Shown here: positions 1 through 42,628 of the stretch, one piece after another
Layout: each line of letters opens with the position of its first letter
Position numbering within the stretch: position 1 is the stretch's first letter
Source: a virus
Reading direction: 5' to 3' (one strand)
DNA length: 42,628 nt
Virus record (IMG/VR): IMGVR_UViG_3300021142_000064
Span: 1 to 42,628 of that record
Position numbers and translations under genes: made by a program
The notes under the pieces: model-generated
Told to the model about the DNA's origin: nothing
The model's database searches: none
Seen by the model: the letters and a program-made list of their open reading frames with translations, nothing else

Positions 1-55
1 AGAATTTTTTTGACCCCTTAAGCGTCATACCACTTTCTTGTGTGTTGTCTTCCAT
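1..55 (-). CDS. Partial gene, first 18 codons only
   Basis: A reading frame opens with ATG at 55 and runs off the left edge. It reads MEDNTQESGMTLKGSKKF. Its ATG shares one base with the TAA stop of the gp47-like gene (TAATG), the usual arrangement for translationally coupled genes, so it is probably real and in the same operon. In T4 the gene paired with gp47 encodes gp46, the SbcC/Rad50-like ATPase partner. That is a possible identity here by context only; 18 residues are too few to recognise a family. Confidence 0.6.
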   Translation of the reverse strand, partial: MEDNTQESGMTLKGSKKF

Positions 56-867
56 TATGCGTTCATTATTTTTTCATTTCCTGTTTCTAGGTCTTCAAGA
101 GACTTTATCCTGAATTGATAGAAAGGGTATTTATTATCTACATCATGTTCGGTGAAGGTTTTTGATTCAACATTCCAGAACAAAAATCCGTGCTTGCTTA
201 CATTTTCACCAAAGTTCTGCTGAATTAGGCTTGATGGATACGCAACAAGTATTCCTTTGTGGTTAAACACCTGACGCTTATGAATATCTCCAAGCATTAC
301 CATATCGCAACCTTCAAATATATCTAGTTCAGCACCATGGTCAATTTCGTAGCCTATATCGGTCTTAGCGTTTATTAGTGGAGCATGAAACAATCCTATA
401 TAGGTTTTATCAGCACCAAATTCAGCTCTTGCTTCTTCGATATTTGGTCGTTTATTTTCCTCGAATATTGAGTATACGCACCAAACGATATTATCATCAA
501 GATAACACTTACTGTCTTTGAAATAGTTTATATCTTTGTCAGCCAAGAATTGAACCATAGGTGTGATGCTATCCATACGGTCTTTGTTGTTCTCCAACAA
601 ATCATGGTTACCAGCTATCAATATGACAGGGGCTATCGTTTCAAGTGACCTTAATAACCAAGTTCCAAGTATAAGTTGTTCGTTTGATATGACGATTTTT
701 TGGTGAACCAAATCACCAGCTATGAGTATTCTAACTTCCTCTCGCTGGTAGTCTTTAACCAATTCTTTTATGTCGTGAATTAGCGTTTTAAAAACGTCTT
801 TATATTCATCATGAAGTCTGAATGTCCTGATATGGATATCAGCCAAATGTACAACAAATCTAACCAT
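55..867 (-). CDS. gp47-like recombination nuclease (SbcD/Mre11 family)
   Basis: Metallophosphoesterase of 270 residues, the nuclease subunit of a T4 gp46/gp47-type complex that processes DNA ends for recombination-dependent replication. All family metal-binding motifs are visible: D10-x-H12 (LADIH), GD52 (IAGDLVH), GNHD at 86-89, H161 (GLFHAP) and GD-x-H at 193-196. The length fits the compact phage enzymes, which lack the long C-terminal region of cellular SbcD. A host-type promoter lies at 884-891, with a leader of about 16 bases rich in A and no Shine-Dalgarno sequence. It is followed directly by a coupled gene and preceded by a RecB-like nuclease, so this end of the window is a DNA-processing cluster. 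Confidence 0.93.
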   Translation of the reverse strand: MVRFVVHLADIHIRTFRLHDEYKDVFKTLIHDIKELVKDYQREEVRILIAGDLVHQKIVISNEQLILGTWLLRSLETIAPVILIAGNHDLLENNKDRMDSITPMVQFLADKDINYFKDSKCYLDDNIVWCVYSIFEENKRPNIEEARAEFGADKTYIGLFHAPLINAKTDIGYEIDHGAELDIFEGCDMVMLGDIHKRQVFNHKGILVAYPSSLIQQNFGENVSKHGFLFWNVESKTFTEHDVDNKYPFYQFRIKSLEDLETGNEKIMNA

Positions 868-883
868 AATTTTATCTTTTTTG

Positions 884-891
884 CAAATATA
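884..891 (-). promoter_or_regulatory. Host-type -7 box for the gp47-like gene
   Basis: On the - strand the box reads TATATTTG, preceded by TTAG, matching the Bacteroidota -7 consensus TAnnTTTG. No clear TTG -33 box is seen 19-20 bases upstream, so this is the weakest of the set. The start codon follows after 16 bases. Confidence 0.6.
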
Positions 892-908
892 CTAACTTAT
901 TTTTCATA

Positions 909-1706
909 TTAACTGTTTTTCATAATATTATAATGGTGCATTTCAATAAGTTGCTTTGCTTCTTTTTTGAGATACATTATTTGTATTTTTTCAAACGATT
1001 CTTTTTCTTTATTCCAATACAATACATAGATTTGTCTGCACTTACGATTAGGAAACTCTAATTCATACATATAAGCGTATACGCTTAGTTGCAGCGTATA
1101 TATCGACCACTGGCAAGCTTGTAGATGCTCGAATGGCTTGTGAAGCGTTTGATAACCATACGGGTTAAAGAAGTTGAATACTCTATTGGTCTTATAATCC
1201 GCAACGTCAAAGAATACGTTATCGATATCAATAATAAGGTCCGAAGTACCAGCCAATTGGTATTGTTCCGAAAAGAGTATTCGTTCAGGCCACATTGTCT
1301 GTCCTTCTTCGATATCCAAAGCATTATACCCGTCAATAACCTTTTGTTCAAATTCTTGTTCTTCTGGTGTTAGGGCTTTGTTGTTTGAAGGGAAGTACCA
1401 TTTATTAGCCAATAGGAATCGCTCTACTATATCGTGAACCCTAGTACCGTATATGTTAGCTTGTTCGTTTAGATACTCCCAATAGTCTAGGATTTCTTGC
1501 GCTGACATACCGATATAGCGTTCTTGTTTTACAGTATCCGCTTGTTTGGTTATCGCCAATGCAACAGTATCTGCATCAAAGTGTGGTTCAATTGATGTCA
1601 GAGTTGTGGTTACAGACTTATATATCTTGCCTGTCTCCCTGTGATGATATTTGTGTTCTATGGGTTCCAAATATACTGGCCCTACCCATTTTTTAATTTT
1701 AGCCAT
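909..1706 (-). CDS. RecB/Cas4-like PD-(D/E)XK nuclease
   Basis: A 265-residue protein with the motif order of RecB-type PD-(D/E)XK nucleases: GTRVH (H91), GTSD (D156), DYKTN (D170, K172), and a downstream QLSVYAYMYE helix (Q206) like the QxxxY motif. These residues would bind Mg2+ and cut DNA, most likely as an exonuclease in recombination or DNA-end processing. There is no helicase domain and no visible iron-sulphur cysteine cluster, so it is not a full RecB or typical Cas4. It lies between primase and the gp47-like nuclease. Its host-type promoter sits only four bases before ATG, so the mRNA is predicted to be leaderless. The exact substrate is unknown. Confidence 0.82.
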   Translation of the reverse strand: MAKIKKWVGPVYLEPIEHKYHHRETGKIYKSVTTTLTSIEPHFDADTVALAITKQADTVKQERYIGMSAQEILDYWEYLNEQANIYGTRVHDIVERFLLANKWYFPSNNKALTPEEQEFEQKVIDGYNALDIEEGQTMWPERILFSEQYQLAGTSDLIIDIDNVFFDVADYKTNRVFNFFNPYGYQTLHKPFEHLQACQWSIYTLQLSVYAYMYELEFPNRKCRQIYVLYWNKEKESFEKIQIMYLKKEAKQLIEMHHYNIMKNS

Positions 1707-1710
1707 ACAG

Positions 1711-1741
1711 CAAATATACTACAAAAAAACCTATTATGCAA
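1711..1741 (-). promoter_or_regulatory. Host-type promoter of the RecB-like nuclease gene
   Basis: - strand TTG (1741-1739), 20-base spacer, then TATATTTG (1718-1711). Only four bases (CTGT) separate the -7 box from ATG at 1706, so transcription should begin at or next to the start codon. Confidence 0.8.
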
Positions 1742-1756
1742 CTTTTCCCTTGAAAA

Positions 1757-2710
1757 TTAGTACAATTCTTCTTCCGTAAGGAACCTAGATGTTTTTAATA
1801 ACTTGGTAATACCTTTCCTACCCAATTTTTCATAGATTAAACTGGGGTCGTACCCATCAGGGGGTATACATATCTTAACCCTATTCTTTAAGTTATAGAA
1901 ATTAAGGCCTTTGTATAAGTTAATAGCGTCTTCTTTAGCATCCGAATCTAATAATACGACAACAAACCCCATTGCATTCTCTTGTAGGGCATCTAATAGC
2001 TTTGGTGATATGTATTTTCCAAGTAAAGGTATTGAATTTGGTGTAACTATGTGGTCAAAAGCACCTTCTACTAGATAAATTGTCGCATCGAAGTTTATCT
2101 TATTCTCATTAAAGATGATTTCTTGCTTCTCAGCTTCTGGATTTATATACTTTAGCTTATTTTTTTGTTTTGAATACCATCTTGCGATGAAATAATTAAG
2201 CCTTTCATCAGAATCATACGATGGAATTACGATTCTGTTGTAGTGAGCACCAGTAGTTGTATATCCTATACCAAATTCTTTTATTATATCTTCACCAATA
2301 CCTCTATTTCTTAAGTATGCCATAGCTGAATAATAACCAAAATCACTTGGTGAAGACTCCGATAGCTTTTTATACCCCTCTGGAAGGGTTACAATAATGT
2401 CTTTGTGTTCTTTTTCTAGGATTTGGTCTGCATCTGGCTTGATTAACAGGTAGTCTCTGATGATTCTATCATTACCATAACGCTTTAATAGTCGCATTAC
2501 AGGCCCATGCATATTATTTGTTTCCGCACAGGCCCAGCATTTGAATAGTCCTCGATTATAGTTAATCTCAAGATTACCCTTACCATCACCATCATACAAT
2601 CCTTTATCAGCTGAACATGCAGGGCAGTCCCAAGAGCATTGACCAGTTTCTTCATTATGTTTTCTACACGGACCTAAAAATGATTCAAGTATGTTTATCA
2701 ATAAACTCAT
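1757..2710 (-). CDS. DNA primase (DnaG/T4 gp61 type)
   Basis: A 317-residue primase that would make RNA primers with the gp41/DnaB-like helicase at 31492-32892. The N-terminus has a zinc-binding domain (C29-x2-C32 in DCPAC and C58-x2-C61 in KCWAC, plus C15 and C25). A Toprim catalytic core follows, with the acidic motif YLVEGAFD and the DxD motif in VVLLDSDAK. There is no C-terminal helicase-interaction domain of bacterial DnaG size; the length resembles T4 gp61. Its promoter lies at 2736-2766. A diverged second copy of its first 25 codons is found at 3756-3830, on the far side of a homing endonuclease cassette. Confidence 0.92.
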   Translation of the reverse strand: MSLLINILESFLGPCRKHNEETGQCSWDCPACSADKGLYDGDGKGNLEINYNRGLFKCWACAETNNMHGPVMRLLKRYGNDRIIRDYLLIKPDADQILEKEHKDIIVTLPEGYKKLSESSPSDFGYYSAMAYLRNRGIGEDIIKEFGIGYTTTGAHYNRIVIPSYDSDERLNYFIARWYSKQKNKLKYINPEAEKQEIIFNENKINFDATIYLVEGAFDHIVTPNSIPLLGKYISPKLLDALQENAMGFVVVLLDSDAKEDAINLYKGLNFYNLKNRVKICIPPDGYDPSLIYEKLGRKGITKLLKTSRFLTEEELY

Positions 2711-2735
2711 AAAAAATCTAATTAATTTTAAAATA

Positions 2736-2766
2736 CAAAAATACTATTTTTTTCTTGTTTTTCCAA
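2736..2766 (-). promoter_or_regulatory. Host-type promoter of the primase gene
   Basis: - strand TTG (2766-2764, within TTTGG), 20-base spacer, TATTTTTG (2743-2736). A leader of about 25 bases follows, ending in a T-run before ATG at 2710. It diverges from the late-type motif of the rightward homing cassette. Confidence 0.75.
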
Positions 2767-2816
2767 ATATTTTAATAAAGTTCTGAAAAAAATCAGACTT
2801 TTTGTTCTTTAGTAGG

Positions 2817-2829
2817 TATTTATAATAAA
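2817..2829 (+). promoter_or_regulatory. Late-type motif before the homing cassette
   Basis: Reads TATTTATAATAAA, nine bases before the ATG at 2839. It matches the ATATTTAT plus A/T-rich motif found before structural genes. It suggests that the cassette is read with late genes. This is the only + strand instance placed before a gene. Confidence 0.45.
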
Positions 2830-2838
2830 CAAAAAATT

Positions 2839-2997
2839 ATGGGAAGACCTAAGTTAAAACAAGAAGATAAAAAAGGTAAATTAGGTATTAGTTTGTCTAA
2901 AGAAATTATAAAGAAAATAAATTCAATCACAGATAACAAATCAACATTTATTGAACATATGATAAATGAATATTTTAAAACTAATAAACATGTTTAA
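2839..2997 (+). CDS. Small ribbon-helix-helix DNA-binding protein
   Basis: A 52-residue basic protein with the pattern of Arc/CopG-type ribbon-helix-helix regulators. It has an N-terminal basic GRPK segment, a short strand (KLGISLS, residues 14-20), helix 1 (KEIIKKINSI, 21-30), a turn with NKS, and helix 2 (TFIEHMINEYF, 36-46). Such proteins dimerise and bind operators. Its last eight bases (2990-2997) overlap the likely start of the GIY-YIG endonuclease, so the two are probably co-translated. It may repress or modulate its own cassette; that is inference. Its AT-rich composition and + orientation set it apart from the phage genes around it. Confidence 0.75.
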   Translation: MGRPKLKQEDKKGKLGISLSKEIIKKINSITDNKSTFIEHMINEYFKTNKHV

Positions 2998-3754
2998 TTA
3001 TTGTGGCGTATATAAAATTACTAATATCAAAAACAATAAATGTTATATTGGTAGCTCGATAAATATAGTAAGAAGATGGGGTGAACATAAACGTCAGTTA
3101 AAAAATAATAAACACGCCAATACCCATTTACAAAAATCTTGGAATAAACATGGTGAAAATTCATTTTTATTTGAAACTATTGAATTTGTTAAAGATGAAA
3201 AAAATTTAATAAATCGTGAGCAATATTATCTGGATGAGGTTAAAAAATATGATTCAAAATTATTATACAATATTTGCCCAATGGCATATAGTGCGTTAGG
3301 ATTTAAACATTCTAATGAAACAAAAAATAAAATGTCTGAATCACATAAAGGATTAGTTCATAAAAAAGACACTATTATTAAAATGATAAAAAATAAAAAT
3401 AAACAATCTGAACATACAAAAAATAAATTATCTGAAATAAACAAAGGTAGAATATCACAAAATAAACAACCAATTTATCAAATAGATTTAGATAATAATA
3501 TAATTAAAAAATGGGATTGTGTAACAGATGCCGCTAAAACGCTTAATTTGTCCCCGTCACTAATATGTAGTGTTTGTAGAGGTAAACGAAAAAGTACTGG
3601 TGGATTTAAATGGAAATATTTAAATGAAATAAAACAAATCCCTATTAATTCCGAAGAAATTAAAAATAAATATTCAACTGGTTTATATTCAACAAGAGAA
3701 TTATCTAAAATTTATAATATAAGTAAAACAAGGATTTGGAACATAGTAAAATAA
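2990..3754 (+). CDS. GIY-YIG homing endonuclease
   Basis: A 254-residue free-standing homing endonuclease, counted from ATG at 2990, which overlaps the upstream gene's stop. An in-frame ATG at 2966 would add eight residues. The GIY-YIG nuclease domain is clear: GVY (6-8), YIG (19-21), catalytic R28 and E78 (REQYYLD). Behind it are two NUMOD3-like DNA-binding segments around HSNETKNKMSESHKG and HTKNKLSEINKG. A NUMOD1-like domain follows (IYQIDLDNNIIKKW ... GGFKWKYL), then a C-terminal helix-turn-helix (STRELSKIYNISKTRIW). It cuts a specific site to spread its own gene. The gene is visibly richer in A and T than its neighbours, reads against them, and ends within two bases of a primase remnant. 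Confidence 0.92.
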   Translation: MFNYCGVYKITNIKNNKCYIGSSINIVRRWGEHKRQLKNNKHANTHLQKSWNKHGENSFLFETIEFVKDEKNLINREQYYLDEVKKYDSKLLYNICPMAYSALGFKHSNETKNKMSESHKGLVHKKDTIIKMIKNKNKQSEHTKNKLSEINKGRISQNKQPIYQIDLDNNIIKKWDCVTDAAKTLNLSPSLICSVCRGKRKSTGGFKWKYLNEIKQIPINSEEIKNKYSTGLYSTRELSKIYNISKTRIWNIVK

Positions 3755-3830
3755 CTTGCCCTGTATCTTCATTAAGTTTTCTGTGGTCACCCAAGAAACT
3801 TTCAAGTACACTGACTAAAAGATTTACCAT
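3705..3830 (-). pseudogene. Truncated second copy of the primase 5' end
   Basis: From ATG at 3830 the - strand encodes 25 residues closely like the primase N-terminus. Both contain LESFLG, then RK, NE and TGQ at the same spacing; about 15 of 25 positions are identical. Homology stops at about 3756, next to the endonuclease stop codon at 3752-3754. The frame then runs antisense through the endonuclease 3' end for 16 unrelated codons to a stop at 3705. The zinc-finger cysteines and the Toprim core are absent, so it cannot be a primase. It keeps a good promoter. Most likely it is the original primase start, cut off when the homing cassette inserted. Confidence 0.82.
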
Positions 3831-3834
3831 TTGG

Positions 3835-3865
3835 CAAAAGTACTAAATTAAATTGAAATTTGCAA
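3835..3865 (-). promoter_or_regulatory. Intact promoter of the primase remnant
   Basis: - strand TTG (3865-3863), 20-base spacer, TACTTTTG (3842-3835), then CCAA and ATG. It has the same four-base gap to ATG as two other genes. It would now produce RNA antisense to the whole homing endonuclease gene. Confidence 0.78.
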
Positions 3866-3866
3866 G

Positions 3867-4514
3867 TTAGGATTTCCAACTTCCTGTTTTAAGCATCTGA
3901 CCTCTACCAGCACAATAGGCATCGCTCATATCGAAGTTTTCTTTTTTAAGCTTGTTGTGCTTATCAAACAACCAAGTAATTTGAGGTACCAAGTCACAAA
4001 CCTTTTCAAATATAACCATTTTTTTATCTACATCAAAAGGATAACCGCCAAATAAAACTGGTTCATTTTTGGCTATTTGTTTTTCTGGTAGAGGAGTTCC
4101 ATCTTTCTTGGTTGTTCTTGAAGCCATAAGTTCTGGGAAACCATACTTACGAGCATCATACGAAGATATAAACTCTGGGACAACACCAATGGTATCAAAT
4201 ACTGATTTTGAAATCATACCGTTAAATCGCAATAGCGTTGCTATGGTGTATACGTTATTTGACTGAAGAAGAGGTTCTTCGATGATTACTCTGTATATAC
4301 CGAAATCAGCATACTTGTTCAAGAATTCTGTCTGGAAGATTTCAACTTTTTTGAATAGTTCTTCCATCTTGTTTTCTGGTTTTGGTTTTACCTTCGGACT
4401 AACATGGTGTAACAATTTTAGTTCACCCATATCGCCTAGGTCTTCAAATAATGCTATTCCTATTGTGGAGGTTGATACGTCTAAAGCTAGTATATACTTT
4501 GGTTCTTTGCTCAT
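3867..4514 (-). CDS. RuvC-like Holliday junction resolvase
   Basis: A 215-residue protein from ATG at 4514; a TTG 18 bases upstream could extend it slightly but is less likely. It has the RNase H-fold pattern of RuvC: ILALDVSTSTIGIALF with the first catalytic Asp (D12), IIEEPLL with an acidic second motif, and a C-terminal NFDMSDAYC with two Asp. It would cut branched DNA formed during recombination-dependent replication, before packaging. T4 uses the unrelated endonuclease VII for this, so a RuvC-like enzyme is a functional replacement. It lies just before the interrupted primase and just after the tail genes. The fold is well supported; the exact substrate is inferred. Confidence 0.8.
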   Translation of the reverse strand: MSKEPKYILALDVSTSTIGIALFEDLGDMGELKLLHHVSPKVKPKPENKMEELFKKVEIFQTEFLNKYADFGIYRVIIEEPLLQSNNVYTIATLLRFNGMISKSVFDTIGVVPEFISSYDARKYGFPELMASRTTKKDGTPLPEKQIAKNEPVLFGGYPFDVDKKMVIFEKVCDLVPQITWLFDKHNKLKKENFDMSDAYCAGRGQMLKTGSWKS

Positions 4515-4561
4515 AAGTGTTTTTATAACCAATGTAAATTGTGTTAATGAAAGGTAAAGAC

Positions 4562-5761
4562 TTACAAGTCAATTTTTACGTTAAACGCCAAAAATTCATT
4601 GATGTTTTTCAATATGTGTCTATCAGTTTTAGCCATAGCAACCAAGTTATTTAGATTATCATATAAGCCTACTTCGCTAATTCTTGGTGAATCAACACCA
4701 GAGAAGGTAGAGTTTGTTGATGAACCGAATTCACCTCTAGCGGCAATACATGTTATGTTCTGATATACTTCGGTAGAATAACTATCAAACGTTACTGTTG
4801 CATTAGTTGAACTGGAAGGCGTAAAAGCATTTACGATTTGCGGATGCGTTATTACAATAAAACCCTTATCCAAGTATGCTATACCAACTGCTGTGTCTGC
4901 GGTTAGACCTAAATTGCTATTGGTTGTAAGGTTATAGAATTGTTTGTTGTTAACAGAAAAAGGCTTAACGGTGCCGAAGCCAGTTGACCAACTTAGTGTT
5001 GGATTACCATTGGGGTTTTTAATCGTATCACAAAACAAGAAAGCTATGTTAGAATCTATGAAGCTGGTTGATACCGATGTTTCGGATATATTCGCATCTT
5101 CAACCCTTGTGTTAAGGGCTTTGTATTGGAACGTACTATAAACACTATAGGTACCAGCACTTGTAGGAAGACTTAACCTTATATTTTTACCATCGAGTGA
5201 TTCACCATATGTTGTGTTTTTGATACCGATAACAAGTATTTTGCTTTGAGCTATTCCGCTTAAAGCAGTATCTGAAAAACCACCATTTGAAAACGTTACA
5301 CCAGTATAGTTTGCATCATCATTAGAATTCAAAGGCAAGCCGAATGAATAATAAAGGTTAACCAAACCATTGGTATTATAGTCATTTCTGTTTACAATAA
5401 ATTTAGTTAGGCTTGTTCCGCTTACGGTTGTTAGACCATTAGAAACTAGGTCAGAACTTATGGTGCTTGATTGGGTCTCTACTGATTTTAGGATAGAACC
5501 GCTAGCGTTTAAAACCAAGTGACTTTTTATCGCTGCATTTTGTGTTGTGCTATTGCTAAAAGAACCATTTGCTCCCAATTCACCTGCTTCAGCTGGTATT
5601 TGGCCAGTTGCCAATAAAATTGGTACGTTATAGTTTGCATCAGAATCACCTAGACCGAAGTATGCTATCAATGAATTATTTGTTGACACTAATTGTTGTC
5701 TACCATATGGTGTTAACTTTGCTGTTAGAGTTATTGTATTTGCAGATGTATTAAAGCCCAT
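4562..5761 (-). CDS. Tail-collar/fibre-like virion protein (short paralogue)
   Basis: A 399-residue protein sharing N- and C-terminal modules with its upstream neighbour (5772-7907). The N-terminus has LTPYGRQQL, then GLGDSDANYN. The C-terminus has EVGLYDNLNNLVAMAK and a terminal strand. The same layout, a GRxxL start and an EVGLYD end, is known from phage tail-collar fibre proteins (DUF3751-like). The middle is Ser/Thr/Asn-rich and beta-prone with no recognised domain. It probably sits on the baseplate or at a fibre base. It is ten bases from its paralogue and is the last structural gene before the resolvase. The start region AAATTATG has no Shine-Dalgarno sequence. Confidence 0.7.
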   Translation of the reverse strand: MGFNTSANTITLTAKLTPYGRQQLVSTNNSLIAYFGLGDSDANYNVPILLATGQIPAEAGELGANGSFSNSTTQNAAIKSHLVLNASGSILKSVETQSSTISSDLVSNGLTTVSGTSLTKFIVNRNDYNTNGLVNLYYSFGLPLNSNDDANYTGVTFSNGGFSDTALSGIAQSKILVIGIKNTTYGESLDGKNIRLSLPTSAGTYSVYSTFQYKALNTRVEDANISETSVSTSFIDSNIAFLFCDTIKNPNGNPTLSWSTGFGTVKPFSVNNKQFYNLTTNSNLGLTADTAVGIAYLDKGFIVITHPQIVNAFTPSSSTNATVTFDSYSTEVYQNITCIAARGEFGSSTNSTFSGVDSPRISEVGLYDNLNNLVAMAKTDRHILKNINEFLAFNVKIDL

Positions 5762-5771
5762 AATTTATCGT

Positions 5772-7907
5772 TTAAAAGTCTAGTGACAATTCTATCATTA
5801 TTGTATTGCCTGGCATCAACGCTAATGGTTTGCTAAGCTTACCGATGCATACCAAGTTTTGGTTTGAATCATAGATACCAACTTCGGTAACCTTTATATC
5901 AGGTGGATTTGTTGCTGGGTCTGTGCTTCTTGTTGGGTTGGTTGTTGAGTTAAAATAACTGCTGTTAATTCTAACATCAAATATTGTTTTGAAAATTGTT
6001 GCACCTATGAATGTCTGTATATTACCATAGAAGAATCTTTCATCACCAAACTGTAAAGATGTTGGTTGGTTATTTGGAGCCATATTCAATAACGGATATA
6101 GTACAAATGTTGTTCCAGACATATCCTTTAACTTATCTAGTATAAATCCAGTTGCCAATGGGTTTTGACCCTCTAATAACTTAGGGTCTATACTCTCACC
6201 AGTATTTGTTGTGATATTGGTACTGGTGAAATCATAAGCCTTCCACATGGCTGGGTCTGGTCTCATTAATGAATCAGATACAATCTGATACATTAATTTG
6301 AAGTTTCTGGCGAAGAAACCACGACCATCATATGAACCGCTTTCAATCTTTCTCATGTATGGTAACAAGTCTGTTTCGTTTAGTCTAAATGAAACGTCTT
6401 TAGGACCAGATGTGTTATTGGTTAACTTAACGTAGTTTTGACAAGGTAAGCTAGAACTCAATAAGTCATTTGTATTTGTTTCTAGGCTATATGTTAAGTA
6501 TATCGTTTCGCTAGGTAGAACCAAACCAGTTGATGTACCACCACTTGGTGACGAAAGATTCGCTGACAAGAATGGTAGCGTCCAGTTTCTATTAGACTTA
6601 TAAGACATCGCAGCAACTATTTCATCATCATGAAATATAATCATTTTCAATTGTGGAAGTACCTTACCAACAACAAGACTTGTTGTGTTTGCAGTAGAAA
6701 TCATGCTTGGTTCTTCTACCAAGTCGATGTATTGAATATCGCTAGTCCCAATAAGCTTGGTTTCACCACTGGCAATAAATGTCATACCCATCGTGGTACC
6801 ACTTCCAGTAACATAACCACTTCTATGATACATCAAGTTAGGCAAATGTACCTTAACTATTTTGCTATTAGTTGCATCAACATATAAGAATTCGCCATAA
6901 AGATTAGAAATCGCATTGTTTGTGTAGTGTATTATAGAAATTGATTTTGATACATCGTCAACATAACTTGTGCCTGGCGTACAATTAAAGCTAGCCGAAG
7001 AAGCTGTTAGTGACTCACATAGATACTCTAAGAATGGATTCTTGGTACCTAAATAACGATACGACCCAAACTTGGTGTAGTCTTCATATAGAGTACTACC
7101 TGTCATACCAGCAAGGTCTTCACACCAAACGTTATTCATATTCCAAACTGGAACATCGCTACATGTTATGTCTACGTTTGAGTTAAATGATAGAGTACCA
7201 GAATCCCAATAAGCAGTTGTATTTCCAGTTGCAATTGTATTGTAGACTTCACCCCCTCTATAAAATAAAATATTAGAAGTTGCTGAATCAGCTGAATAAT
7301 TAGGTAGAGGTCTGTCAACTTGTATGGTGTTACCAGTTATACCTTGAACCTTAAACCAAAGATTAGGGATAGATACTGTTGTATCATCATCTGACAAATA
7401 ACCAATGGTAGAGTTTGTAGGCTTAAGCAACATCAGGTCACCGACACTAAATGTTGTACCTCCAGTAACAATTAGTATTGTACCGCCAGTTAAATTTGTA
7501 TTGGATACTGACTTAACAGACTCTACTATATCAGAAGTCAATTGCGTTGTAAAACCTGTTAAGTTATCACTAAAAAACCCTCTTTCTAGTGCTTCGTTGT
7601 TCACTACCGCTTTAACCACATTCATATTTGATGAATTAATAGGTTGATAGTGTGAAGCTGAAGAGCTAGGATATACGTAAGTCTTTATGTTAGGTTGTCT
7701 ATCAACTGGGCGCAAGACCTTGCTACTACCTGATAGTCTAGTATCGGTTTGGTTAGCATCAACAATTTGTTCCCTGTTGTAGTTTATTTCAGAATCGCCT
7801 ATGGCCCAATAGCTGAAATTAAGCTGGCCCAAGGCTAATTGTTGTCTACCAACTTCAGTCATTTTTACACTGATGAAAGGGCTTGTGCTGTCTATAATGT
7901 AACTCAT
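5772..7907 (-). CDS. Tail-collar/fibre-like virion protein (long paralogue)
   Basis: A 711-residue virion protein with the same frame of modules as the 399-residue protein downstream. The N-terminus has MTEVGRQQL and AIGDSEINYN; the C-terminus has VTEVGIYDSNQNLVCIGK. The long middle is beta-rich, Ser/Thr/Asn-rich and different from its paralogue, as expected when a shared attachment module carries different exposed parts. Two copies of the late-type motif lie just upstream (7911-7921 and 7944-7954), so this gene probably starts a late transcript with 4562-5761. The role as baseplate collar or fibre component is inferred from the modules and the neighbourhood. Confidence 0.7.
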   Translation of the reverse strand: MSYIIDSTSPFISVKMTEVGRQQLALGQLNFSYWAIGDSEINYNREQIVDANQTDTRLSGSSKVLRPVDRQPNIKTYVYPSSSASHYQPINSSNMNVVKAVVNNEALERGFFSDNLTGFTTQLTSDIVESVKSVSNTNLTGGTILIVTGGTTFSVGDLMLLKPTNSTIGYLSDDDTTVSIPNLWFKVQGITGNTIQVDRPLPNYSADSATSNILFYRGGEVYNTIATGNTTAYWDSGTLSFNSNVDITCSDVPVWNMNNVWCEDLAGMTGSTLYEDYTKFGSYRYLGTKNPFLEYLCESLTASSASFNCTPGTSYVDDVSKSISIIHYTNNAISNLYGEFLYVDATNSKIVKVHLPNLMYHRSGYVTGSGTTMGMTFIASGETKLIGTSDIQYIDLVEEPSMISTANTTSLVVGKVLPQLKMIIFHDDEIVAAMSYKSNRNWTLPFLSANLSSPSGGTSTGLVLPSETIYLTYSLETNTNDLLSSSLPCQNYVKLTNNTSGPKDVSFRLNETDLLPYMRKIESGSYDGRGFFARNFKLMYQIVSDSLMRPDPAMWKAYDFTSTNITTNTGESIDPKLLEGQNPLATGFILDKLKDMSGTTFVLYPLLNMAPNNQPTSLQFGDERFFYGNIQTFIGATIFKTIFDVRINSSYFNSTTNPTRSTDPATNPPDIKVTEVGIYDSNQNLVCIGKLSKPLALMPGNTIMIELSLDF

Positions 7908-7910
7908 ATT

Positions 7911-7954
7911 TTATAAATATCTTTGTTTTTTGATTTATTTTAGTTATAAATATC
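7911..7954 (-). promoter_or_regulatory. Two late-type motifs (GATATTTATAA twice)
   Basis: Exact copies of GATATTTATAA on the - strand at 7921-7911 and 7954-7944, the nearer one three bases from ATG at 7907. They fill the 62-base gap between the 711-residue and 474-residue genes. Confidence 0.55.
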
Positions 7955-7969
7955 CCATTGTCAATAATA

Positions 7970-9394
7970 TTAGTACGAATTTATGGAATTAGTTTGTATC
8001 GTTATCGGCATCACATCACTATATGCAGTATCCGTTAAATTTTGACCGCAAACATTAACATAGGCCTTTTGGTTCTTAACCCTATAGTATAACTTAGTAC
8101 CCACAGAACCACTAACTGGGAATCCGTCACTATAAAACGTAGACCCTACGATATAATTTTGTGAATGGGTGTAATAAGGACTGGTAAAGTCATTTGTATA
8201 GCTAACTTCTAGGGTAAAAACACCGTCTGTTGTTTGTGGTATATCAGCTATTGACCAAACAACAACTGGATTTGAACTTATTATTCCGTTTATAACAGAA
8301 GTCTGAGGGTAATATACAAGAGTTACCACATCACCAACCATTAAATCACCACTTAAAATGAATCTCTTGTTGTTTGAAGTTGACTGATAGAAGTCTATGT
8401 TGTTCGCAAGTGTAACTCCGTTTATCATTATTATCATTGTACTGAATGATGAAGGGGTTGATTGACTATAAACTTCGTATTTTCCTGTTGTTGTGTTATA
8501 ATAAACGGTATTAGTACCTTGATTATCGGTTGTTCCACTTACAACAGGCGTAGTAATCGTTGTTGATTCACCTGCTAGTGTTGCATTAGATGTAGTTGTA
8601 TAGATAGCCGTTAATACATCCCCACTAACGCCATAGTCAACTAGGGTTACTACGCTACCAGATACGGTATAGTCTTGGCTTGCGGCAAGTGTAAGACCGT
8701 TAAGTGTTATGATTGGATAACCAGTATAGAAGTTATTAATCACCACTTGTTTTTGCTTATCCGCTAACAATACTGTTTGCTGGAATAAACCGCTTACTGG
8801 TGCAGAATAACTACCGCTATTAGCAAATATTGGTTTATCAGCACCCTTAAATGCTATGAAATAGAAGTCTAATTCGCTATCATATAAGCCATATTGTGAA
8901 CCGCTTCTATAGTTTATCGTATCAACCGTTTTGCCTAGTCTACCTAGAAAGTCGGTGCAATTATCAAAAACAAAATAGCCTTTAATCAAGTATTCACCAT
9001 CAAGACCAAGCGCATTTGTAGATACCGAATCAACGAATGAATTGGTACCACTAAAGCTTGGATAAGCGAAATCCGCAGACTTATAAACCGCTGGTAAATA
9101 AAATCTATCAACGGTTGTATTTAGCTTGTATATTTCATACTTAAAGGTTGGACTGTTTGCTGTGAAGGTTTCTAAGTTTCCAGTAAAGCTAAAGGTTAGT
9201 GGTATCGTTGTTGCGGAACTAACAACATATGTTGTTCCAGTCATACCGCTACATACTATCTTTGACGCACCACTTACGCTAAACGTAGGGGCATTAAAGA
9301 TACATAGGTCAGAACTCATGTTTACGTTTGGAAACGTTCTGTTTCTGACACCATCCAGTTTTGTTTGTATGTATATTGGTTGTTGGTATCTCAT
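7970..9394 (-). CDS. Tail fibre-like protein with repeated beta domains
   Basis: A 474-residue protein, probably a tail fibre or fibre-base subunit. Two related segments are visible, about residues 217-275 and 318-362. Each has the pattern NGxTLxxxxDx...SG...GDVxTxxY (NGLTLAASQDY ... GDVLTAIY; NGVTLANNIDF ... GDVVTLVY), a beta-domain pattern common in phage fibres. The start begins MRYQQPIYIQTKLDG, with no signal peptide. Its ATG overlaps the stop of the upstream 79-residue gene (TAATG), which suggests coupled translation. The protein is Ser/Thr/Gly/Val-rich, as expected for a beta-structured virion protein. The exact place in the particle cannot be read from sequence. Confidence 0.65.
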   Translation of the reverse strand: MRYQQPIYIQTKLDGVRNRTFPNVNMSSDLCIFNAPTFSVSGASKIVCSGMTGTTYVVSSATTIPLTFSFTGNLETFTANSPTFKYEIYKLNTTVDRFYLPAVYKSADFAYPSFSGTNSFVDSVSTNALGLDGEYLIKGYFVFDNCTDFLGRLGKTVDTINYRSGSQYGLYDSELDFYFIAFKGADKPIFANSGSYSAPVSGLFQQTVLLADKQKQVVINNFYTGYPIITLNGLTLAASQDYTVSGSVVTLVDYGVSGDVLTAIYTTTSNATLAGESTTITTPVVSGTTDNQGTNTVYYNTTTGKYEVYSQSTPSSFSTMIIMINGVTLANNIDFYQSTSNNKRFILSGDLMVGDVVTLVYYPQTSVINGIISSNPVVVWSIADIPQTTDGVFTLEVSYTNDFTSPYYTHSQNYIVGSTFYSDGFPVSGSVGTKLYYRVKNQKAYVNVCGQNLTDTAYSDVMPITIQTNSINSY

Positions 9395-9633
9395 TAGTAA
9401 TCTATGTTTAACGTAACCAATGGTATATTATATTTGTTTTTTAAACCAAATGCAGTAGGCATCGCCATTCCTTCTGTAAATTCCGTCTTTTTTAGGTCTT
9501 GCAAATAGGCAATAAAACCATTCATGTTTATGTAGTCTTCTTGCTGAACTTCGGCTGTAAGTGATTTGATAAGCACAACGCTACCATCAGCATTATCAAG
9601 TATATTTGCGCTTATGTTTTTTACTAATTGCAT
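9394..9633 (-). CDS. Small protein between two fibre genes
   Basis: A 79-residue protein of unrecognised family. It starts two bases after the SHAEG fibre gene ends and its stop overlaps the next start, so it is translated within the fibre operon. It is of mixed composition (LDNADGSVVLIKSL, then EEDYINMNGF-like helix-prone stretches), with no signal peptide, membrane segment or cysteine. Small proteins in this position often help fibres to trimerise or attach, but nothing in the sequence shows that here. Confidence 0.6.
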   Translation of the reverse strand: MQLVKNISANILDNADGSVVLIKSLTAEVQQEDYINMNGFIAYLQDLKKTEFTEGMAMPTAFGLKNKYNIPLVTLNIDY

Positions 9634-9634
9634 A

Positions 9635-11824
9635 TTATGGTTTTATATATAGTGTTCTACCACCTGTTAATTTATAAACACCACCATGTGGTAGGCTGGT
9701 GTCAGCATCGGCATTTGCATCGCTTGCATATGATGGGATTCTAACTATGGTTAATTTCTCAACATATGTCATATTTGATGTACTACCAGTTATATTAGAC
9801 CCCAAAACAATCATAGAATTTCCACTTACAATACTATTAAATCCGTGAACAAAGCTGTAGTCTCCGTTAACATATGTTTGTTTACCACCAGAGTGGCTAC
9901 CAACACCAAGTGTTGTTGTTTGATAACCTTCCGCATGACTAGCAAATTTACTTGCGGTTGTATAGTATCCTTCGGCATGAGTGTAGTCATCAACAGCTGT
10001 TGTATTATTACCTTCAGCGTGGCTGTAATTACCAATTGATGTTGTTGTGCTACCTTCAGCATGGCTTGCGTATCCACTAGCAACTGTACTATCTCCTTCT
10101 GCATGACTACCATTTCCACTAGCTGTCGTAGTACTACCTTCTGCATGACTATATGTACCGTTAGCTTGTGTATAACCACCTTCTGCATGACTTGTATCAC
10201 CACTAGCTATTGTATAGTGGCCTTCAGCATGACTGTAATTTCCAATTGCTGTTGTGTAATAACCTTCAGCGTGTGCTTGATAATTCAAGGCTGTTGTATT
10301 ATTACCTTCTGCATGACTATTATCCCCACTAGCTATTGTTTCGCTACCTTCTGCATGACTACCATCTCCGATGGCAGTTGTATAATTACCTTCAGCATGA
10401 CTAACAAAGCCATTGGCTTGTGCGTAAAAGCCTTCTGCGTGACTATAATCACCGTTAGCTTGTGTATTATTACCTTCACTATGACCACCATATCCATTGG
10501 CTTGTGTGCTATTACCTTCAGCATGGCTACTATTTCCACTTGCTGTTGTATAATTACCTTCTGCATGGCTATTATCCCCACTAGCTGTTGTAGTACTACC
10601 TTCTGCGTGGCTATTTTCTCCAAGCGTTATTGTGCTATAACCTTCGGCATGGCTACCTACGCCACTTGCTTGTGTATTATTACCTTCTGCATGGCTTGCA
10701 TATTCACTAGCCGTTGTATAACTACCTTCGACATGACTAACATTTCCGCTAGCTATCGTATAATATCCTTCTGCATGTGCTTGATAATTCAAAGCTTGTG
10801 TGTTACTACCTTCGGCATGGCTACAGTAGTAAGTTGCTGTTGTATTGCTACCTTCAGCATGGCTTGCTGGACCGCTTGCTGTTGTTAAATAACCTTCTGC
10901 ATGTGCTTGATTGTCGCTTGCTGTTGTATTGCTACCTTCAGCATGGCTAGAGTCGCCAAATGCTGTTGTATATAGACCTTCGGCATGACTACCATCGCCG
11001 CTGGCAGTTGTATTGATTCCTTCTGCATGACTATTATCCCCACTTGCTGTTGTTTCGCTACCTTCAGCATGGCTTGCTGGACCGCTTGCTATTGTTAAAT
11101 AACCTTCTGCATGTGCTTGATAATTCAAAGCTTGTGTGCCGTATCCTTCGGCATGACTAGTAAACCCACTAGTTGTTGTTTGACCACCTTCGGCATGGCT
11201 ACCTTCGCCACTTGCTGTTGTTGATAGACCTTCGGTATGACTACCATCGCCGCTGGCAGTTGTATTGATTCCTTCTGCATGACTAGCAACACCAAGTGTA
11301 TTTGTATTATAACCTTCGGTATGACTAGCAGCTCCAAAAGCTGTTGTTTGAACACCTTCGGCATGGCTTTCATCACCCTGTGCTGTTGTTTGACCACCTT
11401 CAGAGTGACTAGCTTGACCACTAGCTATTGTAAAACCACCTTCGGCATGGCTACCTTCGCCACTTGCTGTTGTTGATAGACCTTCTGCACTACTGAGGTC
11501 GCCCAAAGCTTGTGTTAACGAACCAGAGGCAAAACTGCTTTGTCCACTTGCGGTTGTTCCGCTACCTATAGCAAAAGAATAACCGCCTGTTGCATCCAGT
11601 CCACTATCATTATTTGCTTTTATAGGGTAGTTAGCACCGTTCCAAGTTGAACCAGAAGTAATGAACGGATTACTTGCGGTAAATGACATTAAGCTAGCGA
11701 TTCGACCTAGCTTCATCTTATATGAACTACCTGCTGAATTTTGTGACGTATCACTCGGTACAACTACGTGAACCAAGTCATTTAGGGTTGCGGCTGTATA
11801 TTCTCTTCTATCTGTTAATCTCAT
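9635..11824 (-). CDS. Tail fibre with about 41 SHAEG (YadA-head-like) repeats
   Basis: A 729-residue protein made mostly of 14-residue repeats of the form SHAEGxxTTASGxx. Two degenerate copies (FAIGSGTTASG, FASGSLTQALG) begin at about residue 84, and 39 regular copies follow to about 657. Similar 14-residue repeats form the trimeric left-handed beta-roll of YadA-type adhesin heads and occur in other phage fibres. The first 83 residues probably attach the protein to the virion. The last 70 (YVEKLTIVRIPSYA ... GGVYKLTGGRTLYIKP) resemble a C-terminal fibre cap or trimerisation segment. It probably contacts the host surface. A late-type motif lies at 11835-11848. Long near-identical DNA repeats make copy-number change likely. 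Confidence 0.82.
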   Translation of the reverse strand: MRLTDRREYTAATLNDLVHVVVPSDTSQNSAGSSYKMKLGRIASLMSFTASNPFITSGSTWNGANYPIKANNDSGLDATGGYSFAIGSGTTASGQSSFASGSLTQALGDLSSAEGLSTTASGEGSHAEGGFTIASGQASHSEGGQTTAQGDESHAEGVQTTAFGAASHTEGYNTNTLGVASHAEGINTTASGDGSHTEGLSTTASGEGSHAEGGQTTTSGFTSHAEGYGTQALNYQAHAEGYLTIASGPASHAEGSETTASGDNSHAEGINTTASGDGSHAEGLYTTAFGDSSHAEGSNTTASDNQAHAEGYLTTASGPASHAEGSNTTATYYCSHAEGSNTQALNYQAHAEGYYTIASGNVSHVEGSYTTASEYASHAEGNNTQASGVGSHAEGYSTITLGENSHAEGSTTTASGDNSHAEGNYTTASGNSSHAEGNSTQANGYGGHSEGNNTQANGDYSHAEGFYAQANGFVSHAEGNYTTAIGDGSHAEGSETIASGDNSHAEGNNTTALNYQAHAEGYYTTAIGNYSHAEGHYTIASGDTSHAEGGYTQANGTYSHAEGSTTTASGNGSHAEGDSTVASGYASHAEGSTTTSIGNYSHAEGNNTTAVDDYTHAEGYYTTASKFASHAEGYQTTTLGVGSHSGGKQTYVNGDYSFVHGFNSIVSGNSMIVLGSNITGSTSNMTYVEKLTIVRIPSYASDANADADTSLPHGGVYKLTGGRTLYIKP
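9854..11575 (-). repeat. 42-bp coding repeat array (about 41 units)
   Basis: DNA form of the SHAEG repeats, with a period of 42 bases and about 41 units. Some segments are nearly identical at distance: the unit coding ALNYQAHAEG recurs near 10275, 10780 and 11120, and a GGCAGTTGTATTGATTCC stretch recurs near 10997 and 11255. This pattern points to duplication or gene conversion within the array. There are no unique spacers, so it is not a CRISPR. Confidence 0.92.
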
Positions 11825-11834
11825 CTTTTTTATT

Positions 11835-11848
11835 TTATAATAAATATC
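11835..11848 (-). promoter_or_regulatory. Late-type motif before the SHAEG fibre gene
   Basis: - strand GATATTTATTATAA ending 10 bases before ATG at 11824, in the 22-base gap after the 920-residue gene. Confidence 0.5.
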
Positions 11849-14609
11849 ATTTTATACTAAATTCAACCAAAGATTTGCAACAATTTGAATCGATTACAGT
11901 TATATTGTAGTGACCAGTACCACTAAACACGGTAGCTGAATTTGTGTCTCCGTTGCTCCAAAGATATGAAATCGGTGCTTTTGCCCCTGTTAAATAAGCT
12001 GTGGCGGTTAAGCCATCAACGCTAACACTTACCTTTAAATCACAAGCATTTATTGCGGTCTTGCCAGTTAAGTTACAATTTAACGAATTTGGTCCAGAAA
12101 TGCTAACCGTACCGATAAATTCAGAACCAGAATTCATTTGAGCAAGACAAATGCTATTACATGTTGTGATATTTGAACTACTCAAGCATGATTCTAGGTC
12201 ATTTCCAGTATTTATGTTTGACATAATTACATCTACGTTTTGACATATTCCAAAACTTCCGTTTATTGGACTCAATACACTATTACCGAAGAATGGATTA
12301 TTACAGAACAAGGAAGAATACGCTTTGTATTTGAACTTCTGAGCATCAAATACCGTATTGGTATAAATCTTTACTGCACCCCAAATTGTTGTTGATGGTA
12401 CCACTTGCTCGATGATATCCATCCAATAACTATCAATCAAGCCAGAATACTGGTCCATACTTAAATAGTTGAAGCCAGCACTCTGAGTACCACAATAAAT
12501 AGTACTGTCTAAGTATCTTTCATATAAGGCTCTAAGCGTTGGGTATGCGGAAATTGTCTGTCTATTCTTAGCATCTATAAGTTCAGATGATATGAAGTAT
12601 TCGAAGTCTTCAACAACCGTTACCGCTGATAGTGGTTGATTCATCAATTCATTGAACATTAATTGATTATCACCGCAACATGTCGATGCTGTCGTTGGGC
12701 TAGTTCTTTCATCTTGGAAGTTGTAAGAATAACTATCCATAAATTCAAACAATTCATCATCTTGGAATTGTTTATACGAACATGGATGACAGTGTGTTGT
12801 CCCAGTTAATAAACAAGGATTGTTTACGATATATTGCCAAATATCTGTTTCTATCGCAGCTGCTATGTTTATATCCAAATCAATTTCTTTGGTGTTTATC
12901 ACCAATTTCTCATTATTAACATCATAGTTTGTTTGACGTATAGGGTTGTTTCCGTTTACGTCATATATGTTAAAATGTCTGTTTGTTCTTATGGTATTGT
13001 TTAACCAAGACTTTTTATTGTCTCGTATCTTATCAAGTTCAAAGCCTGGACACTTCGTTATTTGTATTTTTTGTTCAGCTATTACTTCACAGCTTTTCTC
13101 TAATACGATGTTATCCAAATATAAACACATATCGCTACATGTATGATTTATAACCAAGCTAATCTTAACCTTGTTATTAGCTATCATACTTATAAGGTTA
13201 GGGTCGGTAATACTTGTTGAATAATGAAGCCAAGTTGAAGTAAAACCGCTAGGTGGAAGACTCTGCGAGAAGCCTGAAAAACCAGTGGTTCCGCTTAAGC
13301 CAGATTCTTGGTAGAGTTCTGTTATAAGCGCATTTATTGCTGATTGACAAGTTCCATATGGTGGGAAATTATTCCTACTTGGAGCCGCGCAATTAGTTTG
13401 TAGTATTGGACCATAATCAAATCCAGTTACGTAAAAACCAGTTGCGTTTTGATTAGCAACCAAATAGTTATAAAGATTTCCGTTTCCTATTGCTGGGAAA
13501 AAATTAGAAGTATATACTGTTTGTGACGTATTCCCAGTTGTAACCACATCAATCGTCATGGACACATCTAAGCCTTCAAATAAGTCTTTTGGTGTGTTAC
13601 AAGTTACGGTTGTTGTATTTGCTTGAGCCGTGCTAGCTGTCAAGCCAGAAAGACTATTGGTTAAGTTACCGACAAATATCGTTGTACCTGTTATTTGAGT
13701 CTTATCACTACCCAATTGCTTAAGCAGTCTTGACTTGGTACCGAAAGGTACTTGACACTGACCGATAAGAGCTGGACTACCATTTGCTATCGCTGTGTCA
13801 TTTTGACTCATTAGTTGAGCTACGTCAGCATCAGTATATGATGTTGGGTCTCCGTTTAAAAATGCCGCATATTTGTTTTGACCAAGAATTACAGACCAAG
13901 CTGTTAAGCCATCTGGTTCAGTCAAACAAAATGTTGTTGATGTGGAGGTTTGTGAAACCGCTGTTATGGTTAAGTTTTGACTCGAACCACTATTTTTAGT
14001 ACCAGAACCAAATCCAGTATTGGTAAATTGTTTAAGATTACTAGCTGGAACCTTTACGCTGGTTTGTGTTAGTTTTGGTGTTCCGTTAAAAACTACAGAA
14101 TGCTGTACATTAGCCAATTGTGCATTTGTTTGACTAACTTGATTATTAAGCACTTGAATCTGAGTTTTACCAGCGTTTATGGTGTTTATTAAATTGTTAG
14201 CAGAAGTTAAATTTGTTGTAGCTATTGGAACAGGAACAGGTGTGGGTTTAATCTGAGGCAGTAAATTTGTTAGTGCCGAACAATCAAACTTAAATAGATA
14301 ATCGAAACTTACATTTAAAGAACATAATTCGTTTGAATTTGCGTAAAAAAACGCACCATCGTTTCCTTCTGGGTTGAGGGTTATCTTAAACGTATTCTGT
14401 ATGCTACATGGTGCTGCTGGAACCCATCTACACTTTTGTGAGTTTGTGTCATATGTATAACCAGAATTTAATGATAAACAGCAACTTTCATTTAAGGCAT
14501 ACGGAATATAACTTCCAGCTGCGTTTTTTACAAATACTGAAACACTACCATCTTTATTTTCGATGATTTTTCCTGAGCTATTGATTATATTTGTGCAAGA
14601 TGTTGCCAT
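11847..14609 (-). CDS. Large virion protein with Cys module and SprB-like C-terminus
   Basis: A 920-residue protein of the tail region. The N-terminus has a short cysteine module (CC at 43-44, then GYTYDTNSQKC and W62). A similar CC/GG/C-W pattern occurs in the 889-residue protein upstream. The C-terminal 85 residues or so end in a PKD/SprB-type beta domain (APISYLWSNGDTNSATVFSG ... YNITVIDSNCC), a fold abundant in Bacteroidota surface proteins. Between them are Thr/Asn/Ser-rich, beta-prone stretches and more Cys pairs (residues near 610-660). It probably is an exposed baseplate or adhesin-like protein. The whole-length family is not recognised. A late-type motif directly precedes its ATG. 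Confidence 0.65.
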   Translation of the reverse strand: MATSCTNIINSSGKIIENKDGSVSVFVKNAAGSYIPYALNESCCLSLNSGYTYDTNSQKCRWVPAAPCSIQNTFKITLNPEGNDGAFFYANSNELCSLNVSFDYLFKFDCSALTNLLPQIKPTPVPVPIATTNLTSANNLINTINAGKTQIQVLNNQVSQTNAQLANVQHSVVFNGTPKLTQTSVKVPASNLKQFTNTGFGSGTKNSGSSQNLTITAVSQTSTSTTFCLTEPDGLTAWSVILGQNKYAAFLNGDPTSYTDADVAQLMSQNDTAIANGSPALIGQCQVPFGTKSRLLKQLGSDKTQITGTTIFVGNLTNSLSGLTASTAQANTTTVTCNTPKDLFEGLDVSMTIDVVTTGNTSQTVYTSNFFPAIGNGNLYNYLVANQNATGFYVTGFDYGPILQTNCAAPSRNNFPPYGTCQSAINALITELYQESGLSGTTGFSGFSQSLPPSGFTSTWLHYSTSITDPNLISMIANNKVKISLVINHTCSDMCLYLDNIVLEKSCEVIAEQKIQITKCPGFELDKIRDNKKSWLNNTIRTNRHFNIYDVNGNNPIRQTNYDVNNEKLVINTKEIDLDINIAAAIETDIWQYIVNNPCLLTGTTHCHPCSYKQFQDDELFEFMDSYSYNFQDERTSPTTASTCCGDNQLMFNELMNQPLSAVTVVEDFEYFISSELIDAKNRQTISAYPTLRALYERYLDSTIYCGTQSAGFNYLSMDQYSGLIDSYWMDIIEQVVPSTTIWGAVKIYTNTVFDAQKFKYKAYSSLFCNNPFFGNSVLSPINGSFGICQNVDVIMSNINTGNDLESCLSSSNITTCNSICLAQMNSGSEFIGTVSISGPNSLNCNLTGKTAINACDLKVSVSVDGLTATAYLTGAKAPISYLWSNGDTNSATVFSGTGHYNITVIDSNCCKSLVEFSIK

Positions 14610-14622
14610 TTATATAAATATG
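14610..14622 (-). promoter_or_regulatory. Late-type motif before the 920-residue gene
   Basis: - strand CATATTTATATAA abuts ATG at 14609, in the 34-base gap after the tail protein I-like gene. If it is a promoter, the leader would be almost absent. Confidence 0.5.
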
Positions 14623-14643
14623 ATTTAGAGTCGTAATTTTATT

Positions 14644-17313
14644 TTAACTTATTGGTGTTATTGTCGGTCTAGCGCATATAAGATTATTTCGAACATAGTG
14701 TAAATAAATAGTACTTAGCGTACCCAAAGATAAATTTAAAAGACCGCTTCTTGTAACTTGACAACCATAACCAACTTCTCCTGTATATGGGTCAGTAATC
14801 ATAGAACCCTTGATAACCAAGTTTTGGGTTTCACGAGTAACACTACAATTACAACCGTCAGGGCTAACTACTGATTTGCTACCATCTGGTTTAACAAACA
14901 CCAAATACTGCTGTTGTGTTTGACCAGAAGGTATGCTTATTGTTGTCAACTCTGGTAACCACCCACAAGTAGCTGTACAACCACACTTTCCTGTTCTATC
15001 GCAGCATATATAGCCAGTATTGGTTGCAACACCATTTGCATAATCACTATGTAAGAATGGCGTACCTCCAATATTTGTACAACATTCTTTCTTGGTGTAC
15101 TCAGATGTATTTGCAATAGGATTACCGCTTACATCTGTATATATGCTACCATCCATATTATACTGATAGTAGTTAAACACATAAAGACCAGTACTAGTGT
15201 TATCATGGCTTGATATCAAGCTATCGCTACATGCGCTAGGCACTGCTGGTATTGGCTTTGATTTCAAACAAAGACTTAGTGAATTGTTTTCTTCTGGCTT
15301 AGGGCAACCACAATCAGTATATGTAGGTAATGGAACAGGATTATGAACGATTGATGGTGTAAAGATAACACAGTTGGTTATATTAGCACCGTTTTCGTCT
15401 GTTATTTCAACGGTATTAACAGTTGTAGCCGTAGAGACACCATCGTTAAATGTACCAGAATTATAGTTTGTATATAGATTCATTGCATCTATAGACATAG
15501 TAACCGAAGTAAGCGTAACAGCAGAAAAGTTTGGTATCAAGCATCTAAACTGATTGATATAAGCAGAGCCTCCATCATATGGACCAACGTGTGGGTTATT
15601 TCCACCAAGGATATCTACCGTTGAACCAGAACCGCCAGTTTCTCTGTACCAAAGACCATAGTTTTGGAAGTACATGCTAGCAGTATTTGTTAGTGGTCTT
15701 GGGTAGCCATCAGAATCTATCGGATATGGTGTTATATCATCGCTTAAGCCATTAAGCAATAATGCTTGTTTGAATAGATTCACATCTATCGGCGCATCAG
15801 CAACATAAACGTACTCATTAAATTGAATCAAGCCATTAGGTATACCCAAGAATTTCAATAAAAATTCAACAGATTTTCTGCTACCTTTGGATTTCCATAA
15901 CCAAGGACTATTAAGTATTATTCTTCTCCATAGTTCTATATCGGCTTCAGCTGGTGTCATACCAACCGTTTGACCAGAATACATAGACTGAGAAGATGTT
16001 ACAAAATTAGATAATAAATCGCTCTCTACTACCGATGTTATAAGCTCCCAACCAAGAACCCTTGCCAAGTCTTTAAGATATAAGTCTGGCATGTTATCTT
16101 TCTTATCGTAGCTTACCGAATTTGCAAATTCAATACCAGTTATATAAGCATTTAGCTTATCATATTCAGCACCATAGAGCTGTAATAACTTATTTACTTT
16201 TTGTCCAGATGTATCTTCATCTTGAGAAGACAAGTGAACAGGTTGTGTATCGAATGCGGTTATTGATTCAGACACCAAAAATCTACCCATCAAGTTACTA
16301 GCCACCAAGTCATTATCATTCGTGATTTCTAGCAAGCTGGAAGCATAGTTTACATAAGCATCAGTATCATAGTCTATATTATAACCATCGCTTACAGGCC
16401 ATGTTAGCGACTTGCTTGTATAGATTATAACACCTTCATCACTTACCAATGGGAAGTTGAATTTTGCGGTATACTGTGGTACGACATCTCTGCTTAACAA
16501 ATAGTATTCAAAGTCTGGTAGATTATTAAAGAATTGGTCAAGAATGCTCTTATTTGGTTTTATATGATAACTTGCGGTTGTATTTGTTAGACCTGAAAAA
16601 GCATCTCCTTTTATGCTAATATAAGCATAGTCATTTGTTTGGTATGTAGATGCTGTATAACCTAATACTGGGTATTCAACACCATTATAAAGCAAAACAT
16701 ATGACGGATAACTAATAGTAAAGTTCCTTAATTGGTTAGAAGAACTAAATGTATTTTGAACAACACCGTTTTGTGTATACGTTAAGTTATATTTGTTTAT
16801 TATAAATGTAGTATCTATTCTGAAGCTAGCAACTTCGGTTAAGCTATCATATGAATAATTTTGAGCTGTATTACCTGTAACCATGAAGCCATCTAGTGTT
16901 TGAGCTATTGGTGTTAGGTAAAGTGAAGCTGGCCAAGTACTAATGATATTTTCAAGTCCTACCCTAGTAAATTCAGTTAACGAACCAAACAATGCGTAGT
17001 TGTTTATATCTGACTTATCAAGGTTAAGTATTACACTAGCATTATTATTTAAAAGAGTTTGAGCTTGAGATAGCGTTACACCCAAGTTAGATAGCGTATA
17101 GAAATCGGAAAACTTAGAAGAAAGATATGTCTTGCTTAATTTAGGGTCTAGGTTTGTTGTGATTTGAAAATTACCTAGTGTAAATAATGGCGTACCAGTA
17201 TTATTGGCTGCTTGTAAACCAACCAAGTCTGGTGTAAAGTTTCTATACTCTATTCCGTCTGTATATACAACCTTTTGGGCGTATCCAACTACTTTTATTC
17301 TATTGCTACTCAT
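14644..17313 (-). CDS. Tail protein I-like baseplate protein with Cys-rich C-terminus
   Basis: An 889-residue virion protein. At about residues 375-500 it resembles phage P2 gpI/tail protein I, which links the baseplate to fibres. It has LYLKDLARVLGWEL, then ELWRRIILNSPWLWKSKGSRK and VEFLLKFLGIP, the typical pattern of a Trp-rich helical segment and a G-S-R-K turn. The N-terminal 370 residues are Thr/Asn/Tyr-rich and unrecognised. Residues about 665-785 are Cys-rich (CGCPKPEENN, KKECC, YICCDRTGKCGC, TCGW), and could bind metal or form disulphides after lysis. It precedes the adhesin-like and fibre genes, which fits a job as fibre anchor. The gpI-like part is reasonably sure; the rest is not assigned. 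Confidence 0.68.
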   Translation of the reverse strand: MSSNRIKVVGYAQKVVYTDGIEYRNFTPDLVGLQAANNTGTPLFTLGNFQITTNLDPKLSKTYLSSKFSDFYTLSNLGVTLSQAQTLLNNNASVILNLDKSDINNYALFGSLTEFTRVGLENIISTWPASLYLTPIAQTLDGFMVTGNTAQNYSYDSLTEVASFRIDTTFIINKYNLTYTQNGVVQNTFSSSNQLRNFTISYPSYVLLYNGVEYPVLGYTASTYQTNDYAYISIKGDAFSGLTNTTASYHIKPNKSILDQFFNNLPDFEYYLLSRDVVPQYTAKFNFPLVSDEGVIIYTSKSLTWPVSDGYNIDYDTDAYVNYASSLLEITNDNDLVASNLMGRFLVSESITAFDTQPVHLSSQDEDTSGQKVNKLLQLYGAEYDKLNAYITGIEFANSVSYDKKDNMPDLYLKDLARVLGWELITSVVESDLLSNFVTSSQSMYSGQTVGMTPAEADIELWRRIILNSPWLWKSKGSRKSVEFLLKFLGIPNGLIQFNEYVYVADAPIDVNLFKQALLLNGLSDDITPYPIDSDGYPRPLTNTASMYFQNYGLWYRETGGSGSTVDILGGNNPHVGPYDGGSAYINQFRCLIPNFSAVTLTSVTMSIDAMNLYTNYNSGTFNDGVSTATTVNTVEITDENGANITNCVIFTPSIVHNPVPLPTYTDCGCPKPEENNSLSLCLKSKPIPAVPSACSDSLISSHDNTSTGLYVFNYYQYNMDGSIYTDVSGNPIANTSEYTKKECCTNIGGTPFLHSDYANGVATNTGYICCDRTGKCGCTATCGWLPELTTISIPSGQTQQQYLVFVKPDGSKSVVSPDGCNCSVTRETQNLVIKGSMITDPYTGEVGYGCQVTRSGLLNLSLGTLSTIYLHYVRNNLICARPTITPIS

Positions 17314-17318
17314 TTAAC

Positions 17319-18242
17319 TTATACTGTTGTTACGTTTGTGAATGACTTAGTAAAATCAATTGTTGTTCTTTGTTCTCTTATTTCATATAATGGAACACCA
17401 GTAAATTGGTCTTTGATTTCGAACAAGTCATATTGTTTGTAAATATCATTATTGAAGTTATAAATAGTATATATACCATCTTCGATTGATTTGCTTTGAT
17501 TTCCAAACAATCCAAATGCAAGCGTTTCAATATCAAATTGAACCATTTCAACCTCAAGAACTATTGGGTTAAAGAACGTATTTGTTATTATCACCTCTTG
17601 ATTTGGCTGTCCTATATAAGGTAGCGTATTAGGTGTTACGTTCGCGGCTGAAGATGGTGATACGGTACAAAATGTTAGAGTAGAATTGTCGTTAAATCTA
17701 TAACGAATAGCCTTTTGATTGCTATTTGTTAGGTTTTGGTTTACAGGTTCTGCTCTATTATTTGAAGTTATAATTCTGAAAAAGTTATTAATCTTAGCTT
17801 GGCTAGCTGATAAGTTGGTGTTAAGATATTCAATCCTATATCCAACCAAACCATTATTTTCAAATCTATTTGCAAAGTTTTGTGGTATTGATGAAATGTC
17901 GAATAATAAACCGCCAGTATCTGGGAATGCCGATAATACACCAACATCGGTTATGGTTGTTCTTATTTCAATAGGTTTAATGATTATTGTATAAAACCCC
18001 TTAACACCAAATGTTGTTGCTGGAAGCTTTAGTGTATATAACCCACCAAATGTTTCGAAACCAGTTATGTTTGATTGTGTCTTATTAGGGTTATCTATCG
18101 GAATTAGTACTTCTGATGGGGTTAACTTCAATAGAGTTGTGTTACCCACGCTGTCCCTAGAAGGTGTGTAGTGATAAAATATCTCTACATCGTCTGGTGT
18201 TATGTCTGCTGGTCTTGATATGCCGTAAACGCCTGTTGCCAT
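17319..18242 (-). CDS. Unrecognised baseplate-region protein (307 aa)
   Basis: A 307-residue protein in the middle of the tail operon, five bases before the tail protein I-like gene and 11 after the 265-residue gene. It is rich in Thr, Asn, Ile and Phe with alternating hydrophobic residues, so probably beta-structured. It has no signal peptide, membrane segment or recognised catalytic motif. The start MATGVYGISRPADITPDDV is preceded by an A-rich stretch (AAAATAAAAAAGA). Its place between gp6 and the fibre genes suggests a baseplate wedge or fibre-connecting component; this is inference from position. Confidence 0.6.
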   Translation of the reverse strand: MATGVYGISRPADITPDDVEIFYHYTPSRDSVGNTTLLKLTPSEVLIPIDNPNKTQSNITGFETFGGLYTLKLPATTFGVKGFYTIIIKPIEIRTTITDVGVLSAFPDTGGLLFDISSIPQNFANRFENNGLVGYRIEYLNTNLSASQAKINNFFRIITSNNRAEPVNQNLTNSNQKAIRYRFNDNSTLTFCTVSPSSAANVTPNTLPYIGQPNQEVIITNTFFNPIVLEVEMVQFDIETLAFGLFGNQSKSIEDGIYTIYNFNNDIYKQYDLFEIKDQFTGVPLYEIREQRTTIDFTKSFTNVTTV

Positions 18243-18253
18243 TCTTTTTTATT

Positions 18254-19051
18254 TTATTGTCTTGTTAAATTATAAAACCCATTACCGTAACTGGCTAACT
18301 CACCTAGGCTCTTTATTTCTGAAAGTCTTAAGTGATAATCCATTACGCTTGTGGTTCCCCTGTCTATAAATACACCGCTTTTAACTTCTGGTGGAGAAAC
18401 CACACCAAATAAGTATTCTTCTTTTGTTAAAGCAGATAATGAAGTATTTGTTTCGTTATACCCTTCACCAATATACCTGAAGTTAGCTAAAGGTACAGTG
18501 GTAGGTACCCCATTTATTATTTTAACTACCGTATTTGCGCTATAATCCTCATATAGTAAACCAGATACCTGGCTATCCGTACCTATATAAGCGTCATCTG
18601 GTGCGTCAAACACATAAACCATAGGGTCTACAATGCTAGTTACCCTGCTTACACCACTAATTGGTTGATTTTCGTAGTTAATATAGGCTTGTGTTTCTAT
18701 ATTCAAACCAACTATATAAGGAATTTGTTGATTATAAGACCTTAAATCATCAATTTTACTATCGGTTGTACCAGTTATTACCGCATTTATGAAATTATAG
18801 TAGTTTGAAACATCTGAACCAACAAATCTTAGGGTCGCTAAGTCTGTTGGTGTTGCTCCAGTAGGAATTTGTCTTGGGCTTGGACCAGAAATATAATCGA
18901 TATCTGTAAATAAACCCATATCTTCTATGTTTTGCGTCAAAAAAACATTAACATAGAAGGTTGAAGCGGTCATGATACCCCATGTAGGACTATTTAAACC
19001 TCTATCCGTGCTATCTTCTAGCGAAATTTTGTATTGTACGAAGTCTATCAT
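18254..19051 (-). CDS. Unrecognised baseplate-region protein (265 aa)
   Basis: A 265-residue probable virion protein. Its ATG overlaps the upstream stop by four bases (ATGA), so the two are coupled. The C-terminus carries an apparently structured segment, FIDRGTTSVMDYHLRLSEI followed by SLGELASYGNGFYNL, unlike the looser Thr/Ser-rich middle. No enzyme motif, signal peptide or membrane segment is visible. Position in an uninterrupted series with gp25- and gp6-like genes makes a baseplate role likely, but no family is recognised. Confidence 0.6.
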   Translation of the reverse strand: MIDFVQYKISLEDSTDRGLNSPTWGIMTASTFYVNVFLTQNIEDMGLFTDIDYISGPSPRQIPTGATPTDLATLRFVGSDVSNYYNFINAVITGTTDSKIDDLRSYNQQIPYIVGLNIETQAYINYENQPISGVSRVTSIVDPMVYVFDAPDDAYIGTDSQVSGLLYEDYSANTVVKIINGVPTTVPLANFRYIGEGYNETNTSLSALTKEEYLFGVVSPPEVKSGVFIDRGTTSVMDYHLRLSEIKSLGELASYGNGFYNLTRQ

Positions 19052-19875
19052 ATCGCTTTTATCTTATAAAGGTTTACTGTCGCTTGATTTATACCTTGAT
19101 TTGTAGAATAAGTGACATTATTTGGACCGATAACACCTATTCCTTGGTACATATCGTCCAATTCATAGTGAAAACCCATGTCTGTTCTAGTTAATTTAAC
19201 CCTAGTATACAATTGGTGTACTAGGTTATCTATGCTTTGAGGTGTATTTACTACCATAAGATTGGTTGTGGTACCGTCTTTTGCGTTTTTAAATGCGCCT
19301 CTCATGTATAAATACTTGGATTCACCTAAAGCTAATTCATCTCTATAGTCATAAAGATAGTACCCTTCGGATACCCCTCTAGGGTTTAGATACGGATTTT
19401 GCAATAGGTAATTTACAGGTATTTGATTCGCTGGTTTAGGCCATCCAGTATTTGGATTTAAGTCACTTGGTTTTAATTCTGAATATAGCGTAATAAAAAA
19501 AAGCAAATTCTGTACCATAGGATTATCGCTATCATAAAAATATAACTCTAAGAATGAATTAAGGAACGTATTGTTTTCATACTTCACTTCGTCATCCGTA
19601 AAGCCCAAGTCAGCATATGTTGTACTTGTTCCGCTAAAGATAACGTTATAAACAATTTGATTCAACTGATTATCATTATTATCCAACGGAGTATATCTAA
19701 CTTTTTCGTAGTCAACAATAGGGTTTATGGATGCTTGTGTTTGGGTATCAACAAATACTCTTTGCACCACTTCAGATTGTTCAACAATTTGATTGTCCAT
19801 ACTGATTGGTATCTTTATCTTAGCATCATCAGTGTTCAACACCGATAAGTTTATTTGGTAAGTATTAACAGACAT
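19048..19875 (-). CDS. Unrecognised baseplate-region protein (275 aa)
   Basis: A 275-residue probable virion protein. It overlaps the upstream 592-residue gene by 11 bases and the downstream gene by four, so it lies in a tightly packed, probably co-translated set. It begins MSVNTYQINLSVLNTDDAK, with an early beta-prone region. A tyrosine-rich middle follows (YYLYDYRDELALGESKYLYM), then a charged C-terminal part (TRTDMGFHYELDDMYQGIG). No domain could be named. A wedge or tube-cap component is possible by position only. Confidence 0.6.
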   Translation of the reverse strand: MSVNTYQINLSVLNTDDAKIKIPISMDNQIVEQSEVVQRVFVDTQTQASINPIVDYEKVRYTPLDNNDNQLNQIVYNVIFSGTSTTYADLGFTDDEVKYENNTFLNSFLELYFYDSDNPMVQNLLFFITLYSELKPSDLNPNTGWPKPANQIPVNYLLQNPYLNPRGVSEGYYLYDYRDELALGESKYLYMRGAFKNAKDGTTTNLMVVNTPQSIDNLVHQLYTRVKLTRTDMGFHYELDDMYQGIGVIGPNNVTYSTNQGINQATVNLYKIKAI

Positions 19876-21643
19876 CTGGCGCGGTATAAGAATTGAATTT
19901 ATTTGTTATTAGCTCACCTATTGGGTCAGCTGGATATGTAGAATAATAAAGATTCCATAAATCAAATGGGTCCTGTCTTCTTAACAAGAAACAATAATTA
20001 TCATACATATAATTACAACCATTTAAAAACGGATAATCCAATACATCGTTCGCTGTTTGCGTTACCCCTATATCTAATAAGTCTCTCCAAGCATATGTTC
20101 CATCATCGTATAGATATGCGTAACTTGGAATACCAACGGTATGTGAATCACCAGTTTCTACATAATTAGAAAACTGCCTTATCCTTATTAAGTTATGTGC
20201 TTTATAGTAATACCCTTCTTGTCTTGGTCCTAAAAGAGTTGTTTTTGTTATTGCTGGTGTATTTCCAGTTATTGGATTCTCTAGCGTTACAGCATATGTT
20301 AGGCTTGGCGATGTTTCTCTGTTATAAGTGTTGAACCTATGGTAGACATCCGCTAGTACTGTTTCTTGTAGAAGACTTATATTATATTCTACCAAATCAC
20401 CGTACATATCTGAATTCTGAACGTATTTATTCATTACATCTGACTCCAGCGGTACATGTGAAGGAAACGGTGCTGTAACTCCATTGTGAATCTTATTTAT
20501 GACTGGTATATTTTGCAAGTATGTATTTGTCGGGCTAGTATTTAATTCTGGTATGTAAGGTGTTTGTATTCCAGAAGATACATGCGTAAATAATCCATTG
20601 CTATCTGTCTTTATCATTGTCAAGTATAGTTCGCTTAGAGGACGGCCTAGATTATCTGTTAGTCCACTTACGGAAACATCTTCATTGAAAACAAATTGCG
20701 CTAGTGAATCAAGATAAATGCTTTCGCTAAACGCTAATTTATACGTTTCAGAATCTCCTGATGCTATCATTCGATTATCTCGTACTTGTACCTTTCTAAA
20801 CAACCTAAAATAATAGGTTGAATTTATTCCATTTATCGATTTAATCATTCTTGTATTTGGTCCAATCGAACCTGTTGTTGGTACATCCACAACAAAATAA
20901 GAGTCTTGGTACGTACCATCATCTAGGCCAGTTCTTGCAACTATGTATTCACCATTATAACCAGTTGTTCCAGTTACAATAACTACATCACCTATACTCA
21001 AGTTGTGTTTACAAGGCACACCGAATGCTGTCATTTGTCTTGTGGATATAACTACTGGTTGTGCATCAACAATAGATAAACCACCAAGTACCATTGTATG
21101 TCCAGAGTCTACGCTAGCTGGATACGTTATAACCAATTCCCAATTCTGTGTTAACTGGCCGAAGGTTCCGTTATATGGATTATTATCTGGTACAAAAGAA
21201 AACCTCTGGCGTTTAGGTTCCATGTCAAAATAGTTACATAAGCCGCTCTTGGCTATATCTGGGTCGAAGTAACCAAACCATCCATCTTTTTCCTTTAAAA
21301 AATTGTTTACATTGTTTGGGTATATCGGTGAATTAAATCTAAAGTGTTGTTGACCATCTTCATAGTTAAACCCCTTCCAAGTATATAGGTCATTACGAGC
21401 TACATCATCTAGGTTAAATAATGGATTTGATATTGTTGGATTTATCGTACCTAGTATTCTATAAAAAGGACTGCTTTGTCTTTCATTATTAAAAACATCA
21501 TACGCATTAACAATATCGTTTATTATATCTGGCGGTAGTGTTTTGGTGTCTGACAATAAATCTACCTTCAAATAGTCATCTTTGTTCACAGATGATTTTG
21601 ATGTCTGGCTGCTTAGTCTAATTTGTAATCTATCAACGCTCAT
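19865..21643 (-). CDS. Unrecognised baseplate-region protein (592 aa)
   Basis: A 592-residue probable virion protein, starting one base after the 1353-residue gene ends. It begins MSVDRLQIRLSSQTSK, resembling its downstream neighbour's start (MSVNTYQINLS), so the two may share an N-terminal strand. It is aromatic-rich (YFDPDIAKSGLCNYFDM; YYKAHNLIRIRQFSNY), with a possible small beta-barrel segment near residues 205-245 (KHNLSIGDVVIVTGTTGYNG ... YFVVDVP). No signal peptide, membrane helix or enzyme motif is seen. Genome order suggests a baseplate component. Confidence 0.6.
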   Translation of the reverse strand: MSVDRLQIRLSSQTSKSSVNKDDYLKVDLLSDTKTLPPDIINDIVNAYDVFNNERQSSPFYRILGTINPTISNPLFNLDDVARNDLYTWKGFNYEDGQQHFRFNSPIYPNNVNNFLKEKDGWFGYFDPDIAKSGLCNYFDMEPKRQRFSFVPDNNPYNGTFGQLTQNWELVITYPASVDSGHTMVLGGLSIVDAQPVVISTRQMTAFGVPCKHNLSIGDVVIVTGTTGYNGEYIVARTGLDDGTYQDSYFVVDVPTTGSIGPNTRMIKSINGINSTYYFRLFRKVQVRDNRMIASGDSETYKLAFSESIYLDSLAQFVFNEDVSVSGLTDNLGRPLSELYLTMIKTDSNGLFTHVSSGIQTPYIPELNTSPTNTYLQNIPVINKIHNGVTAPFPSHVPLESDVMNKYVQNSDMYGDLVEYNISLLQETVLADVYHRFNTYNRETSPSLTYAVTLENPITGNTPAITKTTLLGPRQEGYYYKAHNLIRIRQFSNYVETGDSHTVGIPSYAYLYDDGTYAWRDLLDIGVTQTANDVLDYPFLNGCNYMYDNYCFLLRRQDPFDLWNLYYSTYPADPIGELITNKFNSYTAPDVC

Positions 21644-21644
21644 A

Positions 21645-24600
21645 TTATGTTAGGTTAATTGTTGCCGTACAACCGACACTATCTTTTATTAATGCTGAAC
21701 TAACACCAAGTTGTGGTGCTGTTTGTATTGATGTTAACCCAACACCAAGGAATTGTGGTATTGAGCTTACCACGCTATAACCACCTAGTCCACCGCTTGG
21801 TAACAATAAATAGTTGTAGTATTGTATACCTCCTGAATTAACACCTAGTGTTGCAGTTAGAGTACCACCCAGTTGTGATGCTGGTAATTGCATAGCAGCT
21901 ATACTAACGGTTAGTGTATTGCTATAGCATGTGCAACTTGAATCATTACAAACATATATTTGTATTTGAGACGATATGCTTGATTTTGGTATGGTTAAAA
22001 CACAAGAATTATTGTTTATAGGTAGTGTAGTTGTTACCACGGCACCACCATCAATAGAATACTTAACACTTACAGGTGTGTTAGGAATATAACCACTTAT
22101 ATCGAATGGTATCGAGTATTGTGTAGCACTACATTGGTTTGATATCCCTGAACCTAGTGTTATCGTTACCTTTGGATTTAGAGGTTGCAAGTTATATGAG
22201 GCTGGACCAAACGTTATTGAATTAGAATCCACAACCGTTACCGTATATGTACCTGTTTTTAAATTACTAGCAGTCATAGACGATGAAGTATATCCATTTG
22301 GGCCTGTTGTTTGATATACATACGGTGGTTGACCTCCATGTGCATTTATTTGTATGCTACCATCAAGAGAATTCCAACATGTTGGGTTTGTAACAAGTGT
22401 TGTCACATTTAAAGATGTCGGACCGCTTACTGTTAAGCCAGTGGTAATACATGTATTTGTAGGTGTTGAAGAGTCTGTTACCGTTAGCACATAACCAGCA
22501 TTTTGTGATATAGCTAAGTTACTAATGGTAGTTTGTGTTGAACTAAATGTTTGTGTGTATGTGTTTACTGAATCAGTTAGGGTATAACTAAAAGGACCAA
22601 TACCGCCATATACATTAAGTTGTATCTTGCCATCTGTTCCGTTAATTGTGCTTACATTTTGTGTTATATTTGCATTACAACTAAACGGTACCAAACCAAC
22701 TATGATTACCGTATTTGTCGCCGTATCATTTAATGCATCTATAACGTTTATGGTATAACTACCAGATGATAGCGTTGTTAATAATTCAGTATATGGTGAA
22801 ACACCAAGAGTTCCAGATACGCTATAATTATTAGGTCCAGATACGCTATATGTGTATGGTCCCTGTCCTCCTTCTACCGTAAAGCTTATTTGACCTATAC
22901 TTGTATTTGTTGAGTCGCCTGTTACGCTGGTTGTTATAAGCATATTATGTAGCTTTTGAGGTTCACAGGTAACAAAAAAGCTGGCATTCATTTTTTCAAT
23001 TGCTGTTTTGCCTGGCAGTATACCAAAATACATGTAGTATGAATTTTTTGGCTGCCCATATGCTGACATAGAATATGTTGGAAATCCTCTGAACTTAACA
23101 TAATCAGAACCATTAAGTGTTTGACCTGCGCAGTTACCAAAGCTAGAAGTTACATTTGAAAAATCATAACCATCTTGGCAATTTGTTAAGTTAAATGCTG
23201 TATTTAAGTTTGCTGGTTCGGAATATAGGCCTAATGAAGTTGTTCCGCTATTCATAACATAAAAAGCATTTCTAACATCCGTACCGTAATATGGGTCTAT
23301 ATCGTTTATACCTATAATACCATCTGGGTCAGTTGCTGGTCCAAATGGGTCTTCATGTCTTTCATCTATATCAACACCAAATTCACATATATGTCTGATA
23401 TTTGAACACTGAATACCTGTAACATGCAAACCATTGCAGTTTACATTAAAGAATAGACCTTGTTTACCAAAACCCTGTGATGTAACCATACCCCAACTTA
23501 AAACACGCTGTGTTCCAGTAGCTGTATCGGTATATGTTTCATCTACATCTGGCGGTATCTTATATGTTGTTGGTATGAGATAGGGTTGTAGTTTAGGATA
23601 ACCTTGCCAATCACAATCAAATATAGACCCTAGGCACTGAATATCGGTTGCAAAAAGTCTGTAGTCAGCTTGGTGAGTTGTAGCAGCATAATAAAATTCA
23701 TCCTTATACTTCTTAATCAACCCCTCTCTTATGATATCCGTATCGTTGTGTGTTGTTTGTTGGTCGCTACCAGAATATGGGTAACAAGTATCTAGTAATA
23801 TGTGATTAAAACAATCATTATCTGGAATACCGTTATGATTCCCATCTACACCGCTATATTCTGGATTTTCATCTGTATTATAGTCGCCACAATCGTATTC
23901 ACAAAACACTTCTCTACCCTTTCTTCTTTTTTTATATTTCAATAGATAATTGTATAACGAACCTGTTACCCAGTCATTGTAAAAGTCAAATTGATAAAGT
24001 CCTAGTGATTTTGCCAATTCAAATGATTGACAAGTGTCCCAACCAGAAAAGTCATCAGGAGCAACTTGCATTGGATTATGAAGCCCATCACCTGGATAGT
24101 AATTAGCATCTCCGCGTCCTCTAGCACCGCAGTTTGGCGCATATTTAGCTTCGCCATCTTCACTTTGACACTTTAAGGTTACACAATCAACATATCCAAC
24201 ACTAAAACCTAGAATACTTCCGATATCATTAATTACATCTATGATTGCGTTTATTGCGTTTACAATAAGGTTTATGAGCCAAACTATCGAAGCTATAATT
24301 GTTATGATAACACATAGAATACTGAAGATTGGACTTCCTATCGTATTAACCCTATTATAAGGGAATGGTGTCTTATCACCAGCGCATTCATCAACGTTTT
24401 TAATACCAGTAACGGCCCTTGTAAGAACCCTAGAGAAATCATTATCACCTTGAAATCTTGGAATGAAGTTTGAAACCGTATATATCTTGCTCCAATACAA
24501 GTCTTTAAAGCTTGTATCTTTGGCTGTGTCATCAAAATTGTAGTCTATTTCATCTCTCGTTTGAGGATTATTAGGAACCAAGTAATTAGCTCTTGTTCTT

Positions 24601-25706
24601 AGTCTACCTTCGCTACCATTTTCATCCATAGATATCTTGAATCTAACAGATGCTCTTGTTGGTATCCCCTTGTTTGGGTCTTGGGTTAATGATAGGTTAC
24701 CGTATTCGTCTGTAATAGCATTATCTAGGTTCATAGGTACCAAGTAGGACCACGCACCGTGATTATCTATAAGCCTTCCACCATTAATATCAAATTGTTC
24801 TATATTGCCATCTGGTGTCTTTCTTATCATATTTATGGTACCTTCACTAGCTACTTGTTGACACAATTCACCGAACTTAGGTCTTGGTCGGCATCTATAA
24901 TTTATGCTGTGCTTATGCTGGTCACCAAATAGGCTACCCATAAAGATAGCGTAACTTTGAACGGTGTAATTCAAATCAACATCTGCTCTTGTTATACCTA
25001 TTTCACAGTTATCGGTATCACCCCAAAATGGTTGCACATTTATACCTACGTTTGTAGACTTAATTTGTAATAACTTATCTAGGTTTGTACCACCTTTGAA
25101 TTTGGTTGTACCATAAAAGAATTTTTCCGATACACCTTCGTTTATCAAGTCATATGGACGCTGTGATATTATTCCGATATCTGAAATATCAGCATCAACA
25201 TGTAGCGTATAGGTCCCAACTGGAACACCAAATATCATGAAGTCTCCAGCATGGTTTGTTGTTGTGGTGAACTTATAATACTTACAGTATATTTCATTCA
25301 TCACATCGTTGTCTAGTACTTGTCTCTTTGTTGGTAGCGTACCTACTGGAGTAAAACAATCGTTGTTACTTTCTGGTTCGATACCCAAAACATTATACCT
25401 TATACCCGAAGAATTTTTATCTGTAACCACTTCATAAGGGTATAATCCACTTATCAATGGGTCGTTTTTATCAACCGAATCTAATGGTATGAATATACTT
25501 ACCTTAGCATTTGGTACACCGAAGCCTCCATTTACATTAACCCTACCAACAACAACACCATAGTCAGAACAAAACTTTCTGTACACTTCTTCTTGCGTTA
25601 AATTTAAAGACAGTATCTTTACGAAGTCAAAATCTTGGTCTATTTTTAACTTTACATATTGGTCACCACCATTTGGTGTTGTTCTTATTCTAAGACTATT
25701 TGACAT
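21645..25706 (-). CDS. Giant baseplate-associated protein with hydrophobic core segment and SprB repeats
   Basis: A 1353-residue multidomain protein, the largest complete gene here. Residues about 50-172 look like a carboxypeptidase-regulatory/CNA-B-like beta sandwich (VVVGRVNVNGGFGVPNAKV ... GTYTLHVDAD). Residues 458-502 are strongly hydrophobic (IFSILCVIITIIASIVWLINLIVN), unusual in a tail protein and able to span a membrane. Cys-rich segments and calcium-binding-like loops follow (DGNHNGIPDND at 621-631; DPDGIIGINDID near 793-804). Residues about 925-1172 hold three SprB-type repeats (GGQGPYTYSV, GGIGPFSYTL, GGQPPYVYQT). It lies between the small membrane protein and baseplate genes. A role in adhesion or envelope penetration is inferred. 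Confidence 0.68.
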   Translation of the reverse strand: MSNSLRIRTTPNGGDQYVKLKIDQDFDFVKILSLNLTQEEVYRKFCSDYGVVVGRVNVNGGFGVPNAKVSIFIPLDSVDKNDPLISGLYPYEVVTDKNSSGIRYNVLGIEPESNNDCFTPVGTLPTKRQVLDNDVMNEIYCKYYKFTTTTNHAGDFMIFGVPVGTYTLHVDADISDIGIISQRPYDLINEGVSEKFFYGTTKFKGGTNLDKLLQIKSTNVGINVQPFWGDTDNCEIGITRADVDLNYTVQSYAIFMGSLFGDQHKHSINYRCRPRPKFGELCQQVASEGTINMIRKTPDGNIEQFDINGGRLIDNHGAWSYLVPMNLDNAITDEYGNLSLTQDPNKGIPTRASVRFKISMDENGSEGRLRTRANYLVPNNPQTRDEIDYNFDDTAKDTSFKDLYWSKIYTVSNFIPRFQGDNDFSRVLTRAVTGIKNVDECAGDKTPFPYNRVNTIGSPIFSILCVIITIIASIVWLINLIVNAINAIIDVINDIGSILGFSVGYVDCVTLKCQSEDGEAKYAPNCGARGRGDANYYPGDGLHNPMQVAPDDFSGWDTCQSFELAKSLGLYQFDFYNDWVTGSLYNYLLKYKKRRKGREVFCEYDCGDYNTDENPEYSGVDGNHNGIPDNDCFNHILLDTCYPYSGSDQQTTHNDTDIIREGLIKKYKDEFYYAATTHQADYRLFATDIQCLGSIFDCDWQGYPKLQPYLIPTTYKIPPDVDETYTDTATGTQRVLSWGMVTSQGFGKQGLFFNVNCNGLHVTGIQCSNIRHICEFGVDIDERHEDPFGPATDPDGIIGINDIDPYYGTDVRNAFYVMNSGTTSLGLYSEPANLNTAFNLTNCQDGYDFSNVTSSFGNCAGQTLNGSDYVKFRGFPTYSMSAYGQPKNSYYMYFGILPGKTAIEKMNASFFVTCEPQKLHNMLITTSVTGDSTNTSIGQISFTVEGGQGPYTYSVSGPNNYSVSGTLGVSPYTELLTTLSSGSYTINVIDALNDTATNTVIIVGLVPFSCNANITQNVSTINGTDGKIQLNVYGGIGPFSYTLTDSVNTYTQTFSSTQTTISNLAISQNAGYVLTVTDSSTPTNTCITTGLTVSGPTSLNVTTLVTNPTCWNSLDGSIQINAHGGQPPYVYQTTGPNGYTSSSMTASNLKTGTYTVTVVDSNSITFGPASYNLQPLNPKVTITLGSGISNQCSATQYSIPFDISGYIPNTPVSVKYSIDGGAVVTTTLPINNNSCVLTIPKSSISSQIQIYVCNDSSCTCYSNTLTVSIAAMQLPASQLGGTLTATLGVNSGGIQYYNYLLLPSGGLGGYSVVSSIPQFLGVGLTSIQTAPQLGVSSALIKDSVGCTATINLT
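22191..22934 (-). repeat. Three SprB-type repeat domains (protein level)
   Basis: Three consecutive beta domains of about 80 residues, each with the core pattern D/GxIxxxxxGGxxPYxY, a tip loop, and a closing GxYxxxVxD strand. The copies are diverged in DNA. SprB repeats are typical of Bacteroidota adhesins and gliding proteins. Confidence 0.7.
24201..24335 (-). other. Hydrophobic segment inside a virion protein
   Basis: Codes for residues 458-502 of the 1353-residue protein: about 45 residues nearly free of charge, long enough for one or two membrane helices, flanked by soluble Cys-rich regions. Confidence 0.7.
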
Positions 25707-25708
25707 AA

Positions 25709-26050
25709 TTAGTATTTATTGGTTATATCTTCTGCGTTAATCAAATAAACATCATCTTCGGTTAGACTATTATAGTCTTCTTCATAGATATAATCATCTT
25801 CAACCTTAGATAACATGTTAGGTAACATCTTTATTAAAGCCGTAACATCTAGTGATTCTGATAATACTATACCCTTAAATGCAAGCCATGTAAGGTATAC
25901 CATCAATACTGGTGATATCAAAAGGTATATAAAGAATATAACTAGTCTAACAAAGTAGAATGATATTCTTTTAGTTATTGGTAAATTAGATTCTTTGTTT
26001 TCGTTTGAAAAATTATCTATTGAAACTCCGTTTTTGCAATTGCAACCCAT
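25709..26050 (-). CDS. Small membrane protein in the baseplate operon
   Basis: A 113-residue protein with a strongly hydrophobic stretch at about residues 30-60 (ISFYFVRLVIFFIYLLISPVLMVYLTWLAF), one or two membrane helices. The N-terminus (MGCNCKNG) is short and soluble. The C-terminus is acidic (SKVEDDYIYEEDYNSLTEDD). There is no signal peptidase cleavage pattern. It lies between gp6 and the giant protein with two- to three-base gaps, so it is made with virion proteins. It could be a virion-associated membrane protein or a host-membrane protein made late. A holin is another option, though the gene is far from the endolysin gene. No family recognised. Confidence 0.6.
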   Translation of the reverse strand: MGCNCKNGVSIDNFSNENKESNLPITKRISFYFVRLVIFFIYLLISPVLMVYLTWLAFKGIVLSESLDVTALIKMLPNMLSKVEDDYIYEEDYNSLTEDDVYLINAEDITNKY

Positions 26051-26053
26051 TTT

Positions 26054-27874
26054 TTATGTTTTAACTCTTACTTTTATATCTACGTTAGGGTATTTTATTT
26101 CGAACATACTAACTGGGTCGCCAAATAGCGTATAGTCAGAAGAAATATCGATTTGTCTTGTTGTGGCATCGATATACGGCTGAGTTATTTCATTCAAGCT
26201 GTATAAGCCTTGGCCTACCTTGTTGTATACTCTTAAGTCTATAACGTTTGTTACCCCACCAACGTTATTTATTGTTTCAACCAAAGGTGATAGGTATACG
26301 TTTTCACCCATTTGGAAGTTATTTATACTCATGTAGCTTTGTACATCCGAAATTACTTGGCTTACGATTTGAGACTGAGGGAACCTTTTATCCACGTACA
26401 AGTCTATCTCAAAGCTTAAGTTTATTATCTTTCCATCGCTAATTTCTATATAGTCATTAATCATTCTGTAGTCAGACAAATAATTAGATATGTTGTTTTT
26501 AAGAGTACTTGTAGACTGATTTGTTAGGTTTGAATTTGCATCCAAGCCTAGTATATAAACCTTTATCTTGTTTTGTTCTTCATAAACACCACTTCTAAAT
26601 GGTACACCGTATTGGCCTGGCATCAAGGCTATCCTAGCGACATAGTCTTTGATAGTAACCGCTCTATTTTGCGATGAAAAATTATACTTAACCAAGTTTC
26701 TTATTTCTTCAACGCTTGGTGCATCTCTACCGCCAAGTGCTGGAAATAGATTATTAACCTTTAATGAAGTTCTAACAGCATTATTGATTGTTTGATTAGC
26801 ACCATTTATTGTTATATTAGATGTGCCTACCGATGTTATTACATTTGTACCAACATTTGTATCAGCACCACCGCCAACCCTATACTTAATAAAAATAGTT
26901 GTATTTGGTGTAGGTGTTTCACCTAGTGAATTGTTATTTATAAAGTTACCTATTTGGTTAACCAATTGTGTTGAACCAAAGGTACTAAGGCTAGTGAGGT
27001 CTTGTGTACCAGAACCAAAGGTTATCTTTGTAAAGCCTTGGTCGGTGTATTCACGAATAAACTTTTTGGTTACCGTAACCCATTTTCCTGGCTTGATACC
27101 AGCGTTATCGCTAGTTATAGATGTATCCATAATAAAAACTTCGCTTTCAGCCAAAGCATCCATTTCGTACCACATAAGCGTTGGGTCTGAAAATTGAGCT
27201 AGGCTTGGGTCTTGAGTGAAGTTTGTTCCTTGTAGTGAAATTACGGATTCAATAGATATAACGTTAGTGTCTGGTAGGATTACTTGCAAAAAAGGAACTA
27301 CATCAGCAGATGTTATAACTCTTTTGAATATCTTGCTATATCCGTTTACAACCATTTCTCTCTTTGTAAGCGTATAATTTTGAAGTATACCGTTTGAATC
27401 GAAGTTCGGTAGGATAAGTCTATTAGGTACGCCACCAATCGTGAAAGGGTCTGAAAAATCTATATCATAAGCTGTTTCGAAAACCTTACCAGCACCGTTA
27501 ACTTGTGCTCCAGCACTAATCAATGGAGCATAAGATACATCGAAGGTATCGCCGAATACTGGAACCGTTACTGAAAAATCAACAAGCGTTACGCTTGGTC
27601 TTTTGCCTGGCACCTTAACACCAAATGTTCTAGCTAGCGACAAGATGTTTTTATTTTCTTGAGCGTAGTCTATTTGAGTTTCTTGAAACATCCTATCGGT
27701 GTTAAATGAAAGCATATCACCAACAGCGGCGTTTAGTTCTAAAAGCATCATACCTACCGATGCGTCATTAAAATCGTTAAAGATGTCTGGGTAATATTGC
27801 TTAGCCATGTTAACTAAGTCCGTTCTGATGTCTGCGAAGTTACGAGAACTATAATTGATACCTTGATTTGCCAT
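26054..27874 (-). CDS. gp6-like baseplate wedge protein (Baseplate J family)
   Basis: A 606-residue baseplate wedge subunit of the gp6/Baseplate J family. The diagnostic N-terminus is present: YSSRNFADIRTDLVNMAKQY, then NDASVGMMLLELNAAVGDML and FNTDRMFQETQIDYA, followed by LARTFGVKVPGKRPS. The C-terminal half has the family's typical YRMINDYIEISDGKIINLSF and the late FQMGENVYLSPLVETINNVGG region. gp6 dimers form the inner ring of the contractile-tail baseplate, joined to gp25 and gp53. The gp25-like gene is immediately upstream (one-base gap), the order expected in T4-like phages. Confidence 0.9.
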   Translation of the reverse strand: MANQGINYSSRNFADIRTDLVNMAKQYYPDIFNDFNDASVGMMLLELNAAVGDMLSFNTDRMFQETQIDYAQENKNILSLARTFGVKVPGKRPSVTLVDFSVTVPVFGDTFDVSYAPLISAGAQVNGAGKVFETAYDIDFSDPFTIGGVPNRLILPNFDSNGILQNYTLTKREMVVNGYSKIFKRVITSADVVPFLQVILPDTNVISIESVISLQGTNFTQDPSLAQFSDPTLMWYEMDALAESEVFIMDTSITSDNAGIKPGKWVTVTKKFIREYTDQGFTKITFGSGTQDLTSLSTFGSTQLVNQIGNFINNNSLGETPTPNTTIFIKYRVGGGADTNVGTNVITSVGTSNITINGANQTINNAVRTSLKVNNLFPALGGRDAPSVEEIRNLVKYNFSSQNRAVTIKDYVARIALMPGQYGVPFRSGVYEEQNKIKVYILGLDANSNLTNQSTSTLKNNISNYLSDYRMINDYIEISDGKIINLSFEIDLYVDKRFPQSQIVSQVISDVQSYMSINNFQMGENVYLSPLVETINNVGGVTNVIDLRVYNKVGQGLYSLNEITQPYIDATTRQIDISSDYTLFGDPVSMFEIKYPNVDIKVRVKT

Positions 27875-27875
27875 G

Positions 27876-28262
27876 TTATATGTTGATTATTACGAAGTCT
27901 GTAAATGTAAAAACGTCATCGGTTACTGTGTAGTCTATTCTAACAACAGCAGCGTAGTCGCTTTCCGATGATTGTGTTACAGAAACATTATTTACTTGTA
28001 GTTTTGGTAAGTATTGTTTTACCGTATCTGTTATTTCTTGTTTAAGATTGTTTAGCGTTAAGCCATCTTCTGGTTCAAAGATAAACTTCAATAAGTCAGT
28101 TCCAAAGTTTGGGTCATATAGCCTTTGGCCTTTTCTAGTCAAGATAAGGTGCATTAAATCCGCTTTTATAGCTGAATTGCTATCTGCGTTCAAATCCAAG
28201 TAAAACCCCTGAGAACTGTTCTTAAAGGGATAATTTATATTGATAAATTTACCGTTTGCCAT
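27876..28262 (-). CDS. gp25-like baseplate wedge protein (GPW/gp25 family)
   Basis: A 128-residue protein with the gp25 family pattern: a beta-prone N-terminus (GKFININYPFKNSSQGFYLDL), then KADLMHLILTRKGQRLYDPNFGTDLLKFIFEP and an amphipathic helix (NLKQEITDTVKQYLP). The E-P motif (FEPED) that caps this fold is present. In contractile tails gp25 joins wedge to sheath and starts sheath assembly. It is the first gene of the tail operon, behind a late-type motif at 28270-28285 and just below the nrdA terminator. The length is typical of the family. Confidence 0.9.
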   Translation of the reverse strand: MANGKFININYPFKNSSQGFYLDLNADSNSAIKADLMHLILTRKGQRLYDPNFGTDLLKFIFEPEDGLTLNNLKQEITDTVKQYLPKLQVNNVSVTQSSESDYAAVVRIDYTVTDDVFTFTDFVIINI

Positions 28263-28269
28263 TTATATT

Positions 28270-28285
28270 TTATTCATAAATATAA
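28270..28285 (-). promoter_or_regulatory. Late-type motif at the head of the tail operon
   Basis: - strand TTATATTTATGAATAA, ending seven bases before ATG at 28262. It lies between the nrdA terminator and the gp25-like gene, exactly where a promoter is needed. Confidence 0.6.
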
Positions 28286-28320
28286 TACTATTGGATTTTG
28301 GTAAGTAAATATGTTAAATA

Positions 28321-28347
28321 AAAAAGGCCCCGTTGTGGGGCCTTTTT
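28321..28347 (-). terminator. Strong rho-independent terminator after nrdA
   Basis: GGCCCC (28326-28331), loop GTTGT, GGGGCC (28337-28342), flanked by an A-run and a T-run that extend the stem. It abuts the nrdA stop codon at 28348. It is symmetrical, so it could work both ways; the transcripts here read leftward. Confidence 0.9.
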
Positions 28348-30501
28348 TTAACTTGAACATCCGAAGCATTCAAATTGACTATCTTTGGGTTTTTGCGCTA
28401 CCGTCACCTGCGAAGATGCTAGTTTTGAGTTAGCATCCAACTTGGATTTGGTTCTGGTGTAATAAACACCCGTTTTTAACCCACCTTTCCATGCGTACAT
28501 TAACGCACTTGCTATTTTCCCATACTTAGCGTCAGCATGATATAGGTTCAGAGACTGTGATTGGTCAACATACTTGTTACGTATTATTGCTAAATCCAAA
28601 AGGGTTTTTTGAGAAATTTCCCAAGTATCCTTGTATCTAAAACGAACATCTTCTGGTATTTCTATGATATTCTGTATGCTACCTTTGTTTTTGATTATCT
28701 TGTCAATCATGTTAGAATCCCACAATTCTAGTTCAATCAATTCGTTTACAAGGTATTTGTTTACCACCAAGAATTCACCTTGACCAACACGTCTTGTGAA
28801 CAAGTTAGCGGTTGCAGCTTCAAACGATTCAAATACCGATAGAAGAATAGCTGATGATGCTGTTGGCATAAGACCCAAGAATAAGCTATTGTAAACTGGT
28901 ATTGGTTCGCCAGCTGGTTTAGGTGACCATCCTTCGATGTATGTTTGTCCTTTTGAGTATGGGCTGCCTTCCCAAGCTGGATAACACGCTCCTTTTTCTT
29001 CCGCTATCTTCATTGATTCTTCTACCGCCGCTTTGTACATGGTTTCAAAGATATCGTTATTCCATTTTTTAGCTTCTTCGCTTTCAAACGATATCTTCTT
29101 CTTAGCGAAGAAGTCGGCTAATCCAGCTACACCTATAGCTAGTGCTCTTTGGTCAAGACCAGCAGAACTACTCCAGTCATCACTCCATTTATTCCTATCT
29201 ATAACTTCGTTTAGACCCCTAACCAATACCCTAGTGGAAACATCTATGGATTTTAAACCATTGTGTTCAGCTAGATTGATTGATGCTAGGGTGCATTGTG
29301 GTGTATAATTAGGCTTAGAGGCTTCCATAATCTCGATACAAAGATTTGATTGCTTAATAGGACCGATATTACTTTGCATATTGCGTCTGTTAGCATTATC
29401 TTTGAACATTACGTATGGTCTACCGCTTTCTACCTGCGATTTTATGATTGAATCGAATATTTCTTTAGGGTTAACCTTCTTTCCAAGACCCATATCAACT
29501 GCTTTTTGGTATTCTTCTTCAAATTCATCACCCCAAAGTTCGTAAAATGGCTTTAACCCAGCTTTTTTAATATCGTTTGGACAGAAAAGATACCATGATT
29601 CACCCTTTTCAAGCTTTTGCATGAACAAATCATTGATGATTACCGCCGTAAATAAGTCACGGGTTCTTAATTGCTCGTCACCAATAGGTAGTGTAAGGTC
29701 CAAAAAGTCAAAAATGTCTCTGTGCCATACCGATAGATACAATGCACAGCTTCCAGAGCGACTTCCTTGCTTATAAAAACGCATTTTAGACTGTACCATA
29801 TCCGCAAGTCTTACTACACCCCCTGCGTTTCCTTGAAACGATTCCACAACACTATCCTTGCTTCTTAGTGGGTCTATCAATAAACCAATACCAGAACCTT
29901 CTTTTGACGCAGCCGCTATCTTTGTAAGGGTATTTTCAATACCTTCAAAAGAATCATCTTCAAGATGGGTGAGGTTACAGCTAATCATACCGCCTCTTTT
30001 TTCTATACCAGCATTGGTATAGATTGGTGTCGCGAAGTTTATACGTTTTGCGTTTAGTTCTTTAAGCAGGGCTGTTCTACTTTTTTCATCATCTGGAAAC
30101 AAGTGTTTTGAAACTCTTTCATACATACAAGACGGCAATTCAATAGGTGTTTTGTTATTGTCTCTCATTGAATACTTGGTCAAAAATGTAGTAGCGGCAA
30201 AAAAATCATATGTTAAATCAACTGGCTGAAGTTCTTTTCCGATTAGTTTTGATTGACGGCTCAAAAGAATACGACCACCTAGAAGTGAATAGTCTGGGTG
30301 TTGAATAATCTTGTCAGCCGCTTTGAAGGCTATTATCTCGTCAATTTCAGTAGTTGTTATGTTATCACTTATCAAGGGTATAACCTCAAGGAAAAGTGCG
30401 TCAGAATCAACCTTAAGCCCTGTGGCTTGGGTCTTTATTCTGCTTAGAATCTTATTAGGCATGAAAGCCTGTGTTGTCTTATCTCTTTTTAGTATTCTCA
30501 T
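28348..30501 (-). CDS. nrdA: Ribonucleotide reductase class Ia, large subunit
   Basis: A 717-residue subunit that reduces ribonucleoside diphosphates for phage DNA synthesis, with NrdB. An ATP-cone regulatory domain occupies about residues 1-90. The active-site set is complete: redox cysteines C175 (GGMISCNL) and C403 (PQCTLASINL), N386-x-C388-x-E390 (NLCIE) with the thiyl cysteine, and the radical-transfer tyrosines Y680-Y681 (GVYYTRTKSK). The C-terminus ends in the re-reducing pair C712-x2-C715 (CFGC). The gene is nine bases after nrdB and followed by a strong terminator. The start is AAAAAAATG without a Shine-Dalgarno sequence. Confidence 0.96.
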   Translation of the reverse strand: MRILKRDKTTQAFMPNKILSRIKTQATGLKVDSDALFLEVIPLISDNITTTEIDEIIAFKAADKIIQHPDYSLLGGRILLSRQSKLIGKELQPVDLTYDFFAATTFLTKYSMRDNNKTPIELPSCMYERVSKHLFPDDEKSRTALLKELNAKRINFATPIYTNAGIEKRGGMISCNLTHLEDDSFEGIENTLTKIAAASKEGSGIGLLIDPLRSKDSVVESFQGNAGGVVRLADMVQSKMRFYKQGSRSGSCALYLSVWHRDIFDFLDLTLPIGDEQLRTRDLFTAVIINDLFMQKLEKGESWYLFCPNDIKKAGLKPFYELWGDEFEEEYQKAVDMGLGKKVNPKEIFDSIIKSQVESGRPYVMFKDNANRRNMQSNIGPIKQSNLCIEIMEASKPNYTPQCTLASINLAEHNGLKSIDVSTRVLVRGLNEVIDRNKWSDDWSSSAGLDQRALAIGVAGLADFFAKKKISFESEEAKKWNNDIFETMYKAAVEESMKIAEEKGACYPAWEGSPYSKGQTYIEGWSPKPAGEPIPVYNSLFLGLMPTASSAILLSVFESFEAATANLFTRRVGQGEFLVVNKYLVNELIELELWDSNMIDKIIKNKGSIQNIIEIPEDVRFRYKDTWEISQKTLLDLAIIRNKYVDQSQSLNLYHADAKYGKIASALMYAWKGGLKTGVYYTRTKSKLDANSKLASSQVTVAQKPKDSQFECFGCSS

Positions 30502-30510
30502 TTTTTTATA

Positions 30511-31464
30511 TTAAAATTCTTCATCAAAAATACCATCCATAGAATTTGGTATATCTATTCTGGTATATTCACCTTCTCTCTTTTCAAAGAAGTTATTTTT
30601 GGATGACAACCCTATACGTGACATATACTCTAGTGGATTTGTCACTTTGAATTCAGTTTCGCAACCGAAGTCATTCAATACGATATCCGTTACGTATTTC
30701 ACATACTTAACCATATCTTGTTTTGTCAAGCCTTGTAACCCTTCTGGCATACTTTCTTCGACAAATGTCTTTTCAATATCAAAACAACTAAGAACGATAT
30801 TCCTTATTTCCTCTTTTGACAATTTGTAGTCATCTTTCAAATAGTTGTTGTAAAGGTGAACAGCAAATTCATAATGCGAAGTTTCGTCACGAAGAATAAG
30901 TTCATTCATCGCAGCTAGGCCTGGCATCTTGTTACGGCTTCTGAACCAAAATACCCCTGAGAATACGCTTGAAAATGCGATACCCTCTACGCAAGCAAAT
31001 GCTATTAATCTATGTGCGAATGATGGATGTTGAATCCAATTTTCGGCCCAATCAGCTTTTTTCTTTACAGCTTGGTTGGTCACCATAGAGTTGAACAATT
31101 CATCACGTTCAATTAGGTTTTTGATATAGGTATCAATAAGCAAAGAGTAGCCATTTGCATGGACCTGCTCGATGAATGTTTGATGACCGTAGAAATACTG
31201 TGCTTCCAATACTTCAACTTCATTCAAGAAGTTCGTGGCTAGGTTGTCAATGACCAACCCATCGGATATAGCAAAAAACGCTAGGATGTTTTTTAGATAG
31301 ATTTTTTCTGGCTCTTTAAGTTCATCGAACTTATCCTTGCTCAAATCGGTTTCTTCCGCAACCCATGTTTGCTTTTCAGCTTGCTTATACCTTTCCCACA
31401 AATCATTGTGAATGATTGGAAATATGGAATAGCGTTTGTTTAGTGTTTTGTCTTTTAAGTACAT
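30511..31464 (-). CDS. nrdB: Ribonucleotide reductase class Ia, small (radical) subunit
   Basis: A 317-residue subunit that holds the di-iron centre and tyrosyl radical. All ligands can be placed by their spacing in the E. coli protein: D68, E99 and H102 (IEQVH), E160 (VEGIAF), E194 and H197 (RDETSH), with the radical tyrosine Y106 four residues after H102. The C-terminus (DIPNSMDGIFDEEF) is the acidic, Phe-ended tail that docks on NrdA. The gene lies between the helicase gene and nrdA, in one replication and nucleotide transcript. It is slightly shorter than the bacterial protein, as usual for phages. Confidence 0.95.
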   Translation of the reverse strand: MYLKDKTLNKRYSIFPIIHNDLWERYKQAEKQTWVAEETDLSKDKFDELKEPEKIYLKNILAFFAISDGLVIDNLATNFLNEVEVLEAQYFYGHQTFIEQVHANGYSLLIDTYIKNLIERDELFNSMVTNQAVKKKADWAENWIQHPSFAHRLIAFACVEGIAFSSVFSGVFWFRSRNKMPGLAAMNELILRDETSHYEFAVHLYNNYLKDDYKLSKEEIRNIVLSCFDIEKTFVEESMPEGLQGLTKQDMVKYVKYVTDIVLNDFGCETEFKVTNPLEYMSRIGLSSKNNFFEKREGEYTRIDIPNSMDGIFDEEF

Positions 31465-31491
31465 TTTTTTTTGGTTTTGATTATTTGGTTA

Positions 31492-32892
31492 TTAAGATTC
31501 TAAAGCTGCTTTTCTGGCTTTAGACTGTGTAAACAATTCTGATATTCTTTCTTGTTGACTTGTTTCAACTTCTCTTCTATGGTCTACTTGAGTCTTAGGA
31601 CCCTTCGTAGAACCCATATCGATTTGTATACTTGCGTTATCAAACTTGATATCCGAAAATATGATACCATCTTTACCAAAACGAGACTTAAGTATTGCCA
31701 TGGTTGCAGTTCCAGCTTCTTTTTGGTCAAGCGTCTTTGCAATAGATACGATGAAGTGACCTATTTGTCCTTTCTTGATTGAACCACCCATTTGGTCAGC
31801 CTCTACAACGTCAGCTTTTATCGAACTTCTGTTACCTTGAACCGCTGTCCATCCAACCAAGTCAAATTCTGCCAGCATAGACTCAAATTGTCTCATTACG
31901 TTACCTTCACCAGCGTATACATCGTCAAACACCTTAGATGGCTGTACGCAATCGATATAGTCCAAAAGTACCACATCTGGCTTGAAACCTTCAGCTATCT
32001 TTTTACGTATGTATTGTCTGATTATAGGTATGGTGGTACCATCGCTTGGGAACTTCTTAAGTCTTAGCTTGCCTTCTGAATTTTTAAGCTTGTCGGCACA
32101 CATTTCAAGTATCTTTTCCTTATGCAATGATAGGTCGTTTAGCTTTATACCTGTCCAACATGCTAGGTGTTTTCTTTGGATTACCTTCGGCAAGTCTTCG
32201 AAGAAGATTTGCAAAACATTATGTCCATCATTAACCGCTGTATTGGCAAGCTTTGTTATCATTGTTGTCTTACCAACACCGAATGGTGCTAGTATGATAC
32301 CCAATTCACCCTTAGCTAGTCCACCGTCCATAACTTCATCTAAGCCATCGATACCTGTGCGTATAGGCTTTCTAAAGTCATCTTGAAGCACCGCTGTGAT
32401 GTTCTCGAATATGTCTAGACCATCATCTTTGTTATCCCCGTGTTCTATGGCTTTTTTGATGATGTTTTCACACTTTTCATAGTCATCAACATTTCCTTTG
32501 TCAATGATTTTTTGAATCTCTCGAATAGACTTTTTAAGCTCTTGTTGCTTACAGAACTTCATAGCCCTATCTTGAACAAACAAAGAATCATTTAAGCTAG
32601 AATCATTTATTTTTTTAATCAAGCTTGACGTGTATTTTCGCTGTGAGTCTTCGTTGATTCCTTCGAGCATTCTTATTTCCAAAGCACCTATATCTGGAAT
32701 GATATCATGTTCTGCTTTGGCTTGCTTTATCGAAGCAACCATTATCCTCATATATGGGTCATGAAAATAATTTGCGTCAACAATATCAATTATTGTGTTT
32801 GCGAATTTGTTGTCATGTAATATCTGTTTTATCAGACGTATCTGAAACTCTTCGCCGTACTGCTGTAATGTGTCTTTGTCTACTTTAGCCAT
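31492..32892 (-). CDS. Replicative DNA helicase (DnaB/T4 gp41 family)
   Basis: A 466-residue hexameric helicase. The N-terminal 160 residues match the helical primase-interacting domain (YFHDPYMRIM; EHDIIPDIGAL). The RecA-like core has Walker A APFGVGKTT (202-210), FFEDLP (motif H1a-like), Walker B VVLLDYIDCV (307-315) and motif H3-H4 QGNRSS ... GGSIKKGQIGHFIVSIAK. It should work with the gp61-type primase on the lagging strand. It is the first of three genes with nrdB and nrdA. Upstream lie a hairpin and a late-type motif. It starts at AAGTTAAATG. Confidence 0.94.
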   Translation of the reverse strand: MAKVDKDTLQQYGEEFQIRLIKQILHDNKFANTIIDIVDANYFHDPYMRIMVASIKQAKAEHDIIPDIGALEIRMLEGINEDSQRKYTSSLIKKINDSSLNDSLFVQDRAMKFCKQQELKKSIREIQKIIDKGNVDDYEKCENIIKKAIEHGDNKDDGLDIFENITAVLQDDFRKPIRTGIDGLDEVMDGGLAKGELGIILAPFGVGKTTMITKLANTAVNDGHNVLQIFFEDLPKVIQRKHLACWTGIKLNDLSLHKEKILEMCADKLKNSEGKLRLKKFPSDGTTIPIIRQYIRKKIAEGFKPDVVLLDYIDCVQPSKVFDDVYAGEGNVMRQFESMLAEFDLVGWTAVQGNRSSIKADVVEADQMGGSIKKGQIGHFIVSIAKTLDQKEAGTATMAILKSRFGKDGIIFSDIKFDNASIQIDMGSTKGPKTQVDHRREVETSQQERISELFTQSKARKAALES

Positions 32893-32915
32893 TTAACTTT
32901 TCTTTAGAAACTTGT

Positions 32916-32931
32916 GTTATGATAAATATGG
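32916..32931 (-). promoter_or_regulatory. Late-type motif before the helicase gene
   Basis: - strand CCATATTTATCATAAC, 23 bases before ATG at 32892. It resembles the structural-gene motif, yet precedes a replication gene, so the motif may not be strictly late. Confidence 0.35.
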
Positions 32932-32961
32932 TAAAGTGGCCGATTAGGCGACCACTTTATC
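32930..32961 (-). terminator. Hairpin over the end of the 162-residue gene
   Basis: Arms GGTAAAGTGG (32930-32939) and CCACTTTATC (32952-32961), one G-T wobble, with an inner CG pair of bases. It includes the stop codon at 32944. No T-run follows on the - strand, so it is a weak terminator or an RNA processing/stability element. Confidence 0.4.
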
Positions 32962-33432
32962 ATAATTTTTTCTGCTCAAAAATTCGCGGATTTCGAGCAT
33001 GATTGAAGGGATTATTTCCTTGATATCTACCGCGTATCTTACCTTCTGTGGGAAATAATTGCCTGAGAATGTTGACTTTGCAACTGTTTTTTTGTCAACC
33101 TTGATTTCAAACTGAAAATCGTCCACTTTTTCGAACAGATTTTTGCTTGGGCGGTCTTTTTGTAGGCTATATGGATTGTATGTGCTCCATAGGTAGTCTA
33201 CAGACTTGTTTTTAAGATGTGTTGGGATTATTCCCATTCTACCATCTTTGTCGTTCAATGAACAAAGAACATCCATGAGTTCTTTAAGTTCGTAGGATTT
33301 TAGTGATTCTTCGTTGAAGTCACGAATGTTGAAGAATCTCTGGCAAACAATATGATTGTTTGTGTACAGAATAAATTCAAATCTTTGTTCTTTGATTTTT
33401 TCTGGGTCGAATGTTTTTTTGGTTGTCTCCAT
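32944..33432 (-). CDS. Unrecognised protein between RNase H and helicase genes (162 aa)
   Basis: A 162-residue charged, probably soluble protein with no family recognised. It has alternating beta and helical segments (RFEFILYTNNHIVCQRFFNI; ELKELMDVLCSLN; KVRYAVDIKEIIPSIMLEI), with no signal peptide, membrane helix or metal motif. It lies between genes for an RNase H/flap nuclease and the replicative helicase, in the same direction, so it probably helps replication. T4 has its helicase loader gp59 and co-activators in its replication set, but no similarity to these can be claimed. Its end overlaps a strong hairpin. Confidence 0.6.
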   Translation of the reverse strand: METTKKTFDPEKIKEQRFEFILYTNNHIVCQRFFNIRDFNEESLKSYELKELMDVLCSLNDKDGRMGIIPTHLKNKSVDYLWSTYNPYSLQKDRPSKNLFEKVDDFQFEIKVDKKTVAKSTFSGNYFPQKVRYAVDIKEIIPSIMLEIREFLSRKNYDKVVA

Positions 33433-33450
33433 TTTTTTTGTTTGTTTAAG

Positions 33451-34500
33451 TTAAAAAATATCTTCTCTTTCGATAAGCTTTTTGAAGGGTATCAGATAGT
33501 CTGGATAGCGTGTCTCACCTATGGCCTTATCTAAACCATCACGCTTCATCATAGCCATAACATTTTTGAGGTCTCGGTCAGTATTGGTTAACTTCCCATC
33601 GTTTAGGCGTTGTAGTTCTCTTATTGCATCTTCAGTCATCATAGGGGTGTTCAAGTTTACTAGTCTGTTGTTGATTTCATAAATCATTTCTTTTTGAGGA
33701 CCGTCTGTTACCTTATTGATGATGTTGTCGAGTACCTTAAGAGGTTTCTTTTTGTTGTCGATTCGTTCTTGTTGTTGTTTCTTTGCTTTATCTATAATTT
33801 CATTTAGTGACAAAATTTGTGTCTTCAACTCTGGGAACAACGACAAGAGTTTATCTTGTCCTAGGCCTTTGATACCTTTTATGCTATCGCTTGAATCGCC
33901 AGTCATGGTTTTAACCAAAACAGAATTTGAAGGGTGATAGCAAAAATACGAAGAATAATTGGTTAAGTCAACCATCTGCTTCAAATCCAAAAAATAAATC
34001 CTTACATCTTCTGATATCAATTGAAGAAAGTCTCTATCGGTAGATAGAATCGTAATATTTTCGTTTTCTTTTTTGTTCAGACAATAGTATGCTATGAAGT
34101 CATCGCTTTCTACGACTTCGTGTCTTATTTGTCTTACAAACATTTCATTTAGATACTCACCAACGACAGCCCTTTGTTCTAGTTCGGCTTCATCAACTGG
34201 ATATGTACCTTCAATGTAGTTCTTACCACGACCACTTTTATATGGTTCGTAAATCAAGTATCTTAGTTTTCCACTCATGTTTCCATCCCAAAAAACATAT
34301 ACTCTATGATATAGGTCTTCGGTTAGAACCTTTCTAAGCGTGGTTATAAATTGATATATACCGCCAATGTGTTGGCCATTTGAGTTGTATTGATTTTTGG
34401 CACCGAAATACCCTACCTTAAATAGGGCATTTCCGTCTACCAAAAGTGTATTAATGGTTCTCTTTACAGTTTCACCATTACGAGGTGGTCTTTTATTCAC
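33451..34500 (-). CDS. RNase H / 5'-flap exonuclease (T4 Rnh type)
   Basis: A 349-residue enzyme of the FEN1/T4 RNase H family that removes RNA primers from Okazaki fragments. Metal ligands are in place: D22 (LLVDGN), D72 (VFWDGN), E131, D133 and D134 (VESDDF), D155 and D157 (STDRDF), D202 and D205 (GDSSD). The helix-three-turn-helix DNA-binding motif follows (SIKGIKGLGQDK). The start is GTG at 34500. An out-of-frame ATG six bases upstream reads ATGAAGTGA, so that AUG is followed at once by a stop overlapping the GTG. The gene lies 25 bases after uvsX. Length is somewhat above T4 Rnh. Confidence 0.92.
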   Translation of the reverse strand: MNKRPPRNGETVKRTINTLLVDGNALFKVGYFGAKNQYNSNGQHIGGIYQFITTLRKVLTEDLYHRVYVFWDGNMSGKLRYLIYEPYKSGRGKNYIEGTYPVDEAELEQRAVVGEYLNEMFVRQIRHEVVESDDFIAYYCLNKKENENITILSTDRDFLQLISEDVRIYFLDLKQMVDLTNYSSYFCYHPSNSVLVKTMTGDSSDSIKGIKGLGQDKLLSLFPELKTQILSLNEIIDKAKKQQQERIDNKKKPLKVLDNIINKVTDGPQKEMIYEINNRLVNLNTPMMTEDAIRELQRLNDGKLTNTDRDLKNVMAMMKRDGLDKAIGETRYPDYLIPFKKLIEREDIF

Positions 34501-34525
34501 TTCATTTTTTTATAGTTAAAAAATA

Positions 34526-35632
34526 CTATTCCATATCGTCAACGCTAAGTTCTTTAACTTCTTCTTTTGTGAAGTTAATATCACCATATTCAGCGTTCAA
34601 TTTAGACAAGATAAAACCTCTGTGTTCGGTCTTGTAGTCGCTTAGCTTGTCTGGGTTCCAGTAACCATGTGATGTAGATGCAATCTTACCCATTTGTTCG
34701 ATACCGTTAACTTGGTTCTTTTCGCACTTGATTTTAGCTTCAACACCATATTGGTATGTCATCTTGTTACCCTTATCGGTGATTTCAGCGTTAAGCTTTG
34801 TTGTACCGTGAGTTAAGATACCACCATAGTGTACGATAAGACGAGAACCATAGAAGAAACCTTCACCACCCTTATGTTTAATAACGGTATTCATGTTATC
34901 AAACCAAATCTTTTGTACAGCTAAGATAGTGTTTGTGTATTCACAGTCACTTCTACGTGAGTCAGGTATTCTGAAGTTAAGTATAGACTTGAAAGCTGAT
35001 TCAAGAGCACCAGCGTTCCACATGTTATTCTTGGTTTTTGATTTAACTGCTCTGAAGCAATCAACAGAACCGATAGAGTCCCAAAGGAACACCAAGTTTC
35101 TTGGTAGCAATCCGTTTTCTTGGTCATCTAGCATATCATCAATAAGGTGACCGATATCTTCAATAACTGGTTCTCTTCTTGTCGGTGCTGATTTTTCTTT
35201 TCCTTCATCGTACTCGAAGTTTTCATAAAGGTCAAGTAGTTTTCTGTTTGTGATGTAGATGAAGTCACCTACGTAGTCTTTTTCACCGTTTTCGTCAAAT
35301 ATTTCTTCATATTGAACACCGATGTTTTTAGCGTGTTCCCAATCAAAGTTACCTTCTGTGTCTATGATAACTGGAAGGTCACCTATCTTATTAGCCCCAA
35401 CTATGGCTTCATAGATGGCTGTTGATTTACCTGTGTTGCTATAACCTCTTACGAGGGTTACATATCCTCTTGGTACGCCTGGTATGCCTAATGCGTCATG
35501 AAATGCTTCTGATAGCGGAACCCATGTTAGGTCTTTTGGTTTTGATGTTCTTGTTAGTCCTTTGCTCTTTTGATACTCTCTTGGGTCAAAAGATTTTTTT
35601 TCAATTGGTTGTTTACTTGGTTTTTTAGCCAT
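34526..35632 (-). CDS. uvsX: UvsX/RecA-like recombinase
   Basis: A 368-residue strand-exchange protein. Walker A is GYSNTGKST (63-71), Walker B lies in LVFLWDSIGS, and an early acidic segment IIDTEGNFDW matches the RecA motif around the catalytic Glu. A QKIWFDN-like segment follows. The C-terminus is acidic (KEEVKELSVDDME), as in RecA and UvsX. It would coat ssDNA, with the gp32-like protein, to start recombination-dependent replication. It starts the replication block after the ssb terminator. The upstream region holds CATATTTG, one base off the host -7 box, without a clear -33 partner. Confidence 0.93.
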   Translation of the reverse strand: MAKKPSKQPIEKKSFDPREYQKSKGLTRTSKPKDLTWVPLSEAFHDALGIPGVPRGYVTLVRGYSNTGKSTAIYEAIVGANKIGDLPVIIDTEGNFDWEHAKNIGVQYEEIFDENGEKDYVGDFIYITNRKLLDLYENFEYDEGKEKSAPTRREPVIEDIGHLIDDMLDDQENGLLPRNLVFLWDSIGSVDCFRAVKSKTKNNMWNAGALESAFKSILNFRIPDSRRSDCEYTNTILAVQKIWFDNMNTVIKHKGGEGFFYGSRLIVHYGGILTHGTTKLNAEITDKGNKMTYQYGVEAKIKCEKNQVNGIEQMGKIASTSHGYWNPDKLSDYKTEHRGFILSKLNAEYGDINFTKEEVKELSVDDME

Positions 35633-35664
35633 TTTTAATACGTTTACAAATATGTTATTTCCTA

Positions 35665-35700
35665 GAATAAAAAAGGGCGATTCCTCACCCTTTTTTATTT
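35665..35700 (-). terminator. Terminator after the gp32-like gene
   Basis: AATAAAAAAGGG (35666-35677) and CCCTTTTTTATT pair around a 10-base loop. It is strong in A-T pairs with a three-G/C core and lies 17 bases after the ssb stop. It works best leftward because of the terminal T-run. Confidence 0.85.
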
Positions 35701-35716
35701 ATGTAAAACGCTATCA

Positions 35717-36610
35717 CTAAAACGGCAAGTCATCTTCCGAAGTCTCAGTCATAACTGGTTCTTCGTTTGTTGACTGTGCAACCTTGATGTTAGCCTTCAC
35801 AGTTTCAAGACTCACAGACAATTCGCTATCTAAGTCAGAAGACTCTGATTTGCTCACAGATGCTTTGTCAACAAAGGCTTTCTTATCCTTATCCCATACT
35901 GGAACTCCACCTTTAACGATGATTTCCAAGTAGTCATATGTTCTTACAGAGTATACATCCTCCCATGTTCTAGCATCGCTAGTCCACGACTTAACAAGTT
36001 CTGGGTTCTCAGAAAGGACACTTGGGTCAAGAGAAGCTACTGCTGATACAACTGGAATTCCAGTTTGGTTCTTGTTGATTGTAAGCATCAAGTCACGACC
36101 AGTTGCAGGGTCAGTAACGTCTTTCTTAACCGCACGAAGAAGACCAACGATTTTGTCATAGATACCTTCTTTGCGATAGTCATGGTTAAATCTCCAGAAC
36201 TTAACACCATCAGCTTCGTTATCTCTATCGATAATCTTAACGATGTACATCAACTTTGCATTGTATTTCTTTGCAAGTTCTTTGTCAGATTCTTTTCCTG
36301 TAGACATAAGGGCTTCACGAGCCTCACAGAAAGGGCAAGCTTCACCTTTTTCATGTTTCAAACATGCGAATGTTTTCCATTCACCGTCTACTTGAACCTT
36401 GTGGCCGCGAAATTCTGTAAATGGACTTGAACCATCAGCAGTAGGGAGGATTCTTATTACTTTTTCAGCACGTAATTCCTTGTCTTTAAGGGTTGTGTTG
36501 AAATAGTTCTTAAGGTCGTAGACCTTTTCGGTTTTCTTTTCGTACTTAGGCTTTGTGTTGCTTTCGTACTGTTCTAGCATTGCCGTTAGGCGATTTTGTT
36601 GTTCACTCAT
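35717..36610 (-). CDS. gp32-like single-stranded DNA-binding protein
   Basis: A 297-residue ssDNA-binding protein of the T4 gp32 type that covers ssDNA in replication and recombination. The zinc ligands line up with T4 gp32: H70, C83, C92, C95 (H-x12-C-x8-C-x2-C, against H-x12-C-x9-C-x2-C in T4). The N-terminus is basic and Gln-rich (MSEQQNRLTAMLEQYES), as in the T4 cooperativity region. The C-terminus is acidic and ends SEDDLPF, like the DDDIPF end of bacterial SSB rather than the T4 gp32 tail. It is a single-gene unit: two tandem host-type promoters upstream and a terminator behind, which suits high early expression. Confidence 0.92.
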   Translation of the reverse strand: MSEQQNRLTAMLEQYESNTKPKYEKKTEKVYDLKNYFNTTLKDKELRAEKVIRILPTADGSSPFTEFRGHKVQVDGEWKTFACLKHEKGEACPFCEAREALMSTGKESDKELAKKYNAKLMYIVKIIDRDNEADGVKFWRFNHDYRKEGIYDKIVGLLRAVKKDVTDPATGRDLMLTINKNQTGIPVVSAVASLDPSVLSENPELVKSWTSDARTWEDVYSVRTYDYLEIIVKGGVPVWDKDKKAFVDKASVSKSESSDLDSELSVSLETVKANIKVAQSTNEEPVMTETSEDDLPF

Positions 36611-36662
36611 TTTTTTAATTTAATTTATAAGTATGTGTTATTTTTCAATCATTTTGTTATTA

Positions 36663-36692
36663 CAAATATACTAAAAAATATGTAAAAGTCAA
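36663..36692 (-). promoter_or_regulatory. Proximal host-type promoter of ssb
   Basis: - strand TTG (36692-36690), 19-base spacer, TATATTTG (36670-36663), TTAG before the box. The leader to ATG at 36610 is about 50 bases. Confidence 0.8.
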
Positions 36693-36736
36693 GTAGCTTT
36701 TTCACATTTTTTTGTGTGTAATTCAGCGTCTTTTTG

Positions 36737-36767
36737 CAAAGATACTAAACGTTTTCTATAAATGCAA
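36737..36767 (-). promoter_or_regulatory. Distal host-type promoter of ssb
   Basis: - strand TTG (36767-36765), 20-base spacer, TATCTTTG (36744-36737), TTTAG before the box. It lies between the terminator at 36781-36810 and the proximal promoter. The 200-base gap 36611-36810 contains these two promoters and the terminator, and no gene. Confidence 0.8.
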
Positions 36768-36780
36768 GTAACACCCGTAA

Positions 36781-36810
36781 AAAAATAAAGGCCCTTGTTA
36801 GGGCCTCTAT
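36781..36810 (-). terminator. Terminator after the acidic 263-residue gene
   Basis: AGGCCC (36789-36794), loop TTGTTA, GGGCCT (36801-36806), followed on the - strand by TTATTTTT. It separates the late-type pair 37604-36811 from the ssb unit. Confidence 0.88.
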
Positions 36811-37602
36811 TTATACTTGTTCTTCATCATATCCGTCTATTTCTTCTTCGTCATAGTCGCTATCCACTGCGCTAAACGATTTTTTAATATCTGCATCGCT
36901 ATAGTTGTAGTCTACGTCGTCTTTTTTAAGCACATATTCTTTGGGGTTTTGGTTTTTACCCATAACATCATACATACCTTCTTTATCTGACCAATAGTCA
37001 CTAAGCTTTTGTGTAAAAGGAGCTGAATCTAATGACCTCATTTCCAATTTTTCAACTGGTGTAGGATTTCTTTTAATCATCTCTTTTTCTAAGCCTTCAA
37101 TCTTATCGGTTAAAGCTGTCATGTTTGATATCCTAGCTTCAAGTTCTGAGAATTTTTGAAGCAAAGCTTCCGTATTTTGAGTTGCAGCATCAGCAGCTTG
37201 TTTGGCTTCTTCTGAACCCTTAACCAAAGAAGTTACATCAACTTCAACATCATCACTAGCTGGTTCAGCGGGTGCTGGTTCTTCGGCTGGTTCTTCAGCT
37301 GGTTCTTCAGTTGGTATTTCTGTTGGTTCTTCAGCTGGTGCCTCTTGACTAGCATCTGGTGTTCCTTCTGGAGATGAAGCATCGCTAACACCTAATTTAT
37401 CAGCAACAGCATTTGCATCTGCGCCTGTTGAATCATCAGGTACCTTATTGAATTCGTCATCAGCTTCTTCCAATTCGTTACCTAGTATGATTTCTTTGAA
37501 CTTAGGTTCTTCTTTCTTTTCTTGATAAAAGTCATATTCAAGCAATCTTTTGAATCTGTTTTGCTCTTCTTTCAATAATTCTGGGCTAAACTTTTTCTTC
37601 AT
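36811..37602 (-). CDS. Acidic Pro/Glu-rich protein, possible head core or scaffold
   Basis: A 263-residue very acidic protein. The N-terminus is charged and helical (KKKFSPELLKEEQNRFKRLL). The middle, about residues 75-115, is low-complexity Glu/Pro/Ala (EEPAEEPAEEPAPAEPA). A likely coiled coil follows at about 125-175 (EEAKQAADAATQNTEALLQKFSELEARI). The C-terminus is Asp/Glu-rich (DYDEEEIDGYDEEQV). This resembles the make-up of phage prohead core and scaffold proteins, but no family can be named. It follows the 65-residue gene by one base and is closed by a terminator. The late-type motif before 37801 fits a structural role. Confidence 0.55.
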   Translation of the reverse strand: MKKKFSPELLKEEQNRFKRLLEYDFYQEKKEEPKFKEIILGNELEEADDEFNKVPDDSTGADANAVADKLGVSDASSPEGTPDASQEAPAEEPTEIPTEEPAEEPAEEPAPAEPASDDVEVDVTSLVKGSEEAKQAADAATQNTEALLQKFSELEARISNMTALTDKIEGLEKEMIKRNPTPVEKLEMRSLDSAPFTQKLSDYWSDKEGMYDVMGKNQNPKEYVLKKDDVDYNYSDADIKKSFSAVDSDYDEEEIDGYDEEQV

Positions 37603-37603
37603 G

Positions 37604-37801
37604 TTATATAAGTAATTGTCTTCCGTCTTCTGTTATTATTTTCTTGTTAATCCTCTCGACAATACTCTTGTCCCCCTTTATGATACAAACACCAGAGCTG
37701 CAATCAACATCTTGGTTTTGACCTTGAAGCATAGCATCTAATGCTGCATCAAGAGCCTTTGCTTTTGGGTCGAGGTTTTCTTTTTTAACTTGTTTTTCCA
37801 T
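37604..37801 (-). CDS. Small protein ahead of the acidic protein (65 aa)
   Basis: A 65-residue protein of unknown family. It has a charged helical first half (DPKAKALDAALDAMLQGQ), a Cys pair (DCSSGVC, residues 34-38) and a basic end (SIVERINKKIITEDGRQLLI). It begins a two-gene unit under a late-type motif at 37812-37829 and is one base from the acidic protein gene. Small proteins of this size are found among T4 prohead core genes, but nothing in this sequence proves it. Confidence 0.55.
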   Translation of the reverse strand: MEKQVKKENLDPKAKALDAALDAMLQGQNQDVDCSSGVCIIKGDKSIVERINKKIITEDGRQLLI

Positions 37802-37811
37802 AATACATGAT

Positions 37812-37829
37812 TTATTATTATAAATATCG
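37812..37829 (-). promoter_or_regulatory. Late-type motif before the 37801 gene pair
   Basis: - strand CGATATTTATAATAATAA, ending 10 bases before ATG at 37801, in a 36-base gap after the 133-residue gene. Confidence 0.55.
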
Positions 37830-37837
37830 TGATTATG

Positions 37838-38239
37838 TTAAAAAACCCTTTGTATGTTGAAAATACCGAGTTCTTTGCCGTTGATAAGTATCATTTTGTT
37901 CTGATATTCTTCCCAATCTATCTTTACGTTTTTAGGGTCAGAATTACCGATGTTATCACCAATGGTTTTTTCAATAAGCTTGTTAAGAGCGTTTATGGTA
38001 TATAGGGCATTTCCCTTTTTATGGATAGGTATTGCGCCTGGAAACATTTCCTTTAGGTTAATGTATTGGCCGCTAGGTATCGTTAGTTTAAAGGTGATAA
38101 CAAGTTTAGATTCATCGTCTAGGTTTTTGTAGCAAAAGACCTTATCCTTAGATATACTAAACTTGTTTTGCAAGTAGTCAAGGAACCAATCAAGTCTTTC
38201 AGGGAAGATGAATGTCGCTAGTATTATTGTTTTGTCCAT
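37838..38239 (-). CDS. Unrecognised protein (133 aa)
   Basis: A 133-residue soluble protein with no recognised family. It has a hydrophobic start (KTIILATFIFPERLDWFLDYL), a beta-prone middle (SKLVITFKLTIPSGQYIN), and a motif NALYTINALNKLIE before a Trp/Tyr-containing end. Its first 41 bases overlap the end of the upstream gene in another frame, so the two are probably co-translated. Together they lie between the lysis/hub genes and the acidic protein gene. A link to hub or tail assembly is possible by position only. Confidence 0.6.
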   Translation of the reverse strand: MDKTIILATFIFPERLDWFLDYLQNKFSISKDKVFCYKNLDDESKLVITFKLTIPSGQYINLKEMFPGAIPIHKKGNALYTINALNKLIEKTIGDNIGNSDPKNVKIDWEEYQNKMILINGKELGIFNIQRVF

Positions 38240-38828
38240 TTTTTATCGCGTATAAGTAGGGTGTATAACGCACTTTGTTATCAAGTGTTTCTATTATCTT
38301 TTTATACTCTATAATTATTTCGTTTTCACACAAAAACACATGCGAAAGCTTTTTAATTTTGGATAAAATTTTTCTAGCGTCAAAACCAATGAAATTAAGC
38401 AGTTTAAGGTCTATTCCGAAGATAAATTTTTCAGAATAAATATAGACCATGGTCTTGTGTCTATAGGTTATCGGGTCCTTTAGGGAATATATCTTTCTTA
38501 CTATCTTAGCTAGGGTTCTTGGCCTGTATTGAATTGGGTCCACAAAGACATAAACCAAGTCCTTTGTTAGGTCTTCATAAGTCTTGTGAATAAACCAGCT
38601 AAGTGTTTCTTCGTAGTTATCCCTTTTTTCGTTACGTTTAAATGACCAATATAAGTTGGTCTTTATTTCTGGATTGGTTATATCGAAGTCTGGATAGTTT
38701 TTTGAAACATAGTCGTACCCAACCAATAACGTAGGTAAACCAGATATGATGTCTTTCTCTGAATTAACTACATTGAAGTCTTCTGGTACGTCAATCTTGT
38801 TGGTTGTAACTATATTCGCAAGCTTCAT
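38199..38828 (-). CDS. Unrecognised protein with a leaderless-type promoter (209 aa)
   Basis: A 209-residue, Lys/Tyr/Ile-rich, probably alpha/beta protein: a possible core strand LVYVFVDPIQYRP, a basic helix (RTLAKIVRKIYSL), then HKTMVYIYSEKFIFGIDLKLLNF. No catalytic motif is recognised. Its promoter has its -7 box four bases before ATG. In T4, hub-assembly proteins such as gp26 are of similar size and lie near hub genes. The host-type promoter argues for an early function instead, so the role remains open. Confidence 0.6.
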   Translation of the reverse strand: MKLANIVTTNKIDVPEDFNVVNSEKDIISGLPTLLVGYDYVSKNYPDFDITNPEIKTNLYWSFKRNEKRDNYEETLSWFIHKTYEDLTKDLVYVFVDPIQYRPRTLAKIVRKIYSLKDPITYRHKTMVYIYSEKFIFGIDLKLLNFIGFDARKILSKIKKLSHVFLCENEIIIEYKKIIETLDNKVRYTPYLYAIKNGQNNNTSDIHLP

Positions 38829-38832
38829 CTTG

Positions 38833-38863
38833 CAAAGATACTAAAAAGATTTTAAAATAGCAA
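38833..38863 (-). promoter_or_regulatory. Host-type promoter of the 209-residue gene
   Basis: - strand TTG (38863-38861), 20-base spacer, TATCTTTG (38840-38833), then CAAG and ATG at 38828. This four-base gap predicts a leaderless transcript. Confidence 0.8.
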
Positions 38864-38865
38864 GC

Positions 38866-39366
38866 TTAGTATTTTGACAAAGCAAGCTTATAAATTTCAA
38901 ATAGTTTTTCTGGGGTGTAATTTGGTTTGTTGTTTGGGTAATAAGATTCACCGTAATTTCTTACTTCACCATTTGCGTTTTTAATTGTACTCGTAACAGG
39001 TAATGAAGCCCACCCACTACTTAAAAGATTTAACGCCGAATTAAAAACACTTTGAGTTGTAAGCCTAGTTTTATCAAAACTTGAACCCAGCTTAGAGTTT
39101 ATCAACGTAACAGCTTTTGTATCTTGATTGGCAATTGTTAATGGTATATTATTGCTATCAGTACCATTCGTCCATGAAGGGTACTGAAATTGATATCTAC
39201 CAGCGGCTATCCAACTCTTATTATGGACGATATTTGTTGTTGATGTCCATCCTACGATAATACTTGGTGGAGTACCAAAAACAACATCATAACCGTTATT
39301 TGAAACACCAATTGTTCCCTCTGCATAAGACAACATATCTAATAATGCTTTATCTTCTTTTGTCAT
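38866..39366 (-). CDS. Lambda R-like endolysin (lytic transglycosylase, GH104 type)
   Basis: A 166-residue muralytic enzyme. It follows the phage lambda endolysin pattern in order: LLDMLSYAEGT with the catalytic Glu (E16, matching lambda E19), GYDVVFG, AAGRYQFQ, a Trp-containing segment, ANQDTKAVTLI, and WASLP. It would cut the glycan strands of peptidoglycan. It has no signal peptide or membrane helix, so for lysis it would need a holin, which is not obvious in this window. The gene starts three bases after the hub/peptidase gene, so it could instead be a virion-borne enzyme for cell-wall entry. It is of normal length for the family. Confidence 0.87.
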   Translation of the reverse strand: MTKEDKALLDMLSYAEGTIGVSNNGYDVVFGTPPSIIVGWTSTTNIVHNKSWIAAGRYQFQYPSWTNGTDSNNIPLTIANQDTKAVTLINSKLGSSFDKTRLTTQSVFNSALNLLSSGWASLPVTSTIKNANGEVRNYGESYYPNNKPNYTPEKLFEIYKLALSKY

Positions 39367-39369
39367 AAT

Positions 39370-42300
39370 TTAACTTTTTATCTGACCTAAACCCTTTAAT
39401 TTTTCGGATTCGGTTGGTAATTGATTGCTTGTTAGTTTTTGTGTCGCGCCAGCTGGTAAGTTTGATGTTATCAACTCTGGTATTTGATTATTTTTTATTT
39501 TTGTATCTACATCAGTTGGAACCGTAAATTGTATGTGTATATGGTTATCGTGACCTTCAAAAGCTGTCAATATATTCTTACCAGAAGTGCTCTTTTGACC
39601 AGAAAAATGACTTATTAAAACAGGGTCATTAAAGAAAATGGCATCTACGTGAACACTGGTAGATTTTTTATCTTGGTCGATTACTAACTGAATAAATCTC
39701 TTGTTTGCCTCTTGGTCATAATTAACACTATCTTTGTATGTATACGTACCTGCTCCAGACCTTGGGTCTTTTGTTCTATCGTTTGACATTAACATTATAT
39801 CCACAGCTCTACCAGTGTAGTGTAAGCTACTATCACCATGTTTTTTATAAGCCCCTCCATTTAAAGCACCAAAACAATTAACATAAACAATGTTTGTACT
39901 TTGTTTATTTGGTGTTTCTTGTGTATACCATAACTTAGATAAGTTTTCAACAAATTTACCAACAGCTTCCATAGCATAGCTATCACCATTAGGGTATGTT
40001 CCATCATTAAATTGATACTTTAACGTATCGCTAGGGGTTATATGATATGTTACAAAAGGTATTTGTTTTGAATACCCAGCTGGCGCTGGAATCTTATTAG
40101 GTGAATTTTTAAACTGACCAACAGCAGTTGTTGTTGAGTTAATACTATCAATCGTATCAAGCAATGACATATACAGAGAGCTAGCATCTAGTATCTTGGT
40201 TTCTGGCTGTCTAATCCTAGACCCAGTAATATGTGTTGTCATGTGATTTGGTTTTATGCTGTGCTTGACGCGAGTAACCATATATGCACCATGAAACATC
40301 GGTATGTTATCCAATTGAAAATACATTAGCGGCTGAATCATAGCGTTTCCTAGCATTTCAAGCTCAACCTTATAGCTTCTAACAGCATGAACGTTATATA
40401 TGTTTTGACCACCTAGGGTTCTGCTTTTTTCGCTACCCTTTTTAGCTATCGAATCGGTAATCAATAATGATTCTTCGGTTTCACTAAATTCACTTTGGTC
40501 CAAAACAATATCTTTAAATATGTTTTGATTTTGTTGTCCATATCTTACATTAAAGAAAGTTACTGGTTCTTCATAATCCCATAGATTACTTGTGAAATCT
40601 TCTGGCAACCCTGTTAACGCTCCATTTATACATCTAACATCAAAACCATCATTAGGGTAGTTTGAATCTTTAAAATCTAAGTGTTTTGAACCTTGTCCAG
40701 CATACACACAAACAAATGTTGGATAACAGGTATTTTTTTGGTTTGTTATCGCGTCCATTTCATAACTACCAAGTGGTTTAAATACAGTCTCAAGTAATTT
40801 TTCATCTCTATAGTTAATGAATGATGGTAATGCATCAAAGGTAAAGTTATTTGACGATAATAAGCTTGTTATAGCATCATAAGCACTACTATTTGGATTA
40901 GATGTCAAATATGTTAGAATTGGTGTTGGGTTCACGGCTAATTCATCGCCTATATCTCTAAAAGACCTAGTAACAAATCTAAAGCTATCGATTAATTTTG
41001 GTTCACTAGCGTTTCTTTGTTTGGCTAAGCTTTTATCGACTTCGCTTCTATTATTTCCACATCTAAATATAACTTCTTTATCATCTTTTGCACCCCCAAT
41101 CCATTTATCATATATGTTTTTGCATGTTCTATATATTTGAAACTTAATAACGTTTTCATTATCTGTACCAAATAAATCATTTTCTGCCTTTTTCTTTTCA
41201 GCATCTTCTTTGCTCGACTTATCATTTTTACGGATATTTTCAAGGAAGGTTGTTAAATACGTATCTAAGTAGGAATTTGGTATTATTATATTTCGTCTAC
41301 CCTTATTCATATTGGAAGACTCAGCCCAAATACTATACGTTGTGTTAGCTAGTATAACTTCATTATTTACAAAATACTTTGTTAGATTATTTGCAACATT
41401 AGACCCGTCTTTTATTTCTAAACATATATTGTATCTATAATCTGGGTGACCACCATGACTTGCATCCCAATAAATAGGGTTAACCATAGAATAGTTTTCT
41501 GTATTCTTAAATAAGGTTTGAAATTGTGTTTTACTTACCGATACGGTACCATTTGCGTTGTTTGTAAAATTAATTTGGTTATAATTAGTAACCCAATTTG
41601 TAGTTGTAGAATCGATTAGCTCTAGGTCTTTTTTAAATGCTGGCCAATCTGATGTTACAAAATCATTAAATATATTTTTAAATGTTGTTTTGGCTTGGTC
41701 TGGTAAAGTTAGTATAACAGTATCTAATTTTTTATAGCTATTTTTATCCGAAATGAAAGACATTGAAACACCAATATAATTAGTTTTTATTGTTAAATAC
41801 TCATCTTTTTTAGGATAGTAATCATCACTTATTTGTGAACCAAATGTTGGAATATAAGATATTAATCCATCATGAAACGTAAGTATATCGTTATCACTTT
41901 CATATCTTGTTAATAAACCACCAATAAATGCGGCCCAAAGTTTTGGTGCTGAAACAAAACCAGCTCTTTTAGCAAAGGTATTTAATATTTCATAACCACA
42001 ATTATTAAAAATTGTACTGTTAGCGCATTCTTCTGTATCATTATTTAATCCTTTCCAAGGAAACGAATGTAAAAATAATAAAGCTTTAGCTTGTTCATTT
42101 GTTTGCTCATAATATAATCGACTACCAAATAAACTTATCGGAGACATACCTAAAGTATTTATTAGGTTTGGTGTTTGTAAATTACTAGAATCTTCATCAT
42201 GTTTATTTACTTGAAAATTTATATATGGGTAAGTAATAGACGTGTTACCATTAATGTATTTACTACTTAATAAGTAATTTTTACCGTAGTACTTATGCAA

Positions 42301-42628
42301 GTTTGTTGGCTCATCATTATAATTTGAAATACCATCAACAAAAGAAGCATATTCATATATGTTTTTAAAGCTGGTAAAAGTAGTACCAGTAAAGTCAAAA
42401 ACTGTAGTTGTAGTCGCCTTTGGGTCTATTATTCCGTCAATAGTATAGCCTCTTTTTAACGCTAATCCGTTTGATTTAATAACTGGTTTTATATTATCTT
42501 TGTAACTATCATCATAGAATATTAATCTGTACGGTTGTGATTTTAAATCACTGTCATTTAGGTCAACCAATTTAAACTCTTGGGTCCCGAAGCTACCGTT
42601 AAGAATATTAAATCCGCTGTCGCTAGAA
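39370..42628 (-). CDS. Baseplate hub protein with LAS-type peptidase (5' end outside window)
   Basis: At least 1085 residues; the frame stays open to the right edge with no stop, so the true start is probably beyond 42628. A TTG at 42570 is a possible internal start; numbers below count from it. A region at about residues 700-800 resembles gp27/late-control-D hub domains (SYKVELEMLGNAMIQPLMYF ... FHGAYMVTRVKHSI ... TTHITGSRI). Residues about 860-1015 form a LAS-type metallopeptidase (M15/M74-like) with the zinc set H917-x6-D924 (SLHYTGRAVD) and H1010-x-H1012 (GHDNHIHIQF). It would cut peptide crosslinks during DNA entry. Its neighbour is a glycan-cutting endolysin. The N-terminal part is unassigned and more AT-rich. 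Confidence 0.83.
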   Translation of the reverse strand, partial: SSDSGFNILNGSFGTQEFKLVDLNDSDLKSQPYRLIFYDDSYKDNIKPVIKSNGLALKRGYTIDGIIDPKATTTTVFDFTGTTFTSFKNIYEYASFVDGISNYNDEPTNLHKYYGKNYLLSSKYINGNTSITYPYINFQVNKHDEDSSNLQTPNLINTLGMSPISLFGSRLYYEQTNEQAKALLFLHSFPWKGLNNDTEECANSTIFNNCGYEILNTFAKRAGFVSAPKLWAAFIGGLLTRYESDNDILTFHDGLISYIPTFGSQISDDYYPKKDEYLTIKTNYIGVSMSFISDKNSYKKLDTVILTLPDQAKTTFKNIFNDFVTSDWPAFKKDLELIDSTTTNWVTNYNQINFTNNANGTVSVSKTQFQTLFKNTENYSMVNPIYWDASHGGHPDYRYNICLEIKDGSNVANNLTKYFVNNEVILANTTYSIWAESSNMNKGRRNIIIPNSYLDTYLTTFLENIRKNDKSSKEDAEKKKAENDLFGTDNENVIKFQIYRTCKNIYDKWIGGAKDDKEVIFRCGNNRSEVDKSLAKQRNASEPKLIDSFRFVTRSFRDIGDELAVNPTPILTYLTSNPNSSAYDAITSLLSSNNFTFDALPSFINYRDEKLLETVFKPLGSYEMDAITNQKNTCYPTFVCVYAGQGSKHLDFKDSNYPNDGFDVRCINGALTGLPEDFTSNLWDYEEPVTFFNVRYGQQNQNIFKDIVLDQSEFSETEESLLITDSIAKKGSEKSRTLGGQNIYNVHAVRSYKVELEMLGNAMIQPLMYFQLDNIPMFHGAYMVTRVKHSIKPNHMTTHITGSRIRQPETKILDASSLYMSLLDTIDSINSTTTAVGQFKNSPNKIPAPAGYSKQIPFVTYHITPSDTLKYQFNDGTYPNGDSYAMEAVGKFVENLSKLWYTQETPNKQSTNIVYVNCFGALNGGAYKKHGDSSLHYTGRAVDIMLMSNDRTKDPRSGAGTYTYKDSVNYDQEANKRFIQLVIDQDKKSTSVHVDAIFFNDPVLISHFSGQKSTSGKNILTAFEGHDNHIHIQFTVPTDVDTKIKNNQIPELITSNLPAGATQKLTSNQLPTESEKLKGLGQIKS

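Follow-up and report, generated by a model that had tools for sequence, protein, structure and literature searches.

The window (the whole stretch of viral DNA analysed here, one virus record of 42,628 bases, IMGVR_UViG_3300021142_000064) contains a segment that is very probably a gene-end-replacing homing endonuclease element lodged in a DNA primase gene. The comparisons presented below point to a mobile unit (approximately 2627-3754) made up of a GIY-YIG endonuclease gene, a small ribbon-helix-helix-like (RHH-like) gene, a promoter and the first 25-28 codons of the primase. The features of the locus are as follows:

1757-2710, minus strand: intact primase gene, 317 amino acids without internal stops (PHROG 'DNA primase', E=2.6e-33)
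2710-2627, minus strand: primase codons 1-28, the cassette-borne part of the intact gene, set off by the identity step against the related locus L002
2736-2766, minus strand: cassette-borne promoter-like site of the intact primase, TTG-N20-TATTTTTG
2839-2997, plus strand: small RHH-like open reading frame, 52 amino acids (Pfam gives only DUF6364, below the cut-off)
2990-3754, plus strand: GIY-YIG homing endonuclease gene, 254 amino acids, antisense to the primase
3756-3830, minus strand: remnant, codons 1-25 of the resident primase, cut off by the end of the endonuclease gene (ATG at 3830)
3835-3865, minus strand: resident promoter-like site upstream of the remnant, TTG-N20-TACTTTTG
3867-4532, minus strand: RuvC-like resolvase gene (PHROG RuvC-like resolvase, 1.2e-5, and synteny)

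The RHH-like and GIY-YIG open reading frames overlap by 8 nucleotides, and the stop codon of the latter (3752-3754) is separated by exactly one spacer base (3755) from the position where the homology of the remnant ends (3756). A preliminary description of the window had placed a diverged 25-codon copy of the primase start beyond the RHH-like/GIY-YIG cassette, with homology ending no more than two bases from the endonuclease stop codon and before the zinc-finger cysteines, and these points were borne out. The remnant (MVNLLVSVLESFLGDHRKLNEDTGQ) and the start of the intact gene (MSLLINILESFLGPCRKHNEETGQ) are identical at approximately 16 of 25 amino acids (62% identity at the DNA level), their score of 77 was reached by none of 20,000 protein shuffles (maximum 37), the remnant is found by a profile of intact primase N-termini (E=5.9e-14), and its end adjoins, on the 5' side, the position of the first zinc-finger cysteine of the intact primase. 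The promoter that the same description assigned to each copy is present as a motif, TTG-N20-TAnnTTTG, upstream of both primase starts (2766-2736 and 3865-3835). Because this promoter form is known from Bacteroidota, the host of the window phage may belong to that group.

A scan of IMG/VR with the primase alone yielded 5 loci, and a scan with a primase alignment yielded 80. All contigs are metagenomic, but separate assemblies show the structures again (L048/L049; L022/L023/L097/L098). The RHH-like plus GIY-YIG cassette, antisense to the primase, is found in six lineages (the window, L002, L057, L006, L048/L049 and L022/L023), and in five of these the endonuclease stop codon is immediately followed by a remnant of the primase start. 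The sixth, L022, has no remnant, its resolvase stop codon nearly abutting that of the endonuclease (4010-4022 of that locus), an arrangement that a deletion or deeper resection may explain. The resolvase is directly upstream of a single uninterrupted primase in the cassette-free loci L003, L004 and L016-L021, and in most of the loci scanned the resolvase match ends approximately 40-110 bases before such a primase. A second primase start, sought with the primase N-terminus profile, was absent from every cassette-free locus; both starts without a cassette, an arrangement at odds with the reading given in the preliminary description, were thus not seen in these loci.

The cassette is present in one and absent from the other of two pairs of relatives that are otherwise approximately 99% identical (L002/L017 and L049/L055). 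L002, which has the cassette, and L017, which does not, are 99.0% identical along a 3,966-bp match whose final position coincides with the last remnant base (...GACACTGGACAA); past the cassette, the match resumes at TGCCCTGCGTG of primase codon 29 and extends for 5.9 kb at 99.1%. Within the primase, L002 and L017 are 64% identical in codons 1-25 versus 99.9% from codon 30 onward (Fisher p=4e-31); the corresponding values are 68% and 98.6% for L048/L049 versus L055 (p=3e-19), and 65% and 97.8% for L006 versus L053 (p=2e-5). The remnants are 100% identical to the cassette-free start in L002 (compared with L017 and L164) and L048 (compared with L055 and L058) and 96.6% identical in L006 (compared with L053), and the working starts most resemble the starts of other carriers (window and L002, approximately 87-88%; L006 and L048, 91%). 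At most approximately 8-13 bp of recipient sequence is missing between the end of a remnant and the point where identity resumes, and the 3' ends of the five remnants fall at several points within approximately 12 bp, clustered at codons 20-25. Alignment with cassette-free relatives, proposed in the preliminary description, therefore gave an uninterrupted primase after the resolvase, with remnants matching its start and primase bodies 97.8-99.9% identical, and these three comparisons of a carrier with a cassette-free relative support the earlier suggestion that the cassette entered the primase gene and that a foreign start restored it.

The primase query of IMG/VR returned no cassette-free partner closer to the window than 72% protein identity, and so, with no near-identical cassette-free genome found, the argument for the window itself is drawn from its relatives and from the steps in identity seen against L002; a DNA search of annotated phages returned short nuclease matches only. 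The identity profile of the window against cassette-free loci has no usable step because the primase bodies are only approximately 68% identical. Against L002, the mobile part is well conserved (endonuclease 88%, RHH-like gene 89%, promoter region 87%, primase codons 1-28 84.5%) and the sequence outside it less so (resolvase 79.5%, remnant 72%, primase after codon 28 68.9%). The well-conserved interval runs from the endonuclease stop codon to primase codon 28 and defines the mobile unit. The earlier suggestion can be refined accordingly: the new primase start did not come in on its own but belongs, together with its promoter, to the mobile unit.

It is improbable that the new start is a mere conversion tract, produced by ordinary co-conversion around an intergenic homing gene of the Seg type. 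Co-conversion of flanks is standard among phage homing endonucleases (PMC2988022), but in its ordinary intergenic form it leaves no duplicated gene end, whereas here the resident start is kept as a truncated duplicate, the unit has the same boundaries across lineages, and the tract stops approximately 12 bp or less from the junction (L002/L017 and L049/L055). Self-duplication of the primase start, with a homing gene settling later between the copies and both copies diverging, is very unlikely: the copies are indeed homologous, adjacent and in the same orientation, but a self-duplication in a genome 99% like its relative would yield two near-identical copies, and two starts occur in no cassette-free locus. 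For L002 and L048 this origin is refuted, since their remnants are 100% identical to a cassette-free start, whereas their working starts share only 65-69% identity with the remnant but 88-91% with the start of another carrier. There is just as little probability that the cassette was inserted into the intergenic region upstream of the primase and that the remnant is an unrelated or functional short peptide gene. The remnant of the window does keep a promoter-like site and a short open frame (MVNLL..., 40 amino acids before the first stop), but it is primase-like by profile (E=5.9e-14) and equals the resident primase start in relatives, and remnants always end within approximately 12 bp of the same primase codons, with none in L022. 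A group I intron was rejected, as Rfam gave no match in either the window or six relatives and the primase, with a start and a promoter-like site of its own, needs no splicing, and a split gene was rejected because the primase is one uninterrupted frame.

Beyond the unit boundaries, the alleles with and without the cassette, the foreign start, the resident remnant and the recurrence of the arrangement, which are visible in the alignments, the replacement of the primase start by a homing unit may be pictured as follows. In a cassette-free phage, the endonuclease would probably cut the primase gene near codons 22-28, before the zinc-finger cysteines, and repair of the break would copy the unit from a donor. 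On the 3' side, the primase body of the donor would pair with that of the recipient; on the 5' side, the recipient start, with its promoter and the resolvase, would be joined at the endonuclease stop codon to give the truncated remnant. The clustered ends of the remnants are what joining near such a putative double-strand break would leave. The primase is predicted to be expressed from the cassette promoter with a start that is divergent but conserved as protein, and with this new start and promoter, insertion into conserved coding sequence would do no harm even though neither an intron nor an intein is involved. The cut site is probably missing from the imported start, which would give the unit self-immunity, and the remnant may provide the left arm of homology when the unit homes again. 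As to how the first unit acquired its gene end, one possibility is a one-sided invasion from a homing gene placed upstream, followed by end joining past the stop codon of that gene.

The codon after Gly-Gln is a candidate for the immunity position. It is C, S, C, T, T or A in the six carriers and I, V or M in 39 of 45 cassette-free primases, a contrast (p=5e-5) in which the carriers, through shared descent, represent two or three cassette lineages and 6 of the cassette-free primases also have none of these three residues at the junction. In L049/L055 it is the last codon altered by the swap.

By its domain and catalytic residues, the window endonuclease belongs with the I-TevI-like GIY-YIG enzymes. 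It matches the Pfam GIY-YIG domain (PF01541, E=2.6e-12) and the structure of the I-TevI catalytic domain (1mk0, E=5.5e-16), and its I-TevI-like catalytic motif is intact: G(V/I)Y and YIG are conserved, and R29 and E77 invariant, among six endonuclease homologues. Its putative DNA-binding motifs include NUMOD3 (7.7e-9), an I-HmuI NUMOD-like match (1.6e-6) and a C-terminal helix-turn-helix, with HTH_psq found in the relatives in L057 and L006. Two sub-types of the endonuclease are apparent, one of which (L006, L048 and L022, approximately 52-55% identical to the window protein) is without the NUMOD1-like region; the other includes the proteins of L002 and L057, which are 84% and 76% identical to that of the window. 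The overall confidence of the endonuclease structure prediction is low. The RHH-like open reading frame is conserved across 8 loci and may encode a regulator or DNA-binding partner. Its AlphaFold model, also of low confidence, has an extended stretch followed by two helices and matched no fold in the PDB; at the sequence level there was no convincing match, DUF6364 being weak and below the cut-off.

The closest known precedent for this arrangement is the mobile ORFs of fungal mitochondria, which form gene hybrids in atp6 of Allomyces macrogynus and in atp6, atp9, cox2 and nad3 of Glomus (PMC3630166). There, as in the window, an endonuclease ORF enters a conserved gene and brings a foreign end in place of the native one, which persists as a remnant matching close relatives. 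Those mitochondrial elements swap the C-terminal end (PMC3630166), whereas the window element swaps the 5' end of a phage primase and supplies its own promoter-like site; further differences are the antisense GIY-YIG gene and RHH-like gene of the window, and the 3' ends and HNH nucleases of related loci. With the GIY-YIG enzymes I-TevI and Seg of T4 and its relatives, the window element shares the catalytic domain, NUMOD-type motifs, presence/absence polymorphism and local flank conversion, but I-TevI is encoded inside a group I intron and Seg between genes (PMC2988022), whereas the window element lies within coding sequence and re-supplies the gene start. MobE in nrdA of Aeh1 and MobA in the T4 topoisomerase gene, both HNH enzymes, are likewise free-standing homing genes inside important genes, but their targets are split into two polypeptides that reassemble (PMC2988022); the window primase, one uninterrupted frame of 317 amino acids giving a full-length polypeptide, falls outside this gene-splitting type. 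In a study of homing genes and genetic exchange between phages, nuclease genes mark recombination boundaries beside core genes, as in the window; term searches of its text showed neither duplicated gene ends nor a gene end replaced by an element (PMC10448857). No phage precedent for gene-end replacement was found in the open-access literature, a weak negative as many subscription papers lie outside that scope.

Other gene ends at these loci have been affected in a similar manner. Duplicated gene ends flank 13 of 27 homing-nuclease open reading frames versus 2 of 267 other open reading frames of the same loci, and one of the latter two is the ATPase of the L049 HNH cassette. Duplicated resolvase 3' ends flank GIY-YIG genes, which may lie on either strand (L030, L065, L073, L075 and L078), and an HNH gene (L036); duplicated resolvase 5' ends flank RHH-like/GIY-YIG or GIY-YIG genes (L036, L039 and L077), and duplicated primase 3' ends an HNH gene (L177). 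L049 (6764-8325) and L055 (6700-6771) provide a further pair of alleles with and without an insert: in L049, a cassette of an HNH gene and a Terminase_6N-like ATPase gene is present at the 3' end of a PD-(D/E)XK exonuclease gene, which has acquired a new 3' end upstream of the cassette, while its 20 native terminal codons persist downstream. In annotated phages, 14 GIY-YIG contexts (mostly crAss-like) showed no flank duplication, which is therefore not a general property of GIY-YIG homing genes; it looks characteristic of the present phage group or of some nuclease lineages. On balance, it is somewhat more likely than not that gene-end replacement is a general strategy by which phage homing nucleases of unrelated families (GIY-YIG and HNH) enter conserved coding sequences, each element bringing a cut-resistant copy, conserved as protein, of one end of its target gene, and the displaced native end acting as a homology arm in further homing.

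By bringing along a substitute for the gene end that it displaces, a selfish nuclease could in this way inhabit a conserved replication gene with no need for splicing. Gene-end replacement would account for truncated gene copies beside phage nuclease genes, which are otherwise annotated as pseudogenes or ignored, and for abrupt transitions in mosaicism where core genes begin or end; if true generally, it would offer homing nucleases a further option beside introns, inteins and sites between genes, and the ends of core phage genes would be reshuffled steadily. In the near-identical natural pairs the process can be read base by base; these pairs also narrow the predicted cut region and would allow a direct test of immunity.

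Several loci have further peculiarities. The ATPase gene of the L049 HNH cassette is an unusual partner in a homing cassette. L057 (2912-4992) has tandem cassettes, a resolvase-end GIY-YIG gene followed by the RHH-like/GIY-YIG cassette with its primase-start remnant, and L036 (2381-4947) is a mosaic with an RHH-like/GIY-YIG cassette at the 5' end of the resolvase gene, an HNH gene at the 3' end, and remnants of both ends. In another phage (L142, 2192-4484), a GIY-YIG gene lies between two genes with similar first 44 codons, a possible start swap. A thioredoxin-like gene is situated between the resolvase and primase genes of L072 (4643-4963) and L073 (1235-1567), and this spot evidently takes non-nuclease cargo as well. 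The exonuclease gene of L004 (5996-7783) has an apparent intein (595 amino acids versus approximately 265), so the same core genes apparently host several kinds of homing elements.
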